From the NCBI RefSeq assembly GCF_000299395.1, contig NC_018656.1, positions 682,001 through 746,000 of the forward strand: a stretch of 64,000 bases of DNA, written 5' to 3'. Positions 1 through 64,000 of the stretch are shown in pieces. Positions within the stretch are counted from its first letter, which is position 1. Every line of letters starts with the position of its first letter. The notes beneath the pieces were generated by a model. That model did not search any database and was not told the origin of the DNA. It worked only from the letters and a program-made list of their open reading frames with translations. The translations under genes and the position numbers were made by a program. This DNA comes from Candidatus Nitrosopumilus sediminis. Lineage in GTDB: Archaea > Thermoproteota > Nitrososphaeria > Nitrososphaerales > Nitrosopumilaceae.

Positions 1-1
1 T

Positions 2-472
2 CGTAAGCGTGTCTCCAAACTTGACTTGGGAATCATCAATGATTCATCGTATTTTCCAGAAAATAGCAAACCAGACAGACATTACAATAATGGTGTTGTT
101 CATGCCCGACAGGATTTGAAATTATTAGAATTTTTCATGGTTCAAATGAAGCCACGATATAGGATGAAAATTCTTCACAGTGACGAATTTAAAAATTTCA
201 TTGAAAGTGTTTTAGACATTGGAGTTACAAAATTCAACAAACAAACAAAGGAAGAAAATGAATCAAGTAGAGCATTTGCATTACAATTGATGAATTATTC
301 TTTGCAAGTAATGTCAAAAACTATGCCTCCTGAATTTGCAAAACTACTCAACAATGCAATAGAACCATTAGATGATTTACTTAGTGCAATCTACGAGTAT
401 TCTAAAAACAACAATGTAAAGGATTTACCAAGATTTAGAGAGCTAAGATTGCCAAATAGAGGAATTGCATAG
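2..472 (+). CDS. Hypothetical protein, 5' end outside window
   Basis: The reading frame is open to the left edge. A TTG at 26 could serve as a start, but in-frame codons RKRVSKLD lie before it without a stop, so the gene probably begins upstream of the window. The visible part is helical, with basic patches (MVQMKPRYRMK) and a C-terminal RFRELRLPNRGIA tail. I do not recognise the family. It runs in the same direction as the next gene, 42 bp downstream. Confidence 0.6.
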   Translation, partial: RKRVSKLDLGIINDSSYFPENSKPDRHYNNGVVHARQDLKLLEFFMVQMKPRYRMKILHSDEFKNFIESVLDIGVTKFNKQTKEENESSRAFALQLMNYSLQVMSKTMPPEFAKLLNNAIEPLDDLLSAIYEYSKNNNVKDLPRFRELRLPNRGIA

Positions 473-514
473 TCATAATCTGGTCTTATTACTCTGAAGT
501 ATCATAGAGGTATC

Positions 515-781
515 ATGAAATATGTTGTTTCAGTATCTAAAACTTACATTCACCGTGGCAATCACAGACATAAAAAATCTACAAAGAAGAGATGGCACAT
601 CTATTATTATGATGAAGAAGGAAACTTCAAGACTCAGCGAGTCAGTTGGCTATCTGCGATGTATTACAAGACTCAGAAGAGAAAGCGGTTAAAATATATC
701 TGTACCTACTGTGGAAATGTGTTTTTGGGATTTGTTAAATCATACAAAGAAGAATTAGAATGTCCTTATTGTGAAATTTAA
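515..781 (+). CDS. Small zinc-ribbon protein
   Basis: An 88-residue, very basic protein. The first 55 residues are rich in Lys, Arg, His and Tyr. The C-terminus carries two CxxC knuckles (CTYC and CPYC) separated by about 17 residues, typical of a zinc ribbon that binds nucleic acid or protein. The function is unknown. Its stop overlaps the 3' end of the convergent gene at 778-1371 by 4 bp. Confidence 0.6.
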   Translation: MKYVVSVSKTYIHRGNHRHKKSTKKRWHIYYYDEEGNFKTQRVSWLSAMYYKTQKRKRLKYICTYCGNVFLGFVKSYKEELECPYCEI

Positions 782-1371
782 TATATTTTCTTTTCATTTT
801 CTGGTACTTTGGAATCAAATTCTTTTGCGAGGGTAGAATAATGAAGCGCAGCCTTTCTATTTGTGATTTGTTTTTTTGATATGTATTCTTTCATTACAAT
901 ATATGATTTAACTAACATGACACTGTATAACTCAAAAATCATTTTTTTACTAACTAATTCTAGTGTGACCATTGCACATACTTTATCATAATTAGAAAGT
1001 AATTCTTCTACAATTGTTATGAGAGGAATGGATCTACCTTCGTAGATTACTTCTCTATCAAATTCGGGTTTCCCCTTACTTCGTTTCCATTCATCATAGA
1101 TTAATCTTCTAAATGTTCTGCCTTTTTCGTTACTTAGTAATTCATAAATTTTAAACAATGTAGTTGTTTGAAGTTGTTTTTTTTGATATCTGTGATTGAT
1201 TCTATTTGCAATAAATCCACATAGTCCTACAATGGCAGTAATCAAAATACCAAAAAGGGCAATCGAATTATCTGAGGAATTGTTCATCATAGTAATTTGG
1301 TTTTCAGTGGAATTTTGAGCAAATGCAGGAACAATCATTCCAATCAAAAATAACAACAATACAAATTTCAT
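778..1371 (-). CDS. Hypothetical secreted or membrane-anchored protein
   Basis: 197 residues. Residues 1-18 form a signal peptide ending AFAQ. A Ser/Asn-rich stretch follows, then a transmembrane helix near residues 37-58 (IALFGILITAIVGLCGFIA) and a basic, helical C-terminal domain probably facing the cytoplasm. The layout recalls small membrane proteins with a long cytosolic helical tail, but I cannot name a family. Confidence 0.6.
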   Translation of the reverse strand: MKFVLLLFLIGMIVPAFAQNSTENQITMMNNSSDNSIALFGILITAIVGLCGFIANRINHRYQKKQLQTTTLFKIYELLSNEKGRTFRRLIYDEWKRSKGKPEFDREVIYEGRSIPLITIVEELLSNYDKVCAMVTLELVSKKMIFELYSVMLVKSYIVMKEYISKKQITNRKAALHYSTLAKEFDSKVPENEKKIY

Positions 1372-1438
1372 ATTATTTCATGAACTAGAATGCTTATTTG
1401 CTTTGCCAATATGCTTAAGTTCATACAAAATTTAGATT

Positions 1439-1822
1439 ATGGGGATGTTAGTCGAGATTAGTTTTTTTGAGTGGTTTGCAATTTTTGGAATTGTTCTTGA
1501 AATCTTTGGATTTTTGTTTGTTTTATGGTTTTGGAGGGTTCCTACATACCCTTCATTGAATAAATGGTTTCAATTGTTAAAAATATACAAAATATTTTTT
1601 CGTACAAAAAGATATGAAAACAAACTTACTGATATTGTAGAATTTGATACAGATGAAAAACAAATACAGGTAGGTACTTTAGGCTTGTCCGGTCCTGAAT
1701 ATTCACCTATAGTGCCTAGATCATTCATTCCATTCTGGAATAGAATGAGATGGTTTGGATTTATTTTGGTGATGTGTGGATTAGTTCTTCAAATTGTTCA
1801 AATGCTTGATGTTAATACTTGA
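1439..1822 (+). CDS. Hypothetical two-helix membrane protein
   Basis: 127 residues with hydrophobic segments near both ends (about residues 8-32 and 102-122) and a charged central loop of about 70 residues containing YENKLTDIVEFDTDEKQIQVGTL. The predicted topology has both termini on the same side. The family is not recognised. The upstream sequence ATATGCTTAAGTTCATACAAAATT is closely echoed before the next gene, suggesting similar promoters. Confidence 0.5.
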   Translation: MGMLVEISFFEWFAIFGIVLEIFGFLFVLWFWRVPTYPSLNKWFQLLKIYKIFFRTKRYENKLTDIVEFDTDEKQIQVGTLGLSGPEYSPIVPRSFIPFWNRMRWFGFILVMCGLVLQIVQMLDVNT

Positions 1823-1875
1823 TATTTTTGTTAATTTTCCAATACTCTTAAGTTCACACACAAAATTAATTATTT

Positions 1876-2460
1876 ATGACATACACAATTGCAGATTTAA
1901 AAATTTTAGATCAAGTGATGAATGATATTGATTTACAATTGAAAGATTTCAATTATATTATTCCATATGAATATAATCAAGAAGCATATTCTCCTCGATT
2001 GGTAAATTTACTGTTGACCACTTGTATTGTGATTGAAAGATATTGTAAAATTTTGCAAATAGAATGCCAATTACCCGAACCTGATGGGAATGGAGGAATA
2101 CGAGGAGTGTTGAGAAATTTAGATGGTAATGGGGTATTAGCAAATATGAAATGGACCACATCATTTAATGAAGAATTTCAACCATTTGATGGAACATATG
2201 CATGGTGGCAAATGTACAATGATACAAAACATGAAGAAACTTTCAGTATCACTGATGTAAAATACCGTCAAGTTGTTACAGCTATTCTTGCATTACATTC
2301 GTTACAAAGATTGGCTTGGGCAAAACTAACTACAAATTGGACAAAATTAAACGGGATGGATTTGTTAGACATTGAAAAATGGGATGAAGAATCTGATCTT
2401 AGTTGGAGTACTAGACATGGGTTGTTTCATACATATTCTGGACCTAAGAAAGAACGATAA
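1876..2460 (+). CDS. Hypothetical helical protein
   Basis: 194 residues, soluble, mostly alpha-helical. It contains WWQMYNDTKHEE followed by a hydrophobic helix (VVTAILALHSLQRLAW). The Y-N-x-x-K-H pattern followed by a helix occurs in some uncharacterised helical proteins that can be HEPN-like, but the diagnostic R-x4-6-H motif is absent, so I do not assign that fold. It converges on the cas1 gene, with 7 bp between the two stop codons. Confidence 0.55.
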   Translation: MTYTIADLKILDQVMNDIDLQLKDFNYIIPYEYNQEAYSPRLVNLLLTTCIVIERYCKILQIECQLPEPDGNGGIRGVLRNLDGNGVLANMKWTTSFNEEFQPFDGTYAWWQMYNDTKHEETFSITDVKYRQVVTAILALHSLQRLAWAKLTTNWTKLNGMDLLDIEKWDEESDLSWSTRHGLFHTYSGPKKER

Positions 2461-2467
2461 GGGTTAA

Positions 2468-3481
2468 TTACAAACTATCTTTTTTCATAAGACAAAACTC
2501 CAATAGGCTTTGAATCAAAATTTTTGCAAGAGTAATCTCTTGAACTGATTTTAAACCTGATTCAGTCTTCTTTCCATATCTAAAATCATACTTTCTCTCC
2601 TGTGAAAACTGTCTTTCTAACAATTCCAAGAATCGCTTGATCAAAGCATGTTCAATTACTACAGTCCCATCTTTTGTGTACGAATACTCTTTGAGTTTGA
2701 TTCTGTTTCTCTTCTCTTTGTTGTTGGCAATTTTATACACTGAATAATCCACTAACCATCGAAATGGCTCAATCAAATCATAGACCAGTGGCTGAAACCC
2801 TGTATGAGATTTATGCATAAATCCAAAGTATGGATCAAGACCAAACCCACAAACATATTTTGAAATTTCTCCAGCTAGAACGGAATACCCATAGTTTAGT
2901 AATGCATTGATGATATCAGTTGCATTATTTTTGGAATTTCTAATTTGGGATTGATTCCTTGATTGAAAACCATATTTTTCAGGAATGAATTTGGCAAATT
3001 CTTTCCAGTAGGTAATGGCTGAAACATTTTCCTTATCGGATAGTTCAGTTACTTCACTGCCAATTAATTTGAGCAGTTTTAGTTGAGATTCTTTTTTTGC
3101 TTGTATGATTTGTTGACTTAGATACTCACACTTACTTTCATCACGAAATGTATCATATTGTGCCATTCTGTATTTGGTGGCAGTTAGAGAATCCATCATG
3201 CCGTTCATGAATGTGACTGGTTTTCCGTGATTGTCTAGTAGAATGACATTTCGATTATTTTGAGATAGTAGTGATAGTGCCTCAGTTGAAACATACCCTT
3301 TGCCTGAAAGAACTATCTTCTCGTATGGCATGTTTTTGACAAACCATTCCTCAGTTGTAGGTTCTGAGAATGGATCATGATTGTCTTTGAGAATTATTTT
3401 GGAATTTTTAACAGATATGGAGTGACCGTAACCTTTGAGGAATTTTGTGTTATAATGGTTTTTTTGATTTTTAAGAGTCAA
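2468..3481 (-). CDS. cas1: Stand-alone Cas1 integrase
   Basis: 337 residues with the full Cas1 layout: an N-terminal beta domain (residues 13-95, FLKGYGHSISVKNSKIIL) and a C-terminal helical integrase domain. The metal-binding residues are present: E205 in NYGYSVLAGE, H223 in GLDPYFGFMH, and D235 and E238 in YDLIEPFR. Cas1 normally works with Cas2 to insert spacers into a CRISPR array. Here no cas2, effector genes or repeat array is visible in the window. The length is normal for canonical Cas1 and I see no extra C-terminal HTH of the casposase type. The start is TTG, immediately after the TAA of the upstream membrane-protein gene, which implies translational coupling. Confidence 0.9.
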   Translation of the reverse strand: MTLKNQKNHYNTKFLKGYGHSISVKNSKIILKDNHDPFSEPTTEEWFVKNMPYEKIVLSGKGYVSTEALSLLSQNNRNVILLDNHGKPVTFMNGMMDSLTATKYRMAQYDTFRDESKCEYLSQQIIQAKKESQLKLLKLIGSEVTELSDKENVSAITYWKEFAKFIPEKYGFQSRNQSQIRNSKNNATDIINALLNYGYSVLAGEISKYVCGFGLDPYFGFMHKSHTGFQPLVYDLIEPFRWLVDYSVYKIANNKEKRNRIKLKEYSYTKDGTVVIEHALIKRFLELLERQFSQERKYDFRYGKKTESGLKSVQEITLAKILIQSLLEFCLMKKDSL

Positions 3482-3976
3482 TTAACTCGTACTGTTAACT
3501 AGTGTAACTAACCATGCAAATAATCCAATCATCACAATAAACCCAAAATACATTTGAGTAGACATAGCAAATGCAAATTTTCCCGAAGTATTATTTGTTC
3601 GAATTATTGTAACTATCCACCATGACAATACCCCTGCAGTAAACAACACTAACATTTCTTGAGAATGTTCTTTCATGTAAATTTGGAATGTGGATAGTAT
3701 TGGAGCCATGATTAGTAAAAGCAGTTCTAACGAACTTACCAAATATAATATGATTAGATTATTTTTCACATATTTCCAATCCCTAAAAAAATGTAAAAAA
3801 AGTGCAATTATTCCTGTACCAATTGCATATGTTAAAAATCGATATTCGGTAGTTAAACTTTCGTTGAATTCTCCATACCATTGTGAAAAAAGACCCATTC
3901 CAATAACTAAAGGAATTCCAATAATCAGAACAAGTTTTTTGTTTTTTTGAGAATTAGTTGGAGAATTTATTGCCAC
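3482..3976 (-). CDS. Multi-pass membrane protein upstream of cas1
   Basis: 164 residues with four to five predicted transmembrane helices (about 17-35, 47-63, 72-94, 106-125 and 140-160) and a short polar N-terminus. No family is recognised. Its stop codon abuts the cas1 TTG start with no spacing, so the two genes are almost certainly one transcript. Whether it works with Cas1 is unknown; the abutment is the only evidence. Confidence 0.6.
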   Translation of the reverse strand: MAINSPTNSQKNKKLVLIIGIPLVIGMGLFSQWYGEFNESLTTEYRFLTYAIGTGIIALFLHFFRDWKYVKNNLIILYLVSSLELLLLIMAPILSTFQIYMKEHSQEMLVLFTAGVLSWWIVTIIRTNNTSGKFAFAMSTQMYFGFIVMIGLFAWLVTLVNSTS

Positions 3977-4245
3977 AAATCACAAATTCATACTATCATT
4001 ATAACAATTTTCCAACAAATCATAATTCACGTAATTATCTAGTCATAACGAAAAACAGCAGTGAGTTAAGCACGAAATGGGGGGATTCTATTTTTATCGA
4101 TAAAGAATAAAAAGTGCATACCATTGACAGACGAAATTTTACCAATTTATAACTCGAAATGTTGAAAAAGAATAATTCTCCTCTTTGAAAATCAAAAATG
4201 ACTATATTCGTATGAAATAATACAGAGAAATAATCTGCTTTTACA

Positions 4246-4365
4246 ATGGAAAAAAAGTGTCTATGCTGTGGAAAATTATTTGAGAAACGAGCAAGTGATT
4301 GCTGCAGTCAAACATGTATGATATGTCATCTTGATCCTGCCATAACTTGCCCTAATGCAAATTAG
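4246..4365 (+). CDS. 39-residue cysteine-rich miniprotein
   Basis: ATG at 4246, TAG at 4363. The product is 39 residues with eight cysteines (C5, C7, C8, C19, C20, C24, C27, C35) and one His after CMIC, a density that strongly suggests one or two bound metal ions. The function is unknown. A probable terminator T-run (ATTTTTTAG) follows at about 4369, then the tandem palindromes at 4404. Confidence 0.45.
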   Translation: MEKKCLCCGKLFEKRASDCCSQTCMICHLDPAITCPNAN

Positions 4366-4403
4366 AAAATTTTTTAGTATTGTCCATTATTTGCCTTACA
4401 AAA

Positions 4404-4454
4404 TGTTTGTTCATTTGAACAAACAAAAATGGTGTTTGTTCATTTATACAAACA
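4404..4454. promoter_or_regulatory. Two tandem 22-bp palindromic sites
   Basis: 4404-4425 is a perfect palindrome: TGTTTGTTCA, TT, then its reverse complement. 4433-4454 repeats it with changes only in the right half (TGTTTGTTCA, TT, TATACAAACA). The centres are 29 bp apart, close to three helical turns, so two dimers would sit on one DNA face. The pair lies about 110 bp before the phasin-like gene and 39 bp after the cysteine-rich miniprotein gene. It is probably a transcription-factor operator; the regulator is unknown. Confidence 0.6.
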
Positions 4455-4510
4455 ACGCCCTTTACGCCTAAAATCACCAATATCACTCACTATGTGTCAT
4501 TTATTGACAT

Positions 4511-4541
4511 TCATTACCACTCATTACCAATAGTATATATA
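4511..4541 (+). promoter_or_regulatory. Promoter of the phasin-like gene
   Basis: Two tandem 10-bp units (TCATTACCAC and TCATTACCAA, 4511-4530) sit directly before a TATA box (AGTATATATA, 4532-4541). The box ends 22 bp before the ATG at 4563, the distance expected for a leaderless or nearly leaderless archaeal transcript. The duplicated element could be a doubled BRE or activator site. Confidence 0.55.
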
Positions 4542-4562
4542 CCCGTGTTACAATGCCCCATC

Positions 4563-4976
4563 ATGAGTACACAATCTCAAACTAGTGATGCATTTGCAAT
4601 GTACAAGCAAAATGTTCAGAAATACTTTGAAAATATTTCAAAACTAACCCCCCAATATTTTCAATCTGCAACAGAATTGCAAAACGAATGTATGAAAACT
4701 TGCCAAAAAACAATTGATGCTGCAGTTTCAATATCACAAGAATTTGCAAAAAAGTCTGGAATAAACACTGAAATTCCTACCTCTGCAAAAACTGCAATTG
4801 TTGATACCAACAAGCAAATTGTACAAGCAAGTACTGTGAACAATCAATTAGTAAAAACTGCTATTGATACAACTGTTCAAAATTTCAAAACATTTAACGA
4901 CAATGTCAATGCATTTGCTGAATTAAACAAAAACATTATCCAAACTTGGATAACCCCTTTCACACAAAAGAACTAG
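4563..4976 (+). CDS. Phasin-like helical protein
   Basis: 137 residues from the ATG at 4563. A longer frame starts at 4494, but it would contain the TATA box, so I reject that start. The protein is entirely helical with amphipathic repeats (DAFAMYKQNVQKYFENISKLTPQYF, then TELQNECMKTCQKTIDAAVSISQEFAKKSG), resembling phasins that coat polyhydroxyalkanoate granules. Thaumarchaea carry PHA synthase genes, so a granule role is plausible but not shown here. The strong TATA box and tandem operators suggest a regulated, possibly abundant protein. Confidence 0.5.
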   Translation: MSTQSQTSDAFAMYKQNVQKYFENISKLTPQYFQSATELQNECMKTCQKTIDAAVSISQEFAKKSGINTEIPTSAKTAIVDTNKQIVQASTVNNQLVKTAIDTTVQNFKTFNDNVNAFAELNKNIIQTWITPFTQKN

Positions 4977-5290
4977 TGTGATTGATTTTCTTTTTTTATT
5001 TTTAAATTTCATGAAATTTGATGATCACTCATCAAACTCCACGGTGTGTTAGGTGATTTGTATTTCAAAATTTGTATTTAACCTCGATGGATGATTTCTC
5101 AGTAAATGAATTATTGTCTATTTAATTGACTGAATTATATCATATTTATTTCAAATTTGGAATCTCAAACAATTGCATTTCATTGAATATTTTCTGTGAT
5201 TCCTAAGGCTAGAAAAATCTCCTATTTTAAGAAATTTTCTGAATTTAGAAGAGCTTATTTCATACCCATTTTATGATAATGTGATTTCTA
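4977..5290. other. Intergenic region without a clear gene
   Basis: 314 bp, very AT-rich. A T-run directly follows the phasin-like stop (4987-5003, likely terminator). A perfect 16-bp palindrome AAATTTCATGAAATTT lies at 5004-5019. I found no open frame with coding character. A TATA-like ATTTTATGAT near 5270 probably serves the small gene at 5291. Confidence 0.4.
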
Positions 5291-5416
5291 ATGGTTAAAG
5301 GCTACTGGGAAAAACGATTCAAGAAAGAACTTGTAGAGGAAGAAGATAGGCTCAAACAGGAAGTCGCTGAGGCGGTAAGGAAGAAACTAGACGAACTTGA
5401 AAAATCTGAATCTTAA
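5291..5416 (+). CDS. 41-residue charged coiled-coil miniprotein
   Basis: ATG at 5291, TAA at 5414. The peptide is MVKGYWEKRFKKE followed by a Glu/Lys-rich heptad stretch (LVEEEDRLKQEVAEAVRKKLDELEK). It would form one amphipathic helix. A TATA-like ATTTTATGAT lies about 20 bp before the start. I do not know the family; the even charge pattern and promoter argue that it is translated. Confidence 0.4.
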   Translation: MVKGYWEKRFKKELVEEEDRLKQEVAEAVRKKLDELEKSES

Positions 5417-5482
5417 TTTTTCAAAAATACGAATACTTTTAGCCTAAATCCCTTATAGTAATAAATCCAAAACTAATTAATA

Positions 5483-5512
5483 GTTGACCTGTATTATATA
5501 GGTCGACCTATA
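5483..5512. promoter_or_regulatory. Palindromic operator at the start of a winged-helix gene
   Basis: 5497-5512 is the perfect 16-bp palindrome TATAGGTCGACCTATA, ending one base before the ATG at 5514. A further half-site GTTGACCT (5483-5490) pairs 7 of 8 with AGGTCGAC (5500-5507). Three GACCT/AGGTC half-sites therefore flank and overlap the TATA-like TATTATATA (5492-5500). Bound protein would block TBP and the start site, as expected for autoregulation by the downstream gene. Confidence 0.65.
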
Positions 5513-5513
5513 A

Positions 5514-6095
5514 ATGGTAAGTCAACATGAGCCTAACTTTGAAATGCATGAGCGTGAACGAATAGTTCTAGAAACTATCAAAAATAATCCTGAACTGCAT
5601 CACAATGCATTGCTAAAAGAAATTGTTCCGGAATATATGGCGAAAACCACCTTTGAAAAAACAAGAGATTCTTTACTTGAAAAAGAAGTCATTTCTGTAA
5701 ACAATAAAGGAAATATGAAATTTTATCTTCCTGTTGAAAATTATGAGGAAAAACTGCAACATCGAATTGAAAGAAATACAAATAATTCATACCATGATTT
5801 GAAATTAAAAATTAAAAAATTAGATGCTGATTATTCTCACAAAGATGTTGATGAAAAAATATCTATTGCAAATTCATTACTGAGAAATTTGATACTCGTT
5901 GATAACGGATTCACCGTCTTGGATTCTGCAAAAAATCCAAAAAAGACATTATACCACGATGAACATTTGACTATCCAGCAATTGATTCATCATGTTTTTG
6001 AACTAATCCGAAAAGACAATTCATGCGAGATTATTTTTCCAACCATTGTCAGCAATCTGGGTGTTCTCATGCCGCCGACATCATTGGATAAATAG
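5514..6095 (+). CDS. Winged-helix transcriptional regulator
   Basis: 193 residues. Residues about 12-75 look like a winged helix: ERIVLETIKNNPELHHNALLKEIVPEYMAKTTFEKTRDSLLEKEVISVNNKGNMKFYLP, with a recognition helix around AKTTFEKTRDSLLEK and a wing hairpin. The remainder is helical and may dimerise or sense a ligand. The gene starts inside its own TATA/palindrome region, so self-repression is likely. Its targets are unknown. Confidence 0.65.
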   Translation: MVSQHEPNFEMHERERIVLETIKNNPELHHNALLKEIVPEYMAKTTFEKTRDSLLEKEVISVNNKGNMKFYLPVENYEEKLQHRIERNTNNSYHDLKLKIKKLDADYSHKDVDEKISIANSLLRNLILVDNGFTVLDSAKNPKKTLYHDEHLTIQQLIHHVFELIRKDNSCEIIFPTIVSNLGVLMPPTSLDK

Positions 6096-6139
6096 GATTT
6101 CATCTAGTTATTTATTCGGGTTTATTCTATGTTGATCCT

Positions 6140-6367
6140 ATGGGATTACTATATACCAAATTTTACATGGATTTTGATGATGATGAATGGAAGCAAATTT
6201 CAAACAATCCCATAGTTTTTCAAACTATCAAAAATGATGTTATCTTAGAAATAGAAGATACATCACATAAATCGTATAAAATTAATTTCAAACAAGGTGG
6301 GAAACTCAATATGTTTAGAGTTACGGGAAAATTTCGTCTAACGTGGGATGATGATGATGTTGTCTAA
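6140..6367 (+). CDS. Small acidic hypothetical protein
   Basis: 75 residues, acidic at both ends (FDDDEW near residue 13, WDDDDVV at the C-terminus), with a beta-rich centre (SYKINFKQGGKLNMFRVTGKFRLTW). The family is not recognised. It lies 44 bp after the winged-helix gene and runs in the same direction. Confidence 0.45.
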   Translation: MGLLYTKFYMDFDDDEWKQISNNPIVFQTIKNDVILEIEDTSHKSYKINFKQGGKLNMFRVTGKFRLTWDDDDVV

Positions 6368-6404
6368 CTCTATCAAATAATAATGGGGTGTGCAAATAAT
6401 TTTC

Positions 6405-6635
6405 ATGGCTTTAGAAGAAGAAATAAAAATAATTTTAAATAATTTTGAAAACACGTCCACGGAAAAATTCCTTGGTGTTTTAAATCAAATAAAACCTCAT
6501 TTTAAAAATGAAATAATTTCTGATTATCTTCAAGGTAAAATTCAGAATATTGAAGACTCTGCAGAAGAATTTGAGAAAAAGAAACAATGTAAGGCATTAT
6601 TGCCCTACTTTGATTGGTATTTACAAGGATTGTAA
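6405..6635 (+). CDS. Small helical hypothetical protein
   Basis: 76 residues from the ATG at 6405 (an in-frame GTG at 6390 would add MQIIF). The sequence MALEEEIKIILNNFENTSTEKFLGVLNQIKPHF is helical and ends FDWYLQGL. No family is recognised. It converges on the minus-strand gene at 6638 with only 2 bp between stop codons. Confidence 0.5.
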   Translation: MALEEEIKIILNNFENTSTEKFLGVLNQIKPHFKNEIISDYLQGKIQNIEDSAEEFEKKKQCKALLPYFDWYLQGL

Positions 6636-6637
6636 AA

Positions 6638-7063
6638 CTATTCTGAAAAATTTCTTATTTTCTCTAATGCTGTCCTGATTGTTCTGAGATCTTCTCTTGC
6701 CCGGAGCATGTCTCCGACTAGATTTACGAAATACTCATGACCTGTATCTTCTGCTTTATGAATATCTGATTCATAACATGTTAGTGCTTTTTCTAAAAAT
6801 TGTTTTTCTTCTTGAAGATCATTCATGACTTGAATGTCTTCAAGTCCATCATGGATTTTTACAATCACTTCATTGATTTTTGGAACTGTTTTTCTTGCTT
6901 GTTGATTTAAAACCGATGCAAACATTGCTGCCGAATCTTTCAACTCTGGACTATCATTGAGTGTTTTTAATCTATTTTTGTAGTGATTTAATGATTTTAA
7001 AATTATTTCATATCCTCCTTCTTCTTTGATGTAAATTCCACCTAGCCAAATTTTTTCTGACAT
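6638..7063 (-). CDS. Hypothetical coiled-coil protein
   Basis: 141 residues, predicted helical throughout after a short N-terminal strand pair (KIWLGGIYIKEEGGYEIILKSL). The charged heptads and lack of hydrophobic segments suggest a soluble helical bundle. The family is not recognised. Confidence 0.55.
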   Translation of the reverse strand: MSEKIWLGGIYIKEEGGYEIILKSLNHYKNRLKTLNDSPELKDSAAMFASVLNQQARKTVPKINEVIVKIHDGLEDIQVMNDLQEEKQFLEKALTCYESDIHKAEDTGHEYFVNLVGDMLRAREDLRTIRTALEKIRNFSE

Positions 7064-7163
7064 GTCTGAATGTTTTTACATGTGTTGCTATAATTTAGTT
7101 TTCAAATTGGCACTAGTATGATTTCTTCTTGTTTTTAATATATTAGAAATTCATACTGAAAAC

Positions 7164-7355
7164 ATGAATGTTTCAAATGATTTTGGAATGAAAAAGCTTG
7201 CCGCACATTGCCCCATGTGCCTAATTGATTCGCTGTACTGCGGTACTATCCCTACTGAAATTAAATCTCTTACAAACAAAGAAGTGTTATTTTGTAAGAG
7301 CTGTAAATTCGTGATTGCGGTAGATGAATACAAGAATATGTTGTATCAGGTTTAA
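7164..7355 (+). CDS. Small zinc-ribbon protein
   Basis: 63 residues with CPMC at about residue 16 and CKSC at about residue 44, a two-knuckle zinc ribbon, ending AVDEYKNMLYQV. A TATA-like TTTTTAATATATT at about 7132-7144 lies 20-30 bp before the ATG, so the message is probably leaderless. Its 3' end overlaps the convergent gene at 7352 by 4 bp. Confidence 0.55.
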   Translation: MNVSNDFGMKKLAAHCPMCLIDSLYCGTIPTEIKSLTNKEVLFCKSCKFVIAVDEYKNMLYQV

Positions 7356-7576
7356 ACACCAGAATGTTCCTTTAATGATGGCTCATTTTTGTTGATCAGA
7401 TATAGCAAAACCCCTGCTAGAAATACGCCCATTCCACTAATGCCCACAAACGTTCCTGTATTTTTGATAAATCTCAAAAATGGGTCTGTTTGACCCAGTT
7501 CGATTGAATAAAACATTACTAGGCCTGACGAGAACATAACTATCCCAGTAATTGCAATCACTATGCCCATTTTCAT
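7352..7576 (-). CDS. Two-helix membrane protein
   Basis: 74 residues with two hydrophobic segments (about 3-25 and 42-63) joined by a loop containing GQTDPFLRF. It is small, has no signal cleavage site and no known domain. The function is unknown. Confidence 0.5.
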   Translation of the reverse strand: MKMGIVIAITGIVMFSSGLVMFYSIELGQTDPFLRFIKNTGTFVGISGMGVFLAGVLLYLINKNEPSLKEHSGV

Positions 7577-7676
7577 ACAATGAATGTAATTTTCTAATTA
7601 ATAAATAACAAGAACAAAAATGTGTACCTTGATGAACAGAGTAAACTCTTTTAATTAATTTAGATTATGATCTATT

Positions 7677-8507
7677 ATGAATCACTTGTTTGTTTTTTTG
7701 GTAATTGCATTATTATTTACTATTCCCCTGTCTGTTGAAATTTTTGCACAGACAGAATACGAGATTAAAATCCCATCTGGCGCCTCAGATCCTAATGCCC
7801 CATTCTTTTGGTCTGAAAAAAGCACTGGTGTGACAACTGGCGAAATCACTATTTATCCTGGTGATTCAGTTACATGGAAAAACGCAGACACTGCATTTCA
7901 TACAATAACATCTGTATCTGCATCCAGTATTGAAACTGGTGATTTTGAGGTAGATGGATTATTTGATAGCGGATTTTTCACTGCAGGGAAATCTTATACT
8001 AGACAATTTAATGAACTGGGAGATTTTTACTATTATTGCAGTATCCATCCTTACATGAATGGAGTAGTTCATGTAATTAAAAATCCTGGTAGTGTTAAAA
8101 CAATTGATAGGGTGGCATCAGGATATTCTGATGATGGTTTAGGATTTAATATAAAATATATCTTAGACACCAATTTGCAAAACACGGTTCATATTAATCC
8201 GGATGAAAAAAGCTTGACATTTACAATTTCAGGCGATACTGAAAGCGAACAATTAATTCTCATTTTACCACCCGAACTAATTGAAAATCCAAACACTGCA
8301 TGGGTTGATGGGGATATGACTAATTTTGAAACTGAAGATACTACAACAGGAACAAAATTGATAATTCCAATTTCACCTAATTCTAAGGAAATTAAAATTA
8401 TGGGTTCTCAAGTGATTCCTGAGTTTGGTCAAATTACTGTAATGATCCTCGGAGTATCTATCGTCTCAGTGATAATTTTGAGTCAAAGAACTAGGATTAG
8501 GATTTAG
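7677..8507 (+). CDS. Plastocyanin-like copper protein with PEFG sorting tail
   Basis: 276 residues: a signal peptide (1-24, ending IFAQ), a cupredoxin domain (about 28-135), an extra beta domain, and a C-terminal anchor. Type 1 copper ligands are visible: H75 in AFHTITS, then C121, H124 and M127 in CSIHPYMNG. The tail has PEFG at 248-251, a hydrophobic helix and the basic end RTRIRI, matching the archaeal PEFG-CTERM sorting signal thought to be processed by an archaeosortase. It probably carries electrons outside the membrane, in line with the copper-based electron transport of ammonia-oxidising archaea. Confidence 0.85.
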   Translation: MNHLFVFLVIALLFTIPLSVEIFAQTEYEIKIPSGASDPNAPFFWSEKSTGVTTGEITIYPGDSVTWKNADTAFHTITSVSASSIETGDFEVDGLFDSGFFTAGKSYTRQFNELGDFYYYCSIHPYMNGVVHVIKNPGSVKTIDRVASGYSDDGLGFNIKYILDTNLQNTVHINPDEKSLTFTISGDTESEQLILILPPELIENPNTAWVDGDMTNFETEDTTTGTKLIIPISPNSKEIKIMGSQVIPEFGQITVMILGVSIVSVIILSQRTRIRI

Positions 8508-8649
8508 CAGCAAATTAGCCTCAAAACATATGGCCGTCTATTTTGCATATGAAAATTCTTTATAAAATCATCTAAAATTCATTTTTATGTGAATAATTTT
8601 TAAAAAGTTATTTTTACTAGATTCAATCAAAAATCAATCATAAGAAAAA

Positions 8650-10092
8650 ATGACTGGATTAAAACATCTATCACTTTCTCAAACGATTCAAAAAGTAGAT
8701 GCTCTCATTGATAATGGGAATGGGGATGCTGGACGTCTATATCATATATTGGAATTTTTAAAAAACAACAAACCTTTGTATCGTTCAGATAAAATTTATC
8801 TTGAAAATAAATTAAATGCTTCATTCTCTGTTGAAGATGAACCTGAAGAAGAAAACCCATTACTTCCAAAAATTAAAGAATTGATAGATTCTGGAAATGG
8901 GGATTTGGGAAGATTACAATCAATCTATGATGCAGTAGCAAGCAACAAACCTTTGTATTATTCAGATTCTCTTTATTTAGAATCAAAACTAAACTCACAA
9001 AATAATGTTCATGTTGTTGAATCTAGTTCTGAAATATATGGGGATGATGCATTGCCTACATCTCCGAAGATAACAATAGAGCCAGAAAATCCCAAAAAAA
9101 TTCAAGGTACAATGCCTAAAGGTTGGTCTGTTGAAGCCAGACCTGAAGAATTAGAAAAAATCACTAAAGATATTTTAGATGAAGAGAAGAAAATTAAAAA
9201 TCAACAGAAAATTAATGAGGAAATTAATCACCAACGTTCCAATTTGTCACACTTAATATCTCACAGAAAAGAATATGAGGAAAAAATTACTAAAGAAAAA
9301 TCACTTCTTGAATCTCAAATTAAAGAAGAACGGATTAAAATTGAAACTCAAACAAAATTATCAAATGAAATAATTGCACAAAAAGAAGAGCTTGAAAAAG
9401 TAAAAAAAGATAGAGCGTCTATAATAAAAAAAATTGATTCTGAAAAAACAAAAATTTCTCGAGAACTTTTATCACAAAAACGGCAACTTGCACAAGCACA
9501 ATTAGAGCAGGAAAAAATCGAAAAACAAGTCACTAGAGAACAAGAATTGTTGGCTAAAATGGCCTCTGAACAGAAATTACGTCTTCTGGAACAGGCACAA
9601 ATTGCCCATGAAATAAAGTCTAGACAGGCTGAACTAGAAAAAACCAAACAAGATTATGATGAAATTGTTTCTCAGGTAAAAGAAGAAAAAGCAAAGTTTG
9701 CTGAATCTGAAAAATTAAAGAAATTGATAAAATCTCAGGAGCAAGAATTGATTATTGCCAAAGAAAATAGACTTGATCTTATCAATACTATAGCTAAAGA
9801 AAAAGAATTAATTCTAAAAAAGACAGAAGAGGAGAAATTAAAATTAAAATCTCAAACTGAATTAGGCAAACAGCTCAAAAAAGAAGAAAAAGCATATGAT
9901 CTATTAAAAAAGAAGAGAGAAAAAATCGAATCTCAAATAAAAATTAAGAATAAGAAACTCAAAGAAAAACAAGACAAGTTGAAAAAACAAATTGCTGAAA
10001 AAAATAAAAAACTAAAATCGCTTGCAAAAAAACCCTCGGAAAAAAAGATAACGAAAAAACCTGTGCAAAAGAAAATTAGTAAAATGAAATAG
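8650..10092 (+). CDS. Long coiled-coil protein with duplicated N-terminal module
   Basis: 480 residues. Residues about 16-55 and 78-117 are two copies of one module: LIDNGNGDAGRLYHILEFLKNNKPLY and LIDSGNGDLGRLQSIYDAVASNKPLY, each followed by SD..YLE.KL. After a linker, residues about 170-455 form a long charged coiled coil, ending in a Lys-rich tail. The duplicated module resembles short oligomerisation units seen in other archaeal membrane proteins. There is no signal peptide. A structural or scaffolding role is inferred. Confidence 0.6.
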   Translation: MTGLKHLSLSQTIQKVDALIDNGNGDAGRLYHILEFLKNNKPLYRSDKIYLENKLNASFSVEDEPEEENPLLPKIKELIDSGNGDLGRLQSIYDAVASNKPLYYSDSLYLESKLNSQNNVHVVESSSEIYGDDALPTSPKITIEPENPKKIQGTMPKGWSVEARPEELEKITKDILDEEKKIKNQQKINEEINHQRSNLSHLISHRKEYEEKITKEKSLLESQIKEERIKIETQTKLSNEIIAQKEELEKVKKDRASIIKKIDSEKTKISRELLSQKRQLAQAQLEQEKIEKQVTREQELLAKMASEQKLRLLEQAQIAHEIKSRQAELEKTKQDYDEIVSQVKEEKAKFAESEKLKKLIKSQEQELIIAKENRLDLINTIAKEKELILKKTEEEKLKLKSQTELGKQLKKEEKAYDLLKKKREKIESQIKIKNKKLKEKQDKLKKQIAEKNKKLKSLAKKPSEKKITKKPVQKKISKMK

Positions 10093-10710
10093 CTATTTTA
10101 TTTTGATTGTTATTTCTTCGCCATTACCAATGGGCAATGTTGTCGTTCTCACATTAGGATTGACTTTTAGATAGTCTGAGAATTTTTTCATATCTGCTCT
10201 ATATTTTTCAGGATATAGCATATTGTCTGTTATTATTATTCCTCCTGTAGATGCCATTGGTAAAATCAGATCAAAGTATTCTATGATGTTTTCTTTGTCA
10301 GCATCAATTAAAACAAAATCAAAAAAATCTTTATTCTCTTCTTTCATGTTTAGTTCTTTTAAGATATTGATCGCAGTTCCCTCTTTTATTGTCACAATAT
10401 CTGTCACCTCAGCTTTTTGAAAATTCTCATATGCTCTTTTTATTTTATCTGGGTTTTTCTCAATGGTAATGATTTTTCCAGAATTTTCGCTAATTGCCTC
10501 TGCACACCAAATTGCAGAATACCCTACTGATGTGCCTACCTCAAGCATGTATTTTGCCTTTTTTAGGCGTAATATCATATCTAGAAACTCCCCTGTCTCT
10601 TTTGTAATTGCCAACATTCTATCTTTTTGCGGCACATCCACTCTTCTTGATTTTTCAAGACTGGATTGTTTTTCTAATTCTTTTAAGACATTTGAAATTG
10701 AATTATTCAT
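10093..10710 (-). CDS. SAM-dependent O-methyltransferase (catechol/caffeoyl-CoA type)
   Basis: 205 residues with the Methyltransf_3 pattern: motif I EVGTSVGYS (57-65), acidic residue after a strand (ITIEKNP), DFVLIDADKE (131-140, metal-binding Asp) and IIITDNMLYP (158-167, TDN metal ligand). The length and motifs match the class I, divalent-cation-dependent O-methyltransferases that act on catechol-like or other hydroxyl substrates. The substrate cannot be told from sequence. Confidence 0.8.
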   Translation of the reverse strand: MNNSISNVLKELEKQSSLEKSRRVDVPQKDRMLAITKETGEFLDMILRLKKAKYMLEVGTSVGYSAIWCAEAISENSGKIITIEKNPDKIKRAYENFQKAEVTDIVTIKEGTAINILKELNMKEENKDFFDFVLIDADKENIIEYFDLILPMASTGGIIITDNMLYPEKYRADMKKFSDYLKVNPNVRTTTLPIGNGEEITIKIK

Positions 10711-10810
10711 CTAATCTTTGTGATTGTGATGAAATTTAATTTTTCTTAAAAAATTCGTTTTTAAAACATTTCATAGCTTATATTTGCCAAATGATTTTTC
10801 TTAGTTAGAT

Positions 10811-11188
10811 ATGGCAACAAAAAAAGTGGATCTCCTTGATATAGTACAAAAAATCCTAAAATTGGACTCTAAAATGAGATTTGCAGCTATCATCGATGCT
10901 AAAGGCAATATACGAGAAGGAATTATGAAGACAGGTAAAACTAGTCTTAAATCTCAAAAAGAAGAAGAACATTTCTGTAAACAAGTTGCAGAAAGACGTT
11001 CTATGAGAAAAGAATTTGATAGTTCGCTTGGAAAAGTAAGATATGTTCATGTTGAAAGGGAAAAAGTTTCTCAGATGGTAATTTACACCAAAAGAAATAT
11101 TATATATTTTACAATGGAGCCTGAAATGCCTATTAATACAAAAATTAGATTAATAACCAAAATCAAAAAAATAACTGCTGATCTTTAA
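10811..11188 (+). CDS. DUF6659-like thaumarchaeal protein (copy 1)
   Basis: 125 residues. It is paralogous to the gene at 12474: both have a helical start, then MRFAAIIDAKGNI or IRFCGLIDNTGEL, a central helix, and LGKVRYVHVEREKVSQM or LGRVKYSSSRREKVVMM. The pattern matches a family common in thaumarchaea, which I recall as DUF6659. The mixed alpha/beta plan is roadblock-like, but function is unknown. Confidence 0.6.
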   Translation: MATKKVDLLDIVQKILKLDSKMRFAAIIDAKGNIREGIMKTGKTSLKSQKEEEHFCKQVAERRSMRKEFDSSLGKVRYVHVEREKVSQMVIYTKRNIIYFTMEPEMPINTKIRLITKIKKITADL

Positions 11189-11216
11189 TATCTGAATATC
11201 TTAAATTCAAATTGAT

Positions 11217-11606
11217 ATGAATTCTTACAAATATTTGGGTGATTCAAAAATGTTTGAATACGACAAATATTACCGTGAATGTCAGCAACAAAACAAACCG
11301 TTTATCAAGGCAAAAATCAATCCATTACACAAAAATTATTTTGTTCAAATTGATTTAATGACATGTAATTACGAATTATCAAATTCTGAACAAACATCAA
11401 TTAAAAAACTGGTTAAAAATGAAATTGATTATGTAAATTCAAATTCAAACTATGATTTCCAAGGATTTAGTATTGATGAAGAACTAGCTTGGTTTGACGG
11501 TATATCTTCAGAGCATCTTGATGAGTTTTGTAATGCCCTTTATGATTTGGCTCAAAAAAAAATCATAGTTAAAACCGTATTAAATTTTTCAAGATTTTAT
11601 CAATGA
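11217..11606 (+). CDS. Hypothetical protein
   Basis: 129 residues, soluble. It contains MTCNYELSNSEQTSIKKLVKNEIDYV and an acidic patch EELAWFDGISSEH. No family is recognised. An internal ATG at 11250 (MFEYDKY) is an alternative start. The last 38 bp overlap the 3' end of the minus-strand gene at 11569. Confidence 0.5.
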   Translation: MNSYKYLGDSKMFEYDKYYRECQQQNKPFIKAKINPLHKNYFVQIDLMTCNYELSNSEQTSIKKLVKNEIDYVNSNSNYDFQGFSIDEELAWFDGISSEHLDEFCNALYDLAQKKIIVKTVLNFSRFYQ

Positions 11607-11775
11607 TTTGTATTTCTTCCCTTCTTTCTCTTATTGTAGATTTATTCCATTCTTTTGCAAATTCTGATTGCTTATCAATTCTTTCTAAAGCTTCGATATA
11701 CTTTACAAGGTGGATTTTGTAGTCATGGAGCAGATCTAGATGCTTGTTGTGGTTTTTTTCAGTTGGTGTAGCCAT
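11569..11775 (-). CDS. Small helical protein
   Basis: 68 residues from the ATG at 11775 (another in-frame ATG at 11790 gives five more residues). It is charged and helical (HLDLLHDYKIHLVKYIEALERI and REEIQIIDKILKNLIRF). It overlaps the 3' end of the upstream minus-strand gene at 11759 by 17 bp, so the two are translationally linked. The function is unknown. Confidence 0.5.
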   Translation of the reverse strand: MATPTEKNHNKHLDLLHDYKIHLVKYIEALERIDKQSEFAKEWNKSTIRERREEIQIIDKILKNLIRF

Positions 11776-11995
11776 CCCATTCACCTTCATTGATATCTGG
11801 AAACATGTCTCTTATTCGTTTTTTGTCTTTCTCCATGGCTTCTATCCTCTTTTCTAAATGATTTTTGATTGCAGGTTCTCTTTCAACCTCTCTTTCTTTT
11901 TGAATGTCTGAGATTACTCTGCAAAGTGACTTGTAATACGAAATGTGATTTTTTTTAGATTCTTCTGAGATATCTTCTTTTTTAACATCCAACAT
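11759..11995 (-). CDS. Small coiled-coil protein with MFPD motif
   Basis: 78 residues, almost entirely a charged helix, ending KKRIRDMFPDINEGEWDGYTN. The KxI(R/K)xMFPD ending recurs in the gene at 17871 (TKIKNMFPD), so the two belong to one small family. It is the first gene of a two-gene unit with 11569-11775. The function is unknown. Confidence 0.5.
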   Translation of the reverse strand: MLDVKKEDISEESKKNHISYYKSLCRVISDIQKEREVEREPAIKNHLEKRIEAMEKDKKRIRDMFPDINEGEWDGYTN

Positions 11996-12129
11996 ATTTC
12001 ATGATTTGATTGAAAATAAGTACTTGATGATTGTGCTGTTGAAATTAAGAAATAATTTTGCATGGATTAAAATTATCATTGCATTTTAGTTAATTCTGAA
12101 ATTTCACATATTGGTTTGAATTTTAATTT

Positions 12130-12369
12130 TTATTTTCGTGTCATTTTACGTCCCAAAAACGCAATAATCCAACCTACTCCAATTAGTCCTGATCCAAACA
12201 AAATATTCCATTCATAATATTTAGTATATTCTTCTTCAAATCTAGGATCTTCTAAAAATTGTTCTTGTGGTATGTCCGTAAGGAATAATGCCCAAAATGA
12301 AAATCCTACAAACAGAACTCCTAATGCAAAAAATGCAATCATGACATATTTTGGAGCTCCATGTATCAT
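12130..12369 (-). CDS. Two-helix membrane protein
   Basis: 79 residues. Hydrophobic segments lie at about 9-29 and 53-72, separated by an acidic extracytoplasmic loop (DIPQEQFLEDPRFEEEYTKYYEW), with the basic tail LGRKMTRK facing the cytoplasm. No family is recognised. Confidence 0.5.
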   Translation of the reverse strand: MIHGAPKYVMIAFFALGVLFVGFSFWALFLTDIPQEQFLEDPRFEEEYTKYYEWNILFGSGLIGVGWIIAFLGRKMTRK

Positions 12370-12473
12370 GCCATGCCTATAGAAATCCCCTATATGGACT
12401 GTAACTTTTTATTTTTTACAAATGTATTTTGAGCAAATTTCATTAAATATGATGAAAACTGTAATCACTGCAT

Positions 12474-12869
12474 ATGTCTGATAAAGAATTTCCAATTGAA
12501 GATATTAAAAATAAGATTGCAAATATTTTACTGGAACCTGAAATAAGATTTTGCGGCCTGATTGATAATACTGGTGAATTAGTTGCAGGTGACATGAAGG
12601 CTGGATTGGTTCCTTTTGAGACTGATGCAAGGCGGAAGCAAATGTACCAAGAATTAGCTCATCGAGTAGCAAATAGAACTGGCTTTGATGCTAATTTGGG
12701 CCGTGTAAAGTATTCTTCCTCTAGGAGGGAGAAAGTTGTAATGATGAGCTTTCCTATTGGAAAATACATCGTTTTGGTAATTGCAGAGCCTGGTGTAAAT
12801 ATAGATAGACTTGGTTGGAAGATAATAGACAAGCTTGGAAATCAGTGGTCTGAATTTCACGGATTTTAA
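12474..12869 (+). CDS. DUF6659-like thaumarchaeal protein (copy 2)
   Basis: 131 residues, paralogous to the gene at 10811 across the whole length. Visible family elements are IRFCGLIDNTGELVAGDMKAG, a helix with QELAHRVANRTGFD, and LGRVKYSSSRREKVVMMSFPIGKYIVLVIAEP. It is probably a cytosolic alpha/beta domain. No catalytic residues are evident. Confidence 0.65.
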   Translation: MSDKEFPIEDIKNKIANILLEPEIRFCGLIDNTGELVAGDMKAGLVPFETDARRKQMYQELAHRVANRTGFDANLGRVKYSSSRREKVVMMSFPIGKYIVLVIAEPGVNIDRLGWKIIDKLGNQWSEFHGF

Positions 12870-12931
12870 TTTTAATTTCATTTATGTTGAAAATGTTTTA
12901 CACTAATATTGAAATTAAATAATTAATCTAT

Positions 12932-13204
12932 ATGAAAATTCTAGTTGATGAGAATTTAGATGGTATGGATGAGAGATTGAAGGGATTGGGGTTTGATGCG
13001 TACAGTGTAAGAAAATTACAAATGGAAGGAAAAAAACTTGCCTCTGATTATTCTATAATTAATTATGCCCGTGAAAATGACATGGTCATAGTTACAAAAG
13101 ATACTGAATTTCGTAAAGCAAGCGAAGAAAATGACTTTCCTCTAATTTTACTTGATGATGAAGAAATCCTTAAAGTTATCATTGAAAAATTAAAAAAACT
13201 CTAG
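12932..13204 (+). CDS. DUF5615-type PIN-like protein
   Basis: 90 residues. The pattern MKILVDENLDGMDERLKGLGFDAYSV, then DYSIINYARENDMVIVTKDTEFRKASEEND, then PLILLDDEE has the conserved acidic residues (D6, E7, D58 region) of the PIN-like DUF5615 family, which includes toxin-like predicted nucleases. No antitoxin gene is adjacent on the same strand. It overlaps the 3' end of the convergent HTH gene at 13201 by 4 bp. Confidence 0.65.
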   Translation: MKILVDENLDGMDERLKGLGFDAYSVRKLQMEGKKLASDYSIINYARENDMVIVTKDTEFRKASEENDFPLILLDDEEILKVIIEKLKKL

Positions 13205-13767
13205 TTAACATTATTTGAATCAATTTGTGATATTCTTAAATTTGCAAGAACCTCGTTAAGAAAATCTTCTTCTTGTTGGTGTGTTATGTTAATCATGATG
13301 GATTCCCAACAATCATTAATTTTTCTGATAATCTGTGAATACATTTTGTCTTTTTTAAACGCAGGATAGTATGATAATAATTTCATTATTCCATCAGTTG
13401 ACTGTACAATATTGATTTGATGAATAATTGATCTTAGTCTTTCATGAAATGAAAATTTTTCTTCTTTGATTGTTGTTTCAAAATTGGATATTTCATCATA
13501 TATCATTTCTATCTCTTTATGCAAATTTTTGAGTTGAGCATTAACTGATTCGGATAAATTGATCAATTCGTATTCAATATGGGATCTGCTGTGAACTTTT
13601 TTGTCTATTTCACCTGATTCTACCAATGCGCTAATTTCTCTATAAACTATTTTTTCATTGCCTACTTTTTCTATGACTCTCTTGGCAAGTTCTGTCCCTC
13701 TAGTTTTGCCATTCTCATTTAGTATTCTGATGATTTCTGTTTTAATAATTTCTGAATTTTTATCCAT
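13201..13767 (-). CDS. Helix-turn-helix protein with coiled-coil region
   Basis: 188 residues. Residues about 6-70 form a winged-helix-like unit (IIKTEIIRILNENGKTRGTELAKRVIEKVGNEKIVYREISALVESGEIDKKVHSRSHIEYELI). Residues 75-115 are a charged coiled coil, followed by a helical domain. A DNA-binding regulator is inferred. It follows the gene at 13777 by 9 bp on the same strand, so the two are probably one operon. Confidence 0.55.
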   Translation of the reverse strand: MDKNSEIIKTEIIRILNENGKTRGTELAKRVIEKVGNEKIVYREISALVESGEIDKKVHSRSHIEYELINLSESVNAQLKNLHKEIEMIYDEISNFETTIKEEKFSFHERLRSIIHQINIVQSTDGIMKLLSYYPAFKKDKMYSQIIRKINDCWESIMINITHQQEEDFLNEVLANLRISQIDSNNVN

Positions 13768-13776
13768 GATCTTTCA

Positions 13777-14016
13777 CTATTTTTGTTTTTGATATTTCTC
13801 TAGGACTGCCTTTTCTCCAATCTCATTAATCTCTAAAATTAAATCCTCTAAAATCTTAATTCCTTTTTGTATGGGCTCTTTTTCTAAATTTTTGTATTCT
13901 AGTTTTTGTTTGAGAACCATTCTTTCATTGTTTACAAAACTCAAAAGTGGAACATTTTCTCCCATATTCAGATTGGTAAAAAAATCGATGTATTCTTTTG
14001 TTGATTTGATTGCCAT
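13777..14016 (-). CDS. Small hypothetical protein
   Basis: 79 residues, helical, with ERMVLKQKLEYKNLEKEPIQKGIKILEDLILEINEIGEKAVLEKYQK. There is no recognised domain. It is first in a probable two-gene operon with the HTH gene. Confidence 0.45.
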   Translation of the reverse strand: MAIKSTKEYIDFFTNLNMGENVPLLSFVNNERMVLKQKLEYKNLEKEPIQKGIKILEDLILEINEIGEKAVLEKYQKQK

Positions 14017-14093
14017 ACTTTAGAATCTTGATGCTACTATTTGTTTGAAAGCCTGCAAACTAGGTTTATTTAGAATTTTTATGTATATTTCAT

Positions 14094-14345
14094 ATGGATA
14101 GTTGTGATAGGCGCGTTCGTTCTTACAAAAATGGCAAAACCTTTGATCAGTGCAGAGATGCTGCTGAATCTATGAATCCTGATTTCAAAAGACATATCGA
14201 AGAACACGGGAGAGTTCTGTGGAGTGAGATCTTAGATATGGTGGATCATGATGAGATTACTTACAAACTAACTTTGAAATTTCTTAGACGTGACGGCTAT
14301 GATATTGGCAATCATAAAATTCCTGAAGTAAAAAAATTCATTTAG
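14094..14345 (+). CDS. Hypothetical protein
   Basis: 83 residues starting MDSCDRRVRSYKNGKTFDQCRDAAESMNPDF, with two N-terminal cysteines, then a helical body and a C-terminal KFLRRDGYDIGNHKIPEVKKFI. The family is not recognised. The 3' end overlaps the convergent membrane-protein gene at 14338 by 8 bp. Confidence 0.45.
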   Translation: MDSCDRRVRSYKNGKTFDQCRDAAESMNPDFKRHIEEHGRVLWSEILDMVDHDEITYKLTLKFLRRDGYDIGNHKIPEVKKFI

Positions 14346-15165
14346 TATTGTTTACTTTGCAGCTTCCATCTGCATTTCTTAATTTTTTTGCCATCATATA
14401 TGGTGTCACAAGTAGTATTGGGATTGATATTGCAATAAACACCGTTTGTAATTGTGATAGTGCAATAGATAATGCAATCCCACTTGCCGTCCCGACAAAT
14501 ATCGACAAAAATGTACCTGCACATGTCGGGCAAGCAATGAATAGCCCTGCCGCTGCTCCTATTGAACTAGCTCCTCGTCCTTTTTTAGAAATTGAATATG
14601 CATTTACTGCGATTGCTGTATTGAGTCCAACCAAATATGATACAATTACTTGTAACACTAGATTTATTGGGATTATTTGCAATCCTATATGCTCTGTCAA
14701 GTAAATGATTATTTTTGGCATATACCCTGGCCCATCACAACATGGCGCAATAAACCCCGATGGGATTGTTGCCCCGTAATGTATGGCAAAATTTACTTCT
14801 GGTTGATAAACTAATGTTCCTGAAACCAATGAAAAAAACACCCCGTACCCGATAAATGTGATGACCAAAACTTTTCGAGATTTAGAATTCCATGTTGTAA
14901 GAGCAATAATTGTTGAAAGATCTTTTCCTCCAATCTCTACTTTTTCTTTATGATACCTATACATTCCAAACGCAATTGCTCCGAAAGATATTACCAATAT
15001 TACGTAAAATCCAAAGGCTATTCTTTGAATTGAATCAATAGCACTGGGTGTAAGTAATTCTGGATCTTGATATCTGCCATAAATCAGAAACAGAATTAGA
15101 ATTGATACAAATCCGAAAACAATTAGTTTTTTCCCTTTTCCTGTACTTTTTTTCTCCACCGTCAT
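14338..15165 (-). CDS. Multi-pass membrane protein with Cys motifs
   Basis: 275 residues from the ATG at 15165. An in-frame ATG at 15222 would overlap the upstream trkH gene by 20 bp. There are six to seven predicted transmembrane helices. Two cysteine motifs stand out: APCCDGPGYMPK in an extracytoplasmic loop and FIACPTCAGTFLS at a helix end, which could bind metal or undergo thiol exchange. It directly follows trkH on the same strand. I do not recognise a named family. Confidence 0.6.
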   Translation of the reverse strand: MTVEKKSTGKGKKLIVFGFVSILILFLIYGRYQDPELLTPSAIDSIQRIAFGFYVILVISFGAIAFGMYRYHKEKVEIGGKDLSTIIALTTWNSKSRKVLVITFIGYGVFFSLVSGTLVYQPEVNFAIHYGATIPSGFIAPCCDGPGYMPKIIIYLTEHIGLQIIPINLVLQVIVSYLVGLNTAIAVNAYSISKKGRGASSIGAAAGLFIACPTCAGTFLSIFVGTASGIALSIALSQLQTVFIAISIPILLVTPYMMAKKLRNADGSCKVNNTK

Positions 15166-15202
15166 AATTTTGATTTTACTCCATATGAAATTAAATTCTA
15201 TC

Positions 15203-17017
15203 TTAGCTGAGTTTAGGAACAAAAATGTAGATTATTGCAATAATTTCTAATCTGCCAAAAATCATCAAAAATCCCAACACAACTTTTGTTGCAGGATCTG
15301 TTTCAAAATCGATTACTCCTGCTGAAAGTCCTCCTGTCGTAATTACTCCTACTGATTCAAAAAATGCATCTTGAAATGGGACATCTTCTATTGCTGAAAG
15401 GTGTAATCCTGAGATAGCTGATATTGTAGGAAACAATGCTAAAATGATGAGAGTCGATATGACCTCTTTTTTTGCTTGATGTGGCAACTCTGCTCTTCTT
15501 GCTTTGCTAAGTAATGCTCTTACATCTTTGAGGTGGAATAATCTAAATATTTTCAAACCTCCTGCTGTTGAAAATCCACACCCTCCAATAAACATCAAAA
15601 TTATCAAAATAGTGTGTGCCCCACCATTTAATCCTGCAAGACTTTCTTGCTGTAGTCCTGCAGTGGTGCTTGCTGATACAGAATAAAACGCACTCTGCAT
15701 TGGATCTAACCCACTAATTCCCATAAACAAAATTGTCGCACCACCTAAAATTGCAAAATACACTAAAACCTCTTTTCCAAGTTTTGGTGAAAGAAACTTC
15801 TTTCTTACAAATGCATAGTGGAATGTAAATGGTAATGCTCCTAGAATCATTGCTCCCATTAAGATTAAGTGTTCTTGCCAAACTAATCCATCAAGAATTG
15901 TCGATGTGGGTGTAAATCCTCCAGTTGCAAGAGTGCTCATTGCCAATGAAAAATTATCAATAATGTTTCCTTCTCCAAACACATACAACAAAGATGCCAC
16001 AATTACAATGTAAATGGTGAAGATTACTGTGATTGTTGAAAATAGTTCTTTCATGTGAAGTGTTCTACCTGATATGAAACCACGCATTGACTGTAATTTT
16101 GATTCTGGGTAAAATGCTGTAATTACCAAGTAGATGAAACTCATTCCTCCTACAAGTTGGGTGTAACTTCTAAAGAATGTGAAACTCTGAGAGAGTTTTT
16201 CTGGCTCGTCAAACAATGATATTCCGCCCGTGGTAAATCCTGCGGCACTTGAAAAGAACGCGTTACTAAACATCTCTACAGTCGTTTCGGTACTTGGCAA
16301 AACATAGAGATACGGTACAGTTCCAAAAAGCGATAGTAAAAACAGGCTTGCAAATACCAGAATTGACGCTTGTTGTAGATTTAGACTGGATTTTTCACCA
16401 TACGAATTCAGAAAAAAGCCAGTTACTAGTAAAAGTACTGTTGTCAGGTATATTCCAGTTGCAGTCGTGGTATCTTCTAATATTGTAGCCACAATTGCTG
16501 GAACAAGTAGTAAAACTCCTGCAAATTGTAACACAAAACCCAGGTTTCCTAAAATTGATTTTACTGGTGGGCTTAAAAGTCGTGGAGCAGTTGCAGTGGC
16601 ATCTCTGATAACATTTGCAATGACTGATTGAAAAATCATTCCCACCACTTGATTCTTTTTTGATAGGACTGGAAGCTTTCTAATGTTGTTATCTCTCATT
16701 TTATGTAGTGCATCTTGTAGTGTAGATTTTTCATTTATTGTGATAAGTGGAGTACTCATAATATCTTTCAATTTTGTAGCTTCGGCATAGACTGTAACAT
16801 CGCTGACTTTGCTTAAGATATCTTCATCTGTAACAATTCCTACTGGTTGATTGTCTTTGTCTGTTACAATAATGTCGTCTGTCTCATAATGTCTTAACAT
16901 TCTGGCAGCTTCACTAGTTTGAGTATCAAGATCAAGTATCAACACATCCTTGTCCATGTAGTTTGAAACGTACTTGCTTAGAACATATGATACGGCACGT
17001 TCTGGATTTGTTGACAT
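15203..17017 (-). CDS. trkH: TrkH-type potassium transporter with N-terminal CBS pair
   Basis: 604 residues. Residues about 15-75 and 80-138 are two CBS repeats (VTDKDNQPVGIVTDEDIL and LPVLSKKNQVVGMIFQSV), followed by a TrkH/KtrB transporter domain from about 155. The four filter regions are visible: SAAGFTTGG (257-265), STLATGGFTP (361-370), SASTTAG (448-454) and VGVITTGG (556-563). CBS pairs usually bind adenine nucleotides. In classical Trk systems gating comes from separate TrkA/RCK proteins; here regulation is fused to the channel. No trkA gene is adjacent. Confidence 0.85.
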   Translation of the reverse strand: MSTNPERAVSYVLSKYVSNYMDKDVLILDLDTQTSEAARMLRHYETDDIIVTDKDNQPVGIVTDEDILSKVSDVTVYAEATKLKDIMSTPLITINEKSTLQDALHKMRDNNIRKLPVLSKKNQVVGMIFQSVIANVIRDATATAPRLLSPPVKSILGNLGFVLQFAGVLLLVPAIVATILEDTTTATGIYLTTVLLLVTGFFLNSYGEKSSLNLQQASILVFASLFLLSLFGTVPYLYVLPSTETTVEMFSNAFFSSAAGFTTGGISLFDEPEKLSQSFTFFRSYTQLVGGMSFIYLVITAFYPESKLQSMRGFISGRTLHMKELFSTITVIFTIYIVIVASLLYVFGEGNIIDNFSLAMSTLATGGFTPTSTILDGLVWQEHLILMGAMILGALPFTFHYAFVRKKFLSPKLGKEVLVYFAILGGATILFMGISGLDPMQSAFYSVSASTTAGLQQESLAGLNGGAHTILIILMFIGGCGFSTAGGLKIFRLFHLKDVRALLSKARRAELPHQAKKEVISTLIILALFPTISAISGLHLSAIEDVPFQDAFFESVGVITTGGLSAGVIDFETDPATKVVLGFLMIFGRLEIIAIIYIFVPKLS

Positions 17018-17154
17018 AAAGCTACCTCAGTTGGGGATTTTAAATAATTTGGGGTTGCGCATAAATTTTGATCGTTTAAAAATAATTCACCATTTTTTAT
17101 TGTTGCTTTGATCTCGTATTTTTGCTATCTTTATAAGCACTGAAACATAAGTTT

Positions 17155-17595
17155 ATGCGTAATACGATGCAAATTGATCAAGAACAAGATCCTGATTACG
17201 ATTCTGTAAAAATTGATTATGTTGGGTTTGTTGACCCTTACGCTGTAGAAGGCATGGTTGTTCTAAAATCTGATGAGGGAAAGGAATTCCATATGAGGGC
17301 TTTTTCAGGAGAAGTAGCAAAACACATCTCAAGTTTTGGCGAAACACACGGAGAAGCGGCCCCATCAATTTACAAAATGATTGAGGAGATTTGTGAACAA
17401 AATGAATTGGTTCTAGTCAAAGTAAAAATCTATGAAAGTGGGGATGTATTGCGTGCAAATCTTTACTTTACAGGAAAGAAAGACCTTGTATTGAGAAATT
17501 ATCGTGCCTCTGACGCAATGGCATTAGGCGCATTTTACAATATTCCAATTCTTGTAAGGAAAAATCTCCTAAAAGAAAGTGTAGAGGCAGAATAG
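17155..17595 (+). CDS. DUF151 (bifunctional nuclease-like) protein
   Basis: 146 residues with the DUF151 pattern: VVLKSDEGKEFHMRAFSGEVAKHI, a helix IYKMIEEICEQNELVLVKVKIYESGDVLRANLYF, and YRASDAMALGAFYNIPILV, where the ASDAMAL motif matches the family's R-x-SDAIALA signature. Some members have weak nuclease activity in vitro; the cellular role is unsettled. A TATA-like CTTTATAAG lies about 25 bp upstream of the ATG. Confidence 0.75.
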   Translation: MRNTMQIDQEQDPDYDSVKIDYVGFVDPYAVEGMVVLKSDEGKEFHMRAFSGEVAKHISSFGETHGEAAPSIYKMIEEICEQNELVLVKVKIYESGDVLRANLYFTGKKDLVLRNYRASDAMALGAFYNIPILVRKNLLKESVEAE

Positions 17596-17651
17596 TCTTA
17601 GAATTGATATTTTTTCGAATGGTTTTTCTTCTAGTGCATTAATGAGTAGTC

Positions 17652-17870
17652 ATGAATGAACAAGAACAACTAATGGATAATCTACTGAATGTAGATCTTG
17701 AAATTATTGATGTTGTCCGTGAGCTACATCAGACTAATTGGGATTCTATGTCATTAAAACACCAAGTTGGAGATTTACTAAAAATTCGTGATGAGATGGT
17801 ACAAAAATTAATGTCTCAAAAAGGTGATGACCACTCATGTGATTGTGGCCATGAGCATACACATGAATAA
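17652..17870 (+). CDS. Small protein with metal-binding tail
   Basis: 72 residues. A helical body (residues 1-58) is followed by the C-terminal tail DDHSCDCGHEHTHE, in which two Cys and four His within 13 residues should bind zinc, copper or nickel. The partner is unknown. It lies 56 bp after the DUF151 gene on the same strand. Confidence 0.55.
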   Translation: MNEQEQLMDNLLNVDLEIIDVVRELHQTNWDSMSLKHQVGDLLKIRDEMVQKLMSQKGDDHSCDCGHEHTHE

Positions 17871-18074
17871 TTAATTCAAATCTTCAAAAAAATTATCTGG
17901 AAACATATTCTTAATTTTTGTTATCTCTAACTGATAATTTTTAATCTTCAATTCAATTTTTTCCCTTTCATCTCCCTGTACCTTCTCTTTGGATTTCTCC
18001 AGCCTTTTGATTTGATTTGATAGTGTTTTGTACATGATGGAAAATTCTGGAAAGTTTTCAGGAAGTTCTGTCAT
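17871..18074 (-). CDS. Small coiled-coil protein with MFPD motif
   Basis: 67 residues from the ATG at 18074 (an in-frame ATG at 18092 is possible). Charged helices are followed by the ending ITKIKNMFPDNFFEDLN, which matches the ending of the gene at 11759. Its stop codon directly adjoins the stop of the convergent gene at 17652. The function is unknown. Confidence 0.5.
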   Translation of the reverse strand: MTELPENFPEFSIMYKTLSNQIKRLEKSKEKVQGDEREKIELKIKNYQLEITKIKNMFPDNFFEDLN

Positions 18075-18110
18075 TAAATAGATTAAATACACATCTTACT
18101 AATACTGGTT

Positions 18111-18503
18111 ATGAAAATCTTGATTTTGTCAATACTTGTATTGTTCATTGGGGTTGGCACTGCTTTTGCAGATCCTATAACTGCTCAGACCTCTTCTGAG
18201 GATAAAATACATTTTGTTGATGAGCAAATCATGATCATGGCCGACATATCAAACAATCAAGACACACAACAAAATTTTGCATATATCACTCAAGTAAAAA
18301 CTGATGAAGATGTGGTCGTCTCTCTTTCTTGGCTGACTGGCTCTCTGTCTCCTAGGCAATCTTTTTCTCCTGCACAATCGTGGATTCCTACAGAATCTGG
18401 GACATATCATATTCAGGTATATGTTTGGGAAAGTATTGATCATCCATCAGCTTTATCTCCCCCTTTGTCGATGACTGTTAATGTAATTGAACGGCAAACT
18501 TGA
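18111..18503 (+). CDS. Secreted hypothetical protein
   Basis: 130 residues. Residues 1-20 form a signal peptide (MKILILSILVLFIGVGTAFA). The mature part is beta-rich (FAYITQVKTDEDVVVSLSWLTGSL, TESGTYHIQVYVWESI), like an immunoglobulin-type fold. There is no C-terminal anchor, so it is probably released or held by partners. Confidence 0.55.
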   Translation: MKILILSILVLFIGVGTAFADPITAQTSSEDKIHFVDEQIMIMADISNNQDTQQNFAYITQVKTDEDVVVSLSWLTGSLSPRQSFSPAQSWIPTESGTYHIQVYVWESIDHPSALSPPLSMTVNVIERQT

Positions 18504-18597
18504 TCTTAAAATGTGCTTCATAATTCGGCAAACTCATCATGTATCAGTTATAGCTTAGTTTGTTGGTTAATCATCAGCATTTTTCATTGTGATTTCT

Positions 18598-18912
18598 ATG
18601 GTATATTATTATCCAATTAATAAAAATCAGAACCTTTTTGAAATGATTCGTTTTCATTACAATATGGTTAATTTTGAAAAAGTGTATCAACAAATTGCGT
18701 TGCAAATAATTAAGAGATGTCATGGTGCAATCAAAATTACCAAACATGGAAAAGTAATCGAAGTCTATGATACCAAGCGTCACATTTGGAGTCATGGATT
18801 AGCTGGTCTTATAATAAAGGAAGAATGCCGAAATGCAAATTTGCGTGAATGGGAATTTGCAAATGTCAGAACATATGTCATTAAAGAATTACTTGGAAAG
18901 CCTGAAAGTTAG
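18598..18912 (+). CDS. Hypothetical protein
   Basis: 104 residues from the ATG at 18598 (a GTG at 18589 would add three). It is basic and mixed alpha/beta, with IKRCHGAIKITKHGKVIEVYDTKRHIWSHGLAGLIIKEECRN. No family is recognised. The 3' end overlaps the convergent zinc-ribbon gene by 4 bp. Confidence 0.5.
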   Translation: MVYYYPINKNQNLFEMIRFHYNMVNFEKVYQQIALQIIKRCHGAIKITKHGKVIEVYDTKRHIWSHGLAGLIIKEECRNANLREWEFANVRTYVIKELLGKPES

Positions 18913-19172
18913 TATGCTACTTTCCTGATTAAATGTGGTTCTTTTAACATAATTGTATCATCTCTAGTTGATGACAAATCCACTTGTTTGAGATTATAAT
19001 TTGTAATTACAATTAATGCCTCGCATCTTGAACATAGGATTGTTTTTCCATTTGATCTTTCTTCTCTGATAACATCTTTTTCCAATCTGTCTTCTTTTTG
19101 ACATGTTGGGCAGATTCTTGGTTCTTTCAATATTGTGATTATCTCTTTGATGAAGATTGTTTTGCCCATCAT
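18909..19172 (-). CDS. Small zinc-ribbon protein
   Basis: 87 residues from the first of two adjacent ATG codons at 19172. CPTC (about residue 21) and CSRC (about 47) form a zinc ribbon with an intervening hairpin. The C-terminal half is polar with no known domain. Confidence 0.5.
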   Translation of the reverse strand: MMGKTIFIKEIITILKEPRICPTCQKEDRLEKDVIREERSNGKTILCSRCEALIVITNYNLKQVDLSSTRDDTIMLKEPHLIRKVAY

Positions 19173-19347
19173 GTACAATTTTCAGAGGTTACTAATGAGT
19201 TGTATTGTTAATTGGTGTCAGCAATCCATTTTGAATGTCAAACCGTTTTAATCATTCAAAATTAGAACGAATGGTATTCAGCATATTCCCAATCTAACCA
19301 ATTAACATTATTTTGTAGTTTTTCTTGAAAATATATTTTTGGACTTG

Positions 19348-19488
19348 TCAAATTGCTTTTTTAAGCAAGTCATTAATTGCCCGTGAATAACTATGTGACG
19401 AATTCTCTTTTTTCATGACTTTTGCCTGATATGCTCTGATTCTCTTATCTAACTCATCATCGACCATGATTGTTATTCTCCTTGCCAT
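19348..19488 (-). CDS. Ribbon-helix-helix protein
   Basis: 46 residues. ARRITIMVDDELDKRIRAYQAKVMKKE followed by SYSRAINDLLKKAI is a complete CopG/Arc-type ribbon-helix-helix fold: an N-terminal strand, a first helix, and a second helix beginning at the conserved Ser. It should bind DNA as a dimer. Small RHH proteins are often antitoxins or autoregulators, but no partner gene is adjacent. Confidence 0.65.
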   Translation of the reverse strand: MARRITIMVDDELDKRIRAYQAKVMKKENSSHSYSRAINDLLKKAI

Positions 19489-19631
19489 GTTGCAATTTCA
19501 TGATTTCTATATTTAATCCAGAATAGTTTTTCTCCCTGTGGTAATTTCATGTATCTTTAATAGCTTGATTAAACACATTGATATGAATTTTATAATATTA
19601 TGTTAAAAATCTTGAAATTACTCATATTAAA

Positions 19632-19640
19632 TTTTAAATA
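19632..19640 (+). promoter_or_regulatory. TATA box of the candidate structured RNA
   Basis: TTTTAAATA at 19632-19640 is a good archaeal TATA element. Initiation about 25 bp later falls near 19662-19666, shortly before the structured region. No start codon with a convincing frame follows, which favours a non-coding transcript. Confidence 0.45.
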
Positions 19641-19664
19641 GTTATTTGTCTTATACATAGTGAT

Positions 19665-19795
19665 GTCGTTAGTTGTAAAATCTGGCGATTAGATTGCGCT
19701 GCCCCGCAGAACAAAAAAGGCAATCAAATGTTTAGACGTTTGACCACGAGAGGGAATCTCTCAAAGTTCTGCAGTTAGGGGTATGCGCCTTTACA
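19665..19795 (+). ncRNA. Candidate structured RNA with three-way junction
   Basis: A nearly continuous 17-bp stem is visible: 19696-19699 pairs with 19785-19788 (GCGC/GCGC), 19700-19705 with 19778-19783, and 19706-19712 with 19766-19772 (GCAGAAC/GTTCTGC), interrupted only by a 1-nt and a 5-nt bulge. The enclosed region holds two hairpins: 19724-19730 with 19737-19743 (7 bp) and 19748-19752 with 19758-19762 (GAGAG/CTCTC). This makes a Y-shaped RNA. No tRNA, SRP, RNase P or clear C/D-box signature is present. GC-rich stems in AT-rich DNA are typical of functional RNA. The exact ends are estimates. Confidence 0.6.
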
Positions 19796-19858
19796 TTTTC
19801 TTGAATAATTCTTCATCTCGATTAAAAAATGATGTTATTGTTTTAGATTCTTAAATTA

Positions 19859-20950
19859 CTATGTCACAATTTCATCTAAACGCCCTTCTTCTTGAGCACG
19901 TTTTATTTCCATTGCAATTCTTCTACCTACCCCAAACGTTTGTCCATACTGATATTTTGTATAAGGACTAGTTGTTGCAACAATAGGATTTCCTGGTACT
20001 CTTAACGATACATCATACACAACAAGTTCCAAATCTTTTGTTATTACACTTTGCAATGAAAATGGGCCAATGATTCCTGGGGTGTATTCTTTCTTTACTG
20101 CAGCTACAAATTTGTCACCCATTTTAAGCACCTTTTCAAGCAATGATTCTCTGATGCTTGCAGGAGTATGTCCTACTTCGATGTTTTGTAAATCAATATC
20201 CATCTCCAACTGTTCTTTTGCTGGGAGGGCATTGTAATCATGAATGTTGGTTTGTAACCTTCGCTCAATTCCAATAAAATCTACTTGGTCTGAAATTGGA
20301 GTATGGAAGAAATTAAAATTCATATATGTCCCTATCGCCAACTCTTCAATACTTGCATTTTGAAGATCTTTTCTTGCAATAACTCCTTGCTTAATTTTTG
20401 TTTCTGATTTTTTGATATAATCTTTGTAAGATGAAACAGTGAAGAATGCTCTTTCTAATGGTCTCTTTTTTTCTTGAACTTTAACAATACATGGTTTATT
20501 GATTCGTTTAGGATCTTTGAATAATTTTGGATATTTTATTCTGGCTTTTTCCAATAGGTAGTATTGTCCTTTTTTTGCTGTTCTTTCTTCTGCTTGAAAC
20601 AGTTTCCTGTTTCCAAAAATTGGCACTTTGAATGAGTTTTCAATTGTTTTGTATCCCAGATAGACTGTAAGTGATCTATGCGGAACTATGATTGTGTTTG
20701 AATCTCTTAATTCTTTTTGATATTTCGATGATGCCATGTCTTTGAATTTATCTAATACTGTGATTTCATCTGCTATTCTTCCGAATCTTTTGTATGGTCC
20801 TTCACGTCCTTTTTGACAAAAAACCCTAGTCTGAAAATCTTCATCTTTTGCCCCATCCATTATTTCTAATGCTGAGTGACTACCAAGAACTCCGATCTTG
20901 ACATCTATGTAGTCATTAACAATTTTTTTGATTTCAGAACTTTTAATCAC
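19859..20950 (-). CDS. purP: Formate-dependent AICAR formyltransferase (FAICAR synthetase)
   Basis: 363 residues matching PurP, the archaeal ATP-grasp-like ligase that uses ATP and formate to make FAICAR from AICAR, replacing the transformylase half of PurH. Visible features include the N-terminal VKIGVLGSHSALEIMDGAKDEDFQT and ATP-grasp portions IGPFSLQSVITKDLELVVYDVSLRVPGNP. Archaea carry several PurP-like paralogs, so the exact activity is an inference supported by four other purine genes in the window. It is transcribed away from the candidate RNA upstream on the other strand. Confidence 0.85.
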   Translation of the reverse strand: MIKSSEIKKIVNDYIDVKIGVLGSHSALEIMDGAKDEDFQTRVFCQKGREGPYKRFGRIADEITVLDKFKDMASSKYQKELRDSNTIIVPHRSLTVYLGYKTIENSFKVPIFGNRKLFQAEERTAKKGQYYLLEKARIKYPKLFKDPKRINKPCIVKVQEKKRPLERAFFTVSSYKDYIKKSETKIKQGVIARKDLQNASIEELAIGTYMNFNFFHTPISDQVDFIGIERRLQTNIHDYNALPAKEQLEMDIDLQNIEVGHTPASIRESLLEKVLKMGDKFVAAVKKEYTPGIIGPFSLQSVITKDLELVVYDVSLRVPGNPIVATTSPYTKYQYGQTFGVGRRIAMEIKRAQEEGRLDEIVT

Positions 20951-21048
20951 ATTATGCCTAGATAATGGGATCTAATATAGCTAATTTTTGATTATTCAGA
21001 TCGGCATGAATCAATAACCTTTTCTCAATCGAAGTCTCATATCTTATC

Positions 21049-21192
21049 ATGCTGTATTCTTTTGAACTGCAAATGGCTGGAATTATTCTACTTACTGCAA
21101 TGGCAGCTGGTGGTATTTCTCTGTGGTTAAAACGGAGAAAGACTCAACAAGAAATTGTAGATCTCAAAAACAATGAATCTCAAAACCCATAG
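21049..21192 (+). CDS. 47-residue single-helix membrane protein
   Basis: ATG at 21049, TAG at 21190. One transmembrane helix (residues about 9-26, MAGIILLTAMAAGGISLW) is followed by a basic stop-transfer KRRK and a polar tail. It is too short to name a family. The clear helix-then-basic design suggests a translated membrane miniprotein. Confidence 0.4.
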   Translation: MLYSFELQMAGIILLTAMAAGGISLWLKRRKTQQEIVDLKNNESQNP

Positions 21193-21249
21193 TGCCAATA
21201 TGTCCATTCTATCTAATACATAAAATACTCTGGATTCTAAGGTTGTATT

Positions 21250-21807
21250 ATGAAGCTAGTAATCGGAATCACTGGAAGTACTGGAGTAATTTATGGAATC
21301 CGAATGCTTGAAACTCTAAAAAAATTAAACATTGAAACACACTTGATTCTTTCTGAATGGGGTGAAAAATGTATTTCAATGGAAACCGACCATACTCCTG
21401 AATATGTAAAATCCCTTGCAACAAATATCTCTGATGAGAAAAACATGGCATCAAGTGTTTCTAGTGGAACTCATAGAATTGATGGTATGATTGTTGCTCC
21501 TTGTAGTATGAAAACATTAGCTGCCATTGCAAATGGCTATGACGATACACTTGTGGCAAGAGCAGCTGGTGTTACAATAAAGGAATCTCGAAAATTGATT
21601 TTAATGGTTAGAGAGACTCCGCTATCTGCAATTCATTTGGAGAATATGCTAAAATTATCTAGACTTGGGATTGTTATTTTACCTCCTGTAACAGAATTTT
21701 ATACTAATCCAAAATCTATTGATGATATTGTAAATCATGGTGTTGGAAAATGTTTAGACCAGTTTGACATAGAGCACAATTTATACCCTCGATGGGGTAC
21801 TCTTTAA
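21250..21807 (+). CDS. ubiX: UbiX-type flavin prenyltransferase
   Basis: 185 residues with the UbiX/Pad1 pattern: VIGITGSTGVIYGIRMLETL (FMN-binding loop), GMIVAPCSMKTLAAIANGYDDTLVARAAGVTIKESRKLILMVRETPLSAIHLENM, and a C-terminal PPVTEFYTNP. UbiX makes prenylated FMN, the cofactor of UbiD-family decarboxylases. No ubiD gene is in the window. Archaeal UbiX may serve quinone or other decarboxylations. Confidence 0.88.
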   Translation: MKLVIGITGSTGVIYGIRMLETLKKLNIETHLILSEWGEKCISMETDHTPEYVKSLATNISDEKNMASSVSSGTHRIDGMIVAPCSMKTLAAIANGYDDTLVARAAGVTIKESRKLILMVRETPLSAIHLENMLKLSRLGIVILPPVTEFYTNPKSIDDIVNHGVGKCLDQFDIEHNLYPRWGTL

Positions 21808-21814
21808 ACTGCTA

Positions 21815-22243
21815 TTGCCAAAATTTTCTTTAGAAAAAATTGTTAACGCAAATAGAGATACAGTTTTTCAGATTTTCTCAAACTATGAACATTATCAAAA
21901 GTTAGTCCCTCAACATTTTCCTTCTGTTAGAGTTCGCTCTATTCGCGGTAATGTATCCGTAGTTGAAGAACATCTAATTCTTGGCAATATTGAATTGCTC
22001 ATTATGGCAAAGCATGTTATTGATGAACCTATTTTGCATGATGTATTTGTAATCGGCGGTGATGTGAAGGGCAGTCATATCAAACAGGAATTCATTGAAC
22101 TTGAAAAAGGTACCAAGGTCTTAGTTGACGTTGATTTAAAATTTAGAGGCAAATTAATGATATCTAATATTTTTGGAAGACGTGATTTTAAAGAAGATTA
22201 CAGTAACATTTTAGATAATTTTGTAAAAATTGCTGAAAACTAG
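21815..22243 (+). CDS. SRPBCC / COQ10-like lipid-binding protein
   Basis: 142 residues beginning at a TTG. The pattern FSLEKIVNANRDTVFQIFSNYEHYQKLVPQHFPSVRVRSIRG is the START-like polyketide cyclase/COQ10 fold that binds hydrophobic ligands, and the C-terminal helix (YSNILDNFVKIAEN) fits. It starts 7 bp after ubiX, so both may act on quinone or another prenylated compound. It overlaps the tatA 3' end by 4 bp. Confidence 0.7.
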   Translation: MPKFSLEKIVNANRDTVFQIFSNYEHYQKLVPQHFPSVRVRSIRGNVSVVEEHLILGNIELLIMAKHVIDEPILHDVFVIGGDVKGSHIKQEFIELEKGTKVLVDVDLKFRGKLMISNIFGRRDFKEDYSNILDNFVKIAEN

Positions 22244-22422
22244 TCTGATTTTGATTTTTCTTCTTTGAACTCTTTAAGCTCTTTGTCTGCTTCAATTTTT
22301 CCTTTTTCAAATTCACCTTTGGCCTTACCAAAAGTTTTTGCAAGTTCTGGAATCTTTTTTGCACCAAAAATCAATACGCCGATAACAACTACCAAAACGA
22401 TGATTTCTGTACTTCCTAACAT
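22240..22422 (-). CDS. tatA: Sec-independent protein translocase TatA
   Basis: 60 residues: an N-terminal helix (STEIIVLVVVIGVLIFG), the hinge FGAKKIPELAKTFGKAKGEF, and a charged amphipathic tail. This is the standard TatA/E layout. TatA forms the pore that carries folded proteins with twin-arginine signals. It lies 27 bp downstream of tatC on the same strand. Confidence 0.92.
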   Translation of the reverse strand: MLGSTEIIVLVVVIGVLIFGAKKIPELAKTFGKAKGEFEKGKIEADKELKEFKEEKSKSD

Positions 22423-22449
22423 GTTATACCATATTCTCTGATTTCAGAT

Positions 22450-23241
22450 TTAAGTGTTCAACTTTTTTCTTTCTTTACGCTCAATCAATACCATGCCTGC
22501 GGCATACAATGCAATCATTGGTCCTGCAACAAACATCATAGTTACTCCTGTTCCATCTGGAGTAATTATTGCCCCAAAGATCACTATGATTACTATTGCA
22601 TATCTGATATTTTTTCTCCAAAAATCTGCATCTACCATTCCTGATGCTGCTATGGCATACATTACAAGAGGAAGCTGAAATGAAAAACCAAATGCCAACA
22701 AAAACTGTAATACAAATGTCACAAACTCCATAACGTTTAGGAAAGTTACTAATCCTGCACCTTCCCCATATCTATACAAAAACTCTAACATGTATGGGAT
22801 GACAAAATTGTAAGAAAACACACAGCCTGCTACAAATAATCCTAATGCTGGCAAGGATATGTTTCTACTAACATTAATTTCATTTTCTTTTAATGCTGGC
22901 TTGATGAATCCCACTAATTCTTTTATGATAACTGGCATTCCTACTACAATTCCAATGAGTGCTGCCACATACATTTGCGCAAAGAATGCTTGTCCTGGTG
23001 CAGTTTGAATCAGCTGTACTCCTTCTGGAACTAAATTAATTCTCATGTGGTTTGTAATTTGAGCCGCCATATTGTGAAGAGGCTCTGGTGTTGGATAATA
23101 CAAAGTGAATTGGTTTATCTGAAATGGTTCTGCATGAAACATTAGAAGAAATGCTGAAATCCCTGCAATGACCAGAACAATTCTCACTAATCGTTTTCTT
23201 AATTCTTCAAGATGCTGATTAATCCCTTCCAATTCGGACAT
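22450..23241 (-). CDS. tatC: Sec-independent protein translocase TatC
   Basis: 263 residues with six predicted transmembrane helices. The N-terminal ELEGINQHLEELRKRLVRIVLVI matches the TatC motif H-L-x-E-L-R-x-R that binds the twin-arginine signal. Later conserved blocks (FVLQFLLAFGFSFQLPLVMYAI, IVIFGAIITPDGTGVTMMFVAGPM) also fit. It forms an operon with tatA. Confidence 0.95.
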   Translation of the reverse strand: MSELEGINQHLEELRKRLVRIVLVIAGISAFLLMFHAEPFQINQFTLYYPTPEPLHNMAAQITNHMRINLVPEGVQLIQTAPGQAFFAQMYVAALIGIVVGMPVIIKELVGFIKPALKENEINVSRNISLPALGLFVAGCVFSYNFVIPYMLEFLYRYGEGAGLVTFLNVMEFVTFVLQFLLAFGFSFQLPLVMYAIAASGMVDADFWRKNIRYAIVIIVIFGAIITPDGTGVTMMFVAGPMIALYAAGMVLIERKERKKLNT

Positions 23242-23271
23242 CTGGATATCTTTGATTCTAAACTATATCAA

Positions 23272-23739
23272 TTATGTGGGGATTGGTAATAATTTTGCTT
23301 CAGGCAGTCCTGCCTCTTTGAGTTCATCTGCAGTAATCCCTCCAAATTCTAATGATATGATAGCTTTGGTGTTGAATTTGGACTCCATCTCTTTTGCTAG
23401 ATCTGAAATATCTTTTGGTGAGTAGATTTCTTTTGAATCTTTTAGGAACACTCTTTCCCCTTTCTCCATCTCTTTGCCCCCAAATTTTTCTTGCAAAAAT
23501 TTTGTAATTTCTGGTAATTCCTTTCTATCTATGTTGTTGTGAAAGTAACAAATTCCTTTAACTGATTCATAGTCATAGGCTGTTCCATTTCTATACATGA
23601 AAACACCGATAAAATGAGCTTCGTCTTCTGGTTCTCTTACGCATTTGATTTCCCAATTTAGCAAGTTCTTTTCATCATACGCATACCCTCCTAGTTCATC
23701 TGAGGTGATCTTCCAGTATCTCATTCTGCCTTTTGCCAT
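23272..23739 (-). CDS. Hypothetical protein
   Basis: 155 residues, soluble, alpha/beta. It begins MAKGRMRYWKITSDELGGYAYDEKNLLNWEIKCVREPEDEAHFIGVF and contains CYFHNN, but has no motif I can assign. It lies 30 bp before tatC on the same strand and may share the transcript. Confidence 0.55.
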   Translation of the reverse strand: MAKGRMRYWKITSDELGGYAYDEKNLLNWEIKCVREPEDEAHFIGVFMYRNGTAYDYESVKGICYFHNNIDRKELPEITKFLQEKFGGKEMEKGERVFLKDSKEIYSPKDISDLAKEMESKFNTKAIISLEFGGITADELKEAGLPEAKLLPIPT

Positions 23740-23832
23740 TATGAAATATTGAGAATTATTCTGATATAAATTCCATCTCTATATGACTGGAAAATACTAT
23801 CATCTTTTATAGTAAATATTGGTATTTGGCAT

Positions 23833-23988
23833 GTGGGAATTAGAATCACTGTTGTATTGGACTATGGAAATGCTGAAAAACTCAGAAATATTCAAGCAAA
23901 GATGATTAGATCGTCTTCCAAGTCGGTAAGCTTTTCACATGTCCTAAATGAAGTTGTAAATGAAGGATTAAAAAAATTCAAAGTTTGA
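23833..23988 (+). CDS. Ribbon-helix-helix protein
   Basis: 51 residues from the GTG at 23833. GIRITVVLDYGNAEKLRNIQAKMIRSSSKSVSFSHVLNEVVNEGLKKF is an RHH fold: strand (RITVVLD), helix 1 (AEKLRNIQAKMI), turn, and helix 2 starting SFSHVLN. An AT-rich TTTTATAGTAAAT box at about 23805-23817 fits a leaderless start. It is probably a dimeric DNA-binding protein; no toxin gene is adjacent. Confidence 0.6.
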   Translation: MGIRITVVLDYGNAEKLRNIQAKMIRSSSKSVSFSHVLNEVVNEGLKKFKV

Positions 23989-24124
23989 TCTTAAAATAAA
24001 ACTTGTTCAAGTTTTATTGCTATTTCTAATTAGATGCAATTTAAAAAATCTCCACATTCATCTTAATTTCTAAAACATCTCAAGATTCAGATATAGTTAT
24101 TATCCTGATCAGAAAAATTCTGAT

Positions 24125-24283
24125 ATGGGATTCAAAAGAGGTATTAACAAATGCGTAGAATGTGAAAAGAAAATGAAAGAAGATCCTAATGAAACAGGTA
24201 TGTGTAGTAAATGTGGCAAAGTCCAAAATCGTATTGAATCTACAATGTACAAAGAATTAATCGATGAAGGAAAATTTCCATAA
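24125..24283 (+). CDS. 52-residue zinc-ribbon protein
   Basis: ATG at 24125, TAA at 24281. Two knuckles, CVEC (residues 10-13) and CSKC (27-30), define a zinc ribbon, followed by a short helix ending LIDEGKFP. The function is unknown. Confidence 0.5.
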   Translation: MGFKRGINKCVECEKKMKEDPNETGMCSKCGKVQNRIESTMYKELIDEGKFP

Positions 24284-24314
24284 CATACATTTCTGAATTT
24301 ACCGTGTACTCAGT

Positions 24315-24407
24315 CTAGAATGTCACAAATGTAAAATCCAGAGTTTAGATTCTAGTTGCCAGAACTGGGCTGATGATATCTTAACAACACGAGTCCTCAG
24401 TTCCGGA
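24315..24407 (+). ncRNA. Two adjacent stem-loops, possible small RNA
   Basis: 24315-24321 CTAGAAT pairs perfectly with 24349-24355. A second stem pairs CCAGAACTG (24359-24367) with CAGTTCCGG (one A-C mismatch), and inside it GGGCT pairs with AGTCC. The loop contains TGATGA, but no matching box D is found, so a C/D RNA is not supported. The region lies before the purS TATA box and could be a small RNA or the terminator of the preceding zinc-ribbon gene. Confidence 0.35.
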
Positions 24408-24432
24408 AACCTAGTCTATATCTGAAAATAAC

Positions 24433-24440
24433 TATAAAAA
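24433..24440 (+). promoter_or_regulatory. TATA box of the purS-purQ-purL genes
   Basis: TATAAAAA sits about 55 bp before the purS ATG, implying a leader of about 30 nt. This is longer than the near-leaderless arrangement of most genes here and leaves room for post-transcriptional control. Confidence 0.4.
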
Positions 24441-24493
24441 TACAATATTATTCGGAAGATAGATTAACCTCAAATCTATTTTTTAATTTGATA

Positions 24494-24754
24494 ATGGCAA
24501 TTTTTAGCGTTCATGTAACAATTGAAAATAAGCCTGGCATTAGTGATCCTGAAGGGGATACAATTCTAAATGATTTGGTTCTCAAAGGTACTCACAAAAC
24601 AGTTTCAAAAATCAAAACTGCAAAAATGTTAAAATTTACCATCAAAGAAAAAGACAAAAAATCTGCACAATCAAAAGTTAAAGAGATATGCGATGATTTG
24701 AGAATATACAATCCAATGGTAAGCAAAGTTACCATTGATGTTTTTGAAAATTAG
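24494..24754 (+). CDS. purS: FGAM synthase subunit PurS
   Basis: 86 residues from the ATG at 24494 (an upstream TTG at 24488 is possible). FSVHVTIENKPGISDPEGDTILNDLVLKG is the PurS signature. PurS dimers join PurQ and PurL so that ammonia from glutamine reaches FGAR. The gene precedes purQ and purL on the same strand. Confidence 0.9.
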   Translation: MAIFSVHVTIENKPGISDPEGDTILNDLVLKGTHKTVSKIKTAKMLKFTIKEKDKKSAQSKVKEICDDLRIYNPMVSKVTIDVFEN

Positions 24755-24864
24755 GCAAATCTGAATAATTTCCTGTTATAATTAATTTCTATGATGTATC
24801 TCCCTGATCGTCTACATCGCCAATTAATCATATAGTATTTGTATCTCTGAATACTAAATCCATT

Positions 24865-25545
24865 GTGAAAGTAGGAGTTGTAGTTTTTCCTGGTAGTAAC
24901 TGTGATCGGGATATGTTTCATGTGCTTACTGATGTATTTCATTTTGACGCGCAATACTATTGGCATGAAAAAGGTCTTCCAAAAAACATTGATGCTGTAA
25001 TTCTTCCTGGGGGTTTTTCATACGGTGATAGGCTCAGAGCAGGTGTAATTGCAGCCCATAGTCCAATTATCAAAGATATCAAAAAAATTGCAGAAAAAGG
25101 CATTCCTATTTTAGGCGTATGTAATGGGTTTCAAATTCTTGTAGAATCAGGATTACTTCCAGGAGTTTTGCTCAAAAATGAATCTCTTAATTTTATGTGT
25201 GAATGGACAAACTTGATTGTGGAAAACAACAAAACTCCATTTACAAATCAATTCAAACTACATGAAAAAATCCCAATCCCTATTGCAAACGGTGAGGGAA
25301 GATATTATGTTGATGATGACACCATGAAAAAGATAAAGAAAAACAATCAAATTGTTTTTAGATACAGTGAAGTTGTAAACGGTTCATCAAACAGAATTGC
25401 TGGTGTATGTAATGAAGATGGAAATGTTGTTGGAATGATGCCTCATCCAGAAAGAGCTGTAGAATCAGAAATAAATCCAATTGACAACAAACCATCTTCT
25501 CTGATTTTCAAGTCTCTGATGACAAAAATGGGTGTTAGTAAATGA
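24865..25545 (+). CDS. purQ: FGAM synthase glutaminase subunit PurQ
   Basis: 226 residues starting at a GTG. It is a class I glutamine amidotransferase: nucleophile Cys in GVCNGFQIL and catalytic His/Glu in MMPHPERAVE. It supplies ammonia to PurL for conversion of FGAR to FGAM. It overlaps purL by 4 bp (ATGA), showing translational coupling. Confidence 0.95.
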   Translation: MKVGVVVFPGSNCDRDMFHVLTDVFHFDAQYYWHEKGLPKNIDAVILPGGFSYGDRLRAGVIAAHSPIIKDIKKIAEKGIPILGVCNGFQILVESGLLPGVLLKNESLNFMCEWTNLIVENNKTPFTNQFKLHEKIPIPIANGEGRYYVDDDTMKKIKKNNQIVFRYSEVVNGSSNRIAGVCNEDGNVVGMMPHPERAVESEINPIDNKPSSLIFKSLMTKMGVSK

Positions 25546-27716
25546 GTTTGGAGTCACAAGAACTTTCTGAGTTAAAATCAAAAATCGGAAGAGAACCCAC
25601 ATCTACGGAATTACAAATTGTTGCTGCTGAATGGTCTGAGCACTGTTCTTACAAATCTTCTAAAAAACATCTCAAAATGTTACCTATGACAGGCCCTCTT
25701 GTTATTAATGAGAAGGGGTATGATTCTGGTGTTTTAGATGTTGGTGATGGATATGTTGTCACTGCACACATTGAAAGTCACAATCATCCATCCGCTGTAG
25801 AGCCCTATGGTGGTGCTGCAACCGGTGTCGGCGGAGTTATCCGCGATATTTTATCTGCAGGAACTAGACCCATTGCGATTTTTGATGGATTGAGATTTGG
25901 AAATATTGAAAAAGATTTGCAAGCTAGATGGCTATTCAAAAATGCTGTTACTGGAATTGCAGACTATGGAAACTGTCTTGGTATCCCTACCATTGGTGGA
26001 GAAGTTGAATTTGATGAATGCTATGAAAACTATGCTCTAGTAGATGTTGCAGCATTGGGATTTGGCAAAAAAGAACATTTGATAAAAAACCATGCTAGGA
26101 AGGGTGACTTGGTTGTATTGATGGGTGGTTCCACTGGTAGAGATGGTATTGGTGGCTCACAATTTGCTTCAGATTCATTAGAATCCGAAGACCGATCTGC
26201 AGTACAAATTCCTGATCCTTTCATTGAGAAATTAATTATCGAAGCAGTGTTGCAGGCAAGAAATGATGGTCTGATTCATGCTATGAAAGATCTTGGAGGC
26301 GGGGGTTTGTCTTGTGCTATTTCAGAAACTGCCGATGCTTTAGAAATTGGAATTGAGATGGATGTTGACAAAGTTCACACCCGTGAATCTGACATGAGTC
26401 CAGACGAAATCATGGTGTCTGAATCTCAAGAAAGAATGTTGATTGTAACTAGTAACACCAAATTAAAAAAACTACAGGCCATTTGTGAAAAATTCAGAAT
26501 TGGCTGCTCTGTAATTGGTCAGGTGAAATCTGATAATCAAGTACACATCAAAAAAGGAAAAAAAACATTTGCTAATTTGGCTGCTGACATTGTAGCTAAT
26601 GCAACGCTACTTGATTTGCCTTCAAAGAAACCTGCTTATCTGAAAACTATTGAAATTGAAAAAAAATTCAAACCCATTTCTGATTATTCTAAAATTTTGA
26701 TGAAGTTACTTGCATCTCCAAACATCGCAAGCAAGATTTGGGTATATGGTCAATATGATCATGAGGTTGGAATTCGAACAGTTGTGAAACCTGGAAAAGA
26801 TGCGTCTGTTTTGAGGCTAGATAATGGAAAATTCCTTTCTGCAAAAATTGATGGCAATCCAAAACAGTGCTACATCAATCCTCGAGAGGGTGCAATTGGC
26901 TGCTTTGAGGAGGCATGCCGAAATGTTGTTTGTACTGGCGCAAAACCTATTGGAATGCTTGATCATCTTCAATTTGGGAATCCCAAGGATCCTGAGATAT
27001 TTTGGACATTTTTAGAATCCTTAAAGGGCTTGACTGATTTTGCCAAATTTTTTGAAATACCCTGTGTTGGTGGGAAAGTCAGTTTGTATAATGAGACTCC
27101 TGCAGGCCCAATAAAACCAACTCCTGTAATTGGTGTTATTGGATTAATTGATAAAAAACCATCTGTTCCTCAAAAAATTTCTAAAGATGATTGCTTGATC
27201 ATTATCGGAGATACTAAAGATGAACTTGGGGGTTCTGAATTCTTTGAGTATATTCATAAATTTGTGGGAGGAAAATGCCCTGTCGTTAATTTTGAGGATT
27301 CTAAGAAAAACATGAAATCTGTTTTAGACTTGATTAAAAATAATCTGATAAAATCTGCACATGATTGTTCAAAAGGAGGATTGGCAGTTGCCATATCTGA
27401 AATGTGTATGACAAACCAAATTGGCTGTGTTGTATCTTTGGATAAAATACCTGGTGATAAACTTGATGTTGATAGAATCTTGTTTTCAGAAAGTCATTCT
27501 CGTTATTTGTTATCTTTTGACAAGAAAAATCTTTTAAAAATTCAGAGCCTTCTCAAAAAGAACAATGTATCTTTCCAAGAAATTGGCAAGTTTGGTGGTG
27601 AAAATATTCAGTTTGACAACAAAACAAAACATATCGTTAAACTAAATGTTGAAAAAACTCATAAAATTTGGTTGCACTCGCTTCCTGATTTGGTTCTTCA
27701 TGGAAAGACTTTCTAG
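25542..27716 (+). CDS. purL: FGAM synthase large subunit PurL
   Basis: 724 residues, the normal length for small-type PurL. It opens with LQIVAAEWSEHCSYKSSKKHLK (catalytic His region) and contains two AIRS/GAR-like halves, with HNHPSAVEPYGGAATGVGGVIRDI, MKDLGGGGLSCAISETADA and HDCSKGGLAVAISEMC. It binds ATP and FGAR and uses ammonia from PurQ. Confidence 0.96.
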   Translation: MSLESQELSELKSKIGREPTSTELQIVAAEWSEHCSYKSSKKHLKMLPMTGPLVINEKGYDSGVLDVGDGYVVTAHIESHNHPSAVEPYGGAATGVGGVIRDILSAGTRPIAIFDGLRFGNIEKDLQARWLFKNAVTGIADYGNCLGIPTIGGEVEFDECYENYALVDVAALGFGKKEHLIKNHARKGDLVVLMGGSTGRDGIGGSQFASDSLESEDRSAVQIPDPFIEKLIIEAVLQARNDGLIHAMKDLGGGGLSCAISETADALEIGIEMDVDKVHTRESDMSPDEIMVSESQERMLIVTSNTKLKKLQAICEKFRIGCSVIGQVKSDNQVHIKKGKKTFANLAADIVANATLLDLPSKKPAYLKTIEIEKKFKPISDYSKILMKLLASPNIASKIWVYGQYDHEVGIRTVVKPGKDASVLRLDNGKFLSAKIDGNPKQCYINPREGAIGCFEEACRNVVCTGAKPIGMLDHLQFGNPKDPEIFWTFLESLKGLTDFAKFFEIPCVGGKVSLYNETPAGPIKPTPVIGVIGLIDKKPSVPQKISKDDCLIIIGDTKDELGGSEFFEYIHKFVGGKCPVVNFEDSKKNMKSVLDLIKNNLIKSAHDCSKGGLAVAISEMCMTNQIGCVVSLDKIPGDKLDVDRILFSESHSRYLLSFDKKNLLKIQSLLKKNNVSFQEIGKFGGENIQFDNKTKHIVKLNVEKTHKIWLHSLPDLVLHGKTF

Positions 27717-27770
27717 TATTTTTCATAATAACCTGCTCTTTTAGGCTCAAAATTACCTAGATACACTCTC

Positions 27771-27941
27771 ATGATTTGCAATATGTTAGGATGCAACACT
27801 GAAGCTTATGCTCAAGTAATGTTTTATCACTTTGAGATGGGGAGGTCAAAACCCTACTGTAAACAGATCATGAGATTTTGTATATTTCATGCTAAACGAA
27901 TTTCCAATGATTCTGAAATCAGGGTTCAAGTATTGCAATGA
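27771..27941 (+). CDS. 56-residue cysteine/histidine protein
   Basis: ATG at 27771, TGA at 27939. Cysteines at 3, 8, 30 and 37 and several His (HFEM, FCIFH) suggest one zinc site. The stop overlaps the start of the next gene (ATGA at 27938), so the two are translated together. It lies between purL and purF; whether it acts in purine control is unknown. Confidence 0.5.
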   Translation: MICNMLGCNTEAYAQVMFYHFEMGRSKPYCKQIMRFCIFHAKRISNDSEIRVQVLQ

Positions 27942-28135
27942 GGGAGATCAAAATTGATATTTTAGACAAAGACTATCTTGACTTTCTATCTGTTTGCGTT
28001 GACGAAGAATTATCTGTTGAGGAGAAACTCAAAAACATAATTCGTTATCATTTGATTACGTATAGAAATCAAAAAAAGATGCGAAATGCCACGCTTTTCT
28101 CATTTGATAAGAAATACCCTGATCGCACAAAGTGA
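27938..28135 (+). CDS. Small hypothetical protein
   Basis: 65 residues. The start MREIKIDILDKDYLDFLSVCVDEELSVEEKLKNIIRYHL has a strand-helix-helix order that resembles ribbon-helix-helix proteins, but the second-helix Ser/Arg pattern is weak. It is coupled to the preceding cysteine-rich gene by a 4-bp overlap. Confidence 0.45.
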   Translation: MREIKIDILDKDYLDFLSVCVDEELSVEEKLKNIIRYHLITYRNQKKMRNATLFSFDKKYPDRTK

Positions 28136-28244
28136 TGAGCATTTTTATTGTTCAAAGTTAGATCATGGATCAGGGAATGGAGTCATCATTTGATTATTCA
28201 GTAGAGTTTTACGCTTTTCCTAATTTTTCAACATTGCCTAAAAT

Positions 28245-29705
28245 ATGGGGGCTGAAGTAGAGTTGCCTAAAGTAAAGGAAAATTGCGGTGTTGTTGGAAT
28301 TTACAGTTTATCTGGGACAAATGTAGTCCCAATGGTATTTGATGCTTTACGTGCATTGCAACATAGAGGACAAGAAGCTTGGGGTTTTGCAGTTCCAAAC
28401 AAGCCTCCTTTTAAAAAAGTAGGATTAGTTTCACACTCTTCATCTGAATTTAAAAAAATTGCCCAAGAGTATGCATCTCCTTGTGTAATTGGCCATGTCC
28501 GGTATTCTACAATGGGAACAAGCACTCTAGAAAACGCGCAGCCATTGAAAGTAAAGGATCTCTGCATTGCACACAATGGAACTATTGCCAATGCTCAAGA
28601 ACTATCAAATTTGGTAGGGGGGTGTTCTTTTACTCCTCAAAATGCAAGTGACACTTTGGTTGCTGCTCAACGACTGGTATCATTAATTTCTGAAAATGGT
28701 CAAATGGGAAAAGCCCTTTCCATTTTGAAAAATGAAATGGTGGGTTCGTATTGCTTTACTTTTATTTCTGATGATAATTCTGTATTTGCTGCTAGAGATC
28801 CTAAAGGATTTCGTCCTATGGTTTTGGGACACAAAGAATCTGATGACACATACATTGTAACCTCTGAATCAGCTGCTGTAACTGCAGTAGGTGCAACTCT
28901 TCAAAGAGACGTAATACCTGGCGAATTAATCAAACTAAGTAAAAGTGGATTAGAAACTGAAATGTTTTCAGATGATACTTCTCGTGCGCATTGTTCTTTT
29001 GAATTCACTTACTTTGCTCATCCATCAAGTAACATGGAAGGACACAACATTTACCTTTCAAGAAAAAGAATTGGGCAATTTATGGCAAAAAAATTTCCAA
29101 TCAAAGATGCAGATTTAGTAATTCCGGTACCTGATTCTGCTAGACCTGCAGCGTTAGGTTATGCACAAGAACTTGGTGTGTCTTTTGATGAAGGTTTACT
29201 AAAAGACAGATACAGCAAGAAAGGTCCATTGCGAAGTTTCATTGAGCCTCATCAAAGTGATAGAGTTGAAATCAATCGTTGGATAATTCCAATTACTGAA
29301 ATAATTAAAGATAAACACGTCGTAGTGATTGATGACAGTCTAGTTAGGGGTACTAGTTCTAAGGCCATTATCAAGGCGCTTCGTCGTGCTGGGGCTAAAA
29401 AAATAAGCATGTTGATCACATATCCGCAAATTAATTATCCTTGCTATGCTGGAATTGATTTTCCTTCACAAGAAGAACTTGCCACGTATACTGATGGTAA
29501 AAATATGTCTGTTGATCAAATCACTGAAATGGTCAGACAAAGTATTGGTGTTGACTTTTTAGGATATAATGACGCTGAAAATCTGGCAAACGCAGTTGGA
29601 ATGCCAAAAGATTCCATGTGCTTTACATGTTCTTCTGGAAATTATGATTCATTGGGAATAAAACCTGACTTTACAAAACGTGAACAAGTCAAGGCCAAAA
29701 TCTAG
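28245..29705 (+). CDS. purF: Amidophosphoribosyltransferase
   Basis: 486 residues. The N-terminal nucleophile Cys is in KENCGVVGIYS (C14, exposed after removal of a short propeptide), followed by the Ntn-glutaminase motifs LQHRGQEAWG and GHVRYSTMGTS. The PRPP loop VVVIDDSLVRGTSS lies at about 358-371. It catalyses the first committed purine step, PRPP plus glutamine to phosphoribosylamine. Confidence 0.96.
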   Translation: MGAEVELPKVKENCGVVGIYSLSGTNVVPMVFDALRALQHRGQEAWGFAVPNKPPFKKVGLVSHSSSEFKKIAQEYASPCVIGHVRYSTMGTSTLENAQPLKVKDLCIAHNGTIANAQELSNLVGGCSFTPQNASDTLVAAQRLVSLISENGQMGKALSILKNEMVGSYCFTFISDDNSVFAARDPKGFRPMVLGHKESDDTYIVTSESAAVTAVGATLQRDVIPGELIKLSKSGLETEMFSDDTSRAHCSFEFTYFAHPSSNMEGHNIYLSRKRIGQFMAKKFPIKDADLVIPVPDSARPAALGYAQELGVSFDEGLLKDRYSKKGPLRSFIEPHQSDRVEINRWIIPITEIIKDKHVVVIDDSLVRGTSSKAIIKALRRAGAKKISMLITYPQINYPCYAGIDFPSQEELATYTDGKNMSVDQITEMVRQSIGVDFLGYNDAENLANAVGMPKDSMCFTCSSGNYDSLGIKPDFTKREQVKAKI

Positions 29706-29755
29706 AATCTCTATTTGGAGATTTGATTAAATATAGTTCAAAATATTCTATATTT

Positions 29756-30034
29756 GTGAAAGCAATCTGGAATGATGTAGTAATTGCAGAAAGCAATGAC
29801 ACTGTAGAGGTTGAAGGCAACCATTATTTTCCTTTTGATTCAATCAAACAGGAATATTTCAAAAAGACTGATTTAACTACTTTTTGTGGTTGGAAAGGAA
29901 TGGCAAATTACTATTCTGTTAATGTAAATGGAAAAATAAACAAAGATTGCGCATGGTATTATGCAAAACCGAATGATGCTGCCTCTAAAATTAAAGGAAT
30001 GGTGGCTTTTTGGAATGGTATTAAAATAAAATAA
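29756..30034 (+). CDS. DUF427 family protein
   Basis: 92 residues from the GTG at 29756. I prefer this over the TTG at 29723 because a TATA-like ATTAAATATA (29726-29735) lies 20-30 bp before it. The family pattern is clear: VKAIWNDVVIAESNDTVEVEGNHYFPFDSI, TTFCGWKGMANYYSV and CAWYYAKPNDAASKIKGMVAFW. DUF427 proteins form a small beta fold of unknown function. Confidence 0.75.
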   Translation: MKAIWNDVVIAESNDTVEVEGNHYFPFDSIKQEYFKKTDLTTFCGWKGMANYYSVNVNGKINKDCAWYYAKPNDAASKIKGMVAFWNGIKIK

Positions 30035-30195
30035 AATATTTGTTCCATAATAGATTATGATCATACTTGTTTGTTAATTAAAACATGATATGTTAGGTAT
30101 TTCTAAATTGATTATTCGAATTTGAATCTATTTGTATAAAACTTGTTTTTATGATTTGTATTGTTAATCTGATTTTTTGTTAATGATCTAATTGT

Positions 30196-30396
30196 CTAAT
30201 CCTGTTCTACTTTTTTGTTATATTTGTCTACTTGACGATTATACTCATCAATTTCTTTATTTTCTTCATCAATACTATCTTCAAAAAGTTCTGGATTTTC
30301 CTCTTGAGCTTTTTTCATAAGTTTCTTGAATGTATCCGGATCATCTCTTTGGAGTTCCAAAAGCATTTTTCCTATTGATTCATCAAGATTACTCAT
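30196..30396 (-). CDS. Small charged hypothetical protein
   Basis: 66 residues, helical and acidic with a central DPDTFKKLMKKAQEENPELFEDSIDEENKEIDEYNRQVDKY. No family is recognised. It lies just upstream of nothing else on its strand and ends a quiet 160-bp AT-rich gap after the DUF427 gene. Confidence 0.45.
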   Translation of the reverse strand: MSNLDESIGKMLLELQRDDPDTFKKLMKKAQEENPELFEDSIDEENKEIDEYNRQVDKYNKKVEQD

Positions 30397-30453
30397 TTAA
30401 TTTTGGTTAAATTGAGGGGTATTTTTGAATATCGTTACACTAAGTTTTATTCT

Positions 30454-31707
30454 CTATTTTCTTAATGTTCTCTTTTTTGGCAGTGTTATGGTGAATGTGG
30501 TGGGATTATTTTTCACACTAATTATACCTCCATGATTTTTTACAATGTTTTGACAACTTGCAAGCCCTAACCCTGTACCTTTGCTTTTAAAAGTGACTAA
30601 TGGATCAAAGATTTGATCAATGTATTGTTCCGGTATACCTGATCCAGAATCTTGAATTTTGATAATTATCTCCTTTGCTGTCTCTTTTGATTCTATTTTT
30701 ACGGTTCCTTCTCCGTCAATTGACTCTATGGAGTTTTTTATTAAATTTAGAAATACAATTTCCATCTGTTCTTTATCGCAACAAACTAGCAAATTTTCCG
30801 CTGGTAGCGATATTTTTATTGTATTTGGAATCTTGATTTGATTCATTGATTCCTGTATGATTGAATTTAGATTCCATGTGGAGATGCTTGGTTCTTTTGT
30901 TCTTACAAAATCTAACACATTTTCAATCTGATGAGTGATTCTGTCTATTGATCTTTTCATGATTTTCAATTTATCTCGTGATGACTCATCTGTAATTCTG
31001 GCATCAATTAATTCTAGAGACATCTTTAGATTTGAAAGTGGGTTGCGCATATCGTGAGACAATCTGGCCGAAAGTTCTCCTATGACTGCTAATTTCTCTA
31101 ATTTCTTGCTTTTTTCAAATTCATTTTTGTAAATATGAGTTACGATAATAATTAGTTCGACATGGACTGCTACATTGAAAATTAATAACAATAATTGAAG
31201 AATAATTAATCTCTCTGATAATTTTTTGACCTGGTTTCCAAGTTTTTCTACTAGTTGATCTGAAGACTTGAGAAACAAACTAAAATTCTGTTCGACATTT
31301 GCCATTTCCTCATATGTAAAATTAAAATTTTCTTTCTCTTTGAAAACTAAATATTCTGTTTCCAACGCAATGAAATTTGCCTCTATTTCATTCCACTCTT
31401 TTTCAAATTCAGGATTAAGCATTGGTATTTTGTTTTCATTTAACATTCCTCCGTTTTTTAAAAGATGGATATTCTCTTCAAGGGCTGCAAGTTTGTCTTG
31501 AGGGTTGGCTTCTGGGTTTTTCAAATATGTATAATCTTTAATTTCATTTACAAATTCACTTGATAAAAGTCGATTTTTTCCTGCAATATTGATCGAATTT
31601 CCTAGTAACGCTGTTTCTGATTCGAAAATTGCTAATGTTAAAAAACTACCTATTATTATCCCTATTTGGATTAAAATAATAATTGTAACCTTGAATTTAT
31701 TTTTCAA
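30454..31707 (-). CDS. Sensor histidine kinase with PilJ/NarX-like sensor
   Basis: 417 residues. Transmembrane helices lie at about 8-30 and 165-192. Between them is an extracytoplasmic helical sensor whose start, SINIAGKNRLLSSEFVNEIKDY, resembles the AGRQRMLSQ motif of PilJ/NarX-type sensors. The kinase core has the H-box with H218 (ARLSHDMRNPLSNLKMSLEL), N-box NLIKNSIES, and G-boxes DSGSGIPE and KGTGLGLASCQNIV. No response regulator gene is adjacent. The ligand is unknown; nitrogen oxyanions are a guess from the motif. Confidence 0.85.
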   Translation of the reverse strand: MKNKFKVTIIILIQIGIIIGSFLTLAIFESETALLGNSINIAGKNRLLSSEFVNEIKDYTYLKNPEANPQDKLAALEENIHLLKNGGMLNENKIPMLNPEFEKEWNEIEANFIALETEYLVFKEKENFNFTYEEMANVEQNFSLFLKSSDQLVEKLGNQVKKLSERLIILQLLLLIFNVAVHVELIIIVTHIYKNEFEKSKKLEKLAVIGELSARLSHDMRNPLSNLKMSLELIDARITDESSRDKLKIMKRSIDRITHQIENVLDFVRTKEPSISTWNLNSIIQESMNQIKIPNTIKISLPAENLLVCCDKEQMEIVFLNLIKNSIESIDGEGTVKIESKETAKEIIIKIQDSGSGIPEQYIDQIFDPLVTFKSKGTGLGLASCQNIVKNHGGIISVKNNPTTFTITLPKKRTLRK

Positions 31708-31832
31708 TGTATGACCTGTGTAATCTGAGAATCACTCATATTCATATTTTCAAATCTGATTCTTTAACCCATGTTTATCAAATCCGTATATCATCCTAGC
31801 AGTTAAATTCCATCAAAATCAGGCATAATTGT

Positions 31833-32657
31833 TTGAAGTTTCTTACAAGTGGTAAAGTAAAGGATCTTTACGATGTTGATGAATCTACCATCCTATTCAA
31901 ATTTTCAGATAGGGTGTCTGCATACGATGTCAAATTCAAACAGAGTATCCCTAGAAAGGGAGAAGTGTTATGCAAATTTGCAGAGTTTTGGTTTAATGAA
32001 TTATCCGTACCAAATCATTTCATCAGAAGAGAGTCTGATACGGAAATAATTGTAAAAAAGATGAAGATGCTTCCAATAGAATGTGTGGTTAGAGGATATT
32101 TTTACGGTAGCTTGGTTAGCAGGTGGAAGGATGGTAATGTGAAGGTACCTGAAGGAACTGATACAACATTAGCTGCAAAACTTCCAGAACCTCTGTTTGA
32201 TCCTACGACAAAATCTGAACACGATGTTCCAATCAACAAAACAAAAGCATTGGAGATGAATCTAGTTACTGAAGAACAATATGACTGGTTGGAGAAAACA
32301 TCTATTGACATTTACAAAAAGATGGCTCAGATTGTAGACGGTGCAGGATTTATTCTAGCTGATTTGAAATTAGAATTTGGTTTACTTGATAATCAAATCA
32401 TATTAGGTGATTCTATTGGACCTGATGAATATCGTTTATGGTCCAAAGATTCCTTTGAGGTTGGAAAAATACAAGAGGCATATGACAAACAACTGTTGCG
32501 TGATTGGTTGACTGCAAATGGATACCAAAAACAATTCGATGATCAACGTGATGCAGGAGAAGAACCTACTCCTCCTGAAATTCCACAAGCAATTATTTCA
32601 AAGATGACTCAACGCTATGTCATTGCATATGAGAAGATCACTGGATGTCTTCTGTAA
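31833..32657 (+). CDS. purC: SAICAR synthetase
   Basis: 274 residues beginning at a TTG (MKFLTSGKVKDLYDVDE). Motifs include GKVKDLYDV, FSDRVSAYDVKFKQSIPRKGEVL, ECVVRGYFYGS and LADLKLEFGL. It joins aspartate to CAIR using ATP. It is separated from the other pur genes by a kinase gene and so is transcribed on its own. Confidence 0.95.
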   Translation: MKFLTSGKVKDLYDVDESTILFKFSDRVSAYDVKFKQSIPRKGEVLCKFAEFWFNELSVPNHFIRRESDTEIIVKKMKMLPIECVVRGYFYGSLVSRWKDGNVKVPEGTDTTLAAKLPEPLFDPTTKSEHDVPINKTKALEMNLVTEEQYDWLEKTSIDIYKKMAQIVDGAGFILADLKLEFGLLDNQIILGDSIGPDEYRLWSKDSFEVGKIQEAYDKQLLRDWLTANGYQKQFDDQRDAGEEPTPPEIPQAIISKMTQRYVIAYEKITGCLL

Positions 32658-32739
32658 TTCTTATTGTTTGTTGATTCTTGACTAGAAGCTAACATTCAAC
32701 TCGAATTTGATTTTTGACAATTCACAAAATATCTCTCTG

Positions 32740-32940
32740 ATGGGGGATTTGGCGACATTGTTTCCAGGATCTGATATTTCTGATATTTTTTCAAATTTTT
32801 TAAACCGCTACAATAATTGTTCTATCTATATCATAATTATTGTAGCACTATCAATAATATTGGATATATTACAAGATTTATTGTACTGGTTATCTCATAT
32901 TGATACCGCTACAACAGTTCTTAAAGTAAACAAAAATTGA
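32740..32940 (+). CDS. Possible small membrane protein
   Basis: 66 residues from the ATG at 32740. A hydrophobic helix (CSIYIIIIVALSIILDIL) sits in the middle. The frame contains a 12-bp inverted repeat (32807-32846), so it may be regulatory DNA rather than a gene. Support is weak: no promoter match is convincing and no family is recognised. Confidence 0.3.
   Translation: MGDLATLFPGSDISDIFSNFLNRYNNCSIYIIIIVALSIILDILQDLLYWLSHIDTATTVLKVNKN
32807..32846. promoter_or_regulatory. 12-bp inverted repeat
   Basis: GCTACAATAATT (32807-32818) and its exact reverse complement (32835-32846) are separated by 16 bp that contain TCTATATCAT. The part CCGCTACAA recurs at about 32905. It could be an operator around a TATA-like core for the ArsR-like gene 160 bp downstream, or a hairpin after purC. 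Confidence 0.4.
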
Positions 32941-33002
32941 TGCGATTAGACAAAAAAATATGATACAAGGATCTTTTAGATCGGATTGAAAGGTAATCCT
33001 GT

Positions 33003-33506
33003 ATGTCAACGCTACTAGAAAAGCAAATCAAAGTTAATCGTATTGTTACGACAAGTACTGAACACGCACGTGCAATTGAAGACCCTGCACGGGCAAAAAT
33101 CGTGGAAATTTTGTACCATCAGGCATTATCAGCTGACCAGATTTCTACTGCTCTGAAAAAGACCGGATACAAAAAAGCACTAACTACCGTACGTCATCAT
33201 TTAGAAATTCTAAAAGCCTCTGGATTGATTGAAATTGCTAGAATTGAAGAATCCCGTGGAGCCATCACAAAATTCTACAGTACATCTACAAAATTGTTAG
33301 ATTTTCAGACTCCTGAAGATTTTGATTCCACATATTCCAAAATCATTAACAACACATCTGAAAAAATTGAGAAAATTCTCAAAGGTCTTACACCAAAGAC
33401 TATCAAATCAAAAGGTAAGAAATCAGAAGAATACTCGCAATATTTGGTAATGGAGATTATGAATCGGGCAGTTACCAATGTTCTTGAAAAATCAAATAAA
33501 AAATGA
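33003..33506 (+). CDS. ArsR-like winged-helix regulator
   Basis: 167 residues. Residues about 18-95 are a winged helix: AIEDPARAKIVEILYHQALSADQISTALKKTGYKKALTTVRHHLEILKASGLIEIARIEESRGAITKFYSTS, with TTVRHHLEILKASGLI as recognition helix. The C-terminal half is helical (KIINNTSEKIEKIL) and probably dimerises. No Cys metal site is present, so the trigger is unknown. Confidence 0.8.
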   Translation: MSTLLEKQIKVNRIVTTSTEHARAIEDPARAKIVEILYHQALSADQISTALKKTGYKKALTTVRHHLEILKASGLIEIARIEESRGAITKFYSTSTKLLDFQTPEDFDSTYSKIINNTSEKIEKILKGLTPKTIKSKGKKSEEYSQYLVMEIMNRAVTNVLEKSNKK

Positions 33507-33658
33507 TCAGAGGGATCAATTCCTTCTCTAATTGTTAGAAACCGATCTAACTTTGATTTGTGATTTTTTTAATATTGTGCCAAAAAGAGCAGAAAAAATG
33601 CCTTTTTGAAAACAATCTTCCAAAACTATTATCAACGGTATACTTTATTGAAAAATAG

Positions 33659-34063
33659 ATGGATGAGAAAGTAATCAAATTATTTTCAGAAAAAAACTTG
33701 GTCTTTATTGCAACTGTCATGAAAGATGGTTCACCACAGGTTTCCCCTGTTTGGGCAAATTACGAAGATGGATACGTGCTGGTCAATACTGCAGAGGGTC
33801 GAATAAAACACAAAAATGTTTTACGTGATTCGCGAGTTGCAGTTTCTGTTGTTTCAAAAGACAATCCACTTGACATGACAACCATTCGTGGTGTTGTAGA
33901 AGAGTTAATTCCTGATTATGATTACAAACATGCAGACAAACTTACACAGCAATACATGGGACGAGAACACTATCCTTTCAAATGTGATGATGAGAAAAGA
34001 GTAATTCTAAAAATAAAACCTAACAAAGTTTTTGTCTTGCCTGAATTGAAGATGAACGAGTAG
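33659..34063 (+). CDS. Split-barrel flavoprotein (PPOX / F420-type)
   Basis: 134 residues. LFSEKNLVFIATVMKDGSPQVSPVWANYEDGYVLVNTAEGRIKHKNVLRDSRVAVSVV is the pyridoxamine-phosphate-oxidase-like split barrel typical of F420- or flavin-dependent reductases. Thaumarchaea make F420, so an F420 enzyme is plausible. The substrate is unknown. Confidence 0.78.
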   Translation: MDEKVIKLFSEKNLVFIATVMKDGSPQVSPVWANYEDGYVLVNTAEGRIKHKNVLRDSRVAVSVVSKDNPLDMTTIRGVVEELIPDYDYKHADKLTQQYMGREHYPFKCDDEKRVILKIKPNKVFVLPELKMNE

Positions 34064-34075
34064 CAATTTAGAATA

Positions 34076-34097
34076 TTTCTAAACTCGAATTTAGAAA
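34076..34097. repeat. Palindrome family TTTCTAAA-N6-TTTAGAAA, copy 1
   Basis: Left arm TTTCTAAA, core CTCGAA, right arm TTTAGAAA. It lies between the converging 3' ends of the split-barrel gene and the histone-like gene, where a bidirectional terminator would sit. Three more copies lie 3.5-4.3 kb away (37588, 38230, 38300). Confidence 0.65.
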
Positions 34098-34144
34098 CAT
34101 AATACATTCAGTATGGTAAATAGAAAAAAGATAGCATAGACAGC

Positions 34145-34543
34145 TTAACGTCGACGTTTAGCTGCCTTTCTCTTTGGAGCGGCTTTGCGTTTAGAAGCAG
34201 CCTTTCTCTTAGGTGCTGCTTTTCTTTTAGCTGCCTTTCTCTTTGGAGCTGCTTTTTTAGCTGCAGTTTTTCTCTTTGGAGCGGCTCTGCGTTTTGCTGC
34301 TGCCTTTCTCTTTGGAGCTGCTTTTCGTTTAGCTGCAGTTTTACGTTTTGGAGCGGCTTTTCTTTTAGCTGCTTTTCTCTTAGGTGCTGCTTTAGCTGCA
34401 TTTTTCCTTCGAGTTGCTGCTGCCTTTCTCTTACGTGCTGCTGCGGCTTTTAATGCTTCAGCTGCTGCTTTAGCTGCATTTCTCTTTCGAGTTCTTGCTG
34501 CTTTTTTAGCTGCTTCGGCTCTCTTGGCTTTGGATACTGCCAT
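34145..34543 (-). CDS. Histone-H1-like Lys/Arg/Ala repeat protein
   Basis: 132 residues from the ATG at 34543, about 12 residues after which the composition is nearly only Ala, Lys, Arg, Pro and Thr. Units such as KRKAAPKRK and AAKRKAAPKRK recur along the whole protein, as in eukaryotic linker-histone tails and bacterial AlgP or HU-tail proteins. Such tails bind DNA or RNA without a fixed fold. A TATA-like CCATATAAC lies about 30 bp upstream. A chromatin or ribosome-associated role is inferred. Confidence 0.7.
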   Translation of the reverse strand: MAVSKAKRAEAAKKAARTRKRNAAKAAAEALKAAAARKRKAAATRRKNAAKAAPKRKAAKRKAAPKRKTAAKRKAAPKRKAAAKRRAAPKRKTAAKKAAPKRKAAKRKAAPKRKAASKRKAAPKRKAAKRRR

Positions 34544-34645
34544 GATTGTTTGCAAAAATCATCGGTGTTATATGGTAAAAGTCACACATTACTACGCAGT
34601 ATATAGAAAAATTTGACACATTTTTTGTTTTTTTGAAAATTACGA

Positions 34646-35134
34646 TCAGCAATTTGTAATGCAAATCAAAGCTGTATCGACAGTTGATTGATCTTTTTGC
34701 GGACGAATAATTATTTTGTATTGTTTCTCTTCATCAAATGGAATATCAAACTGTGTTGTTCTTTCAATTGATTGATCGGGTTCTAACCATTCTAAAAGTA
34801 GGTCTTTGGATGAAAATTCTCCGTAAACTGCTTCGTGTTTCTGCTCTTTTTCATCAACAATGTATAATTGTCCTCCTGAAAACAGAGTTTTTTCATCACC
34901 AATGTTTTTTGCAGTGATCCCGATCATTACAAACGTGTTTTCAGGTGTAACTTGCTTGCTTCCTTCATGTGTTCCCTCAAAAGTTACCATATATTCTACT
35001 GGTCCAACAGTTACTGTTTCTCCAACTGTGGACTCTATGAAATTTGTCGTATATTGCGTATACATTATCATTGCAAATCCCATCGAAGCTATAATTGCTC
35101 CAATTACTATCACAACACCAATTCCGCCCATCAT
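34646..35134 (-). CDS. Membrane-anchored DUF4352-like extracellular protein
   Basis: 162 residues. Residues about 5-26 form a transmembrane anchor (GVVIVIGAIIASMGFAMIMY). The rest is a beta-rich extracellular domain with ENTFVMIGITAKNIGDEKTLFSGGQLYIVDEKEQKHEA, the pattern of DUF4352/immunoglobulin-like domains. Two C-terminal Cys (CITNC) could form a disulfide. The function is unknown. Confidence 0.6.
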   Translation of the reverse strand: MMGGIGVVIVIGAIIASMGFAMIMYTQYTTNFIESTVGETVTVGPVEYMVTFEGTHEGSKQVTPENTFVMIGITAKNIGDEKTLFSGGQLYIVDEKEQKHEAVYGEFSSKDLLLEWLEPDQSIERTTQFDIPFDEEKQYKIIIRPQKDQSTVDTALICITNC

Positions 35135-35299
35135 TCATCTTGGATTATTTTTGGTATATAGTTGAAACTGCTCTTTTTTGTACAAATTTGTACCAAAAAA
35201 CCCTGGGGTATTTTGGTAAAATGAGATCAACTTATGAGTGTCATATATTCATTAGACATTCCGTTATTCTTTTATTTCCCATATTTGGGACTTGTATCA

Positions 35300-35986
35300 A
35301 TGAATAAAACAGTATTCCTAGGAGTTACTTTTACTGTATTATTTACAGTAATGATGGTATCTCCGGTTGTTGCTGACGACAGCACTCATCTCGATATCGA
35401 AAAAGCAGAAGTCAAAGTAATTGATGATGGCTTTAAAGTAGAAATTGAGACTGGTGCAGAAATCCCTCAAGATGGTTCTGCAGGTGCATTTGGATATGGT
35501 GTTTTGACAGCTGGTGCCTCTAACGTACTAGCTATTACAACTCACAAATGTGCCTCTGATAGTTTTGAACAAGGTTCTGCTGATGACTGTGATGCAACTG
35601 TAGGTTTACTACGTCTATTTGGAGGAGATGAATCTGAACATAATGATGCTACTTTCCATCCACACATTTTAGATCTAAAAGCACCTGAAGAAGGTACTTT
35701 TTGTGCTGATGAAGGTACTCCATTTGAAGTAGATATTTCTGGAACTGTAAGTACTGGAAACAATGTTTCTCCTAGTGACTATGAATTGGAAGTAAAAGAT
35801 GACAAAATTGGAGTCATTACTACCATGGATGAATCAAACGTTGATCCTGATGGAAGTGCTATTGCAATTGCATCTTTTAACATTATTCCAAATACAGATG
35901 AAGATGGTTTGATAACTCATCTTTGTGTTGCTGTTGATAACTTAGTTGAAGCAGAAATAGGCAAAGTAAACAAACACGGCAAATAA
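35300..35986 (+). CDS. Secreted acidic protein
   Basis: 228 residues from the ATG at 35300. A start at 35234 is less likely because a TATA-like TTTTATTT (35270) falls inside it. Residues 1-26 form a signal peptide (ending VVADD). The mature protein is acidic and beta-rich, with four Cys (HKCASD, DDCDAT, GTFCADE, HLCVAV) that could form two disulfides. No anchor is present. The family is not recognised. Confidence 0.6.
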   Translation: MNKTVFLGVTFTVLFTVMMVSPVVADDSTHLDIEKAEVKVIDDGFKVEIETGAEIPQDGSAGAFGYGVLTAGASNVLAITTHKCASDSFEQGSADDCDATVGLLRLFGGDESEHNDATFHPHILDLKAPEEGTFCADEGTPFEVDISGTVSTGNNVSPSDYELEVKDDKIGVITTMDESNVDPDGSAIAIASFNIIPNTDEDGLITHLCVAVDNLVEAEIGKVNKHGK

Positions 35987-36221
35987 GCCGATTTTTTCTT
36001 TATTTTTTCATTAAATTAGAGGGGTTTAGCTTTTACGCACGACTCTAAAAGATCATACTAGTCTAGCTGGGAGAGCTTGGTAGAATTAGGGTTGCATATT
36101 GTATCCAGGCACAAGTGTTCAACCCCCCATCAAAACTCCTATTTTTGAAAATTTCACATTATGCCTAAACATGCTAATTTTCAGGGGGGGTTTAACGCCT
36201 AGGCTTAATTTTGTAAAATTA

Positions 36222-36377
36222 TTATTTTAGAAAATTTTGTGTCATGATGGTAATCCCTTCCAAAATCTGTGAAAATAAATTAGATGTAAACAATCTGAAC
36301 TGATCAAATACATCGTTTGTGGATTCAAATGATTCGTTTATTGCGGTTTCACTGATTTGCAGAACTAAATTTTTCAC
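36222..36377 (-). CDS. Possible 51-residue helical protein
   Basis: GTG at 36377, TAA at 36222. The product (KNLVLQISETAINESFESTNDVFDQF and so on) would be amphipathic and helical. No promoter is obvious and no homolog is known to me; it is kept because the frame is well balanced in a region otherwise empty. Confidence 0.3.
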   Translation of the reverse strand: MKNLVLQISETAINESFESTNDVFDQFRLFTSNLFSQILEGITIMTQNFLK

Positions 36378-36602
36378 GTTTTACTTTGCTTAAATCCTGA
36401 TTTTACTAATTGCTTGTGCATTTGGACACACATTTGATGTGAAATAAGGGGGGTTTAGAAGAAAAATTTAACTCAAAACCCTCTATTTTTAGTGTGATGT
36501 GACTCATTTCTTTCTATTTGTCTGTGACATACTGTGATATTTTATGATTGAAAAATGGATGTTCCCTAAAATACAGAATTTTAGGGCATCGTCATTTGTT
36601 TA

Positions 36603-36683
36603 CTATTTGAATTCTTTTTGGACTGTTTTTACGATATAGTGTACTGCCAAGGCAAGCCCAATCATTTTAAAGAAATTATTCAT
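36603..36683 (-). CDS. Possible 26-residue membrane miniprotein
   Basis: ATG at 36683, TAG at 36603. MNNFFKMIGLALAVHYIVKTV would form one membrane helix. A strong Shine-Dalgarno AAGGAGG lies 9 bp before the ATG, unusual in this window. A short frame before it ends with TAA overlapping the ATG, hinting at coupling. Confidence 0.35.
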   Translation of the reverse strand: MNNFFKMIGLALAVHYIVKTVQKEFK

Positions 36684-37070
36684 TTGATTGGGCCTCCTTA
36701 TTCTCATATGTTTCAAGAATTTCGTCTATCATTTTGAGGATGTTCAATTCTGAATTGCCTCCAATTTTGTAGTGTTTTCAAGCTGCAGTTTGCTGACCTT
36801 TACGTTTACGTTGATCTCAAAATTCTTTGTCGAATGTCTGAACAGTATATTGAAGGCGTTCATTTTACGAACACCATCAAACTAGCAATAACTGTCAAAA
36901 CAAAAACCTTGTTCTTTGAAGCCTTGAATCTGAGAATTTGGCTTTCTATGAAACCTGCTTTTGGTTTACATATTGTTGTGTGTTTCGTTGTAAATTTTGT
37001 TGCTTTCATACTAGATAATTATGAAATTATAATAAAAGAGCCGCGTAGAACTGATAAATCGTCTATTTTT

Positions 37071-37520
37071 TTAAAATGTTTTTAACAAAAATCTAGCTGT
37101 TTTATCGTATTTTTCAGATACGCTATCTATTGCCTCAAGCATTGTTTGTTGATTGATGTTTTCCTTATCGTCTAAAACAACATAGACTCCGATTTTCTGT
37201 TTTCCATCTTCTGTGATGATTTTGTTAATTGCCTGAATTGAATAGCAAAAGTCTGCCACTTTTTTCTCAAATTTCTCCTTCTCTTCAGGACTAAATCCTA
37301 AATATCTTGCAATTTGGTTATTTTTCATTACAACTTTGGCCCCTATCACTAGAATTCCTGGTTGGCCTTTTGGTTCAAACACGTCTATTGGTATTCCATA
37401 CTGTCCTGCATGTTTTACAAGAATTTGAAAATTATTTTCAGGATTTTTTACTTCTTCAAATGAGAGTCCCTCGTGAATTACCCACCTCTCAACATTATCT
37501 CGCATTCTGGATGCAGTCAT
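37071..37520 (-). CDS. DUF2299-like archaeal protein
   Basis: 149 residues, alpha/beta. MRDNVERWVIHEGLSFEEVKNPENNFQILVKHAGQYGIPIDVFEPKGQPGILVIGAKVVMKNNQIARYLGF and a second half QKIGVYVVLDDKENINQQTMLEAI resemble small archaeal DUF2299-type proteins, but the assignment is by general pattern only. The upstream DNA is dense in TTAGAA half-sites, so the gene is probably regulated. Confidence 0.5.
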   Translation of the reverse strand: MTASRMRDNVERWVIHEGLSFEEVKNPENNFQILVKHAGQYGIPIDVFEPKGQPGILVIGAKVVMKNNQIARYLGFSPEEKEKFEKKVADFCYSIQAINKIITEDGKQKIGVYVVLDDKENINQQTMLEAIDSVSEKYDKTARFLLKTF

Positions 37521-37549
37521 AGAAAATATTCTAAACTAGTTCTATATGA

Positions 37550-37585
37550 TTCTAAATGGGAATGATTCCCATGCTAAATTTAGAA
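37550..37585. promoter_or_regulatory. Nested inverted repeats upstream of the DUF2299-like gene
   Basis: ATGGGAATGATTCCCAT (37556-37572) is a 17-bp palindrome around a single G. It is enclosed by TTCTAAAT (37550-37557) and ATTTAGAA (37578-37585). These half-sites match the arms of the palindrome family at 37588, 26 bp away, so one regulator may bind several sites here. Confidence 0.5.
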
Positions 37586-37587
37586 TG

Positions 37588-37609
37588 TTTCTAAATTCGA
37601 GTTTAGAAA
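37588..37609. repeat. Palindrome family, copy 2
   Basis: Arms TTTCTAAA and TTTAGAAA around core TTCGAG. It lies between the DUF2299-like gene promoter and the end of the small membrane gene at 37648. Confidence 0.65.
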
Positions 37610-37647
37610 TATTGATTATCTTTACATGAAAAACAAGTTAATTTTTA

Positions 37648-37875
37648 CTAGATGTTCACATTAAAACCTGAATCTAAATCAGGAATAGCTGCTCCAATGA
37701 ACAAATTTAGTATAATTCCAAAAACCATAAAGGCAATTCCCAAATACAAACAATTTTTTGCTTTACGAGGATCATCTTTACGTAAAATAAAGAAAGCAAT
37801 TATTCCTCCAATTACTCCGAAAAAAATTGGTAACAAAAACCAAACATTGCTTCTTATTTTCTCTGGATATGACAT
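37648..37875 (-). CDS. Two-helix membrane protein
   Basis: 75 residues. Hydrophobic segments at about 11-30 (VWFLLPIFFGVIGGIIAFFIL) and 42-63 flank the basic loop RKDDPRKAKNC. The layout resembles small archaeal zinc-ribbon-less DUF4190-like proteins. The function is unknown. Confidence 0.5.
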   Translation of the reverse strand: MSYPEKIRSNVWFLLPIFFGVIGGIIAFFILRKDDPRKAKNCLYLGIAFMVFGIILNLFIGAAIPDLDSGFNVNI

Positions 37876-37889
37876 TATCTTCTATACCA

Positions 37890-38138
37890 TTATTTTGCAA
37901 TTATTGCTTTTTTCTGTAATTGTGTAATTTCAATTTCCACTGTCTCTAAGGGATCCTCTACTTGATTACGTCTGATTGAAAACATTTTTGGTTTTTCAAA
38001 GTCATCTGTACAATCTGGACATGCATAGACTAGTACTCTGTGTTCATTTGGTGCTTTTGGGTTTGATAGTCTTGGATAATACACTAATCTTGCGCCACAA
38101 TCAACACAGTATCTGTTGGCCCTTCTAGTTCTGACCAA
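37890..38138 (-). CDS. Zinc-ribbon protein
   Basis: 82 residues. CVDC (about 11-14) and CPDC (about 40-43) form a zinc ribbon with an intervening RLVYYPRLSNPKAPNEHRVLVYA. It starts at TTG, preceded 6 bp upstream by a perfect AGGAGG (38145-38150), one of few Shine-Dalgarno sites in this window, which fixes the start. Confidence 0.6.
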   Translation of the reverse strand: MVRTRRANRYCVDCGARLVYYPRLSNPKAPNEHRVLVYACPDCTDDFEKPKMFSIRRNQVEDPLETVEIEITQLQKKAIIAK

Positions 38139-38173
38139 TGTAAACCTCCTGCATTATTCTTAATGTGCGATCA

Positions 38174-38200
38174 TCTATTAGATCTATGTTGTCTAATAGA
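38174..38200. promoter_or_regulatory. 9-bp inverted repeat upstream of the zinc-ribbon gene
   Basis: TCTATTAGA (38174-38182) and TCTAATAGA (38192-38200) are exact reverse complements separated by 9 bp. The site lies 36-62 bp before the zinc-ribbon start and could be an operator. Confidence 0.4.
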
Positions 38201-38229
38201 GTAAACCAATTACTAACAACCGATCAATA

Positions 38230-38251
38230 TTTCTAAATTCGAATTTAGAAA
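38230..38251. repeat. Palindrome family, copy 3 (perfect)
   Basis: Arms TTTCTAAA and TTTAGAAA around core TTCGAA. With its flanks (ATA on the left, TAT on the right) the palindrome is perfect over 28 bp, 38227-38254. Confidence 0.7.
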
Positions 38252-38299
38252 TATGATTATTTTTATCTATTGTTTAAATTATATCTATATGAAAAAATA

Positions 38300-38321
38300 T
38301 TTCAAAACTCGAGTTTAGAAA
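38300..38321. repeat. Palindrome family, copy 4
   Basis: Arms TTTCAAAA (one mismatch) and TTTAGAAA around core CTCGAG. It ends 6 bp before the 3' end of tRNA-Asn and could influence processing or termination of the tRNA. Confidence 0.6.
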
Positions 38322-38327
38322 TAAGAG

Positions 38328-38401
38328 CGCCTCCCACCAGACTTGAACTGGTGACCAACCGGTTAACAGCCGGTTGCTCTACCACGCTGAGCTAGGGAGG
38401 C
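38328..38401 (-). tRNA. tRNA-Asn (anticodon GTT)
   Basis: 74 nt. Acceptor GCCTCCC/GGGAGGC, D stem GCTC/GAGC, anticodon stem ACCGG/CCGGT with loop CTGTTAA, T stem ACCAG/CTGGT with loop TTCAAGT, and discriminator G all pair cleanly. The anticodon GTT (genomic 38365-38367) reads Asn codons. CCA is not encoded and there is no intron. Confidence 0.97.
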
Positions 38402-38472
38402 ACAAATTAAGACCTTGGCAAAAGTGATTTAATCTTTGCGACTATGCAAAAAAGACCAAAATTATAAAATGT

Positions 38473-38760
38473 TCAGTTAAATTTTGCAAAAAACTCTTTG
38501 ATTTCTTTTGCATGACTTTCAACTAATGCTATAATTTCCAGATGTTCATCTGCTGTTGGTTCTCTTTGATGAACAATTTGAAATGCACTAAGTGCAGAAC
38601 CTACCATTTCTCCAACAAAAAATCCACACAAAAAATCCCCTATGTTGCCACATTCCCAAGTTTCACCTATTCTTGGAGATGCTCCTGCAGATTTGTATAA
38701 TTCTAATGTTTGTTGGATTAAATCAGTAGTTTGTTTTGAAAATTCAGGATCAAGGGTCAT
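38473..38760 (-). CDS. Hypothetical protein at the end of the ribosomal block
   Basis: 95 residues, helical, with ETWECGNIGDFLCGFFVGEMVGSALSAFQIVHQREPTADEHLEIIALVESHAKEIKEFF. Cysteines at about 37 and 45 are the only notable residues. It lies 16 bp after the L6 gene on the same strand and is likely co-transcribed. The family is not recognised. Confidence 0.55.
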   Translation of the reverse strand: MTLDPEFSKQTTDLIQQTLELYKSAGASPRIGETWECGNIGDFLCGFFVGEMVGSALSAFQIVHQREPTADEHLEIIALVESHAKEIKEFFAKFN

Positions 38761-38776
38761 TTGTTAAATTTGAATT

Positions 38777-39334
38777 TTATTTTTCTATACCTTTATTCTT
38801 TTCAAATGAATAGATGCCGTCTAAGAAAACTCTATGATCTTTATTCTTCACTTTAGATTTTAGTTCAATGTTAGCTGCAGTTTGTGTAACGTCCGTCCAG
38901 ACTTCTCCAGTTAAAATGACATCTTCCCCTTTAGGAATTACTTTGGTATTTCCTACACTATGTGTAATTCTTGGTGCACGTTCTCCTTGGAAATTTTCAA
39001 TTAAGATTTTCTTCCCTTCAACTTTTACAGTAATTGGAAAGTGAGAAAACACAACTTTCATTTTAATTGTATATCCTGTAACTAGACCTTCACAGATATT
39101 TCTGATAATTGATCTTGCAGTATGTAAGATTGCATAGTCTTTTTTCTTTTGATTGATTGCTGTAAGCAAAACTTTTCCTTCGTTTACTTCTATGTTGATT
39201 GGAATGTTTCTGAAACTTTTGTGCGTTTTTCCTAATGGTCCAACAAAGGATACCATGTGTTTGTTTACTGTGACAGTCACCCCTTCAGGAATATCTACCT
39301 GATCTTTGAATTCTTCAATTTGTTTAGTAGACAT
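38777..39334 (-). CDS. rpl6: Ribosomal protein L6
   Basis: 185 residues. The archaeal L6 pattern is clear: VDIPEGVTVTVNKHMVSFVGPLGKTHKSFRNIPINIEV and the C-terminal half KVEGKKILIENFQGERAPRITH. L6 binds 23S rRNA near the factor-binding site. It is the last ribosomal gene of the block and overlaps S8 by 11 bp. Confidence 0.96.
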   Translation of the reverse strand: MSTKQIEEFKDQVDIPEGVTVTVNKHMVSFVGPLGKTHKSFRNIPINIEVNEGKVLLTAINQKKKDYAILHTARSIIRNICEGLVTGYTIKMKVVFSHFPITVKVEGKKILIENFQGERAPRITHSVGNTKVIPKGEDVILTGEVWTDVTQTAANIELKSKVKNKDHRVFLDGIYSFEKNKGIEK

Positions 39335-39716
39335 ATCCTATCAAAAATCCCCCAATTCCTTTTTGTGATGCTTCATGATGGGACATTACTCCTTGATTTG
39401 TTGTTACAAGAAGCATTCCTCTGTCATATGCAGGCAAATATTGTTGTTCCCAATTATTGTATTCATCGTTTTTGACTTTGAATCTTGGAGATATTGCTCC
39501 ACATTTGTTAATTTTTGCTAATAATTTAATTTTGAATTTACCTCCTCTTTTGTCGTCAATATGCTCAAATTCTCCAATATAGCCATCTTTCTGAAGTGTT
39601 TTCAAAACTTCAATTCCTAACTTTGATGTTGGAAGAATTACGCAGTCTGACTTTCTTCTGGCTTCGTTGTTGTAAAGTGTGACAAATAGATTTGCTAAGA
39701 TGTTTGTTGCTGGCAT
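39324..39716 (-). CDS. rps8: Ribosomal protein S8
   Basis: 130 residues, archaeal S8 (uS8): NILANLFVTLYNNEARRKSDCVILPTSKLGIEVLKTLQKDGYIGEFEHID and the C-terminal GMLLVTTNQGVMSHHEA. It binds 16S rRNA helix 21 early in small-subunit assembly. Confidence 0.96.
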   Translation of the reverse strand: MPATNILANLFVTLYNNEARRKSDCVILPTSKLGIEVLKTLQKDGYIGEFEHIDDKRGGKFKIKLLAKINKCGAISPRFKVKNDEYNNWEQQYLPAYDRGMLLVTTNQGVMSHHEASQKGIGGFLIGYVY

Positions 39717-39722
39717 AGTATC

Positions 39723-39902
39723 TCACTTATTTTTCCTGAACCCTAAAGATGTTGCGACTTCTCTGAAGCATCGTCTACATAACATTAAATCATATTTTTG
39801 AATAACTGCGGTATAATCTCCACACCTTTTACACCATCTTGAACCTCTGCCAAAGTCATGTTTTTTTCTACCAGTTGCTTCGTAGGATCTATCTTTTGCC
39901 AT
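39723..39902 (-). CDS. rps14: Ribosomal protein S14
   Basis: 59 residues, the zinc-bearing archaeal S14 (uS14): CKRC and CRRC knuckles (residues 24-27 and 42-45) within GRGSRWCKRCGDYTAVIQKYDLMLCRRCFREVATSLGF. The ATG overlaps the L5 stop by one base (TAATG), and the gene sits in its usual place between L5 and S8. Confidence 0.96.
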   Translation of the reverse strand: MAKDRSYEATGRKKHDFGRGSRWCKRCGDYTAVIQKYDLMLCRRCFREVATSLGFRKNK

Positions 39903-40423
39903 TATGTTACGGTCACTCCAAATTCTTTTGTTAGATAATCCTTTGCCTCTTGACTTTTGATGACATGAGTTTTACCTACTCTTGCTTTATGTTTACTTCT
40001 AGTTCTAATTCCATATCCTGGTCTAGTCAATGTAATTGAAATCCCAAGACCTAAAATTCCTATTTGAGGATCGTATTTTACATCTGGTATGTCTATGTGT
40101 TCGTTAATTCCAAATGAAAAATTACCAAAATTATCAAATGATTTTCCGTTTACTGTGTTTCCTTTAGCTTCTAACAATCTTTTCAATAATGCTACTGCGT
40201 CATCACCTCTAATTGTAACAGCTACACCTATTGGTTCTCCTTTTCTAACTCCCCAGTCTCTATATGCTGCTTTAGCATTTCGTGTAGATGGTTTTTTCCC
40301 GGATATTTGTTCTAAAGCCTTTTGTGCGATATTGATGACGTCGCCGGATTTACCTAACCCCATGTTTAAAACAACTTTCTCTAAAGAGATTTTTTTCATT
40401 GGGGATTCTGTTACTTGAGACAT
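39902..40423 (-). CDS. rpl5: Ribosomal protein L5
   Basis: 173 residues of uL5: KISLEKVVLNMGLGKSGDVINIAQKALEQISGKKPS and RPGYGIRTRSKHKARVGKTH. L5 contacts 5S rRNA and the P-site tRNA. It overlaps S14 by one base. Confidence 0.97.
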   Translation of the reverse strand: MSQVTESPMKKISLEKVVLNMGLGKSGDVINIAQKALEQISGKKPSTRNAKAAYRDWGVRKGEPIGVAVTIRGDDAVALLKRLLEAKGNTVNGKSFDNFGNFSFGINEHIDIPDVKYDPQIGILGLGISITLTRPGYGIRTRSKHKARVGKTHVIKSQEAKDYLTKEFGVTVT

Positions 40424-40427
40424 ATGA

Positions 40428-41144
40428 TCACTTTAATTGAATTATTGGCTCCTTTTTTCCAATTGGCATAATAATGTCTGCAGGTATTTCGATTTTTCTA
40501 TCTCCTAATGATAAGATGACTCTTTTAGGTAGAATGAAAGTTCCTTTTTCAATGGTTTCAATTTTTCCAATCTGTCCTGCGTTGTTTCCTCGTGTAACTA
40601 AACCTTGACAACCTGTTTCTAGTTTGATGATCTCGATAATTTTTTGATCTGGAATTTGTATTAGACAACTATCACCTACATTTACTTTAGCATCTGAAAT
40701 CGTTGAACGACCATCATGGAATCCAATCTGTTGTCTTCCTTTGCTGATTGTTGTTTTACTTGTTACTCTTACAAGTTTTTTCGATTTTTCTGATTCATTA
40801 ATCTTAATTGGTTTTAGTAATTTCTCTTCAGTTGGAACTAGACGATAAATGTCTGAAACATCTTGTAGTTCTATAACATCCATTAATCCAATTGCATGAT
40901 GAAGTGATTTTCTTACAACTCCGTCAATCTTTACTCTGCCAGAATAAATTGCAGATTTTGCTTCTCTTAAACTTGTGACAATGTTTAGCATGTCTCTGAG
41001 GAATACTGCTGTTGGAACTGAATGGTTCTTTTTGTGTGGGCCTGGTTTTACAGTAATTACGAACCTCTTGTCTTTTCTAGTGATTCCCCAGAACTGTGGG
41101 GCCATTTGACGTTTGAGTTTTTTACTTCCTGATATGCTTACCAT
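40428..41144 (-). CDS. rps4e: Ribosomal protein S4e
   Basis: 238 residues. eS4 is shared by archaea and eukaryotes: LKRQMAPQFWGITRKDKRFVITVKPGPHKKNHSVPTAVFLRDMLN, then S4-like and KOW-like regions (VGDSCLIQIPDQKIIEIIKLETG). The start codon overlaps the L24 stop by one base, and it precedes L5. Confidence 0.97.
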   Translation of the reverse strand: MVSISGSKKLKRQMAPQFWGITRKDKRFVITVKPGPHKKNHSVPTAVFLRDMLNIVTSLREAKSAIYSGRVKIDGVVRKSLHHAIGLMDVIELQDVSDIYRLVPTEEKLLKPIKINESEKSKKLVRVTSKTTISKGRQQIGFHDGRSTISDAKVNVGDSCLIQIPDQKIIEIIKLETGCQGLVTRGNNAGQIGKIETIEKGTFILPKRVILSLGDRKIEIPADIIMPIGKKEPIIQLK

Positions 41145-41605
41145 TATTCTTTATCTCCTTCTTTTTTGGCATTATCTGCTACTTTTGTTTCTTTAGGGGC
41201 TTCTTTAGCTGGGTCTGATTTAGTTTCAGTTTTAGTTGTTTTTGGTTGTTTTCGTGGATCCTTTCCTTCTAATTTAGAAATTCTCCATTTATCTTCACTG
41301 TTAAGTGAAGTGACAACTAGATTAGATGTGTGAATGTAAACATCAAATTTATCTCCTTTAGTTTTTTCTTTTTTAACCCCTTCAATTGCAACACTGCTTT
41401 TTTCTGTAGATACGTTTGATACTTTACCATCAACTCCTTTGAATTCGCCTCTCAGAATTGTGACGCTGTCACCTTCGACCACTCTGACACTTCTTTTTCC
41501 ATATTTTTTACGAAGATCTTTAGAGAGTGCACTTCCAAGTTGTTTATTTTTTGTTTGGAATGTTGCTTGGTAAATCATTTGATTGCGCATTTTAGTTGGT
41601 TTCAT
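41144..41605 (-). CDS. rpl24: Ribosomal protein L24
   Basis: 153 residues. The uL24 KOW region [40 protein letters not shown] is clear. The last 45 residues form a charged Lys/Glu extension that is longer than in most archaea and likely disordered. L24 is an early assembly protein near the exit tunnel. Confidence 0.95.
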
Positions 41606-41608
41606 TTT

Positions 41609-42031
41609 TTATACCACCATTGATGCCAAGTTAGCTACTCTTGGCCATTTCTCTGAGGCTTCTGCAGCTACTGGTCCTTTGATGTCTGTTCCTTTCGTTT
41701 CTCCTTCTGGAGTGATGAGTACTGCTGCATTATCTTCAAAACAAACTCTTACACCGTTTAATCTACGAACTGCATATTTTTGTCTGATGATCACTGCACC
41801 ATAAACTTGTTTTCTAAGTTCTGCAGGACCTTTCTTTACTACAACATTACAAAAATCACCAACTGATGCTGATGCAAGTCTTGATGATCTAGTGTGATGT
41901 CTTGGTACATTAATTACTTCTAAAATTTTAGCACCTGAGTTATCTGCACATACAATATTTGCTCCAATTGGAATTACTTTGGTTACATATGGTCGAAATT
42001 CTTCTACTCCTTTGCCTGCTTGCTTTGCCAT
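41609..42031 (-). CDS. rpl14: Ribosomal protein L14
   Basis: 140 residues, uL14: GANIVCADNSGAKILEVINVPRHHTRSSRLASASVGDFCNVVVKKGPAELRKQVYGAVIIRQKYAVRR. L14 is part of the inter-subunit face. The start overlaps the S17 stop by one base. Confidence 0.97.
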   Translation of the reverse strand: MAKQAGKGVEEFRPYVTKVIPIGANIVCADNSGAKILEVINVPRHHTRSSRLASASVGDFCNVVVKKGPAELRKQVYGAVIIRQKYAVRRLNGVRVCFEDNAAVLITPEGETKGTDIKGPVAAEASEKWPRVANLASMVV

Positions 42032-42354
42032 TATGCTTTAACCTCCACAACTACATATGAAACAGATTTTGATATTGGTCTGCATTCTGCGGTTAGAACG
42101 TGATCTCCTGTTTCAACATCGATACAACTTGGGACGTGTGCATGAATTGTACTTGTTCCTCTTGCATATCTCTTAAATTTGCTAAAGTAAAGGGGGGCAT
42201 CTTTTTGTAAGGTGATTGTTTGTCTTGCCTTGCTTCCGGTTACTTTACCGTCAAACAGTTTTCCTCTTACTGATAAACCGCCATGGAATGGACAATGTTT
42301 ATCTTCACATTCTCTAGTTGGCTCTTTAACTTTTAATCCTATATTTTGAGTCAT
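42031..42354 (-). CDS. rps17: Ribosomal protein S17
   Basis: 107 residues, uS17: CEDKHCPFHGGLSVRGKLFDGKVTGSKARQTITLQKDAPLYFSKFKRYARGTSTIHAHVPSC. It binds 16S rRNA early in assembly. It overlaps the Rpp29 gene by 4 bp. Confidence 0.96.
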   Translation of the reverse strand: MTQNIGLKVKEPTRECEDKHCPFHGGLSVRGKLFDGKVTGSKARQTITLQKDAPLYFSKFKRYARGTSTIHAHVPSCIDVETGDHVLTAECRPISKSVSYVVVEVKA

Positions 42355-42617
42355 GCTTTTCCTCCAATTCTATCGAATGGTCTTTTTGTAATTTTTGAGC
42401 CTGCAATAACAATTTCTTTTCCTCCAATTGAAAATTTCCAACTGTTGGTAGATTTTGCTATTGATTTTACGCCCTTTTCTGTGTTTATTGAAAACATTGA
42501 TTTTGTTTCATTGATAATTCTTCCATTTAATCCTACTACTTGAGGGTTAGTTGACTGTATAATTTCGGTGTGTAGTCCGATAAATTCATGTGAAACTATG
42601 TTATCTGCAGTAATCAT
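42351..42617 (-). CDS. rnp1: RNase P protein component 1 (Rpp29)
   Basis: 88 residues. EFIGLHTEIIQSTNPQVVGLNGRIINETKSMFSIN is the Rpp29/Pop4 Sm-like barrel. With the RNase P RNA and other proteins it trims tRNA 5' leaders. The gene sits between L29 and S17 and overlaps both by 4 bp, the usual archaeal location. Confidence 0.93.
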   Translation of the reverse strand: MITADNIVSHEFIGLHTEIIQSTNPQVVGLNGRIINETKSMFSINTEKGVKSIAKSTNSWKFSIGGKEIVIAGSKITKRPFDRIGGKA

Positions 42618-42820
42618 TTCTCTCTCCTCAATTCATTTAATCTTGTTAACATTCTTGCAATATCATGACGTAGTGGTTTTAGTTTACCGCTCTCTTTTCT
42701 CAACGTTCCTTTAGATCCGTCAATTCTTAGTTTGGCCAGTTCAGTACGTGTTTCTTGAACTTTACTCTTGAGGTCTTTTTCGTTTAATTGTTTAATTGTC
42801 TTCATGCTAAGTCTGGTCAT
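42614..42820 (-). CDS. rpl29: Ribosomal protein L29
   Basis: 68 residues, two helices: [30 protein letters not shown] and [18 protein letters not shown]. uL29 lines the exit of the tunnel and is near the SRP docking site. It overlaps S3 by 4 bp. Confidence 0.95.
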
Positions 42821-43605
42821 TTCATTTGACCCTCCTCTTCTTCTAATGTTTCAAGTTCCTCCATCTTCTTTGCTTCAAGTGCAATTCTTTCAGATTCTGA
42901 TTTTGCTTTGTCCGCTTTACCTTTTACTTTTATAACTTCAATTTTTGCTCCCTCTACTTCAATTTCTTCAACTTTTATTTTACCAGCTGCTGCTTCTCTT
43001 TCTTTTCTGGATTTCTCTGTTCTCATCTCAAATTCTGGAATGAGTCTTTCTTTTCTTGCAATTCTAATTCTAATTCCGATTAACCCCATTGCTGTCTGTA
43101 CATGTGCAATATCTTCATCCACAACAATTTCTGCATGATGACCTGCTCTTGGTAAAATTCCCTGAGTGTGCTTTTCAAATGCTGAACGGTCACCTCTAAG
43201 TTTTCCTGAAATTGTGATTTGAACTCCCATTGCACCCCCTTCCATTATTTGTTTCAAAGTCCACATAGTTGCTCTTCTAAATGCAGTCCCTCTTTCAAGA
43301 TGTGATGCCATTCTATTACACATTACACTTGGTGCAAGTTCTGGTTTTTCAATTTCAACTACTGAAATTTGTGGGTTCTTTAATCCAAAGTCTGATGCAA
43401 GTTTATCCGTTAATGCTCTGATACCTGAACCTTTTCTACCGATTACAATTCCCGGTCTTGTTACATGTAATGCAACTCTAGTTCCTACTGGTGTTTTTGA
43501 AATTTCTGCGTGTGAGAAACCTGCATCTTTAATTGCCTCTCTCAGATAGTCTTTGAGTAGCATCATGTTGTAGTTATCTTTGATTACGTTTTTTACTGCT
43601 GACAT
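42817..43605 (-). CDS. rps3: Ribosomal protein S3
   Basis: 262 residues. The KH domain has [22 protein letters not shown] and the C-terminal half [15 protein letters not shown]. The final 60 residues are a Lys/Glu-rich extension. S3 lies at the mRNA entry of the small subunit. Confidence 0.96.
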
Positions 43606-43607
43606 TT

Positions 43608-44075
43608 CTAAATCTCCTTTGCCACCAATTCTACGTGAGTTAAAACATTGTTCTTTGGAGTTGCTCTTCCCATTGCTCTTGGTATGAATCTTTTTACAAT
43701 CACTCCTTTGTGAACAGTAGCATTTACAATTCTTAATCTATCTAAATCCATTCCTTTGTATTCTGCGTTGGATTCCAAATTATCTAAAACTTTGATAAAC
43801 TCTTTTGCTGTTTTTTGTGGATAACGTCCGGACATTACACCAGGGTCTGGTCTATGCCCGACTTGATTTTTATATCTTCTAAATGGAACTGCTCTTTTCT
43901 CATCTATTACTGCAATAAGATAATCACGTGCTTTTTCAATTGATAGACCTTTAATTGACACTGCAACTTCACGTGCATGTTTGTGTGAGATGTCTTTCTC
44001 TCTCAATGAAGAACGTACATGTCTAGTTGGGTCATAATTTTGGAAAGCGTAATCGAATCTACCCATAATGATCAC
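43608..44075 (-). CDS. rpl22: Ribosomal protein L22
   Basis: 155 residues, uL22: [35 protein letters not shown] and [27 protein letters not shown]. Its beta-hairpin reaches into the exit tunnel. The start overlaps the S19 stop by 4 bp. Confidence 0.96.
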
Positions 44076-44467
44076 TTTAGTGGCACGTAGAGACTGGATC
44101 TTGATGCGCCAACACCTGGGGCACCGTGTGAAACTCTCTTGTTTGTTATTACATATTCTCCCAAATAATGTCCAATCATTTCTGTTGTCAATGCAACAGG
44201 TTGGAATTCCTTTCCTGAAAATACGTTTACTGTAACACCAACCATGTATGGTAGAACAATTAAATCTCTGACATGAGTTTTAATTGGGTTTTTTAATTTT
44301 CCTGCTTTTGCAGACTTTATCTCTTCAATTAATTTTCTTTTACCGTCTGTAATTCCTCTAGTAAGTGATCGCCTTTGTCTTGAATTGAATAATAGGAATA
44401 ATTTTTCTAATGATAGATTCTCTAATTCCTCTTTTGGAATGCCTCTGTATAAAAATTCTTTAACCAT
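44072..44467 (-). CDS. rps19: Ribosomal protein S19
   Basis: 131 residues, uS19: KNPIKTHVRDLIVLPYMVGVTVNVFSGKEFQPVALTTEMIGHYLGEYVITNKRVSHGAPGVGASRSS. It contacts the A-site tRNA. The upstream neighbour is L23; L2, which usually sits between them, is missing (41-bp gap). Confidence 0.97.
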   Translation of the reverse strand: MVKEFLYRGIPKEELENLSLEKLFLLFNSRQRRSLTRGITDGKRKLIEEIKSAKAGKLKNPIKTHVRDLIVLPYMVGVTVNVFSGKEFQPVALTTEMIGHYLGEYVITNKRVSHGAPGVGASRSSLYVPLK

Positions 44468-44508
44468 TTCTTATCTCCTCTGTTAGTCTTCGAGTTTTAT
44501 GGTCCATA

Positions 44509-44775
44509 TTATAGCATTCCTATCTTTGTTGCCAGGTCTCTGGCTTTTTCGGTGTTTTCAAACTGAACAAAAGCTTTTTTGCCGTAAATTGTTCTTGCAG
44601 TGTTTACTTTTTTGACATTTTCTTTGTAAAGTGTTTTTACTGCTTCTGAAATTTCTGATTTGTTAGCTGAAATCTCTACTATGAAACAAATTTTGCTCTC
44701 ATTTTCAACCATTGCAAAGGTTTTCTCTGTAATGTATGGTTTGATGATTATTTTCATTGCTTGATCTACATTCAT
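44509..44775 (-). CDS. rpl23: Ribosomal protein L23
   Basis: 88 residues, uL23: IIKPYITEKTFAMVENESKICFIVEISANKSEISEAVKTLYKENVKKVNTARTIYGKKAFVQF. L23 forms part of the docking site for SRP and chaperones at the tunnel exit. The start overlaps the L4 stop (ATGA). Confidence 0.95.
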   Translation of the reverse strand: MNVDQAMKIIIKPYITEKTFAMVENESKICFIVEISANKSEISEAVKTLYKENVKKVNTARTIYGKKAFVQFENTEKARDLATKIGML

Positions 44776-45584
44776 TGTGTTTTCACCATTACTTCTAGAT
44801 GTGTTGATTTGATTTTCCCAATCTCTTCTATTGCAGATTTGGAATATACTGTTAATCTGATAGGATCAGAGCCTGGTGCTAAATCTAGTACACTTAATTC
44901 TTTAACATTTCTTACTTCTACACCTGGTATTGATCCTGTTGCTTTTGACAAATTGGAAGAATCTCCAGTTACAAATAAAACACTTTTTCCTATTTTTTTG
45001 GTTCTTCCCCTAAGTCTTGATTGACCAGAACGTGGTTTTCTTGAGTTCAATCTTTTAACATCCTGTGATAATTTCAACGAATCCATAACTTTGATAATTT
45101 CACTTGTTTTGGAAATAGATTCTATGTCATCTGAAACTATGATTGGGAATGATTCTATACCTTCAATTTTGTGACCTCTTGATTCTACAAGATTTTTTGA
45201 TGCAGTAGCTGCAATTGCAGAGCATAGTGCCAGTTTGTTTTCTTTTTTGTTTAATTTTTTGTAAATTGCCTTCTCTACAATTGGTGGATGTGCTTGTCTT
45301 CCACCTCTAGTGGATGCTACTTCTGCTCCTTGCCCCTGTCTTCCACCTCCACCACCTTGCATTCTTGCTACACGAGATACGCCTTGTCCTGTAGGAGGAT
45401 CGTTAGAGTCTGCAACCACATCCATACCTGCCATTGGCTTTCTTCCCTGTCTTTGGAATTTGTGTGATGTTAAGTTGGTGAAAGCTTTGTGAATTAACTC
45501 TCTTCTAAATGGAGTTGAGAAAATTATTGGAAGTTCTACTTCGGTGTCTTTTGTTCCAGTAGTTGTATATGCTGTTGTTTTCAT
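44772..45584 (-). CDS. rpl4: Ribosomal protein L4
   Basis: 270 residues, archaeal uL4: GMDVVADSNDPPTGQGVSRVARMQGGGGGRQGQGAEVASTRGGRQAHPP is the extended tunnel loop. Later motifs include VSDDIESISKTSEI. The gene order L3-L4-L23 matches the S10 operon. It overlaps L3 by one base. Confidence 0.96.
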   Translation of the reverse strand: MKTTAYTTTGTKDTEVELPIIFSTPFRRELIHKAFTNLTSHKFQRQGRKPMAGMDVVADSNDPPTGQGVSRVARMQGGGGGRQGQGAEVASTRGGRQAHPPIVEKAIYKKLNKKENKLALCSAIAATASKNLVESRGHKIEGIESFPIIVSDDIESISKTSEIIKVMDSLKLSQDVKRLNSRKPRSGQSRLRGRTKKIGKSVLFVTGDSSNLSKATGSIPGVEVRNVKELSVLDLAPGSDPIRLTVYSKSAIEEIGKIKSTHLEVMVKTQ

Positions 45585-46579
45585 TATACTACTACCTCCA
45601 AAATGTTTGGTTTGGCCACTTTGACTGGCGCATTTCTAATCTGTGTTCTTAGTTTAATCAATCTCTTGTAAGTTCCTGGAACTGAGCCTTTCAGAATAAT
45701 GAAATCTCCTTTGACTAGACCAAAGTGTTTGTATCCTCCATCTGGATTAATTTTAATTTTGTCTGATTCTGTATTACCCATTATCATAATTCTTTTATCA
45801 TATTCTACTCTTTGATGGAATCCTGTTTGACCTGCTCTTGGAACTGTATACATGACACTCTGTGGTGAGATTGGACCTAATGAACCCACTTCTCTGACAG
45901 TTTTTCTTGATTTGTGCTGCTTCTTCTTGACATTCCATCTTCGCATAACTCCTTGCCATCCGTGACCTTTTGTAATTGCTGCAACATCTACTGTTGCACC
46001 AGTTTCAAAAATTTGTTCAATTTTAATTTCTTTTCCTAGTAATTCTTTAACATGAGCAAATTGTTTTTCAATATCTCCGCCACTTACCATTGCTTCAAAA
46101 ATATATGGTTTCTTCATTTCTAATCCTGCAGCTCTTGGTGATACTGCAACAATTGCATAAATCTCTTTAATTTTTCTTAATCTTGATTCTGCGTTCTCCA
46201 CTGATCCTGCGGTATTTTTAATTGTAATTTCTTTTGCAATGCTTTTTGGAATATCTTCTGCATAAACATCAAATTCTGCATGTTTGCCATCATGATCTTT
46301 AGAATAACCTCTGATCCCTAAAATTAGAACTGGTGGTGTTACTAACACTGTTCCTAAACTGACTAGTTGTTTTCCTGCATTAGGAACTTTGTCACGATCA
46401 TCAATGCTGACAATCTGTACACATCCTGCTTTGAATCCACAATGTGCTAAAATTTTTGGTTCATCTGTAGCAGAAAGTCTTGGCCAAGCCCGAATCCTTG
46501 CCTCCATGCTTCTTGCACGAACTCTAGGTGAGTATGCAAGACTTCCTCTACGTGGTTGATGTCTTTTTCGAGCTCCCAT
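45584..46579 (-). CDS. rpl3: Ribosomal protein L3
   Basis: 331 residues, archaeal/eukaryotic-type uL3: GARKRHQPRRGSLAYSPRVRA and GHGWQGVMRRWNVKKKQHKSRKTVREVGSLGPISPQSVMYTVPRAGQTGFHQRVEYDKR. It lies at the peptidyl transferase region. It heads the ribosomal block. Confidence 0.97.
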   Translation of the reverse strand: MGARKRHQPRRGSLAYSPRVRARSMEARIRAWPRLSATDEPKILAHCGFKAGCVQIVSIDDRDKVPNAGKQLVSLGTVLVTPPVLILGIRGYSKDHDGKHAEFDVYAEDIPKSIAKEITIKNTAGSVENAESRLRKIKEIYAIVAVSPRAAGLEMKKPYIFEAMVSGGDIEKQFAHVKELLGKEIKIEQIFETGATVDVAAITKGHGWQGVMRRWNVKKKQHKSRKTVREVGSLGPISPQSVMYTVPRAGQTGFHQRVEYDKRIMIMGNTESDKIKINPDGGYKHFGLVKGDFIILKGSVPGTYKRLIKLRTQIRNAPVKVAKPNILEVVV

Positions 46580-46672
46580 GATTAAATCGAATCATCGAAT
46601 TCCCTCTATTAAACCATGTGAGATATCGTTAACCACTAAAAAAAATCTGGTTAACCAACTGTGCCTATTTTG

Positions 46673-46783
46673 TTAAGGGGAAAATAATTCTGAGACTGAA
46701 TTCCAAATTGTATATCCTCCAATGATGATCCCTATAACTCCAAACCCAATTGCCAATAATAAGAAATTTTTTCTTTCAGCCAT
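46673..46783 (-). CDS. 36-residue single-helix membrane protein
   Basis: ATG at 46783, TAA at 46673. MAERKNFLLLAIGFGVIGII and GGYTIWNSVSELF describe one membrane helix with a charged N-terminus. It lies between the SPOUT methyltransferase gene and L3 on the same strand. Its position in a strongly expressed cluster favours it being real. The function is unknown. Confidence 0.5.
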   Translation of the reverse strand: MAERKNFLLLAIGFGVIGIIIGGYTIWNSVSELFSP

Positions 46784-46790
46784 ATTATCA

Positions 46791-47597
46791 CTAACTTTGA
46801 GCATTAATTATTGCTAAAGTACCGAGAAGTGCTTCTTCTAGACGTACTGTTTCAGTAGCTTGGTTTGGAAAAAAGTTTAATGATTTAGCGTTTTGCACTT
46901 TGTTCATTCTCCCTCCTATGATTTCGTGAATGCCTTTTTCAGGAGAACCAAACACGACAAGGGTTGGCTCATCTGATTTTGCATATTTTATTAGTTGTTC
47001 AGTTGATATTGGTTTTCCTTTTCTTGATGTCAAAATAATATTTCCTTTCCATTCTGATAACACTGAAAACAAATTTGCTCTTTCTTTTACTGAATATCCC
47101 CAATATGTTGGAACTTCACTTTTGTCAATATCCTTGATCGATAGTTTGGGGTATCCTTCTTTGAATCTGACAGTAACTCTTTTCCCAGTAGAAGTGCTTC
47201 CATAGTACTGAACTAATTGATTAATTCCAACATCTACAAACTTTTTCCCCTTTATGCTAACTACGATTCCTTCTCTAATGTCGCCAGTCTTGATTTTTTT
47301 AGAGTTCACCGGTGTGATGTGGCTAGGAATTTTTAATGGATGTAACACTCCTGCAAATTTTAAATCATTCATCTTAGGGAATAACCTTCTTCTCAAAAAC
47401 TGTGGTGTTTCTAAATATTTTAGAATCATTGCCATTAATCCTCCATCTGATTTGTTACTTCCTTCTTGATAGATGTAGATTGTATCGACTTTAAAAATTG
47501 CACATGCTCTTGCTAGAACTGAAATCTTTCTTGTCTTGTCGATTTTTAATGATTCATCTGATAATGCAGACTGAGGAATTGCAACAGATAATTTCAA
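46791..47597 (-). CDS. SPOUT-family RNA methyltransferase (DUF171-type)
   Basis: 268 residues. It starts KLSVAIPQSALSDESLKIDKTRKISVLARACAIFKVDTIYIY, has an inserted OB/beta domain (GDIREGIVVSIKGKKFVDVGINQL), and ends with the SPOUT knot portion EPTLVVFGSPEKGIHEIIGGR and NFFPNQATETVRLEEALLGTLAIIN. This is the archaeal relative of eukaryotic SPOUT1, a predicted uridine-N3 or related rRNA methyltransferase. It is a common neighbour of rpl3 in archaea. Confidence 0.82.
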   Translation of the reverse strand: MKLSVAIPQSALSDESLKIDKTRKISVLARACAIFKVDTIYIYQEGSNKSDGGLMAMILKYLETPQFLRRRLFPKMNDLKFAGVLHPLKIPSHITPVNSKKIKTGDIREGIVVSIKGKKFVDVGINQLVQYYGSTSTGKRVTVRFKEGYPKLSIKDIDKSEVPTYWGYSVKERANLFSVLSEWKGNIILTSRKGKPISTEQLIKYAKSDEPTLVVFGSPEKGIHEIIGGRMNKVQNAKSLNFFPNQATETVRLEEALLGTLAIINAQS

Positions 47598-47630
47598 CGT
47601 AATTTAATCTCACAGCTATGTTCGGAATAA

Positions 47631-48368
47631 TTATTTTTGTTCGTGAGGGTATTTCTCTTTTGCATCATTAGCATATTTTGTAATTTGTTCTTCTGGAACC
47701 AATTCATACAATCCAGTTTCTTTTTTGATATGTGCCATTCTGATATGGCTTGTTCCCTCTTTGTCTTCACTTGAAAGATAAATTCCTGCAGAAGCTAATA
47801 CTGCAGCATCATCAAGTGAAAGATCTTCTTTGTATGTTTTTTCTAAAAAGTCTGTTACTTGATCAGAACCGGAACCAATTGCAATTGCATCATAAGAAAT
47901 GTATGTCCCACTAGGATCAGTTAGATACAATTGTGGTGTGTTGTTGACAACTCCTCCAAGAATTAGTGCAACACCATAAGGTCTTACCCCTGCATATTGT
48001 GTATATTGTTGACATTGATCAGCTAAATGCTTAGCAATGGTTTCAACTTCTACTGGTTCATCATAAATCATTTTGTTACTTTGAGAAAAGAATCTTGCAT
48101 TGTCTACTTGACTTCTTGCATCTGGAATATATCCTGCCGCGGCTACTCCTACATGATCATCTATTTGGAAAATCTTTTGAGCAGTATCTGAAATTTGTAA
48201 TTTTCTTGGCTTCTCTTCAACTGCAATAATAATTCCATCTTTACATTTTATGCCGACAGCTATTGTTCCTCTTCTTACCGTTTCAATAGCATATTCAACT
48301 TGGTATAGTCGACCGTCTGGTGAGAATACTGTAATTGCTCTATCATAACCTTGTTGTGCAGGAAGCAT
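47631..48368 (-). CDS. psmA: Proteasome alpha subunit
   Basis: 245 residues. YDRAITVFSPDGRLYQVEYAIETVRRGTIAVGIKCKDGIIIAVEE is the archaeal alpha-subunit signature, with the N-terminal gate residues retained. Alpha rings cap the beta rings of the 20S core and dock the AAA unfoldase. The beta subunit is not in the window. Confidence 0.97.
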   Translation of the reverse strand: MLPAQQGYDRAITVFSPDGRLYQVEYAIETVRRGTIAVGIKCKDGIIIAVEEKPRKLQISDTAQKIFQIDDHVGVAAAGYIPDARSQVDNARFFSQSNKMIYDEPVEVETIAKHLADQCQQYTQYAGVRPYGVALILGGVVNNTPQLYLTDPSGTYISYDAIAIGSGSDQVTDFLEKTYKEDLSLDDAAVLASAGIYLSSEDKEGTSHIRMAHIKKETGLYELVPEEQITKYANDAKEKYPHEQK

Positions 48369-48502
48369 TTGATTGCAATGCTTTGATTATTCAATTTAAA
48401 CCATGCCCATTATTGAGAGTAATTGTTACTTTGATCGGAGCCTATGTACTTTGAAATTTTATTAATCAAACCTTAATTTGAAACTGAATTTATGATGGAT
48501 TT

Positions 48503-48919
48503 ATGAAATTTGAAATTGAATTTTCAGGTCATGAAAATATTCGTTCTAATCATCAAAAAACAATAGAGATTACCAAAGAATCTCACTTGACCCCTCAGGG
48601 AGATTGTATTGTAGGTGTTAATGCAAAATATAGTTGTGCTGACTTGCCTGAAGAATTAAAAAACAAACTCAAAAACATCGAGTCTAAAGTGACTTTTTCA
48701 ATCAAAGTAGGTGATAATGACTTTGTTATTGAGGGACAAGGTCATCCTGATCTTATCTTAACCCATACTGAAGATATTGTTATTAGAAAAAGTGATTTTA
48801 TCTGTCCTAGAACATTGGCAGTAAAATGTGACAAGGCCTCTGATTTGTTACCTAGAAGTATGGTAACACAGTTGCAAGATCCAAAAACTGTTGGAATATT
48901 TACTATCACAGTTGAGTAA
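48503..48919 (+). CDS. DUF371 archaeal protein
   Basis: 138 residues. The pattern FEIEFSGHENIRSNHQKTIEITKESHLTPQGDCIVGVNAKYSC and FVIEGQGHPDLILTHTEDIVIRKSDFICPRTLAVKCDKASDLLPR matches the archaeal DUF371 family. The molecular function is unknown. It is divergent from psmA; both promoters lie in 48369-48502. Confidence 0.78.
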   Translation: MKFEIEFSGHENIRSNHQKTIEITKESHLTPQGDCIVGVNAKYSCADLPEELKNKLKNIESKVTFSIKVGDNDFVIEGQGHPDLILTHTEDIVIRKSDFICPRTLAVKCDKASDLLPRSMVTQLQDPKTVGIFTITVE

Positions 48920-48956
48920 CACTCACAATTTTATAGTTAATGTATTGAACGTTGTT

Positions 48957-49076
48957 ATGGGTCGTAAAACCAATTTTTTTCTCCTAGTTCCATTGGCCGC
49001 TTTTGCTGCAATTATAATCGGATTCGGAATGTATATGACAATCTGTAAAAATTCAAACATTCCAATAAACTGCTAA
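48957..49076 (+). CDS. 39-residue single-helix membrane protein
   Basis: ATG at 48957, TAA at 49074. A charged start (MGRKTN) is followed by a membrane helix (FFLLVPLAAFAAIIIGFGMYM) and a short tail with two Cys. A TATA-like ATTTTATAGTTAA sits 20-30 bp upstream, giving a leaderless start, so I prefer this ATG to the longer frame at 48891. Confidence 0.5.
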   Translation: MGRKTNFFLLVPLAAFAAIIIGFGMYMTICKNSNIPINC

Positions 49077-49092
49077 TGTTCTCTATTGAAAC

Positions 49093-50349
49093 CTATTTCT
49101 TTTCTCTACTCTTTATTTTTTTAATTACGATAAAACCAATTATAATTCCAACCATCCCTACTCCTACAAACGCATAAAGTTCCATCACGTATCCTCTAGG
49201 TTCCCCAGAATCAATTGAGTTTGATTCATTCAATGTATAATTTATTGATGGTATCTTGTAATCAATTGGTGTTATTCTTAGAATTTTATCATCGTTTATT
49301 TTTGGTGTTCCTCTCCCGTCTTGATTGCTAGTAAGAATATACAAAAATCCATCAGGACCTGTCTGCACATCTCTTATCCGTCCAAATTCATCTTGAAATA
49401 ATTTTTCATGAGATATAACTGAATTATTTTGTAAATCAAACTCAATCATATGAAGATGACTTCCACGCAATGCTGCAAAAAAATATTTTCCTTCCCATTG
49501 TGGAATTTTATTGCTATTGTAGAATTCAGCTCCTGATGGTGCCCATGTATCTTTCCCTGAATGCAAAATTGGATTTAATAGATTTTCTTTTTTTTCATCT
49601 CCTATAATATCTGGCCAACCGTAATTCCCTCCTGCAATTATTTTATTAATTTCGTCATGAGCCACACCTCTCCACCCTGATGGACCATGCTCTGTAGCAA
49701 CCAAATTTCCTGATTTGTCCCAATCAATTCCTTGCGGATTCCTATGTCCCATAGAATAAACAGGAGAATTTTTCCATGGGTTATCATGTGGAATTGTACC
49801 ATCTGAATTGATTCTTAGAATTTTTCCTCCCAACGAATTCAAATCTTGTGATAAATCCGGAAGTCCTGCTTCTCCTGTTGTAACATATAGTTTTCCATCT
49901 GGGCCAAATTGTATTCTTCCTCCGTCATGAAACGGTCCTCCTGGAATCCCATCAATCAATATTTTGTCTTCAATTAAAGATCCGTCTAAAAATTGATAGC
50001 GAACTAGTTTATTTTTTGTTGTTAAAAGTTCATTGTAAGTGTAATACAAGTAGATGTAATTGTTTTCTGAATAATCAGGATCAACTGTCATTCCCAACAT
50101 TCCTCCCTCGACCCCCCCGACATTTAATGATAAAAGTGGTTCTTGCAACAATATTCCATTCTGAATTATTCTAAGATTTCCATTTCTTTCTGTAAATAAG
50201 ATGGTTCCATCAGGTAACCAGTCTATGCTCCACGGGATGGTTAGGTTATCAGCTATAGTCTCAACTTTTACCTGTAGTTCCGGATATTCTTGAGCAAATG
50301 AAATAGGAATCAATGATAAAAATATTAGACTCAAGACTAGTTCTTTCAT
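49093..50349 (-). CDS. PQQ-type sugar dehydrogenase, membrane-anchored
   Basis: 418 residues: a signal peptide (1-19), a six-bladed beta-propeller of the soluble glucose/sorbosone dehydrogenase family, and a C-terminal membrane helix (about 393-412) followed by basic residues. Key stretches are IPWSIDWLPDGTILFTERNGNLRII, FHDGGRIQFGPDGKLYVTTGEAG and SMGHRNPQGIDWD, which contain the putative catalytic His and metal/PQQ ligands. It would oxidise a sugar outside the cell. Whether the organism makes PQQ is not shown, so a PQQ-independent function is possible. Confidence 0.82.
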   Translation of the reverse strand: MKELVLSLIFLSLIPISFAQEYPELQVKVETIADNLTIPWSIDWLPDGTILFTERNGNLRIIQNGILLQEPLLSLNVGGVEGGMLGMTVDPDYSENNYIYLYYTYNELLTTKNKLVRYQFLDGSLIEDKILIDGIPGGPFHDGGRIQFGPDGKLYVTTGEAGLPDLSQDLNSLGGKILRINSDGTIPHDNPWKNSPVYSMGHRNPQGIDWDKSGNLVATEHGPSGWRGVAHDEINKIIAGGNYGWPDIIGDEKKENLLNPILHSGKDTWAPSGAEFYNSNKIPQWEGKYFFAALRGSHLHMIEFDLQNNSVISHEKLFQDEFGRIRDVQTGPDGFLYILTSNQDGRGTPKINDDKILRITPIDYKIPSINYTLNESNSIDSGEPRGYVMELYAFVGVGMVGIIIGFIVIKKIKSREKK

Positions 50350-50469
50350 CGCTATATTAGTTGTAATTTTACATTAAATGTTTGCTACAATAACATTATC
50401 AAAAATGATCATGTTTTGTTAAATCTCCTTTAGCAAGATTCTCTTAAAGTATGGTGTAACTAATTCATC

Positions 50470-50811
50470 ATGGTAAAACCTACAATAGAATTATCCATTT
50501 CAAAAAAACCTACAGATGTTGAATTAAAAAAACTCAAAGAATATTTCAAAGAAATGCCCATAAAGGAGATTCTATCTGGTCTGAAATTTGCAAAAAATAG
50601 ATGGTCTGCAAAAGATGCTGGTACACTCAAGGTTGGAAGAAAAAGCATCATTCAGAAAGAGGTTCATTCAGTTACTACCGAACAAGCTCAATGGAGATTA
50701 AAAAATTGGAAAATGATGATTGCAAATTACCGTAGACGTGGATACAGTTATCCGACAATATCTCGTATAAAGAAAATTTTAATTCAAAAAAGTAAAAAGA
50801 AATCTAAATAA
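50470..50811 (+). CDS. Basic hypothetical protein
   Basis: 113 residues, rich in Lys and Arg, with a C-terminal AQWRLKNWKMMIANYRRRGYSYPTISRIKKILIQKSKKKSK that should bind nucleic acid. No family is recognised. The stop lies 3 bp before the 3' end of the convergent cdvB gene. Confidence 0.5.
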   Translation: MVKPTIELSISKKPTDVELKKLKEYFKEMPIKEILSGLKFAKNRWSAKDAGTLKVGRKSIIQKEVHSVTTEQAQWRLKNWKMMIANYRRRGYSYPTISRIKKILIQKSKKKSK

Positions 50812-50814
50812 TTT

Positions 50815-51465
50815 CTAGATGAAGACATCTGTTTTTTTCTCAACAATTTGTCGTTTGAGTGAATCTGGAACATCTGGAATCGAGGATTTCGTTTGTCCTG
50901 CAATCACACTGTGTGCTTCTTCTAGAATTGCTAATGTATCCGCATTTGATTCAGGTACCGTGCTCATACTGTCTCCTATTCCTACTGATGAACCTGACAT
51001 TACATCACCGAGAATTTGTGACAAGTCTTGCATTGAAGCATTTGCTTCTGGCATAATTCCGCTCAATGATGGACTCAATCCTTTAATGATTGCCATGCAT
51101 GGACTGAGTGTAACTACTACATCTCCTAATTCTGAAACTGTGTCTAGTCTAAGTTTAACTTGCTCCATGGATAGTTTTGCTCCGCTTACCATGTTCTTCA
51201 TTTTTCTAACTTGAGTTAATTCTCCTGCATATGCTTGAGCATAACTTGGTTTGTTGTTTCTTTGTGCATTTACTATTTTTTCAAAAATCATATCATGTTT
51301 TTTCTTTAATTTTTCGTTAATTCCTTCCAATTTAGAAATTTGAAATTGTAATTTTTTTTGAGCAAAATCGATCTTGTTTTTTAATGGTTCATCAGGCTTT
51401 ACTCTGCCCATTACTTTTTGAGATATACTAACCCCGTCAGTTTTATTCCAAGAATTGCTGATCAT
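50815..51465 (-). CDS. cdvB: CdvB, ESCRT-III (Snf7) cell-division protein
   Basis: 216 residues. Helices 1-2 (NKIDFAQKKLQFQISKLEGINEKLKKKHDMIFEKIVNAQRNNKPSYAQAYAGELTQVRKMKNMV) and the region TVSELGDVVVTLSPCMAIIKGL match the archaeal Snf7/CdvB family. A flexible C-terminal region follows (MIM-like motif not clear). CdvB polymers constrict the membrane in division of crenarchaea and thaumarchaea. cdvA and cdvC are not nearby, so this is a stand-alone copy, probably one of several paralogs. Confidence 0.85.
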   Translation of the reverse strand: MISNSWNKTDGVSISQKVMGRVKPDEPLKNKIDFAQKKLQFQISKLEGINEKLKKKHDMIFEKIVNAQRNNKPSYAQAYAGELTQVRKMKNMVSGAKLSMEQVKLRLDTVSELGDVVVTLSPCMAIIKGLSPSLSGIMPEANASMQDLSQILGDVMSGSSVGIGDSMSTVPESNADTLAILEEAHSVIAGQTKSSIPDVPDSLKRQIVEKKTDVFI

Positions 51466-51523
51466 ACTTTAGTTCATAATCTCATTGAATTTTTTGTTTT
51501 AAACAGATTTGTCACTCTAGGTG

Positions 51524-51557
51524 GTGTAACTGGAGTTACAATACTATACAGTTACAC
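51524..51557. promoter_or_regulatory. Inverted repeats upstream of cdvB
   Basis: GTGTAACTG (51524-51532) and CAGTTACAC (51549-51557) are exact reverse complements. A second pair TGTAACT/AGTTACA (51525-51531 and 51534-51540) lies inside. The site is 60-92 bp before the cdvB ATG. A related GGTGTAACT occurs at 50453, just before the basic gene at 50470. It could be a cell-cycle operator, but that is a guess. Confidence 0.45.
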
Positions 51558-52666
51558 TATCCAAAGGTAAATGTGAAAATCTGAAATCCTTTGCCCTTCA
51601 CATTAATCTCCATTAAATGTGATGCACTGGCATTACTAGAAATAATATTGTACAATCCAGCTTCTGCGACTCTAAGGATATTGTCGTCTGTGATGTCCTT
51701 TCCTGAATATTCTATTGATAATGGTTTTCCGTCTAGAAGTATTTCTAGATCTGCATTGTTCTCAGTTACTATGTTCACTTCTTTTGCATTATATAGTAAT
51801 TTAATAGAACCTGTATCTGAGACTAATTCCATACTGTCCTCATAATTTTTCCAATCTCCAATTGGATAGAACTTGTGTAAATCTATGTTGTTTGGTTCAG
51901 AATACGAAACAATTCTTCCCGGTTGAAATCCTTCATCACTTCCTAATTGATTTCTATTTTGTGCAAACTTGTAACCAAAATACAATTCAGGTGTTCTAAA
52001 CATTGAATGCTGAAATTCTTCAATATCTACAAGTGATGATGTTGAATCTACTGTTATTCCTATCGCTGCAGCTCTTTCTTTTAGTAATTGCTGAATAATC
52101 TTTTCAGTTTCTTGATATCCTCCTTCCCCTATGTGATCATATCTTAGAAATCCTTCATGGTCTGCAATGTATTTTCTTGGCCAATATCTGTTTTCAAAAG
52201 CTTTCCAAGTTTTCATATCATTGTCCATCACAACAGGATAATCAATTCCATATTTTTCAACAGCCATTCTTACATTGTCGGGGTTTTTTTCAAATTCAAA
52301 TTCTGGTGAATGAATTCCAACAATTAATAATCCTTGATCAGAATATTTGTCATTCCATGCTGTAATGTATGGTAGTGTTCTAACGCAGTTAATACAACTA
52401 TATGTCCAAATATCATACAAAACAACTTTTCCTTTTATCTCTTCACTTAATTTTTCTGGTGTTGTGTTTAGATAATTTGCAATTCCAACTAATTTTGGTG
52501 CCTTTTTGAATTTTGATTTATCAATATTCGAAAGAGAGCTTACATCTTCAAAGACTGTATTAGACTCTACTTTTTGATCAAGGGATGAAAAAATCATTCC
52601 TACCACAACTAATCCTACTACAATAATGACTCCAAAAATTAATCCTGCCTTTATCTCTGAATTCAT
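51557..52666 (-). CDS. Membrane-anchored thioredoxin-like protein (DipZ C-terminal type)
   Basis: 369 residues: a transmembrane anchor (about 9-28), a redoxin domain (about 50-215) with C91 and C94 in YSCINCVRTLPY, and a C-terminal beta domain (about 230-369). This order matches the periplasmic part of DipZ/CcdA-fused proteins. Its gene follows ccdA with a 4-bp gap, so together they recreate DipZ as two polypeptides that pass reducing power across the membrane. Confidence 0.82.
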   Translation of the reverse strand: MNSEIKAGLIFGVIIVVGLVVVGMIFSSLDQKVESNTVFEDVSSLSNIDKSKFKKAPKLVGIANYLNTTPEKLSEEIKGKVVLYDIWTYSCINCVRTLPYITAWNDKYSDQGLLIVGIHSPEFEFEKNPDNVRMAVEKYGIDYPVVMDNDMKTWKAFENRYWPRKYIADHEGFLRYDHIGEGGYQETEKIIQQLLKERAAAIGITVDSTSSLVDIEEFQHSMFRTPELYFGYKFAQNRNQLGSDEGFQPGRIVSYSEPNNIDLHKFYPIGDWKNYEDSMELVSDTGSIKLLYNAKEVNIVTENNADLEILLDGKPLSIEYSGKDITDDNILRVAEAGLYNIISSNASASHLMEINVKGKGFQIFTFTFG

Positions 52667-52670
52667 TGAA

Positions 52671-53402
52671 TCACCCTACTAACACCAATTCGTTAAGAAG
52701 TGGAAAATTTGCAATATATGCAAGTTGATTCGTAAACACTAAAACCCCTAAAATAATTATGAATGATCCTAAAACTATGTTGTAATATTTTAGATGTTTG
52801 GACATTGAACGAATTACTCTTGTTGCTCTTGAGAAAAAAATACCCATTAGAAGAAATGGGATACCTAATCCCAATGAATATGATAGTAGCAAGCTAAATG
52901 AAACAGAAGGAGTTGTTGCCGCCAAAGTCAGAATTGTACCCAATATTGGACCTACACATGGTGTCCATCCTACTGCAAACGCTAAACCAAATACAAACGA
53001 CATTGGATAACTTGACTTTGAATTTTTTGGAAAGAATTTTTTTTCTACATTTAATGAACGAATTTTTGTAGACAACAACAAAAATACTCCAAATGCTACA
53101 ATGATGACTCCACCTATCATGTTAAGGGATTCAACAAATTCGCCGGCAGTGTTTGAAAGAACACTGTTGATTATTACACCTAATATTGAAAATATGATTG
53201 AAAATCCTAAAACAAAAAATATTGTATTTAGAATTATGTTTGCTCTTTTAATCGAAAGAACTGTGCCGTTTTTTGAACCCAATTCCGTTACAGTTGTTCC
53301 GGATATGTATGCAAGAAATGCTGGAATCATTGGTAAAATACATGGAGCAATAAAAGAACTAAGACCTGCAAGTAATGCAATCAAAATTGTGACTTCTGCC
53401 AT
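52671..53402 (-). CDS. ccdA: CcdA-type thiol-disulfide transmembrane transporter
   Basis: 243 residues with six transmembrane helices. The two redox Cys are C21 (APCILPMIPAFLAYISG) and the one in GWTPCVGPILGTIL (about residue 147). CcdA moves electrons from cytosolic thioredoxin to extracytoplasmic partners, here probably the redoxin encoded next. Confidence 0.9.
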   Translation of the reverse strand: MAEVTILIALLAGLSSFIAPCILPMIPAFLAYISGTTVTELGSKNGTVLSIKRANIILNTIFFVLGFSIIFSILGVIINSVLSNTAGEFVESLNMIGGVIIVAFGVFLLLSTKIRSLNVEKKFFPKNSKSSYPMSFVFGLAFAVGWTPCVGPILGTILTLAATTPSVSFSLLLSYSLGLGIPFLLMGIFFSRATRVIRSMSKHLKYYNIVLGSFIIILGVLVFTNQLAYIANFPLLNELVLVG

Positions 53403-53498
53403 ACTGTAGCATTTCTATTTTTCCTTTAAAGGATTCTTCCAAATCTTTTCCTTATGCTAATTCAATCCCTTTTTAACTGGGATATCTCTATTTTGAAC

Positions 53499-53603
53499 AT
53501 GAATAAGAGATTCATCATTGTTGGAATTGTTTTAGGTGTTATAGTAGCACTTGCTGTGATAATTGGCTCTCCCGCAATTGGTGGCTTTGATGCTATGCGT
53601 TAG
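53499..53603 (+). CDS. 34-residue single-helix membrane protein
   Basis: ATG at 53499, TAG at 53601. MNKRFIIVGIVLGVIVALAV and IIGSPAIGGFDAMR describe one membrane helix with a basic start. A TATA-like CTTTTTAAC lies about 30 bp upstream. The 3' end overlaps bioF by 4 bp. Confidence 0.45.
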   Translation: MNKRFIIVGIVLGVIVALAVIIGSPAIGGFDAMR

Positions 53604-54742
53604 CTGTGGAATTTACTATATGCCTTTTCAAAAATATTTAGAGTTTTTTCAATTTCCCTGCCTGACAACCATGCAGTAACTGAAATTCTTAATCTGGCCT
53701 TGTTCTTTGGAACTGTGGGGAATCGGATTGGCTGTGCATATACCCCATTATCGAACAAAAATTTACCAAAGTCCATAGCTGTTTTTTCGTTTCCAATTAT
53801 GATGGGAATTATTTGTGAATGAGAGTTTATTTCATATCCTATTTCTTTAAGACCTTTTATGATCTGCTTTGTATTTTTTTCTAGTTTTTTCTTTTGTCTT
53901 TCTCTGTCAGATTCAAATCTTTTAAATGAATACTCTACCAAAAAGGAAGGCAATGCTGATGTGTAGATAAACGATTTTGATTTATTGATACACAAATCAA
54001 CAACATTACTCTGAGATGCAATGTATCCTCCAAATGATCCTAGCCCTTTACTCAAACTGCTAACGTACAAATCTACTTTTTTTGATACATTGAAGTATTC
54101 TGGAGTTCCTTTTCCGTCATTACCGATGACAAAATCCCCATGAGCATCATCAACAATTGTTATTGCATCTGATTTCTCTGAAATTTCAGTGATTTGTTTT
54201 AATGATGATAAATCTCCATCCATACTGAAAATCCCTTCAGTAATAATGAACTTGTTTCTTCCTTTTTGTTTTAATTTTTTATTCATATCTGTCATATCAT
54301 TATGTTTGTAAATTGACACTTTGGCATCTGATAATTTACATGACTCAATTATGCTTGCATGATTTAGTTCATCACTGAGAATTAAATCCCCCTTCTTTGC
54401 AATAGCTGAAATTGCTCCTAAATTTGCCATGTACCCTGTTGGATAAATTAGACTACTTTGCTGTGATTTGTGCTTTGCAAGTACATCTTCTAATTTCTTA
54501 TAGGATTCATCGTTTCCTGATACTAATCTTGAACTTGATTGAAGTTGCTTGATTTGAATTTTTGTGACAGGAATCCCTAGATAATCGTTTGAACATAAGT
54601 TAAGAAGTTGGCTGTTGTTGATAGTTATTTTTGAGCCTTTGGAAATTCCATATCTCATTTCTCGATAAAGGTTTTTTTCTTTTAGAATTTCTAATTCAGA
54701 ATCTACAAAATTTAGTTTATGCTTGGAGGCCAATTTTTTCAA
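53600..54742 (-). CDS. bioF: 8-amino-7-oxononanoate synthase
   Basis: 380 residues. SNDYLGI (51-57), DELNHASI (124-131), VDDAHGDF (197-204) and the PLP lysine K232 in SSLSKGLGSFGG define BioF. It joins pimeloyl-CoA or pimeloyl-ACP with alanine. The start is at a TTG at 54742 or 54733, inside bioB, so translation is coupled. The glycine C-acetyltransferase paralog is a less likely alternative given the cluster. Confidence 0.9.
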   Translation of the reverse strand: MKKLASKHKLNFVDSELEILKEKNLYREMRYGISKGSKITINNSQLLNLCSNDYLGIPVTKIQIKQLQSSSRLVSGNDESYKKLEDVLAKHKSQQSSLIYPTGYMANLGAISAIAKKGDLILSDELNHASIIESCKLSDAKVSIYKHNDMTDMNKKLKQKGRNKFIITEGIFSMDGDLSSLKQITEISEKSDAITIVDDAHGDFVIGNDGKGTPEYFNVSKKVDLYVSSLSKGLGSFGGYIASQSNVVDLCINKSKSFIYTSALPSFLVEYSFKRFESDRERQKKKLEKNTKQIIKGLKEIGYEINSHSQIIPIIIGNEKTAMDFGKFLFDNGVYAQPIRFPTVPKNKARLRISVTAWLSGREIEKTLNIFEKAYSKFHS

Positions 54743-55694
54743 TCATTTCTCGGTCTTTTGCAGCCTCATTTCCTCCCATGGTCAAGTACCCTGCAGTAAT
54801 AATTCCGTTTGCCCCACTCTGAAGCAATTCTTCTCCAGAATCATCAAGATTTGTTTCACGACCGCCAGAAATTTTGATAACTGATTCAGGTAATAGGAAT
54901 CTAATTACCGAAAACATTCTGACGATTTCGGAATTTGGCAAGTCTGCTTGCAATTCCAACGGAGTTCCTGGAACTGGTACTAGAATGTTAATTGTCACTT
55001 CCTCTGGATACAGTCTTGCCAGCTCCAATGTTAGCTCTAGTCTCTGTTCTCTTGTTTCCCCAAGACCTATGATTCCGCCAGTACATAACTCCAGGCCTGC
55101 ATCACGTGCAATTCCTAGAGTCTTTAATCTATCTTCATATGTGTGAGTAGTGCATATTTCAGAAAACTTTGATTTTGCTGTCTCTAAATTATGGTTGTAT
55201 CTTTTTACTTTGAGTTCTTTTAGTTTTTTTGCTTGATCTTTGGTTAAAAATCCTAAACTGCACTCTACACTAATACCAACTTTGTCATTAATCTCTGTGA
55301 TAATTTTACAAACCTTTTGAAAATCTCTAGTAGATGGCTCTCTCCATGCTGCTACAAGACAGTATGATTCTGCACCTTCTTCTTTAGCTTTTTTTGCCTT
55401 GCTTACTACCTCTTCTGGTGTTGGTAATTGATATGACTCAATTCCTGTATCAAAAAATGCTGACTGTCCACAAAATGTACAATCCTCGCTGCATGCATTT
55501 TTTTTAATATTGTTTAATTGTTCAACATCCACTTTGTCCCCATTGAAATCTCTAGTAATCTCATTAGCACATCTTGCCAAATCTTTAAGATTTTCTTCAG
55601 GTATGTTTAGTAATTTTTTTGCCTCCTCAGATGATATGTGATTTCCTGAAAATACTTTCTCTTGACATTCTTTAATGAATTCTAAAGCACTCAT
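54717..55694 (-). CDS. bioB: Biotin synthase
   Basis: 325 residues, radical-SAM enzyme. The cluster motif is C68-x3-C72-x2-C75 (ACSEDCTFCGQS). Later conserved stretches include GLELCTGGIIGLGETREQRLEL and KISGGRETNL. It inserts sulfur into dethiobiotin. The BirA-like operator lies directly upstream. Confidence 0.96.
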   Translation of the reverse strand: MSALEFIKECQEKVFSGNHISSEEAKKLLNIPEENLKDLARCANEITRDFNGDKVDVEQLNNIKKNACSEDCTFCGQSAFFDTGIESYQLPTPEEVVSKAKKAKEEGAESYCLVAAWREPSTRDFQKVCKIITEINDKVGISVECSLGFLTKDQAKKLKELKVKRYNHNLETAKSKFSEICTTHTYEDRLKTLGIARDAGLELCTGGIIGLGETREQRLELTLELARLYPEEVTINILVPVPGTPLELQADLPNSEIVRMFSVIRFLLPESVIKISGGRETNLDDSGEELLQSGANGIITAGYLTMGGNEAAKDREMIEKIGLQA

Positions 55695-55734
55695 AATTTT
55701 ATTGAAATAATTCTATTTTATAACATTAGTGGAA

Positions 55735-55767
55735 TGGTTAACCCTAAACCTGTATGGGGGTTAACAG
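55735..55767. promoter_or_regulatory. BirA-like biotin operator
   Basis: TGGTTAACC (55735-55743), 15 bp, then GGTTAACAG (55759-55767). Each half differs by one base from the known BirA half-sites TTGTTAACC and GGTTAACAA, and the spacing of 15 fits. The site lies 41-73 bp before the bioB ATG, just past a TATA-like GTTATAAAATAG, and its outer edge abuts the bioA stop. Confidence 0.65.
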
Positions 55768-57084
55768 TCAAGATACCTTTGATTTAGCAGATTTGATGGT
55801 AAGAATCGTCCTTTTTAGGAGTAATTCTAACTCAGATTCTGATATTGCCAGCGGAGGAACAAGCATTACTATGTTCCCTAATGTTCTAAGATAGATTCCG
55901 TTCTTTTTTCCTTCATCAAAAAATATTTTGTTAATTGATTTTTTTGGTGAAATTGGAGTTTTTCTTTTTTTATCCTTGACTAGTTCAATTCCCATCAGCA
56001 TTCCTTTGTGTCTGATATCTCCTACGATATCTATTTCTGAAATTTCATCATAGAATTTTTCAAACACTTTAGATATCTTTTGAATTTTTTTAATCAAGTT
56101 ATTTTTCTTGTACATTTTGAGATTCTCATTTGCTACTGCCGCCGCAATTGGATTTCCAGTGTACGTATGTCCGTGGAATAGATGCTTCCAATCATTAAAT
56201 TCTCCCAAAAATGAATCATAAATTTTCTTATTTGTTAAAGTTGCAGCCATTGTCAGATATCCGCCAGTTAACATTTTTCCATATGCAACAATATCTGGAA
56301 TGCTTTTTTGTTCTTCATATTGTACCATTGATCCTAGTCTGCCAAATCCAGTTGCTATCTCGTCCAATACAAATAACACATCATGTTTTTTACATAGTTG
56401 ACTTATCTTTTTCTGAAATCCTTTAGGATAAATTATGACTCCCCCTGCAACTTGTGCACCACTCTCCATTACAAATGCTGCAATGTTGTCTTTTTTAGAA
56501 AACCCTTTTTCAATTTTATCTAAACATTGATTTTGGTAGTCTGCTAAGGTAAATCCATTTGGCATTTTGTATTTGTTTGGAACTGTAAATTGTATCGTTG
56601 AAAATAATTGTTTTTTAAATTTACCAAAAAATTCTGGAACATATCCTACAGACATTGCTCCAAATGTATCTCCATGATATCCATTTTCAATTGTAGCAAT
56701 TTCTGTTTTCTTTTTGTTACCAATATTTTTCCAATACTGTAATGCTATTTTGATTGCAATTTCCATTGCAGATGAACCATTATCTGAATAAAACACCTTG
56801 TGCATTCCTGGTGAAATCTTTACAAGACTATCTGCAAGTTCTTCTGCAGGCTCAGTTGTTAGGTTAAACTGTGATGAATGTTGGAGTTTTTTGCTTTGTT
56901 GATTAATGGCTTTGATTAGTTGTGGGTTTGAATGTCCCCATACGTTACACCACATGGATGCAACGGCATCCATCATTTTATGACCTTTTGAATCTGTTAA
57001 CCACACTCCTTTGGCTTTTACAATTTTATCAAAAGAATCCCATTCTTTCATCTGAGTATTTGGATGCCAGACGGAACTTTTCAA
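55768..57084 (-). CDS. bioA: Adenosylmethionine-8-amino-7-oxononanoate aminotransferase
   Basis: 438 residues starting at a TTG. Class III aminotransferase motifs include MWCNVWGHSNP (substrate pocket), ENGYHGDTFGAMSVG, FVLDEIATGFGRLG (PLP-binding Asp) and VAYGKMLTGGYL (catalytic Lys). It makes diaminopelargonic acid from KAPA. It is divergent from bioD. Confidence 0.92.
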   Translation of the reverse strand: MKSSVWHPNTQMKEWDSFDKIVKAKGVWLTDSKGHKMMDAVASMWCNVWGHSNPQLIKAINQQSKKLQHSSQFNLTTEPAEELADSLVKISPGMHKVFYSDNGSSAMEIAIKIALQYWKNIGNKKKTEIATIENGYHGDTFGAMSVGYVPEFFGKFKKQLFSTIQFTVPNKYKMPNGFTLADYQNQCLDKIEKGFSKKDNIAAFVMESGAQVAGGVIIYPKGFQKKISQLCKKHDVLFVLDEIATGFGRLGSMVQYEEQKSIPDIVAYGKMLTGGYLTMAATLTNKKIYDSFLGEFNDWKHLFHGHTYTGNPIAAAVANENLKMYKKNNLIKKIQKISKVFEKFYDEISEIDIVGDIRHKGMLMGIELVKDKKRKTPISPKKSINKIFFDEGKKNGIYLRTLGNIVMLVPPLAISESELELLLKRTILTIKSAKSKVS

Positions 57085-57154
57085 CGGATTTTGTATAGTT
57101 TCAGATCTTAATAATTAACCGATGAATTAATCAATGAATAATTATGAATAGTCT
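57085..57154. promoter_or_regulatory. Divergent bioA/bioD promoter region
   Basis: A 70-bp AT-rich spacer between TTG starts of bioA and bioD. Overlapping TATA-like blocks (TAATAATTAA at about 57109-57118 and ATAATTATGAATA at about 57138-57150) could serve opposite strands. One weak BirA-like half-site (AATTAACC) is present but I see no partner half. Confidence 0.4.
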
Positions 57155-57841
57155 TTGTTGAAATCTCTCTTTATAGCAGGAACGGATACTGATGTTGGAA
57201 AAACATACATCACTGCAGGACTTGCAGTTGTACTTCGAAAAATGGATATAGATGTTGGCATAATGAAGCCATTTGCAGCAGGTTCTGCACAAAAAAAAGG
57301 CTACAAATCCGAAGACGTTGAAATTCTATCCCGTGCTGCACATGCATGTGATCCTGAAAATTTAGTAAATCCTCAATTCTTTCCAATTCCGGCATCTCCA
57401 TACACAGCATGGAAAAAACTGAAAACAAAACCCAAAGTTTCTACCATTCTGTCTAGTTTTGAAAAATTAACAAAACTTCATGACATAATTCTAGTGGAGG
57501 GAATGGGTGGAATCATGACTCCTATTCTCAAAGACTATTACATTACGAATTTAATTAAAGAAATGAAAATTCCAACAATAATTGTAACTAGAAGTAAAGT
57601 TGGAACAGTCAATCATACTATAATGACAGTAAAGATGTGTGAAAAATACAAAATTCCAATCAAAGGAATTATCATTAATGATTTTGATAGTGGTTATCCT
57701 ATCAAAGACTTGACTAAAGACTTGCAAAATCTTACTGGAGTTAAGGTGTTGGGTTCAATCCCATTTATCAAAGATATGAGTGATCAATCTCTAAATAGAA
57801 TTTTCAAAAAGAATATTGATTTTAAGACTGTGTTAAAATAA
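57155..57841 (+). CDS. bioD: Dethiobiotin synthetase
   Basis: 228 residues starting at TTG. The P-loop GTDTDVGKTYITAG is at about residues 9-22, followed by MKPFAAGS and VEGMGGIMTPI. It closes the ureido ring using CO2 and ATP. The start lies about 70 bp from that of bioA on the other strand. Confidence 0.94.
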   Translation: MLKSLFIAGTDTDVGKTYITAGLAVVLRKMDIDVGIMKPFAAGSAQKKGYKSEDVEILSRAAHACDPENLVNPQFFPIPASPYTAWKKLKTKPKVSTILSSFEKLTKLHDIILVEGMGGIMTPILKDYYITNLIKEMKIPTIIVTRSKVGTVNHTIMTVKMCEKYKIPIKGIIINDFDSGYPIKDLTKDLQNLTGVKVLGSIPFIKDMSDQSLNRIFKKNIDFKTVLK

Positions 57842-57946
57842 TTTTCTACCTTTGGAATCGATACAATCTACTGATATATTCAATATTTTTCTATACTAAT
57901 ATGCCTTTTTCATTTATGATAATACCTAGTTATGAAAATTCGAAGT

Positions 57947-57962
57947 TGTTAAATATTTAACA
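57947..57962. promoter_or_regulatory. 16-bp palindrome before a C2H2 zinc-finger gene
   Basis: TGTTAAATATTTAACA at 57947-57962 is a perfect palindrome centred about 22 bp before the ATG at 57977. The core overlaps where a TATA box would lie for a leaderless start, so bound protein would block initiation. Self-control by the zinc-finger protein is one option. Confidence 0.5.
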
Positions 57963-57976
57963 CACATTATAAAGTC

Positions 57977-58078
57977 ATGTCTCAAGAAAGTAAATGCCCA
58001 TATTGTGAGTCTGTCTTTGAAGACAAAGAAAAAATGTCTCAACATATTGATAAAATTCACAATAATAATTTGACATAA
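57977..58078 (+). CDS. 33-residue C2H2 zinc-finger protein
   Basis: ATG at 57977, TAA at 58076. CPYCESVFEDKEKMSQHIDKIH has C7, C10, H23 and H28, a full C2-x12-H-x4-H finger with hydrophobic core F14 and M20. Single C2H2 fingers are known from archaea, including viral proteins. It probably binds DNA or RNA. Confidence 0.6.
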   Translation: MSQESKCPYCESVFEDKEKMSQHIDKIHNNNLT

Positions 58079-58124
58079 ATTGTCTAATTACTATTGAATG
58101 TCCATAGTGCCCTAATCTGGTACT

Positions 58125-58673
58125 TTATACTCGTAAAATTTTGAATTTATTTGAACCCCCGACATTGCTAAATTTTGCAATCTCAAAGATTATTTTGGAA
58201 AATGAATTATTTTCTTTTTTCAGTACAAATGATTTTTTTTGTGTTTGAATATTTTCTGATAACACTAGCCAAATGTTGTCTGTTTCTGGTTGGATTTTTT
58301 CCAAATCTATGATTTTTTTATTAATTATTGTAGCATCTGATGATTTCGGTATGCAAATTAACAATGTTTTTTTTGGATCTTTTTCCAATGTTTTGATATC
58401 TGGAATTACAATGTCTATCTCATTTTCATTATATTCTATCTTTCTTTGACTATTGATCAAGGCGTTTGTAAGTAGATAATGTAATAGTCCTGTAGCTAAA
58501 ACTCCTACTGCTTCGTCTTTTTCTCCTATGGAGATTACTTTATCATAACAGTTTGTTGTGATCTCTTGAATGATCTCATCGAATTTTTTTTCAATAATTA
58601 ATTTGGGAATTGTTTCTGAATTTTCGATATATTCAAACAAATAATCTTTGATTGGGTTTGACTCTTCGTCCAT
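58125..58673 (-). CDS. Hypothetical protein downstream of HMG-CoA synthase
   Basis: 182 residues, alpha/beta, with a block DKVISIGEKDEAVGVLATGLLHYLLTNALIN and KTLLICIPKSSDATIINKKII. No motif is assigned. Its start overlaps the stop of the HMG-CoA synthase gene by one base, so the two are co-translated. Confidence 0.55.
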   Translation of the reverse strand: MDEESNPIKDYLFEYIENSETIPKLIIEKKFDEIIQEITTNCYDKVISIGEKDEAVGVLATGLLHYLLTNALINSQRKIEYNENEIDIVIPDIKTLEKDPKKTLLICIPKSSDATIINKKIIDLEKIQPETDNIWLVLSENIQTQKKSFVLKKENNSFSKIIFEIAKFSNVGGSNKFKILRV

Positions 58674-60091
58674 TATTCATTGTAAATGTAACGTCTTTCG
58701 CCTCTGGACTCTTTTTCAGTATCTATATGTACTAAAACAAATTCCTTCTTTGAATGAACCATTGATTCTTCTGGGGTTAGTTTGTTTTCGTGTAATTCTT
58801 CATATTCGTCCCATGTCAATCGCTTTCTTTCACCTATCTCTGCTTCTAAATTCATATCCTTTACCATTTCTTTGTAAGATGGTTGGATAACACCGCTGAA
58901 CACCATCGCACTACTACCACTCCCATAAGATCCAAATCCTACTCTTTTTCCTTCCAAATCAATTCCTTTTTGATATTCAAATTCCAAACTGCTTCTAAAT
59001 CCTAAGTAAAGTGATGCCGTGTACAAATTACCAATCATACTTGATGCAATAAGTGAACTAGATAGTTTGGATTCATAAACTTCTTGGTATGCCTGAGTCT
59101 TTGTAAACAATTTTGTAAATTCATGATCTTTTGCCATAAATTCTTCATCTCCTAACACAGATTCAATTGTACCACGTGGATCTTTTGGTCTAGGTTCTTC
59201 AATCCCTATTTCTTGTAATATTTTCTTCCAACGTGGAAGCTGTCTCCATTCATGTCTGACTAAATATGCTAAAGCTTTCTTACCCATGTTGCTGTATGGC
59301 AAGTGCATGTTGATGTAATCCATATGATCGAGAATTGTTTCACCAGGTTCAATTTTGATTAATCCTGACGAAATTACTTTTTTCTTGTATGCTTCCAGTG
59401 CTTTCCTGACTTGAATCATGTATAGTAAATTAGAATATTGCCCATGAACAATGGGTGTTTCTTTTCCAAAAGGTCTGTAAAAGTCATATTCGTCTTTAAT
59501 TGATGTGGATGTTACTTTAGGATCAAATGCTAATAATCTTGGGTCATCATTCAATAACATGACTACTGCGCCTGCACCTTGAGTCATTTCTCCACTAGAC
59601 CCCATGTCGTATTTTGCAATATCTGAAACTACCACAAGTGCATGTTTTCCTTCTGCTTCCCCTGCCCTAATCCAATTTGTATTATCATAAAGTGCATAAG
59701 AACCACTTACGCAAGCAAATTTAGTTTCCACTCCCCCACAATGTTCAAATGCTCCCTGACCGTAAACTTGTTCTAACATGCCAATAACATATGAGTTCAT
59801 TGCCTTTGATTCATCAAATGCTGATTCTGTTGAAACATACAACCTGCCGATATCTTCTGGTGAAAGTTTATTTTTTTGCATAATTCGCAAACATGCATTT
59901 GCTGCAAGACATGCAGGGTCTTGATTTGCATCTACGATTGCCATTTGAGAAACTCCTAGACCCTTTTGCAATTTTACTGGGTCTAATCCTCTGTTTTTTG
60001 CAAAATCAGCTGCATCGATATACAATCTGGGAATGTATATTGCAATATCGTCTATACCTGCTGCCATAAGCTTGGCTCCGAGTTTGTACAT
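58673..60091 (-). CDS. Hydroxymethylglutaryl-CoA synthase
   Basis: 472 residues. The catalytic Cys is C127 in GGVETKFACVSGSYAL, with a Glu at about 89 (YVSTESAFDESK) and the C-terminal GSYGSGSSAMVFSG. It condenses acetyl-CoA with acetoacetyl-CoA, the first committed step of isoprenoid and archaeal lipid synthesis. The length (472) resembles the eukaryotic/bacterial-type enzyme more than the 350-residue archaeal form. A start at M9 is possible. Confidence 0.92.
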   Translation of the reverse strand: MYKLGAKLMAAGIDDIAIYIPRLYIDAADFAKNRGLDPVKLQKGLGVSQMAIVDANQDPACLAANACLRIMQKNKLSPEDIGRLYVSTESAFDESKAMNSYVIGMLEQVYGQGAFEHCGGVETKFACVSGSYALYDNTNWIRAGEAEGKHALVVVSDIAKYDMGSSGEMTQGAGAVVMLLNDDPRLLAFDPKVTSTSIKDEYDFYRPFGKETPIVHGQYSNLLYMIQVRKALEAYKKKVISSGLIKIEPGETILDHMDYINMHLPYSNMGKKALAYLVRHEWRQLPRWKKILQEIGIEEPRPKDPRGTIESVLGDEEFMAKDHEFTKLFTKTQAYQEVYESKLSSSLIASSMIGNLYTASLYLGFRSSLEFEYQKGIDLEGKRVGFGSYGSGSSAMVFSGVIQPSYKEMVKDMNLEAEIGERKRLTWDEYEELHENKLTPEESMVHSKKEFVLVHIDTEKESRGERRYIYNE

Positions 60092-60178
60092 TTAAGGATA
60101 TTGGGTAAATTCTAAATAACTAGGAAGGAAATTTCCATACTTTTTTTGACAATTCATGAATAAATTGATCGCAACAGA

Positions 60179-60883
60179 CTATTTTTTCAATTCGTTTTCA
60201 AAAACTTTTTCAAATGTTTCAAAAGGTTGAGCTCCAAACAATCTTGTAGTTTTTCCATCTGGCCCAATCACAAAAAATGCGGGGGTTCCAGTCAATTCTA
60301 AACTCCTTGCATCTTCATTACTTGCAAGTATTATCTGGGAATGTGTTCCATTTATCATACATTCAGACCACACATTCATGTCCAACCCTATATCCTGTGC
60401 AAATCTTCCAAGATTCTCAGATGATGCCCATCCGTTATTTTCACCAGTCCAATTTGAATACAAAATATCATGGTATTCCCAAAACAACCCTTGATCATTG
60501 GCACAATGAGCTCCATGAGATGCATTTACCGAATCTGGACCAATAATGTTGTAATCTTTGAATATCATTTTGACTTTTCCTGTTTCAACATAATTTTTCA
60601 AAATATTCTCTTCAGTTGAATGAAAGAAAACATTACAAAAATGGCATTGATAATCACCAAATTCAATTAATGTAACTGGGGCATTTGGATTTCCAAGTAT
60701 TGGTGAGCCATTGTCTATGAATGTGTTAATTGTAATTTTTGCAGGTCCTGCTTGCTGAATAATAGGTGTGGGTTCTATTACAAGTTCCTTTTGATTAGAT
60801 ATGCTATCAAATCCTAGAAATGCAATGATTATTGCTATGGATGCAATTATAGCTCCTATGGCAAGAGAGGGTCCATGAATCAA
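60179..60883 (-). CDS. DsbA-family thiol oxidoreductase, membrane-anchored
   Basis: 234 residues: an N-terminal anchor (about 6-26), then a thioredoxin fold with C80 and C83 in FGDYQCHFC, a helical insert, and the cis-Pro region ELTGTPAFFVIGPDG. It would form or isomerise disulfides outside the membrane, together with the CcdA and redoxin proteins encoded 7 kb away. Confidence 0.85.
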   Translation of the reverse strand: MIHGPSLAIGAIIASIAIIIAFLGFDSISNQKELVIEPTPIIQQAGPAKITINTFIDNGSPILGNPNAPVTLIEFGDYQCHFCNVFFHSTEENILKNYVETGKVKMIFKDYNIIGPDSVNASHGAHCANDQGLFWEYHDILYSNWTGENNGWASSENLGRFAQDIGLDMNVWSECMINGTHSQIILASNEDARSLELTGTPAFFVIGPDGKTTRLFGAQPFETFEKVFENELKK

Positions 60884-61070
60884 TATTTCTAAAAGTTTTT
60901 TTGATACATTTAGTCTTTTGTTCTAAGGTCCATGATGATCAATTTGTCCACCTGTTTGTATCGTCAGGTTTCCACAAATAAATAAAATAAAAAATATGTT
61001 ATCGAAATATGGAGATTGGTACCGTGTATTTCAGACGGTTATTAGGGATAAACTAGTTTTTTCCTTTTTT

Positions 61071-61151
61071 GTCATTACTTGGTTTGTCATTACTTGGTTT
61101 GTCATTACTTGGTTTGTCATTACTTGGTTTGTCATTACTTGGTTTGTCATT
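61071..61151. repeat. 15-bp tandem repeat (5.4 copies)
   Basis: GTCATTACTTGGTTT is repeated five times without change (61071-61145), plus six bases. On the minus strand each unit encodes NDKPS, in the reading frame just after the stop of the secreted protein gene. Slippage would change the number of five-residue units. Confidence 0.9.
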
Positions 61152-62253
61152 CGGATTTAGATTTGTCTGAATTATGATTGCTTTTCTTTTCACGAGCATC
61201 TTTTCTTTGCTTCTCTCTTTCTTTTTCAAGATCATCATCGTCTTCTTCTGAAATTTCTTCTACGTCTTCAAGAGATTCTGTCAATATTATATCGAATATT
61301 GGCTCAATAACATTAATCGGATCTAATTTTTCTATAAACTCTGAACTCTGCTTTGATTCAAATTCCGAAATAACCTCTTCTGTATCCCTTAATGATGAGA
61401 TGATGTCTTCTTCGCTAATCTGATCAGTAATTTCTCCAAATCCTATTTCATTTGAACTAAATTGAATTGATTCTATATTGACTATATTCCCATTATTTTT
61501 CAGTGAAAATATTTGCTCTTGTTTGTTCTGTTTTTCTCTTTTCTCTAGAATTTGTTCTATCTTTGTCTTAATTATTTTTAATTTTTCTTTAGTTCCATCA
61601 TCATGTGTTTGGGTTATCACTCTGTCAATTGCAGGCATTGCAATTTCCCATTTTTTCGAATCAATAATTTCTTTGATTGCTAACTTATGGTGCATTTTTT
61701 CAACTTTATTTCCATTTGCATTTGTTGCAAGTTTTATGCCGATTTTGTTTACTAGTGTTTGATAATCTTTCTTGGCTTTTGTTTCTTTAACTGCGGTTTC
61801 AATTAATTTACTTTCTGTCTTTTTGGCATTTTGTTGTGATTCAATAACTTCAAAAATTGATTTATTTTTAAATACTTCTGAAACAAGTTTCTTTTCTTGT
61901 ATTGTTAACCCATTCTCTTTTTGATATTCTTTAATGTTATTTTGGTATTTTTCAAATACTTTTGCATAGTTTTTTGAAAGATAGACGTACATTTCATTAT
62001 TAACATCATTTTCATTGTTAATGTCTAATAGTGTATTTTTTACTTCATTAATTTTAAATGAAATTTTACTCATCATTAATTCATTAAATTCTGCATCGAT
62101 GTTGTTCAAATCAGATAGTTTTTTGTCCACTTGAATCATCTTTTCTATGATTGCACTGTGTTCCATTGCGGATGCATTTTGGGTACCATATGTTGATGCT
62201 GCCATAATGGAACCTAATATCAGGGCAAATGCTATAGCTTGTAAATATTTCAT
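61147..62253 (-). CDS. Secreted helical protein with frameshifted repeat tail
   Basis: 368 residues. Residues 1-29 form a signal peptide (ending QNASA). The mature part is helical and charged, with acidic stretches (EDVEEISEEDDDDLEKEREKQRKDAREKKSNHNSDKSKSE). The stop lies 5 bp inside the tandem repeat. Removal of a single base near the end (the G of GAA before the stop) would read on into NDKPS repeats and a KKGKN end. The true C-terminus is therefore probably the repeat tail, interrupted here by a frameshift. Confidence 0.65.
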   Translation of the reverse strand: MKYLQAIAFALILGSIMAASTYGTQNASAMEHSAIIEKMIQVDKKLSDLNNIDAEFNELMMSKISFKINEVKNTLLDINNENDVNNEMYVYLSKNYAKVFEKYQNNIKEYQKENGLTIQEKKLVSEVFKNKSIFEVIESQQNAKKTESKLIETAVKETKAKKDYQTLVNKIGIKLATNANGNKVEKMHHKLAIKEIIDSKKWEIAMPAIDRVITQTHDDGTKEKLKIIKTKIEQILEKREKQNKQEQIFSLKNNGNIVNIESIQFSSNEIGFGEITDQISEEDIISSLRDTEEVISEFESKQSSEFIEKLDPINVIEPIFDIILTESLEDVEEISEEDDDDLEKEREKQRKDAREKKSNHNSDKSKSE

Positions 62254-62503
62254 TTTACAATACTATTACACACCTGTTTCCCATATTCAAGATGGAAAAA
62301 CTATGTTTTACCTAGATCCATTCAGGTATAATTTTCCATGTGTTGTTGTTTTTTTGGAATCGAAAATTGGCTAATTTTTTATCCGTAATGGAACCTATCA
62401 TAATGAAAAAAATTCCAAATAGGATCAATCAAATTTCTCAGCCTGGACTCGCATTGTTTTAAAATTAAGGAAAAGCCTAGCCACAATTACCAAAATTCAA
62501 TGT

Positions 62504-62575
62504 TTAAAGGGTGACAAACACTATGATGAATGCGATTGTTACAATAGCAATAGATATTTTCATGAATGAAGACAT
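62504..62575 (-). CDS. 23-residue single-helix membrane protein
   Basis: ATG at 62575, TAA at 62504. MSSFMKISIAIVTIAFIIVF plus VTL would form one membrane helix. A TATA-like TTATAATT lies about 28 bp before the ATG, a leaderless arrangement. It is tiny, so support comes from promoter spacing and composition. Confidence 0.4.
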   Translation of the reverse strand: MSSFMKISIAIVTIAFIIVFVTL

Positions 62576-62617
62576 GTTAATGCACTAACTGTTACAATTA
62601 TAATGATTTTTGTATGT

Positions 62618-62743
62618 CTATATCTTTGGCAAGTTACCTGTTTTATCTAAATTAGATTTGCATACTTTACAATAAAGTCTAACTTCTTTTGATGGAAACT
62701 CTGAACCACAATTTTTACAAATAAAGAATTTTTCATCATCCAT
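62618..62743 (-). CDS. 41-residue zinc-ribbon protein
   Basis: ATG at 62743, TAG at 62618. CKNC (9-12) and CKVC (25-28) form a zinc ribbon with GSEFPSKEVRLY between. The function is unknown. Confidence 0.5.
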   Translation of the reverse strand: MDDEKFFICKNCGSEFPSKEVRLYCKVCKSNLDKTGNLPKI

Positions 62744-62795
62744 AAATAATTTGAAATTGTGATGAACTTAAGAGTATTGTTTAATTTTAGTATTA

Positions 62796-63107
62796 TTATC
62801 TGCCAGGCCTTTTAAATTCTGGTTTTATTATGCAGTTTGAAACAGAGGATTTTTGAAATTTTTTACCAGATGATCTATTTTTTGATTTTTCTGAATCCTG
62901 TTTTTTATCAACTTTAAAAATTCTTTTATCTATTTGCTCATCAGTTATTTTATCTGAATATATGATGTTTGTTGGAGAAATCTTTTTTGATTTCTTTTTG
63001 TTTTTTGATTTTTCAGGTTCATTAGGGTTTTTTTGTGTCCATTTGATGTTTTTTGTATCTGCTGAGGATGACTTTTCTTTATTATAGTCTCCTAATGATT
63101 TTACCAT
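62796..63107 (-). CDS. Basic low-complexity protein
   Basis: 103 residues dominated by Lys, Ser and Asn (KKKSKKISPTNIIYSDKITDEQIDKRIFKVDKKQDSEKSKNRSSGKKFQKSS). It is probably disordered and might bind nucleic acid. No family is recognised. Confidence 0.5.
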   Translation of the reverse strand: MVKSLGDYNKEKSSSADTKNIKWTQKNPNEPEKSKNKKKSKKISPTNIIYSDKITDEQIDKRIFKVDKKQDSEKSKNRSSGKKFQKSSVSNCIIKPEFKRPGR

Positions 63108-63157
63108 GACTGATTACAGTAGATAATCAACTTAAGGGTGTTGACCAAATTTTGAAT

Positions 63158-63346
63158 TTATTTCCTCTTTTCATCAACTTTGTTTTTGATTGATTGCATA
63201 CAGTCATGACAAATTATGGATTTGTTGGACATTTTTTGTATTTGTTCATCATTTTGAAATTCTGAATCGTATGTAGCTGCTATTACTGTTTTGTTATGCC
63301 ATACTTCAAAATCTTTTTTCTTCTTTGAACATACAAAACAATTCAT
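63158..63346 (-). CDS. Small zinc-binding protein
   Basis: 62 residues. CFVC at residues 3-6 and CHDC at about 46-49 should bind zinc. The central part is polar and helical. It lies 50 bp upstream of the basic low-complexity gene on the same strand. Confidence 0.5.
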   Translation of the reverse strand: MNCFVCSKKKKDFEVWHNKTVIAATYDSEFQNDEQIQKMSNKSIICHDCMQSIKNKVDEKRK

Positions 63347-63425
63347 ATTTTTTTCTGAAATTGTGCAAAAATAAGCGTGTTTATTCTAAACTAATCTAAA
63401 TAAATGGGTTCATAATATCAATTTT

Positions 63426-63974
63426 ATGAAGCGTGTATTTGTTAATGGATATGGCTCCATTGGCAGTAGAATAGTTTCTTTTCTAAAAGATGATCCAGAA
63501 ATCACAGTTGTTGGAGTTGGAAAGTATTCTCCAGATGAAAAAGTTGAAGAGGCAATATCTAAAGGACTTGATGTTTATGTTCCAGAATCAAAATTCGATG
63601 CTTTCTCAAATTATAAAATTTCAGGTTCTATTGAATCTGCATTAGATAAATCAGATTTAGTAATAGATGCTGCTCCTGGAGGACAAGGTTATAAAAATAA
63701 AAAAAATCTCTATGAACCAAAAAACATACCTGCAATTTATCAAGGAGGTGAGTCCACCATGGGTTCAGAAGCAGTATCAGATTTGTTGTTTAATTCTAGA
63801 GCAAATTATGATCAAGCTTTAGGAAAATATCATGTAATGCAGGGAAGTTGTAATGTTACAGGTATGGGAAGAATTCTTGAACCACTTCGTGACAAATTCG
63901 ATGATCAATTAGTTAGATTTGATGTAACACTTGTCAGACGATGGGCAGATATTGAACAAACAGAAAAAAAATAA
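63426..63974 (+). CDS. gap2: Type II glyceraldehyde-3-phosphate dehydrogenase, N-terminal part, frameshifted
   Basis: 182 residues before a stop at 63972. The Rossmann start VFVNGYGSIGSRIVSFL, DLVIDAAPGGQGYKN and the catalytic Cys in MQGSCNVTGMGRILEPLRDKF match archaeal type II GAPDH, which is normally about 340 residues. The stop follows a run of eight A (63964-63971). With nine A the frame continues (ITDTIEMTEK) to the window edge. I therefore read this as a full gene interrupted by a homopolymer frameshift. Confidence 0.88.
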   Translation: MKRVFVNGYGSIGSRIVSFLKDDPEITVVGVGKYSPDEKVEEAISKGLDVYVPESKFDAFSNYKISGSIESALDKSDLVIDAAPGGQGYKNKKNLYEPKNIPAIYQGGESTMGSEAVSDLLFNSRANYDQALGKYHVMQGSCNVTGMGRILEPLRDKFDDQLVRFDVTLVRRWADIEQTEKK

Positions 63975-64000
63975 CTGATACAATTGAGATGACTGAGAAA

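Follow-up and report, generated by a model that had tools for sequence, protein, structure and literature searches.

A structured non-coding RNA gene family of the Nitrosopumilaceae with a putative shared protein-binding core and type-specific 5' hairpins

The window, i.e., the whole stretch of 64,000 nucleotides analysed here (Candidatus Nitrosopumilus sediminis, NC_018656.1, positions 682,001 to 746,000), carries between a TATA-like box and a convergent purP-like gene an interval assigned to a non-coding RNA (ncRNA) gene. The coordinates of all features are collected in Table 1. A preliminary description had placed a structured RNA at 19632-19795, behind a TATA box and in DNA without a coding frame. 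The box was indeed present, and the ORF list of the window held no coding frame of the interval's own. The proposed span was kept for 19662-19795, while its first part, 19632-19661, turned out to be promoter and not RNA. The conserved RNA start, GAUG, lies at 19662, 28 nt past the TATA-like box TTAAATAG. The 5' end of the gene is a prediction from the TATA spacing and the conserved RAUG, and the 3' end was set by the final conserved position, a C at 19789, and the start of the U-rich tail, the predicted RNA being approximately 134 nt long. Covariance model R2 matched 19662-19794 with 123.7 bits, and this was the sole R2 match within the window. A naive scan of 124 copies located a TTAAATA-like box 27-28 nt ahead of the model start in 80 of them, i.e., a promoter of its own at fixed spacing, as expected of a structured ncRNA gene. 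The 3' tail was U-rich or AU-rich for most of the copies listed; in the window copy it is probably an archaeal termination region, where transcription would end. In the alignment of relatives G-U cells outnumbered A-C cells (123 versus 53), which places the RNA on the plus strand, the same strand as the promoter. On the upstream side of the gene lies a 46-aa ORF, ribbon-helix-helix-like by eye and with no Pfam match, homologues of which precede the type I copy by approximately 170-190 nt in about ten loci of Nitrosopumilus.

Table 1. Features of the RNA gene, its structural parts, its neighbours and its paralogous copies. Positions are those of the window unless a contig or locus is named.
Feature	Position	Strand	Basis or remark
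46-aa ORF, upstream side of RNA	19348-19488	-	window
TATA-like box TTAAATAG	19634-19641	+	own promoter of the RNA; read directly from sequence
RNA gene, type I copy	19662-19795	+	covariance model R2
P1, 5' hairpin	19665-19689 (19665-19672 with 19682-19689)	+	two-sided changes at 8/8 pairs; 79% of cells paired
P2 5' arm GCGCUGCCCC	19696-19705, pairs with 19778-19788	+	97% of cells paired; two-sided changes at 8/10 pairs
P3 5' arm GCAGAAC	19706-19712, pairs with 19766-19772	+	96.6% of cells paired; two-sided changes at 7/7 pairs
A-rich joining strand, three-way junction	19713-19723	+	alignment A2; mostly <78% conserved across genera
P4, variable covarying hairpin	19724-19743 (19724-19731 with 19736-19743)	+	two-sided changes at 8/8 modelled pairs
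P5 hairpin, GGAAU loop at 19753-19757	19748-19762	+	96% of cells paired
P3 3' arm GUUCUGC	19766-19772	+	covariation, fold
One-sided bulge AGUUA between P3 and P2	19773-19777	+	fold; varies among relatives
P2 3' arm GGGGUAUGCGC	19778-19788	+	covariation, fold
U-rich tail	19790-19804	+	sequence
Convergent purP-like gene (DUF1246 + DUF1297)	19859-20950	-	Pfam; fixed downstream neighbour of type I
Type II copy	G000:C1:1645717-1645850 (L043 3218-3351)	+	between SDR gene and small predicted-secreted protein gene
149-aa predicted-secreted protein gene	L043 3349-3798	-	no Pfam match
Type III copy	G000:C1:462302-462425 (L139 2803-2926)	+	between aroC and aroA; diverged paralogue

The interval 19662-19795 folds at -46.5 kcal/mol with a z-score of -4.4, and none of 200 shuffled sequences folded equally well; for the 164-nt interval of the preliminary description the values were -47.9 kcal/mol and -3.5, with one of 200 shuffles equally good. 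The computed fold consists of the 5' hairpin P1, a 17-bp stem P2+P3 with a 5-nt bulge in its 3' strand, and a three-way junction from which P4 and P5 extend. The bulged 17-bp stem with two inner hairpins of the preliminary description was recovered exactly, but that description had overlooked the conserved 5' hairpin. The loop GNAAU is the family loop of P5, seen in 78 of the 92 copies where a P5 loop was found, and over 60 copies its G and U were invariant or nearly so, whereas the joining strands drift. An additional pairing of AAAGGC with GCCUUU, between the junction strand and the tail, was considered and rejected, as it is broken in several copies.

The fold was then compared with the substitutions among relatives in two sets of sequences. 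In 34 copies from one genus, aligned by sequence only and independently of the model, 94% of the cells pair and ten pairs show two-sided changes, the covariation score being higher than that of all 500 shuffles and of all slid versions. In 60 diverse copies 91.3% of the cells were paired, and two-sided compensatory changes were present in 35 of the 38 pairs, with 314 compensating cells versus 71 expected from shuffles and a covariation score of 0.414 versus 0.181 (shuffled) and 0.056-0.076 (slid). Because the 60-copy alignment (A4) was made by fitting to the model, it is biased towards the model's pairs; the slides and shuffles nevertheless scored far lower. The stem arms thus do not drift uncompensated, a point which the preliminary description had singled out for checking, and compensation exceeds the controls as expected of a structured ncRNA gene. 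The first MAFFT alignment had register slips at the 3' arm of the outer stem, which RNAalifold consequently did not recover, and the structure was therefore named by hand and then counted. We regard it as almost certain that the structured ncRNA gene is real.

There are three paralogous copy types, each with a fixed genomic location. In genome G129, for example, the three copies were located at C1:690170-690302, C1:22397-22532 and C1:488159-488282, all on the plus strand. Type I is followed by the purP-like gene; about 15 loci have a homologue of this gene within 39-109 nt of the RNA end, and in five more it is farther away. At the type II locus the SDR gene is divergent and the secreted-protein gene convergent, with a TFB gene next in several loci, and the stop codon of the secreted-protein gene usually lies 1-35 nt from the 3' end of the RNA. 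This layout, or the secreted-protein half of it, recurs in many genera, several of them single-copy, and for this reason the type II locus appears to be the ancestral one. Even at 76% G+C, as measured at the site in one genome (G318), a recognisable RNA with 14.7 bits stands directly behind the secreted-protein gene. That gene was not found outside family f1 in 21 genomes from the other families of the order and two more of the phylum. Type III has an 11-bp P2 and very conserved P4 and P5 hairpins of its own, and retains the A-rich junction start CGAAAAAG; in another genus it adjoins a Sir2-like gene.

The closeness of the RNA end to the stop codon in most type II loci is what would be seen if the RNA were a cis element of the convergent gene, i.e., a 3' UTR, terminator or antisense of the purP-like gene in type I and of the secreted-protein gene in type II. 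We consider this very improbable, since the three types have three unrelated convergent neighbours, the RNA has its own promoter at fixed spacing, the G-U bias puts it on the strand opposite to the convergent genes, and in one genus it stands at the SDR/TFB locus without an adjoining secreted-protein gene. The occurrence of several copies per genome would also suit a small element, mobile or repeated, that serves the host in no way, but the fixed synteny speaks against this: copies occupy the same places across genera, with promoter and covariation kept. The RNA had no match in viral contigs either, and of all readings we give this one the least credence.

The family was widespread within a narrow taxonomic range. 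By blastn, matches were obtained in 34 of 61 related genomes, all of one genus and usually twice per genome. With covariance model R1, 121 of the 300 genomes searched in the order were positive, spread over 17 genera of the single family f1, which is taken to be the Nitrosopumilaceae. Model R2, built from 60 diverse copies, had matches in 210 of the 400 genomes searched within the order and in 44 of the 300 sampled from the whole phylum, again in f1 only; among the 256 genomes of the phylum sample without a match, of which the nearest kin are listed, none was listed as f1. With lax filters nothing convincing was found outside f1 in forty genomes searched. For f1 genomes at least 90% complete the RNA was present in 127 of 131, with 1-4 copies each. 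As to the four f1 genomes negative with R2, one (G289) has the RNA under laxer filters, in a second (G260) the contig stops at the neighbouring gene, and the remaining two are 0.8 Mb in size. The RNA was not found in G264, G276 and G338 (genus g35, 0.8 Mb), and the secreted-protein gene was likewise absent from G264 and G276.

With regard to known RNA classes, Rfam 15 at the gathering score returned only a tRNA in the whole window and nothing on the RNA, and at E-values up to 10 there was no credible match for the window copy or for 12 diverged loci. The archaeal SRP RNA (RF01857) and RNase P RNA (RF00373) models gave no match to the RNA; these genes lie elsewhere in the genome, at G000:C1:47655-47966 and G000:C1:536121-536399, respectively. 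No tRNA was found at the RNA. Of the C/D box sRNA signatures, the C box RUGAUGA expected towards the 5' end occurred in 0 of 98 copies and the D box CUGA expected towards the 3' end in 3 of 98, both together in none. For H/ACA sRNA, an ANA within the last 8 nt was present in just 5 of 98 copies, and the one-sided bulge and three-way junction do not fit this class either. The genome contains no Ro60/TROVE gene and gave no PF05731 match, which speaks against a Y RNA. The size and structure of the RNA and its few copies per genome are of the general order known from such RNAs, and a far-diverged relative from one of the known classes (C/D or H/ACA guide, SRP, RNase P, 6S or Y RNA) may be imagined; given the searches above, including the inconsistent 3' ANA, we find it improbable. 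The absence of SRP, RNase P, tRNA and C/D signatures noted in the preliminary description was thereby borne out, and its suggestion of an unnamed thaumarchaeal small RNA is supported in view of covariation, the fixed promoter, the family-wide presence in 1-4 copies and the lack of an Rfam match. No description of the RNA was encountered in open-licence literature; an earlier mention in subscription papers is possible. With respect to Rfam and the open-licence literature searched, the RNA family is new, with the reservation that what it does may turn out to be familiar from other RNAs.

The two halves of the RNA evolve differently. The comparison of types I and II within and between genomes was done on the 16 genomes having both. 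In the 3' domain (P2-P5) the likeness of the two types was 0.803 within a genome versus 0.774 between genomes (permutation p 0.0001), reaching 0.96 in single genomes, with the limit that this signal of concerted evolution rests on about five of the sixteen. The 5' hairpin P1 gave 0.596 within versus 0.597 between genomes (p 0.6) and is type-specific, with identities of 0.86 (I-I) and 0.85 (II-II) versus 60% between types. In the pairs L016/L035, L022/L031, L020/L033, L013/L045 and L017/L034 the type I and type II paralogues, each pair from one genome, have almost the same 3' domain, a likeness that does not extend to the 5' hairpin. The simplest reading is that gene conversion keeps the core uniform, while P1 sets the copies apart.

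Taken as a whole, the locus is best explained, with a probability of roughly 0.6, as a standalone ncRNA gene with a TATA promoter, one of three paralogous types that combine a shared, putatively protein-binding core with a type-specific 5' hairpin. The promoter would drive the RNA of about 134 nt, which would act in trans by its shape. The junction core of the 3' domain, which is kept uniform within genomes, may bind a protein partner common to all copies, with P5 and the junction as the likely contact, and P1 may supply a second contact particular to each copy. The net role would be that of a regulatory or scaffold RNP RNA. The poor conservation of the joiners together with the near-invariant P5 loop speaks for shape recognition rather than an antisense seed.

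The main rival is base pairing through P1. Here the RNA would be a trans-acting sRNA, its core a module for stability or chaperone binding, and the P1 loop and the junction strand would pair with mRNAs. The strong conservation of P1 within but not between types is compatible with this, and the common core could also be a stability element with P1 doing the pairing. However, the genome holds no long antisense match, the complement of the P1 loop gave 13 near-matches versus 14 for a reversed control pattern, and the unpaired joiners drift between genera. We therefore hold base pairing to be unlikely, yet the alternative most worth keeping in mind. That the RNA works mainly via a protein bound to its core is a tentative proposal, to which we would give somewhat less than even odds.

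The Nitrosopumilaceae belong to the most abundant marine cells and account for much of the ammonia oxidation in the ocean. The RNA is near-universal among them, occupies fixed positions with as many as four copies per genome and shows strong covariation, and it very probably belongs to their core biology. It could, with a chance somewhat below even, represent a new archaeal class of RNP RNA that is essential or nearly so in this family, its core binding protein and staying almost identical among paralogues through gene conversion, and its distinct 5' hairpins serving separate tasks. The alignments and covariance models allow a transcript search in existing RNA-seq data and fishing for protein partners, and the evolution in two modules gives a testable prediction on which half binds what.

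Several described RNAs may be set beside this family. Bacterial 6S and CsrB-type RNAs are standalone and act through a bound protein, with shape conserved above sequence; 6S forms a single long hairpin opened by a bubble, and CsrB a series of GGA hairpins. Both architectures are unlike the bulged stem and three-way junction found here, and there is no Rfam match to them. The archaeal SRP RNA (RF01857) and RNase P RNA (RF00373) are likewise structured archaeal RNAs with their own genes, but differ in sequence and fold. Tan1, an abundant ncRNA of function unknown from Thalassoarchaea (marine group II Euryarchaeota), is similarly a lineage-specific structured ncRNA of marine archaea with no Rfam family, but it is 229 nt long, belongs to another phylum and was found by metatranscriptomics, the likeness being one of description (PMC5069720). 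Yfr103 of picocyanobacteria is also a structured ncRNA that occurs as several paralogues in a marine lineage of high abundance; it differs in being bacterial, 290-328 nt long, with seven paralogues and expression shown, and is again likened by description (PMC5069720).

Records with exact matches to the core came from Nitrosopumilus, Nitrosarchaeum and related archaea, on which the assignment of f1 to the Nitrosopumilaceae rests. Matches to the 20-mer core in Pseudomonas and Parvularcula were dismissed as chance, the loci being without a model match. A contig from a Hyphomicrobiales MAG does carry the RNA (L219, 5739-6063). There, the reading frame of an HlyD-like ORF continues directly into the last part of the archaeal secreted-protein gene, behind which the RNA is located, and the contig is probably a chimeric assembly.
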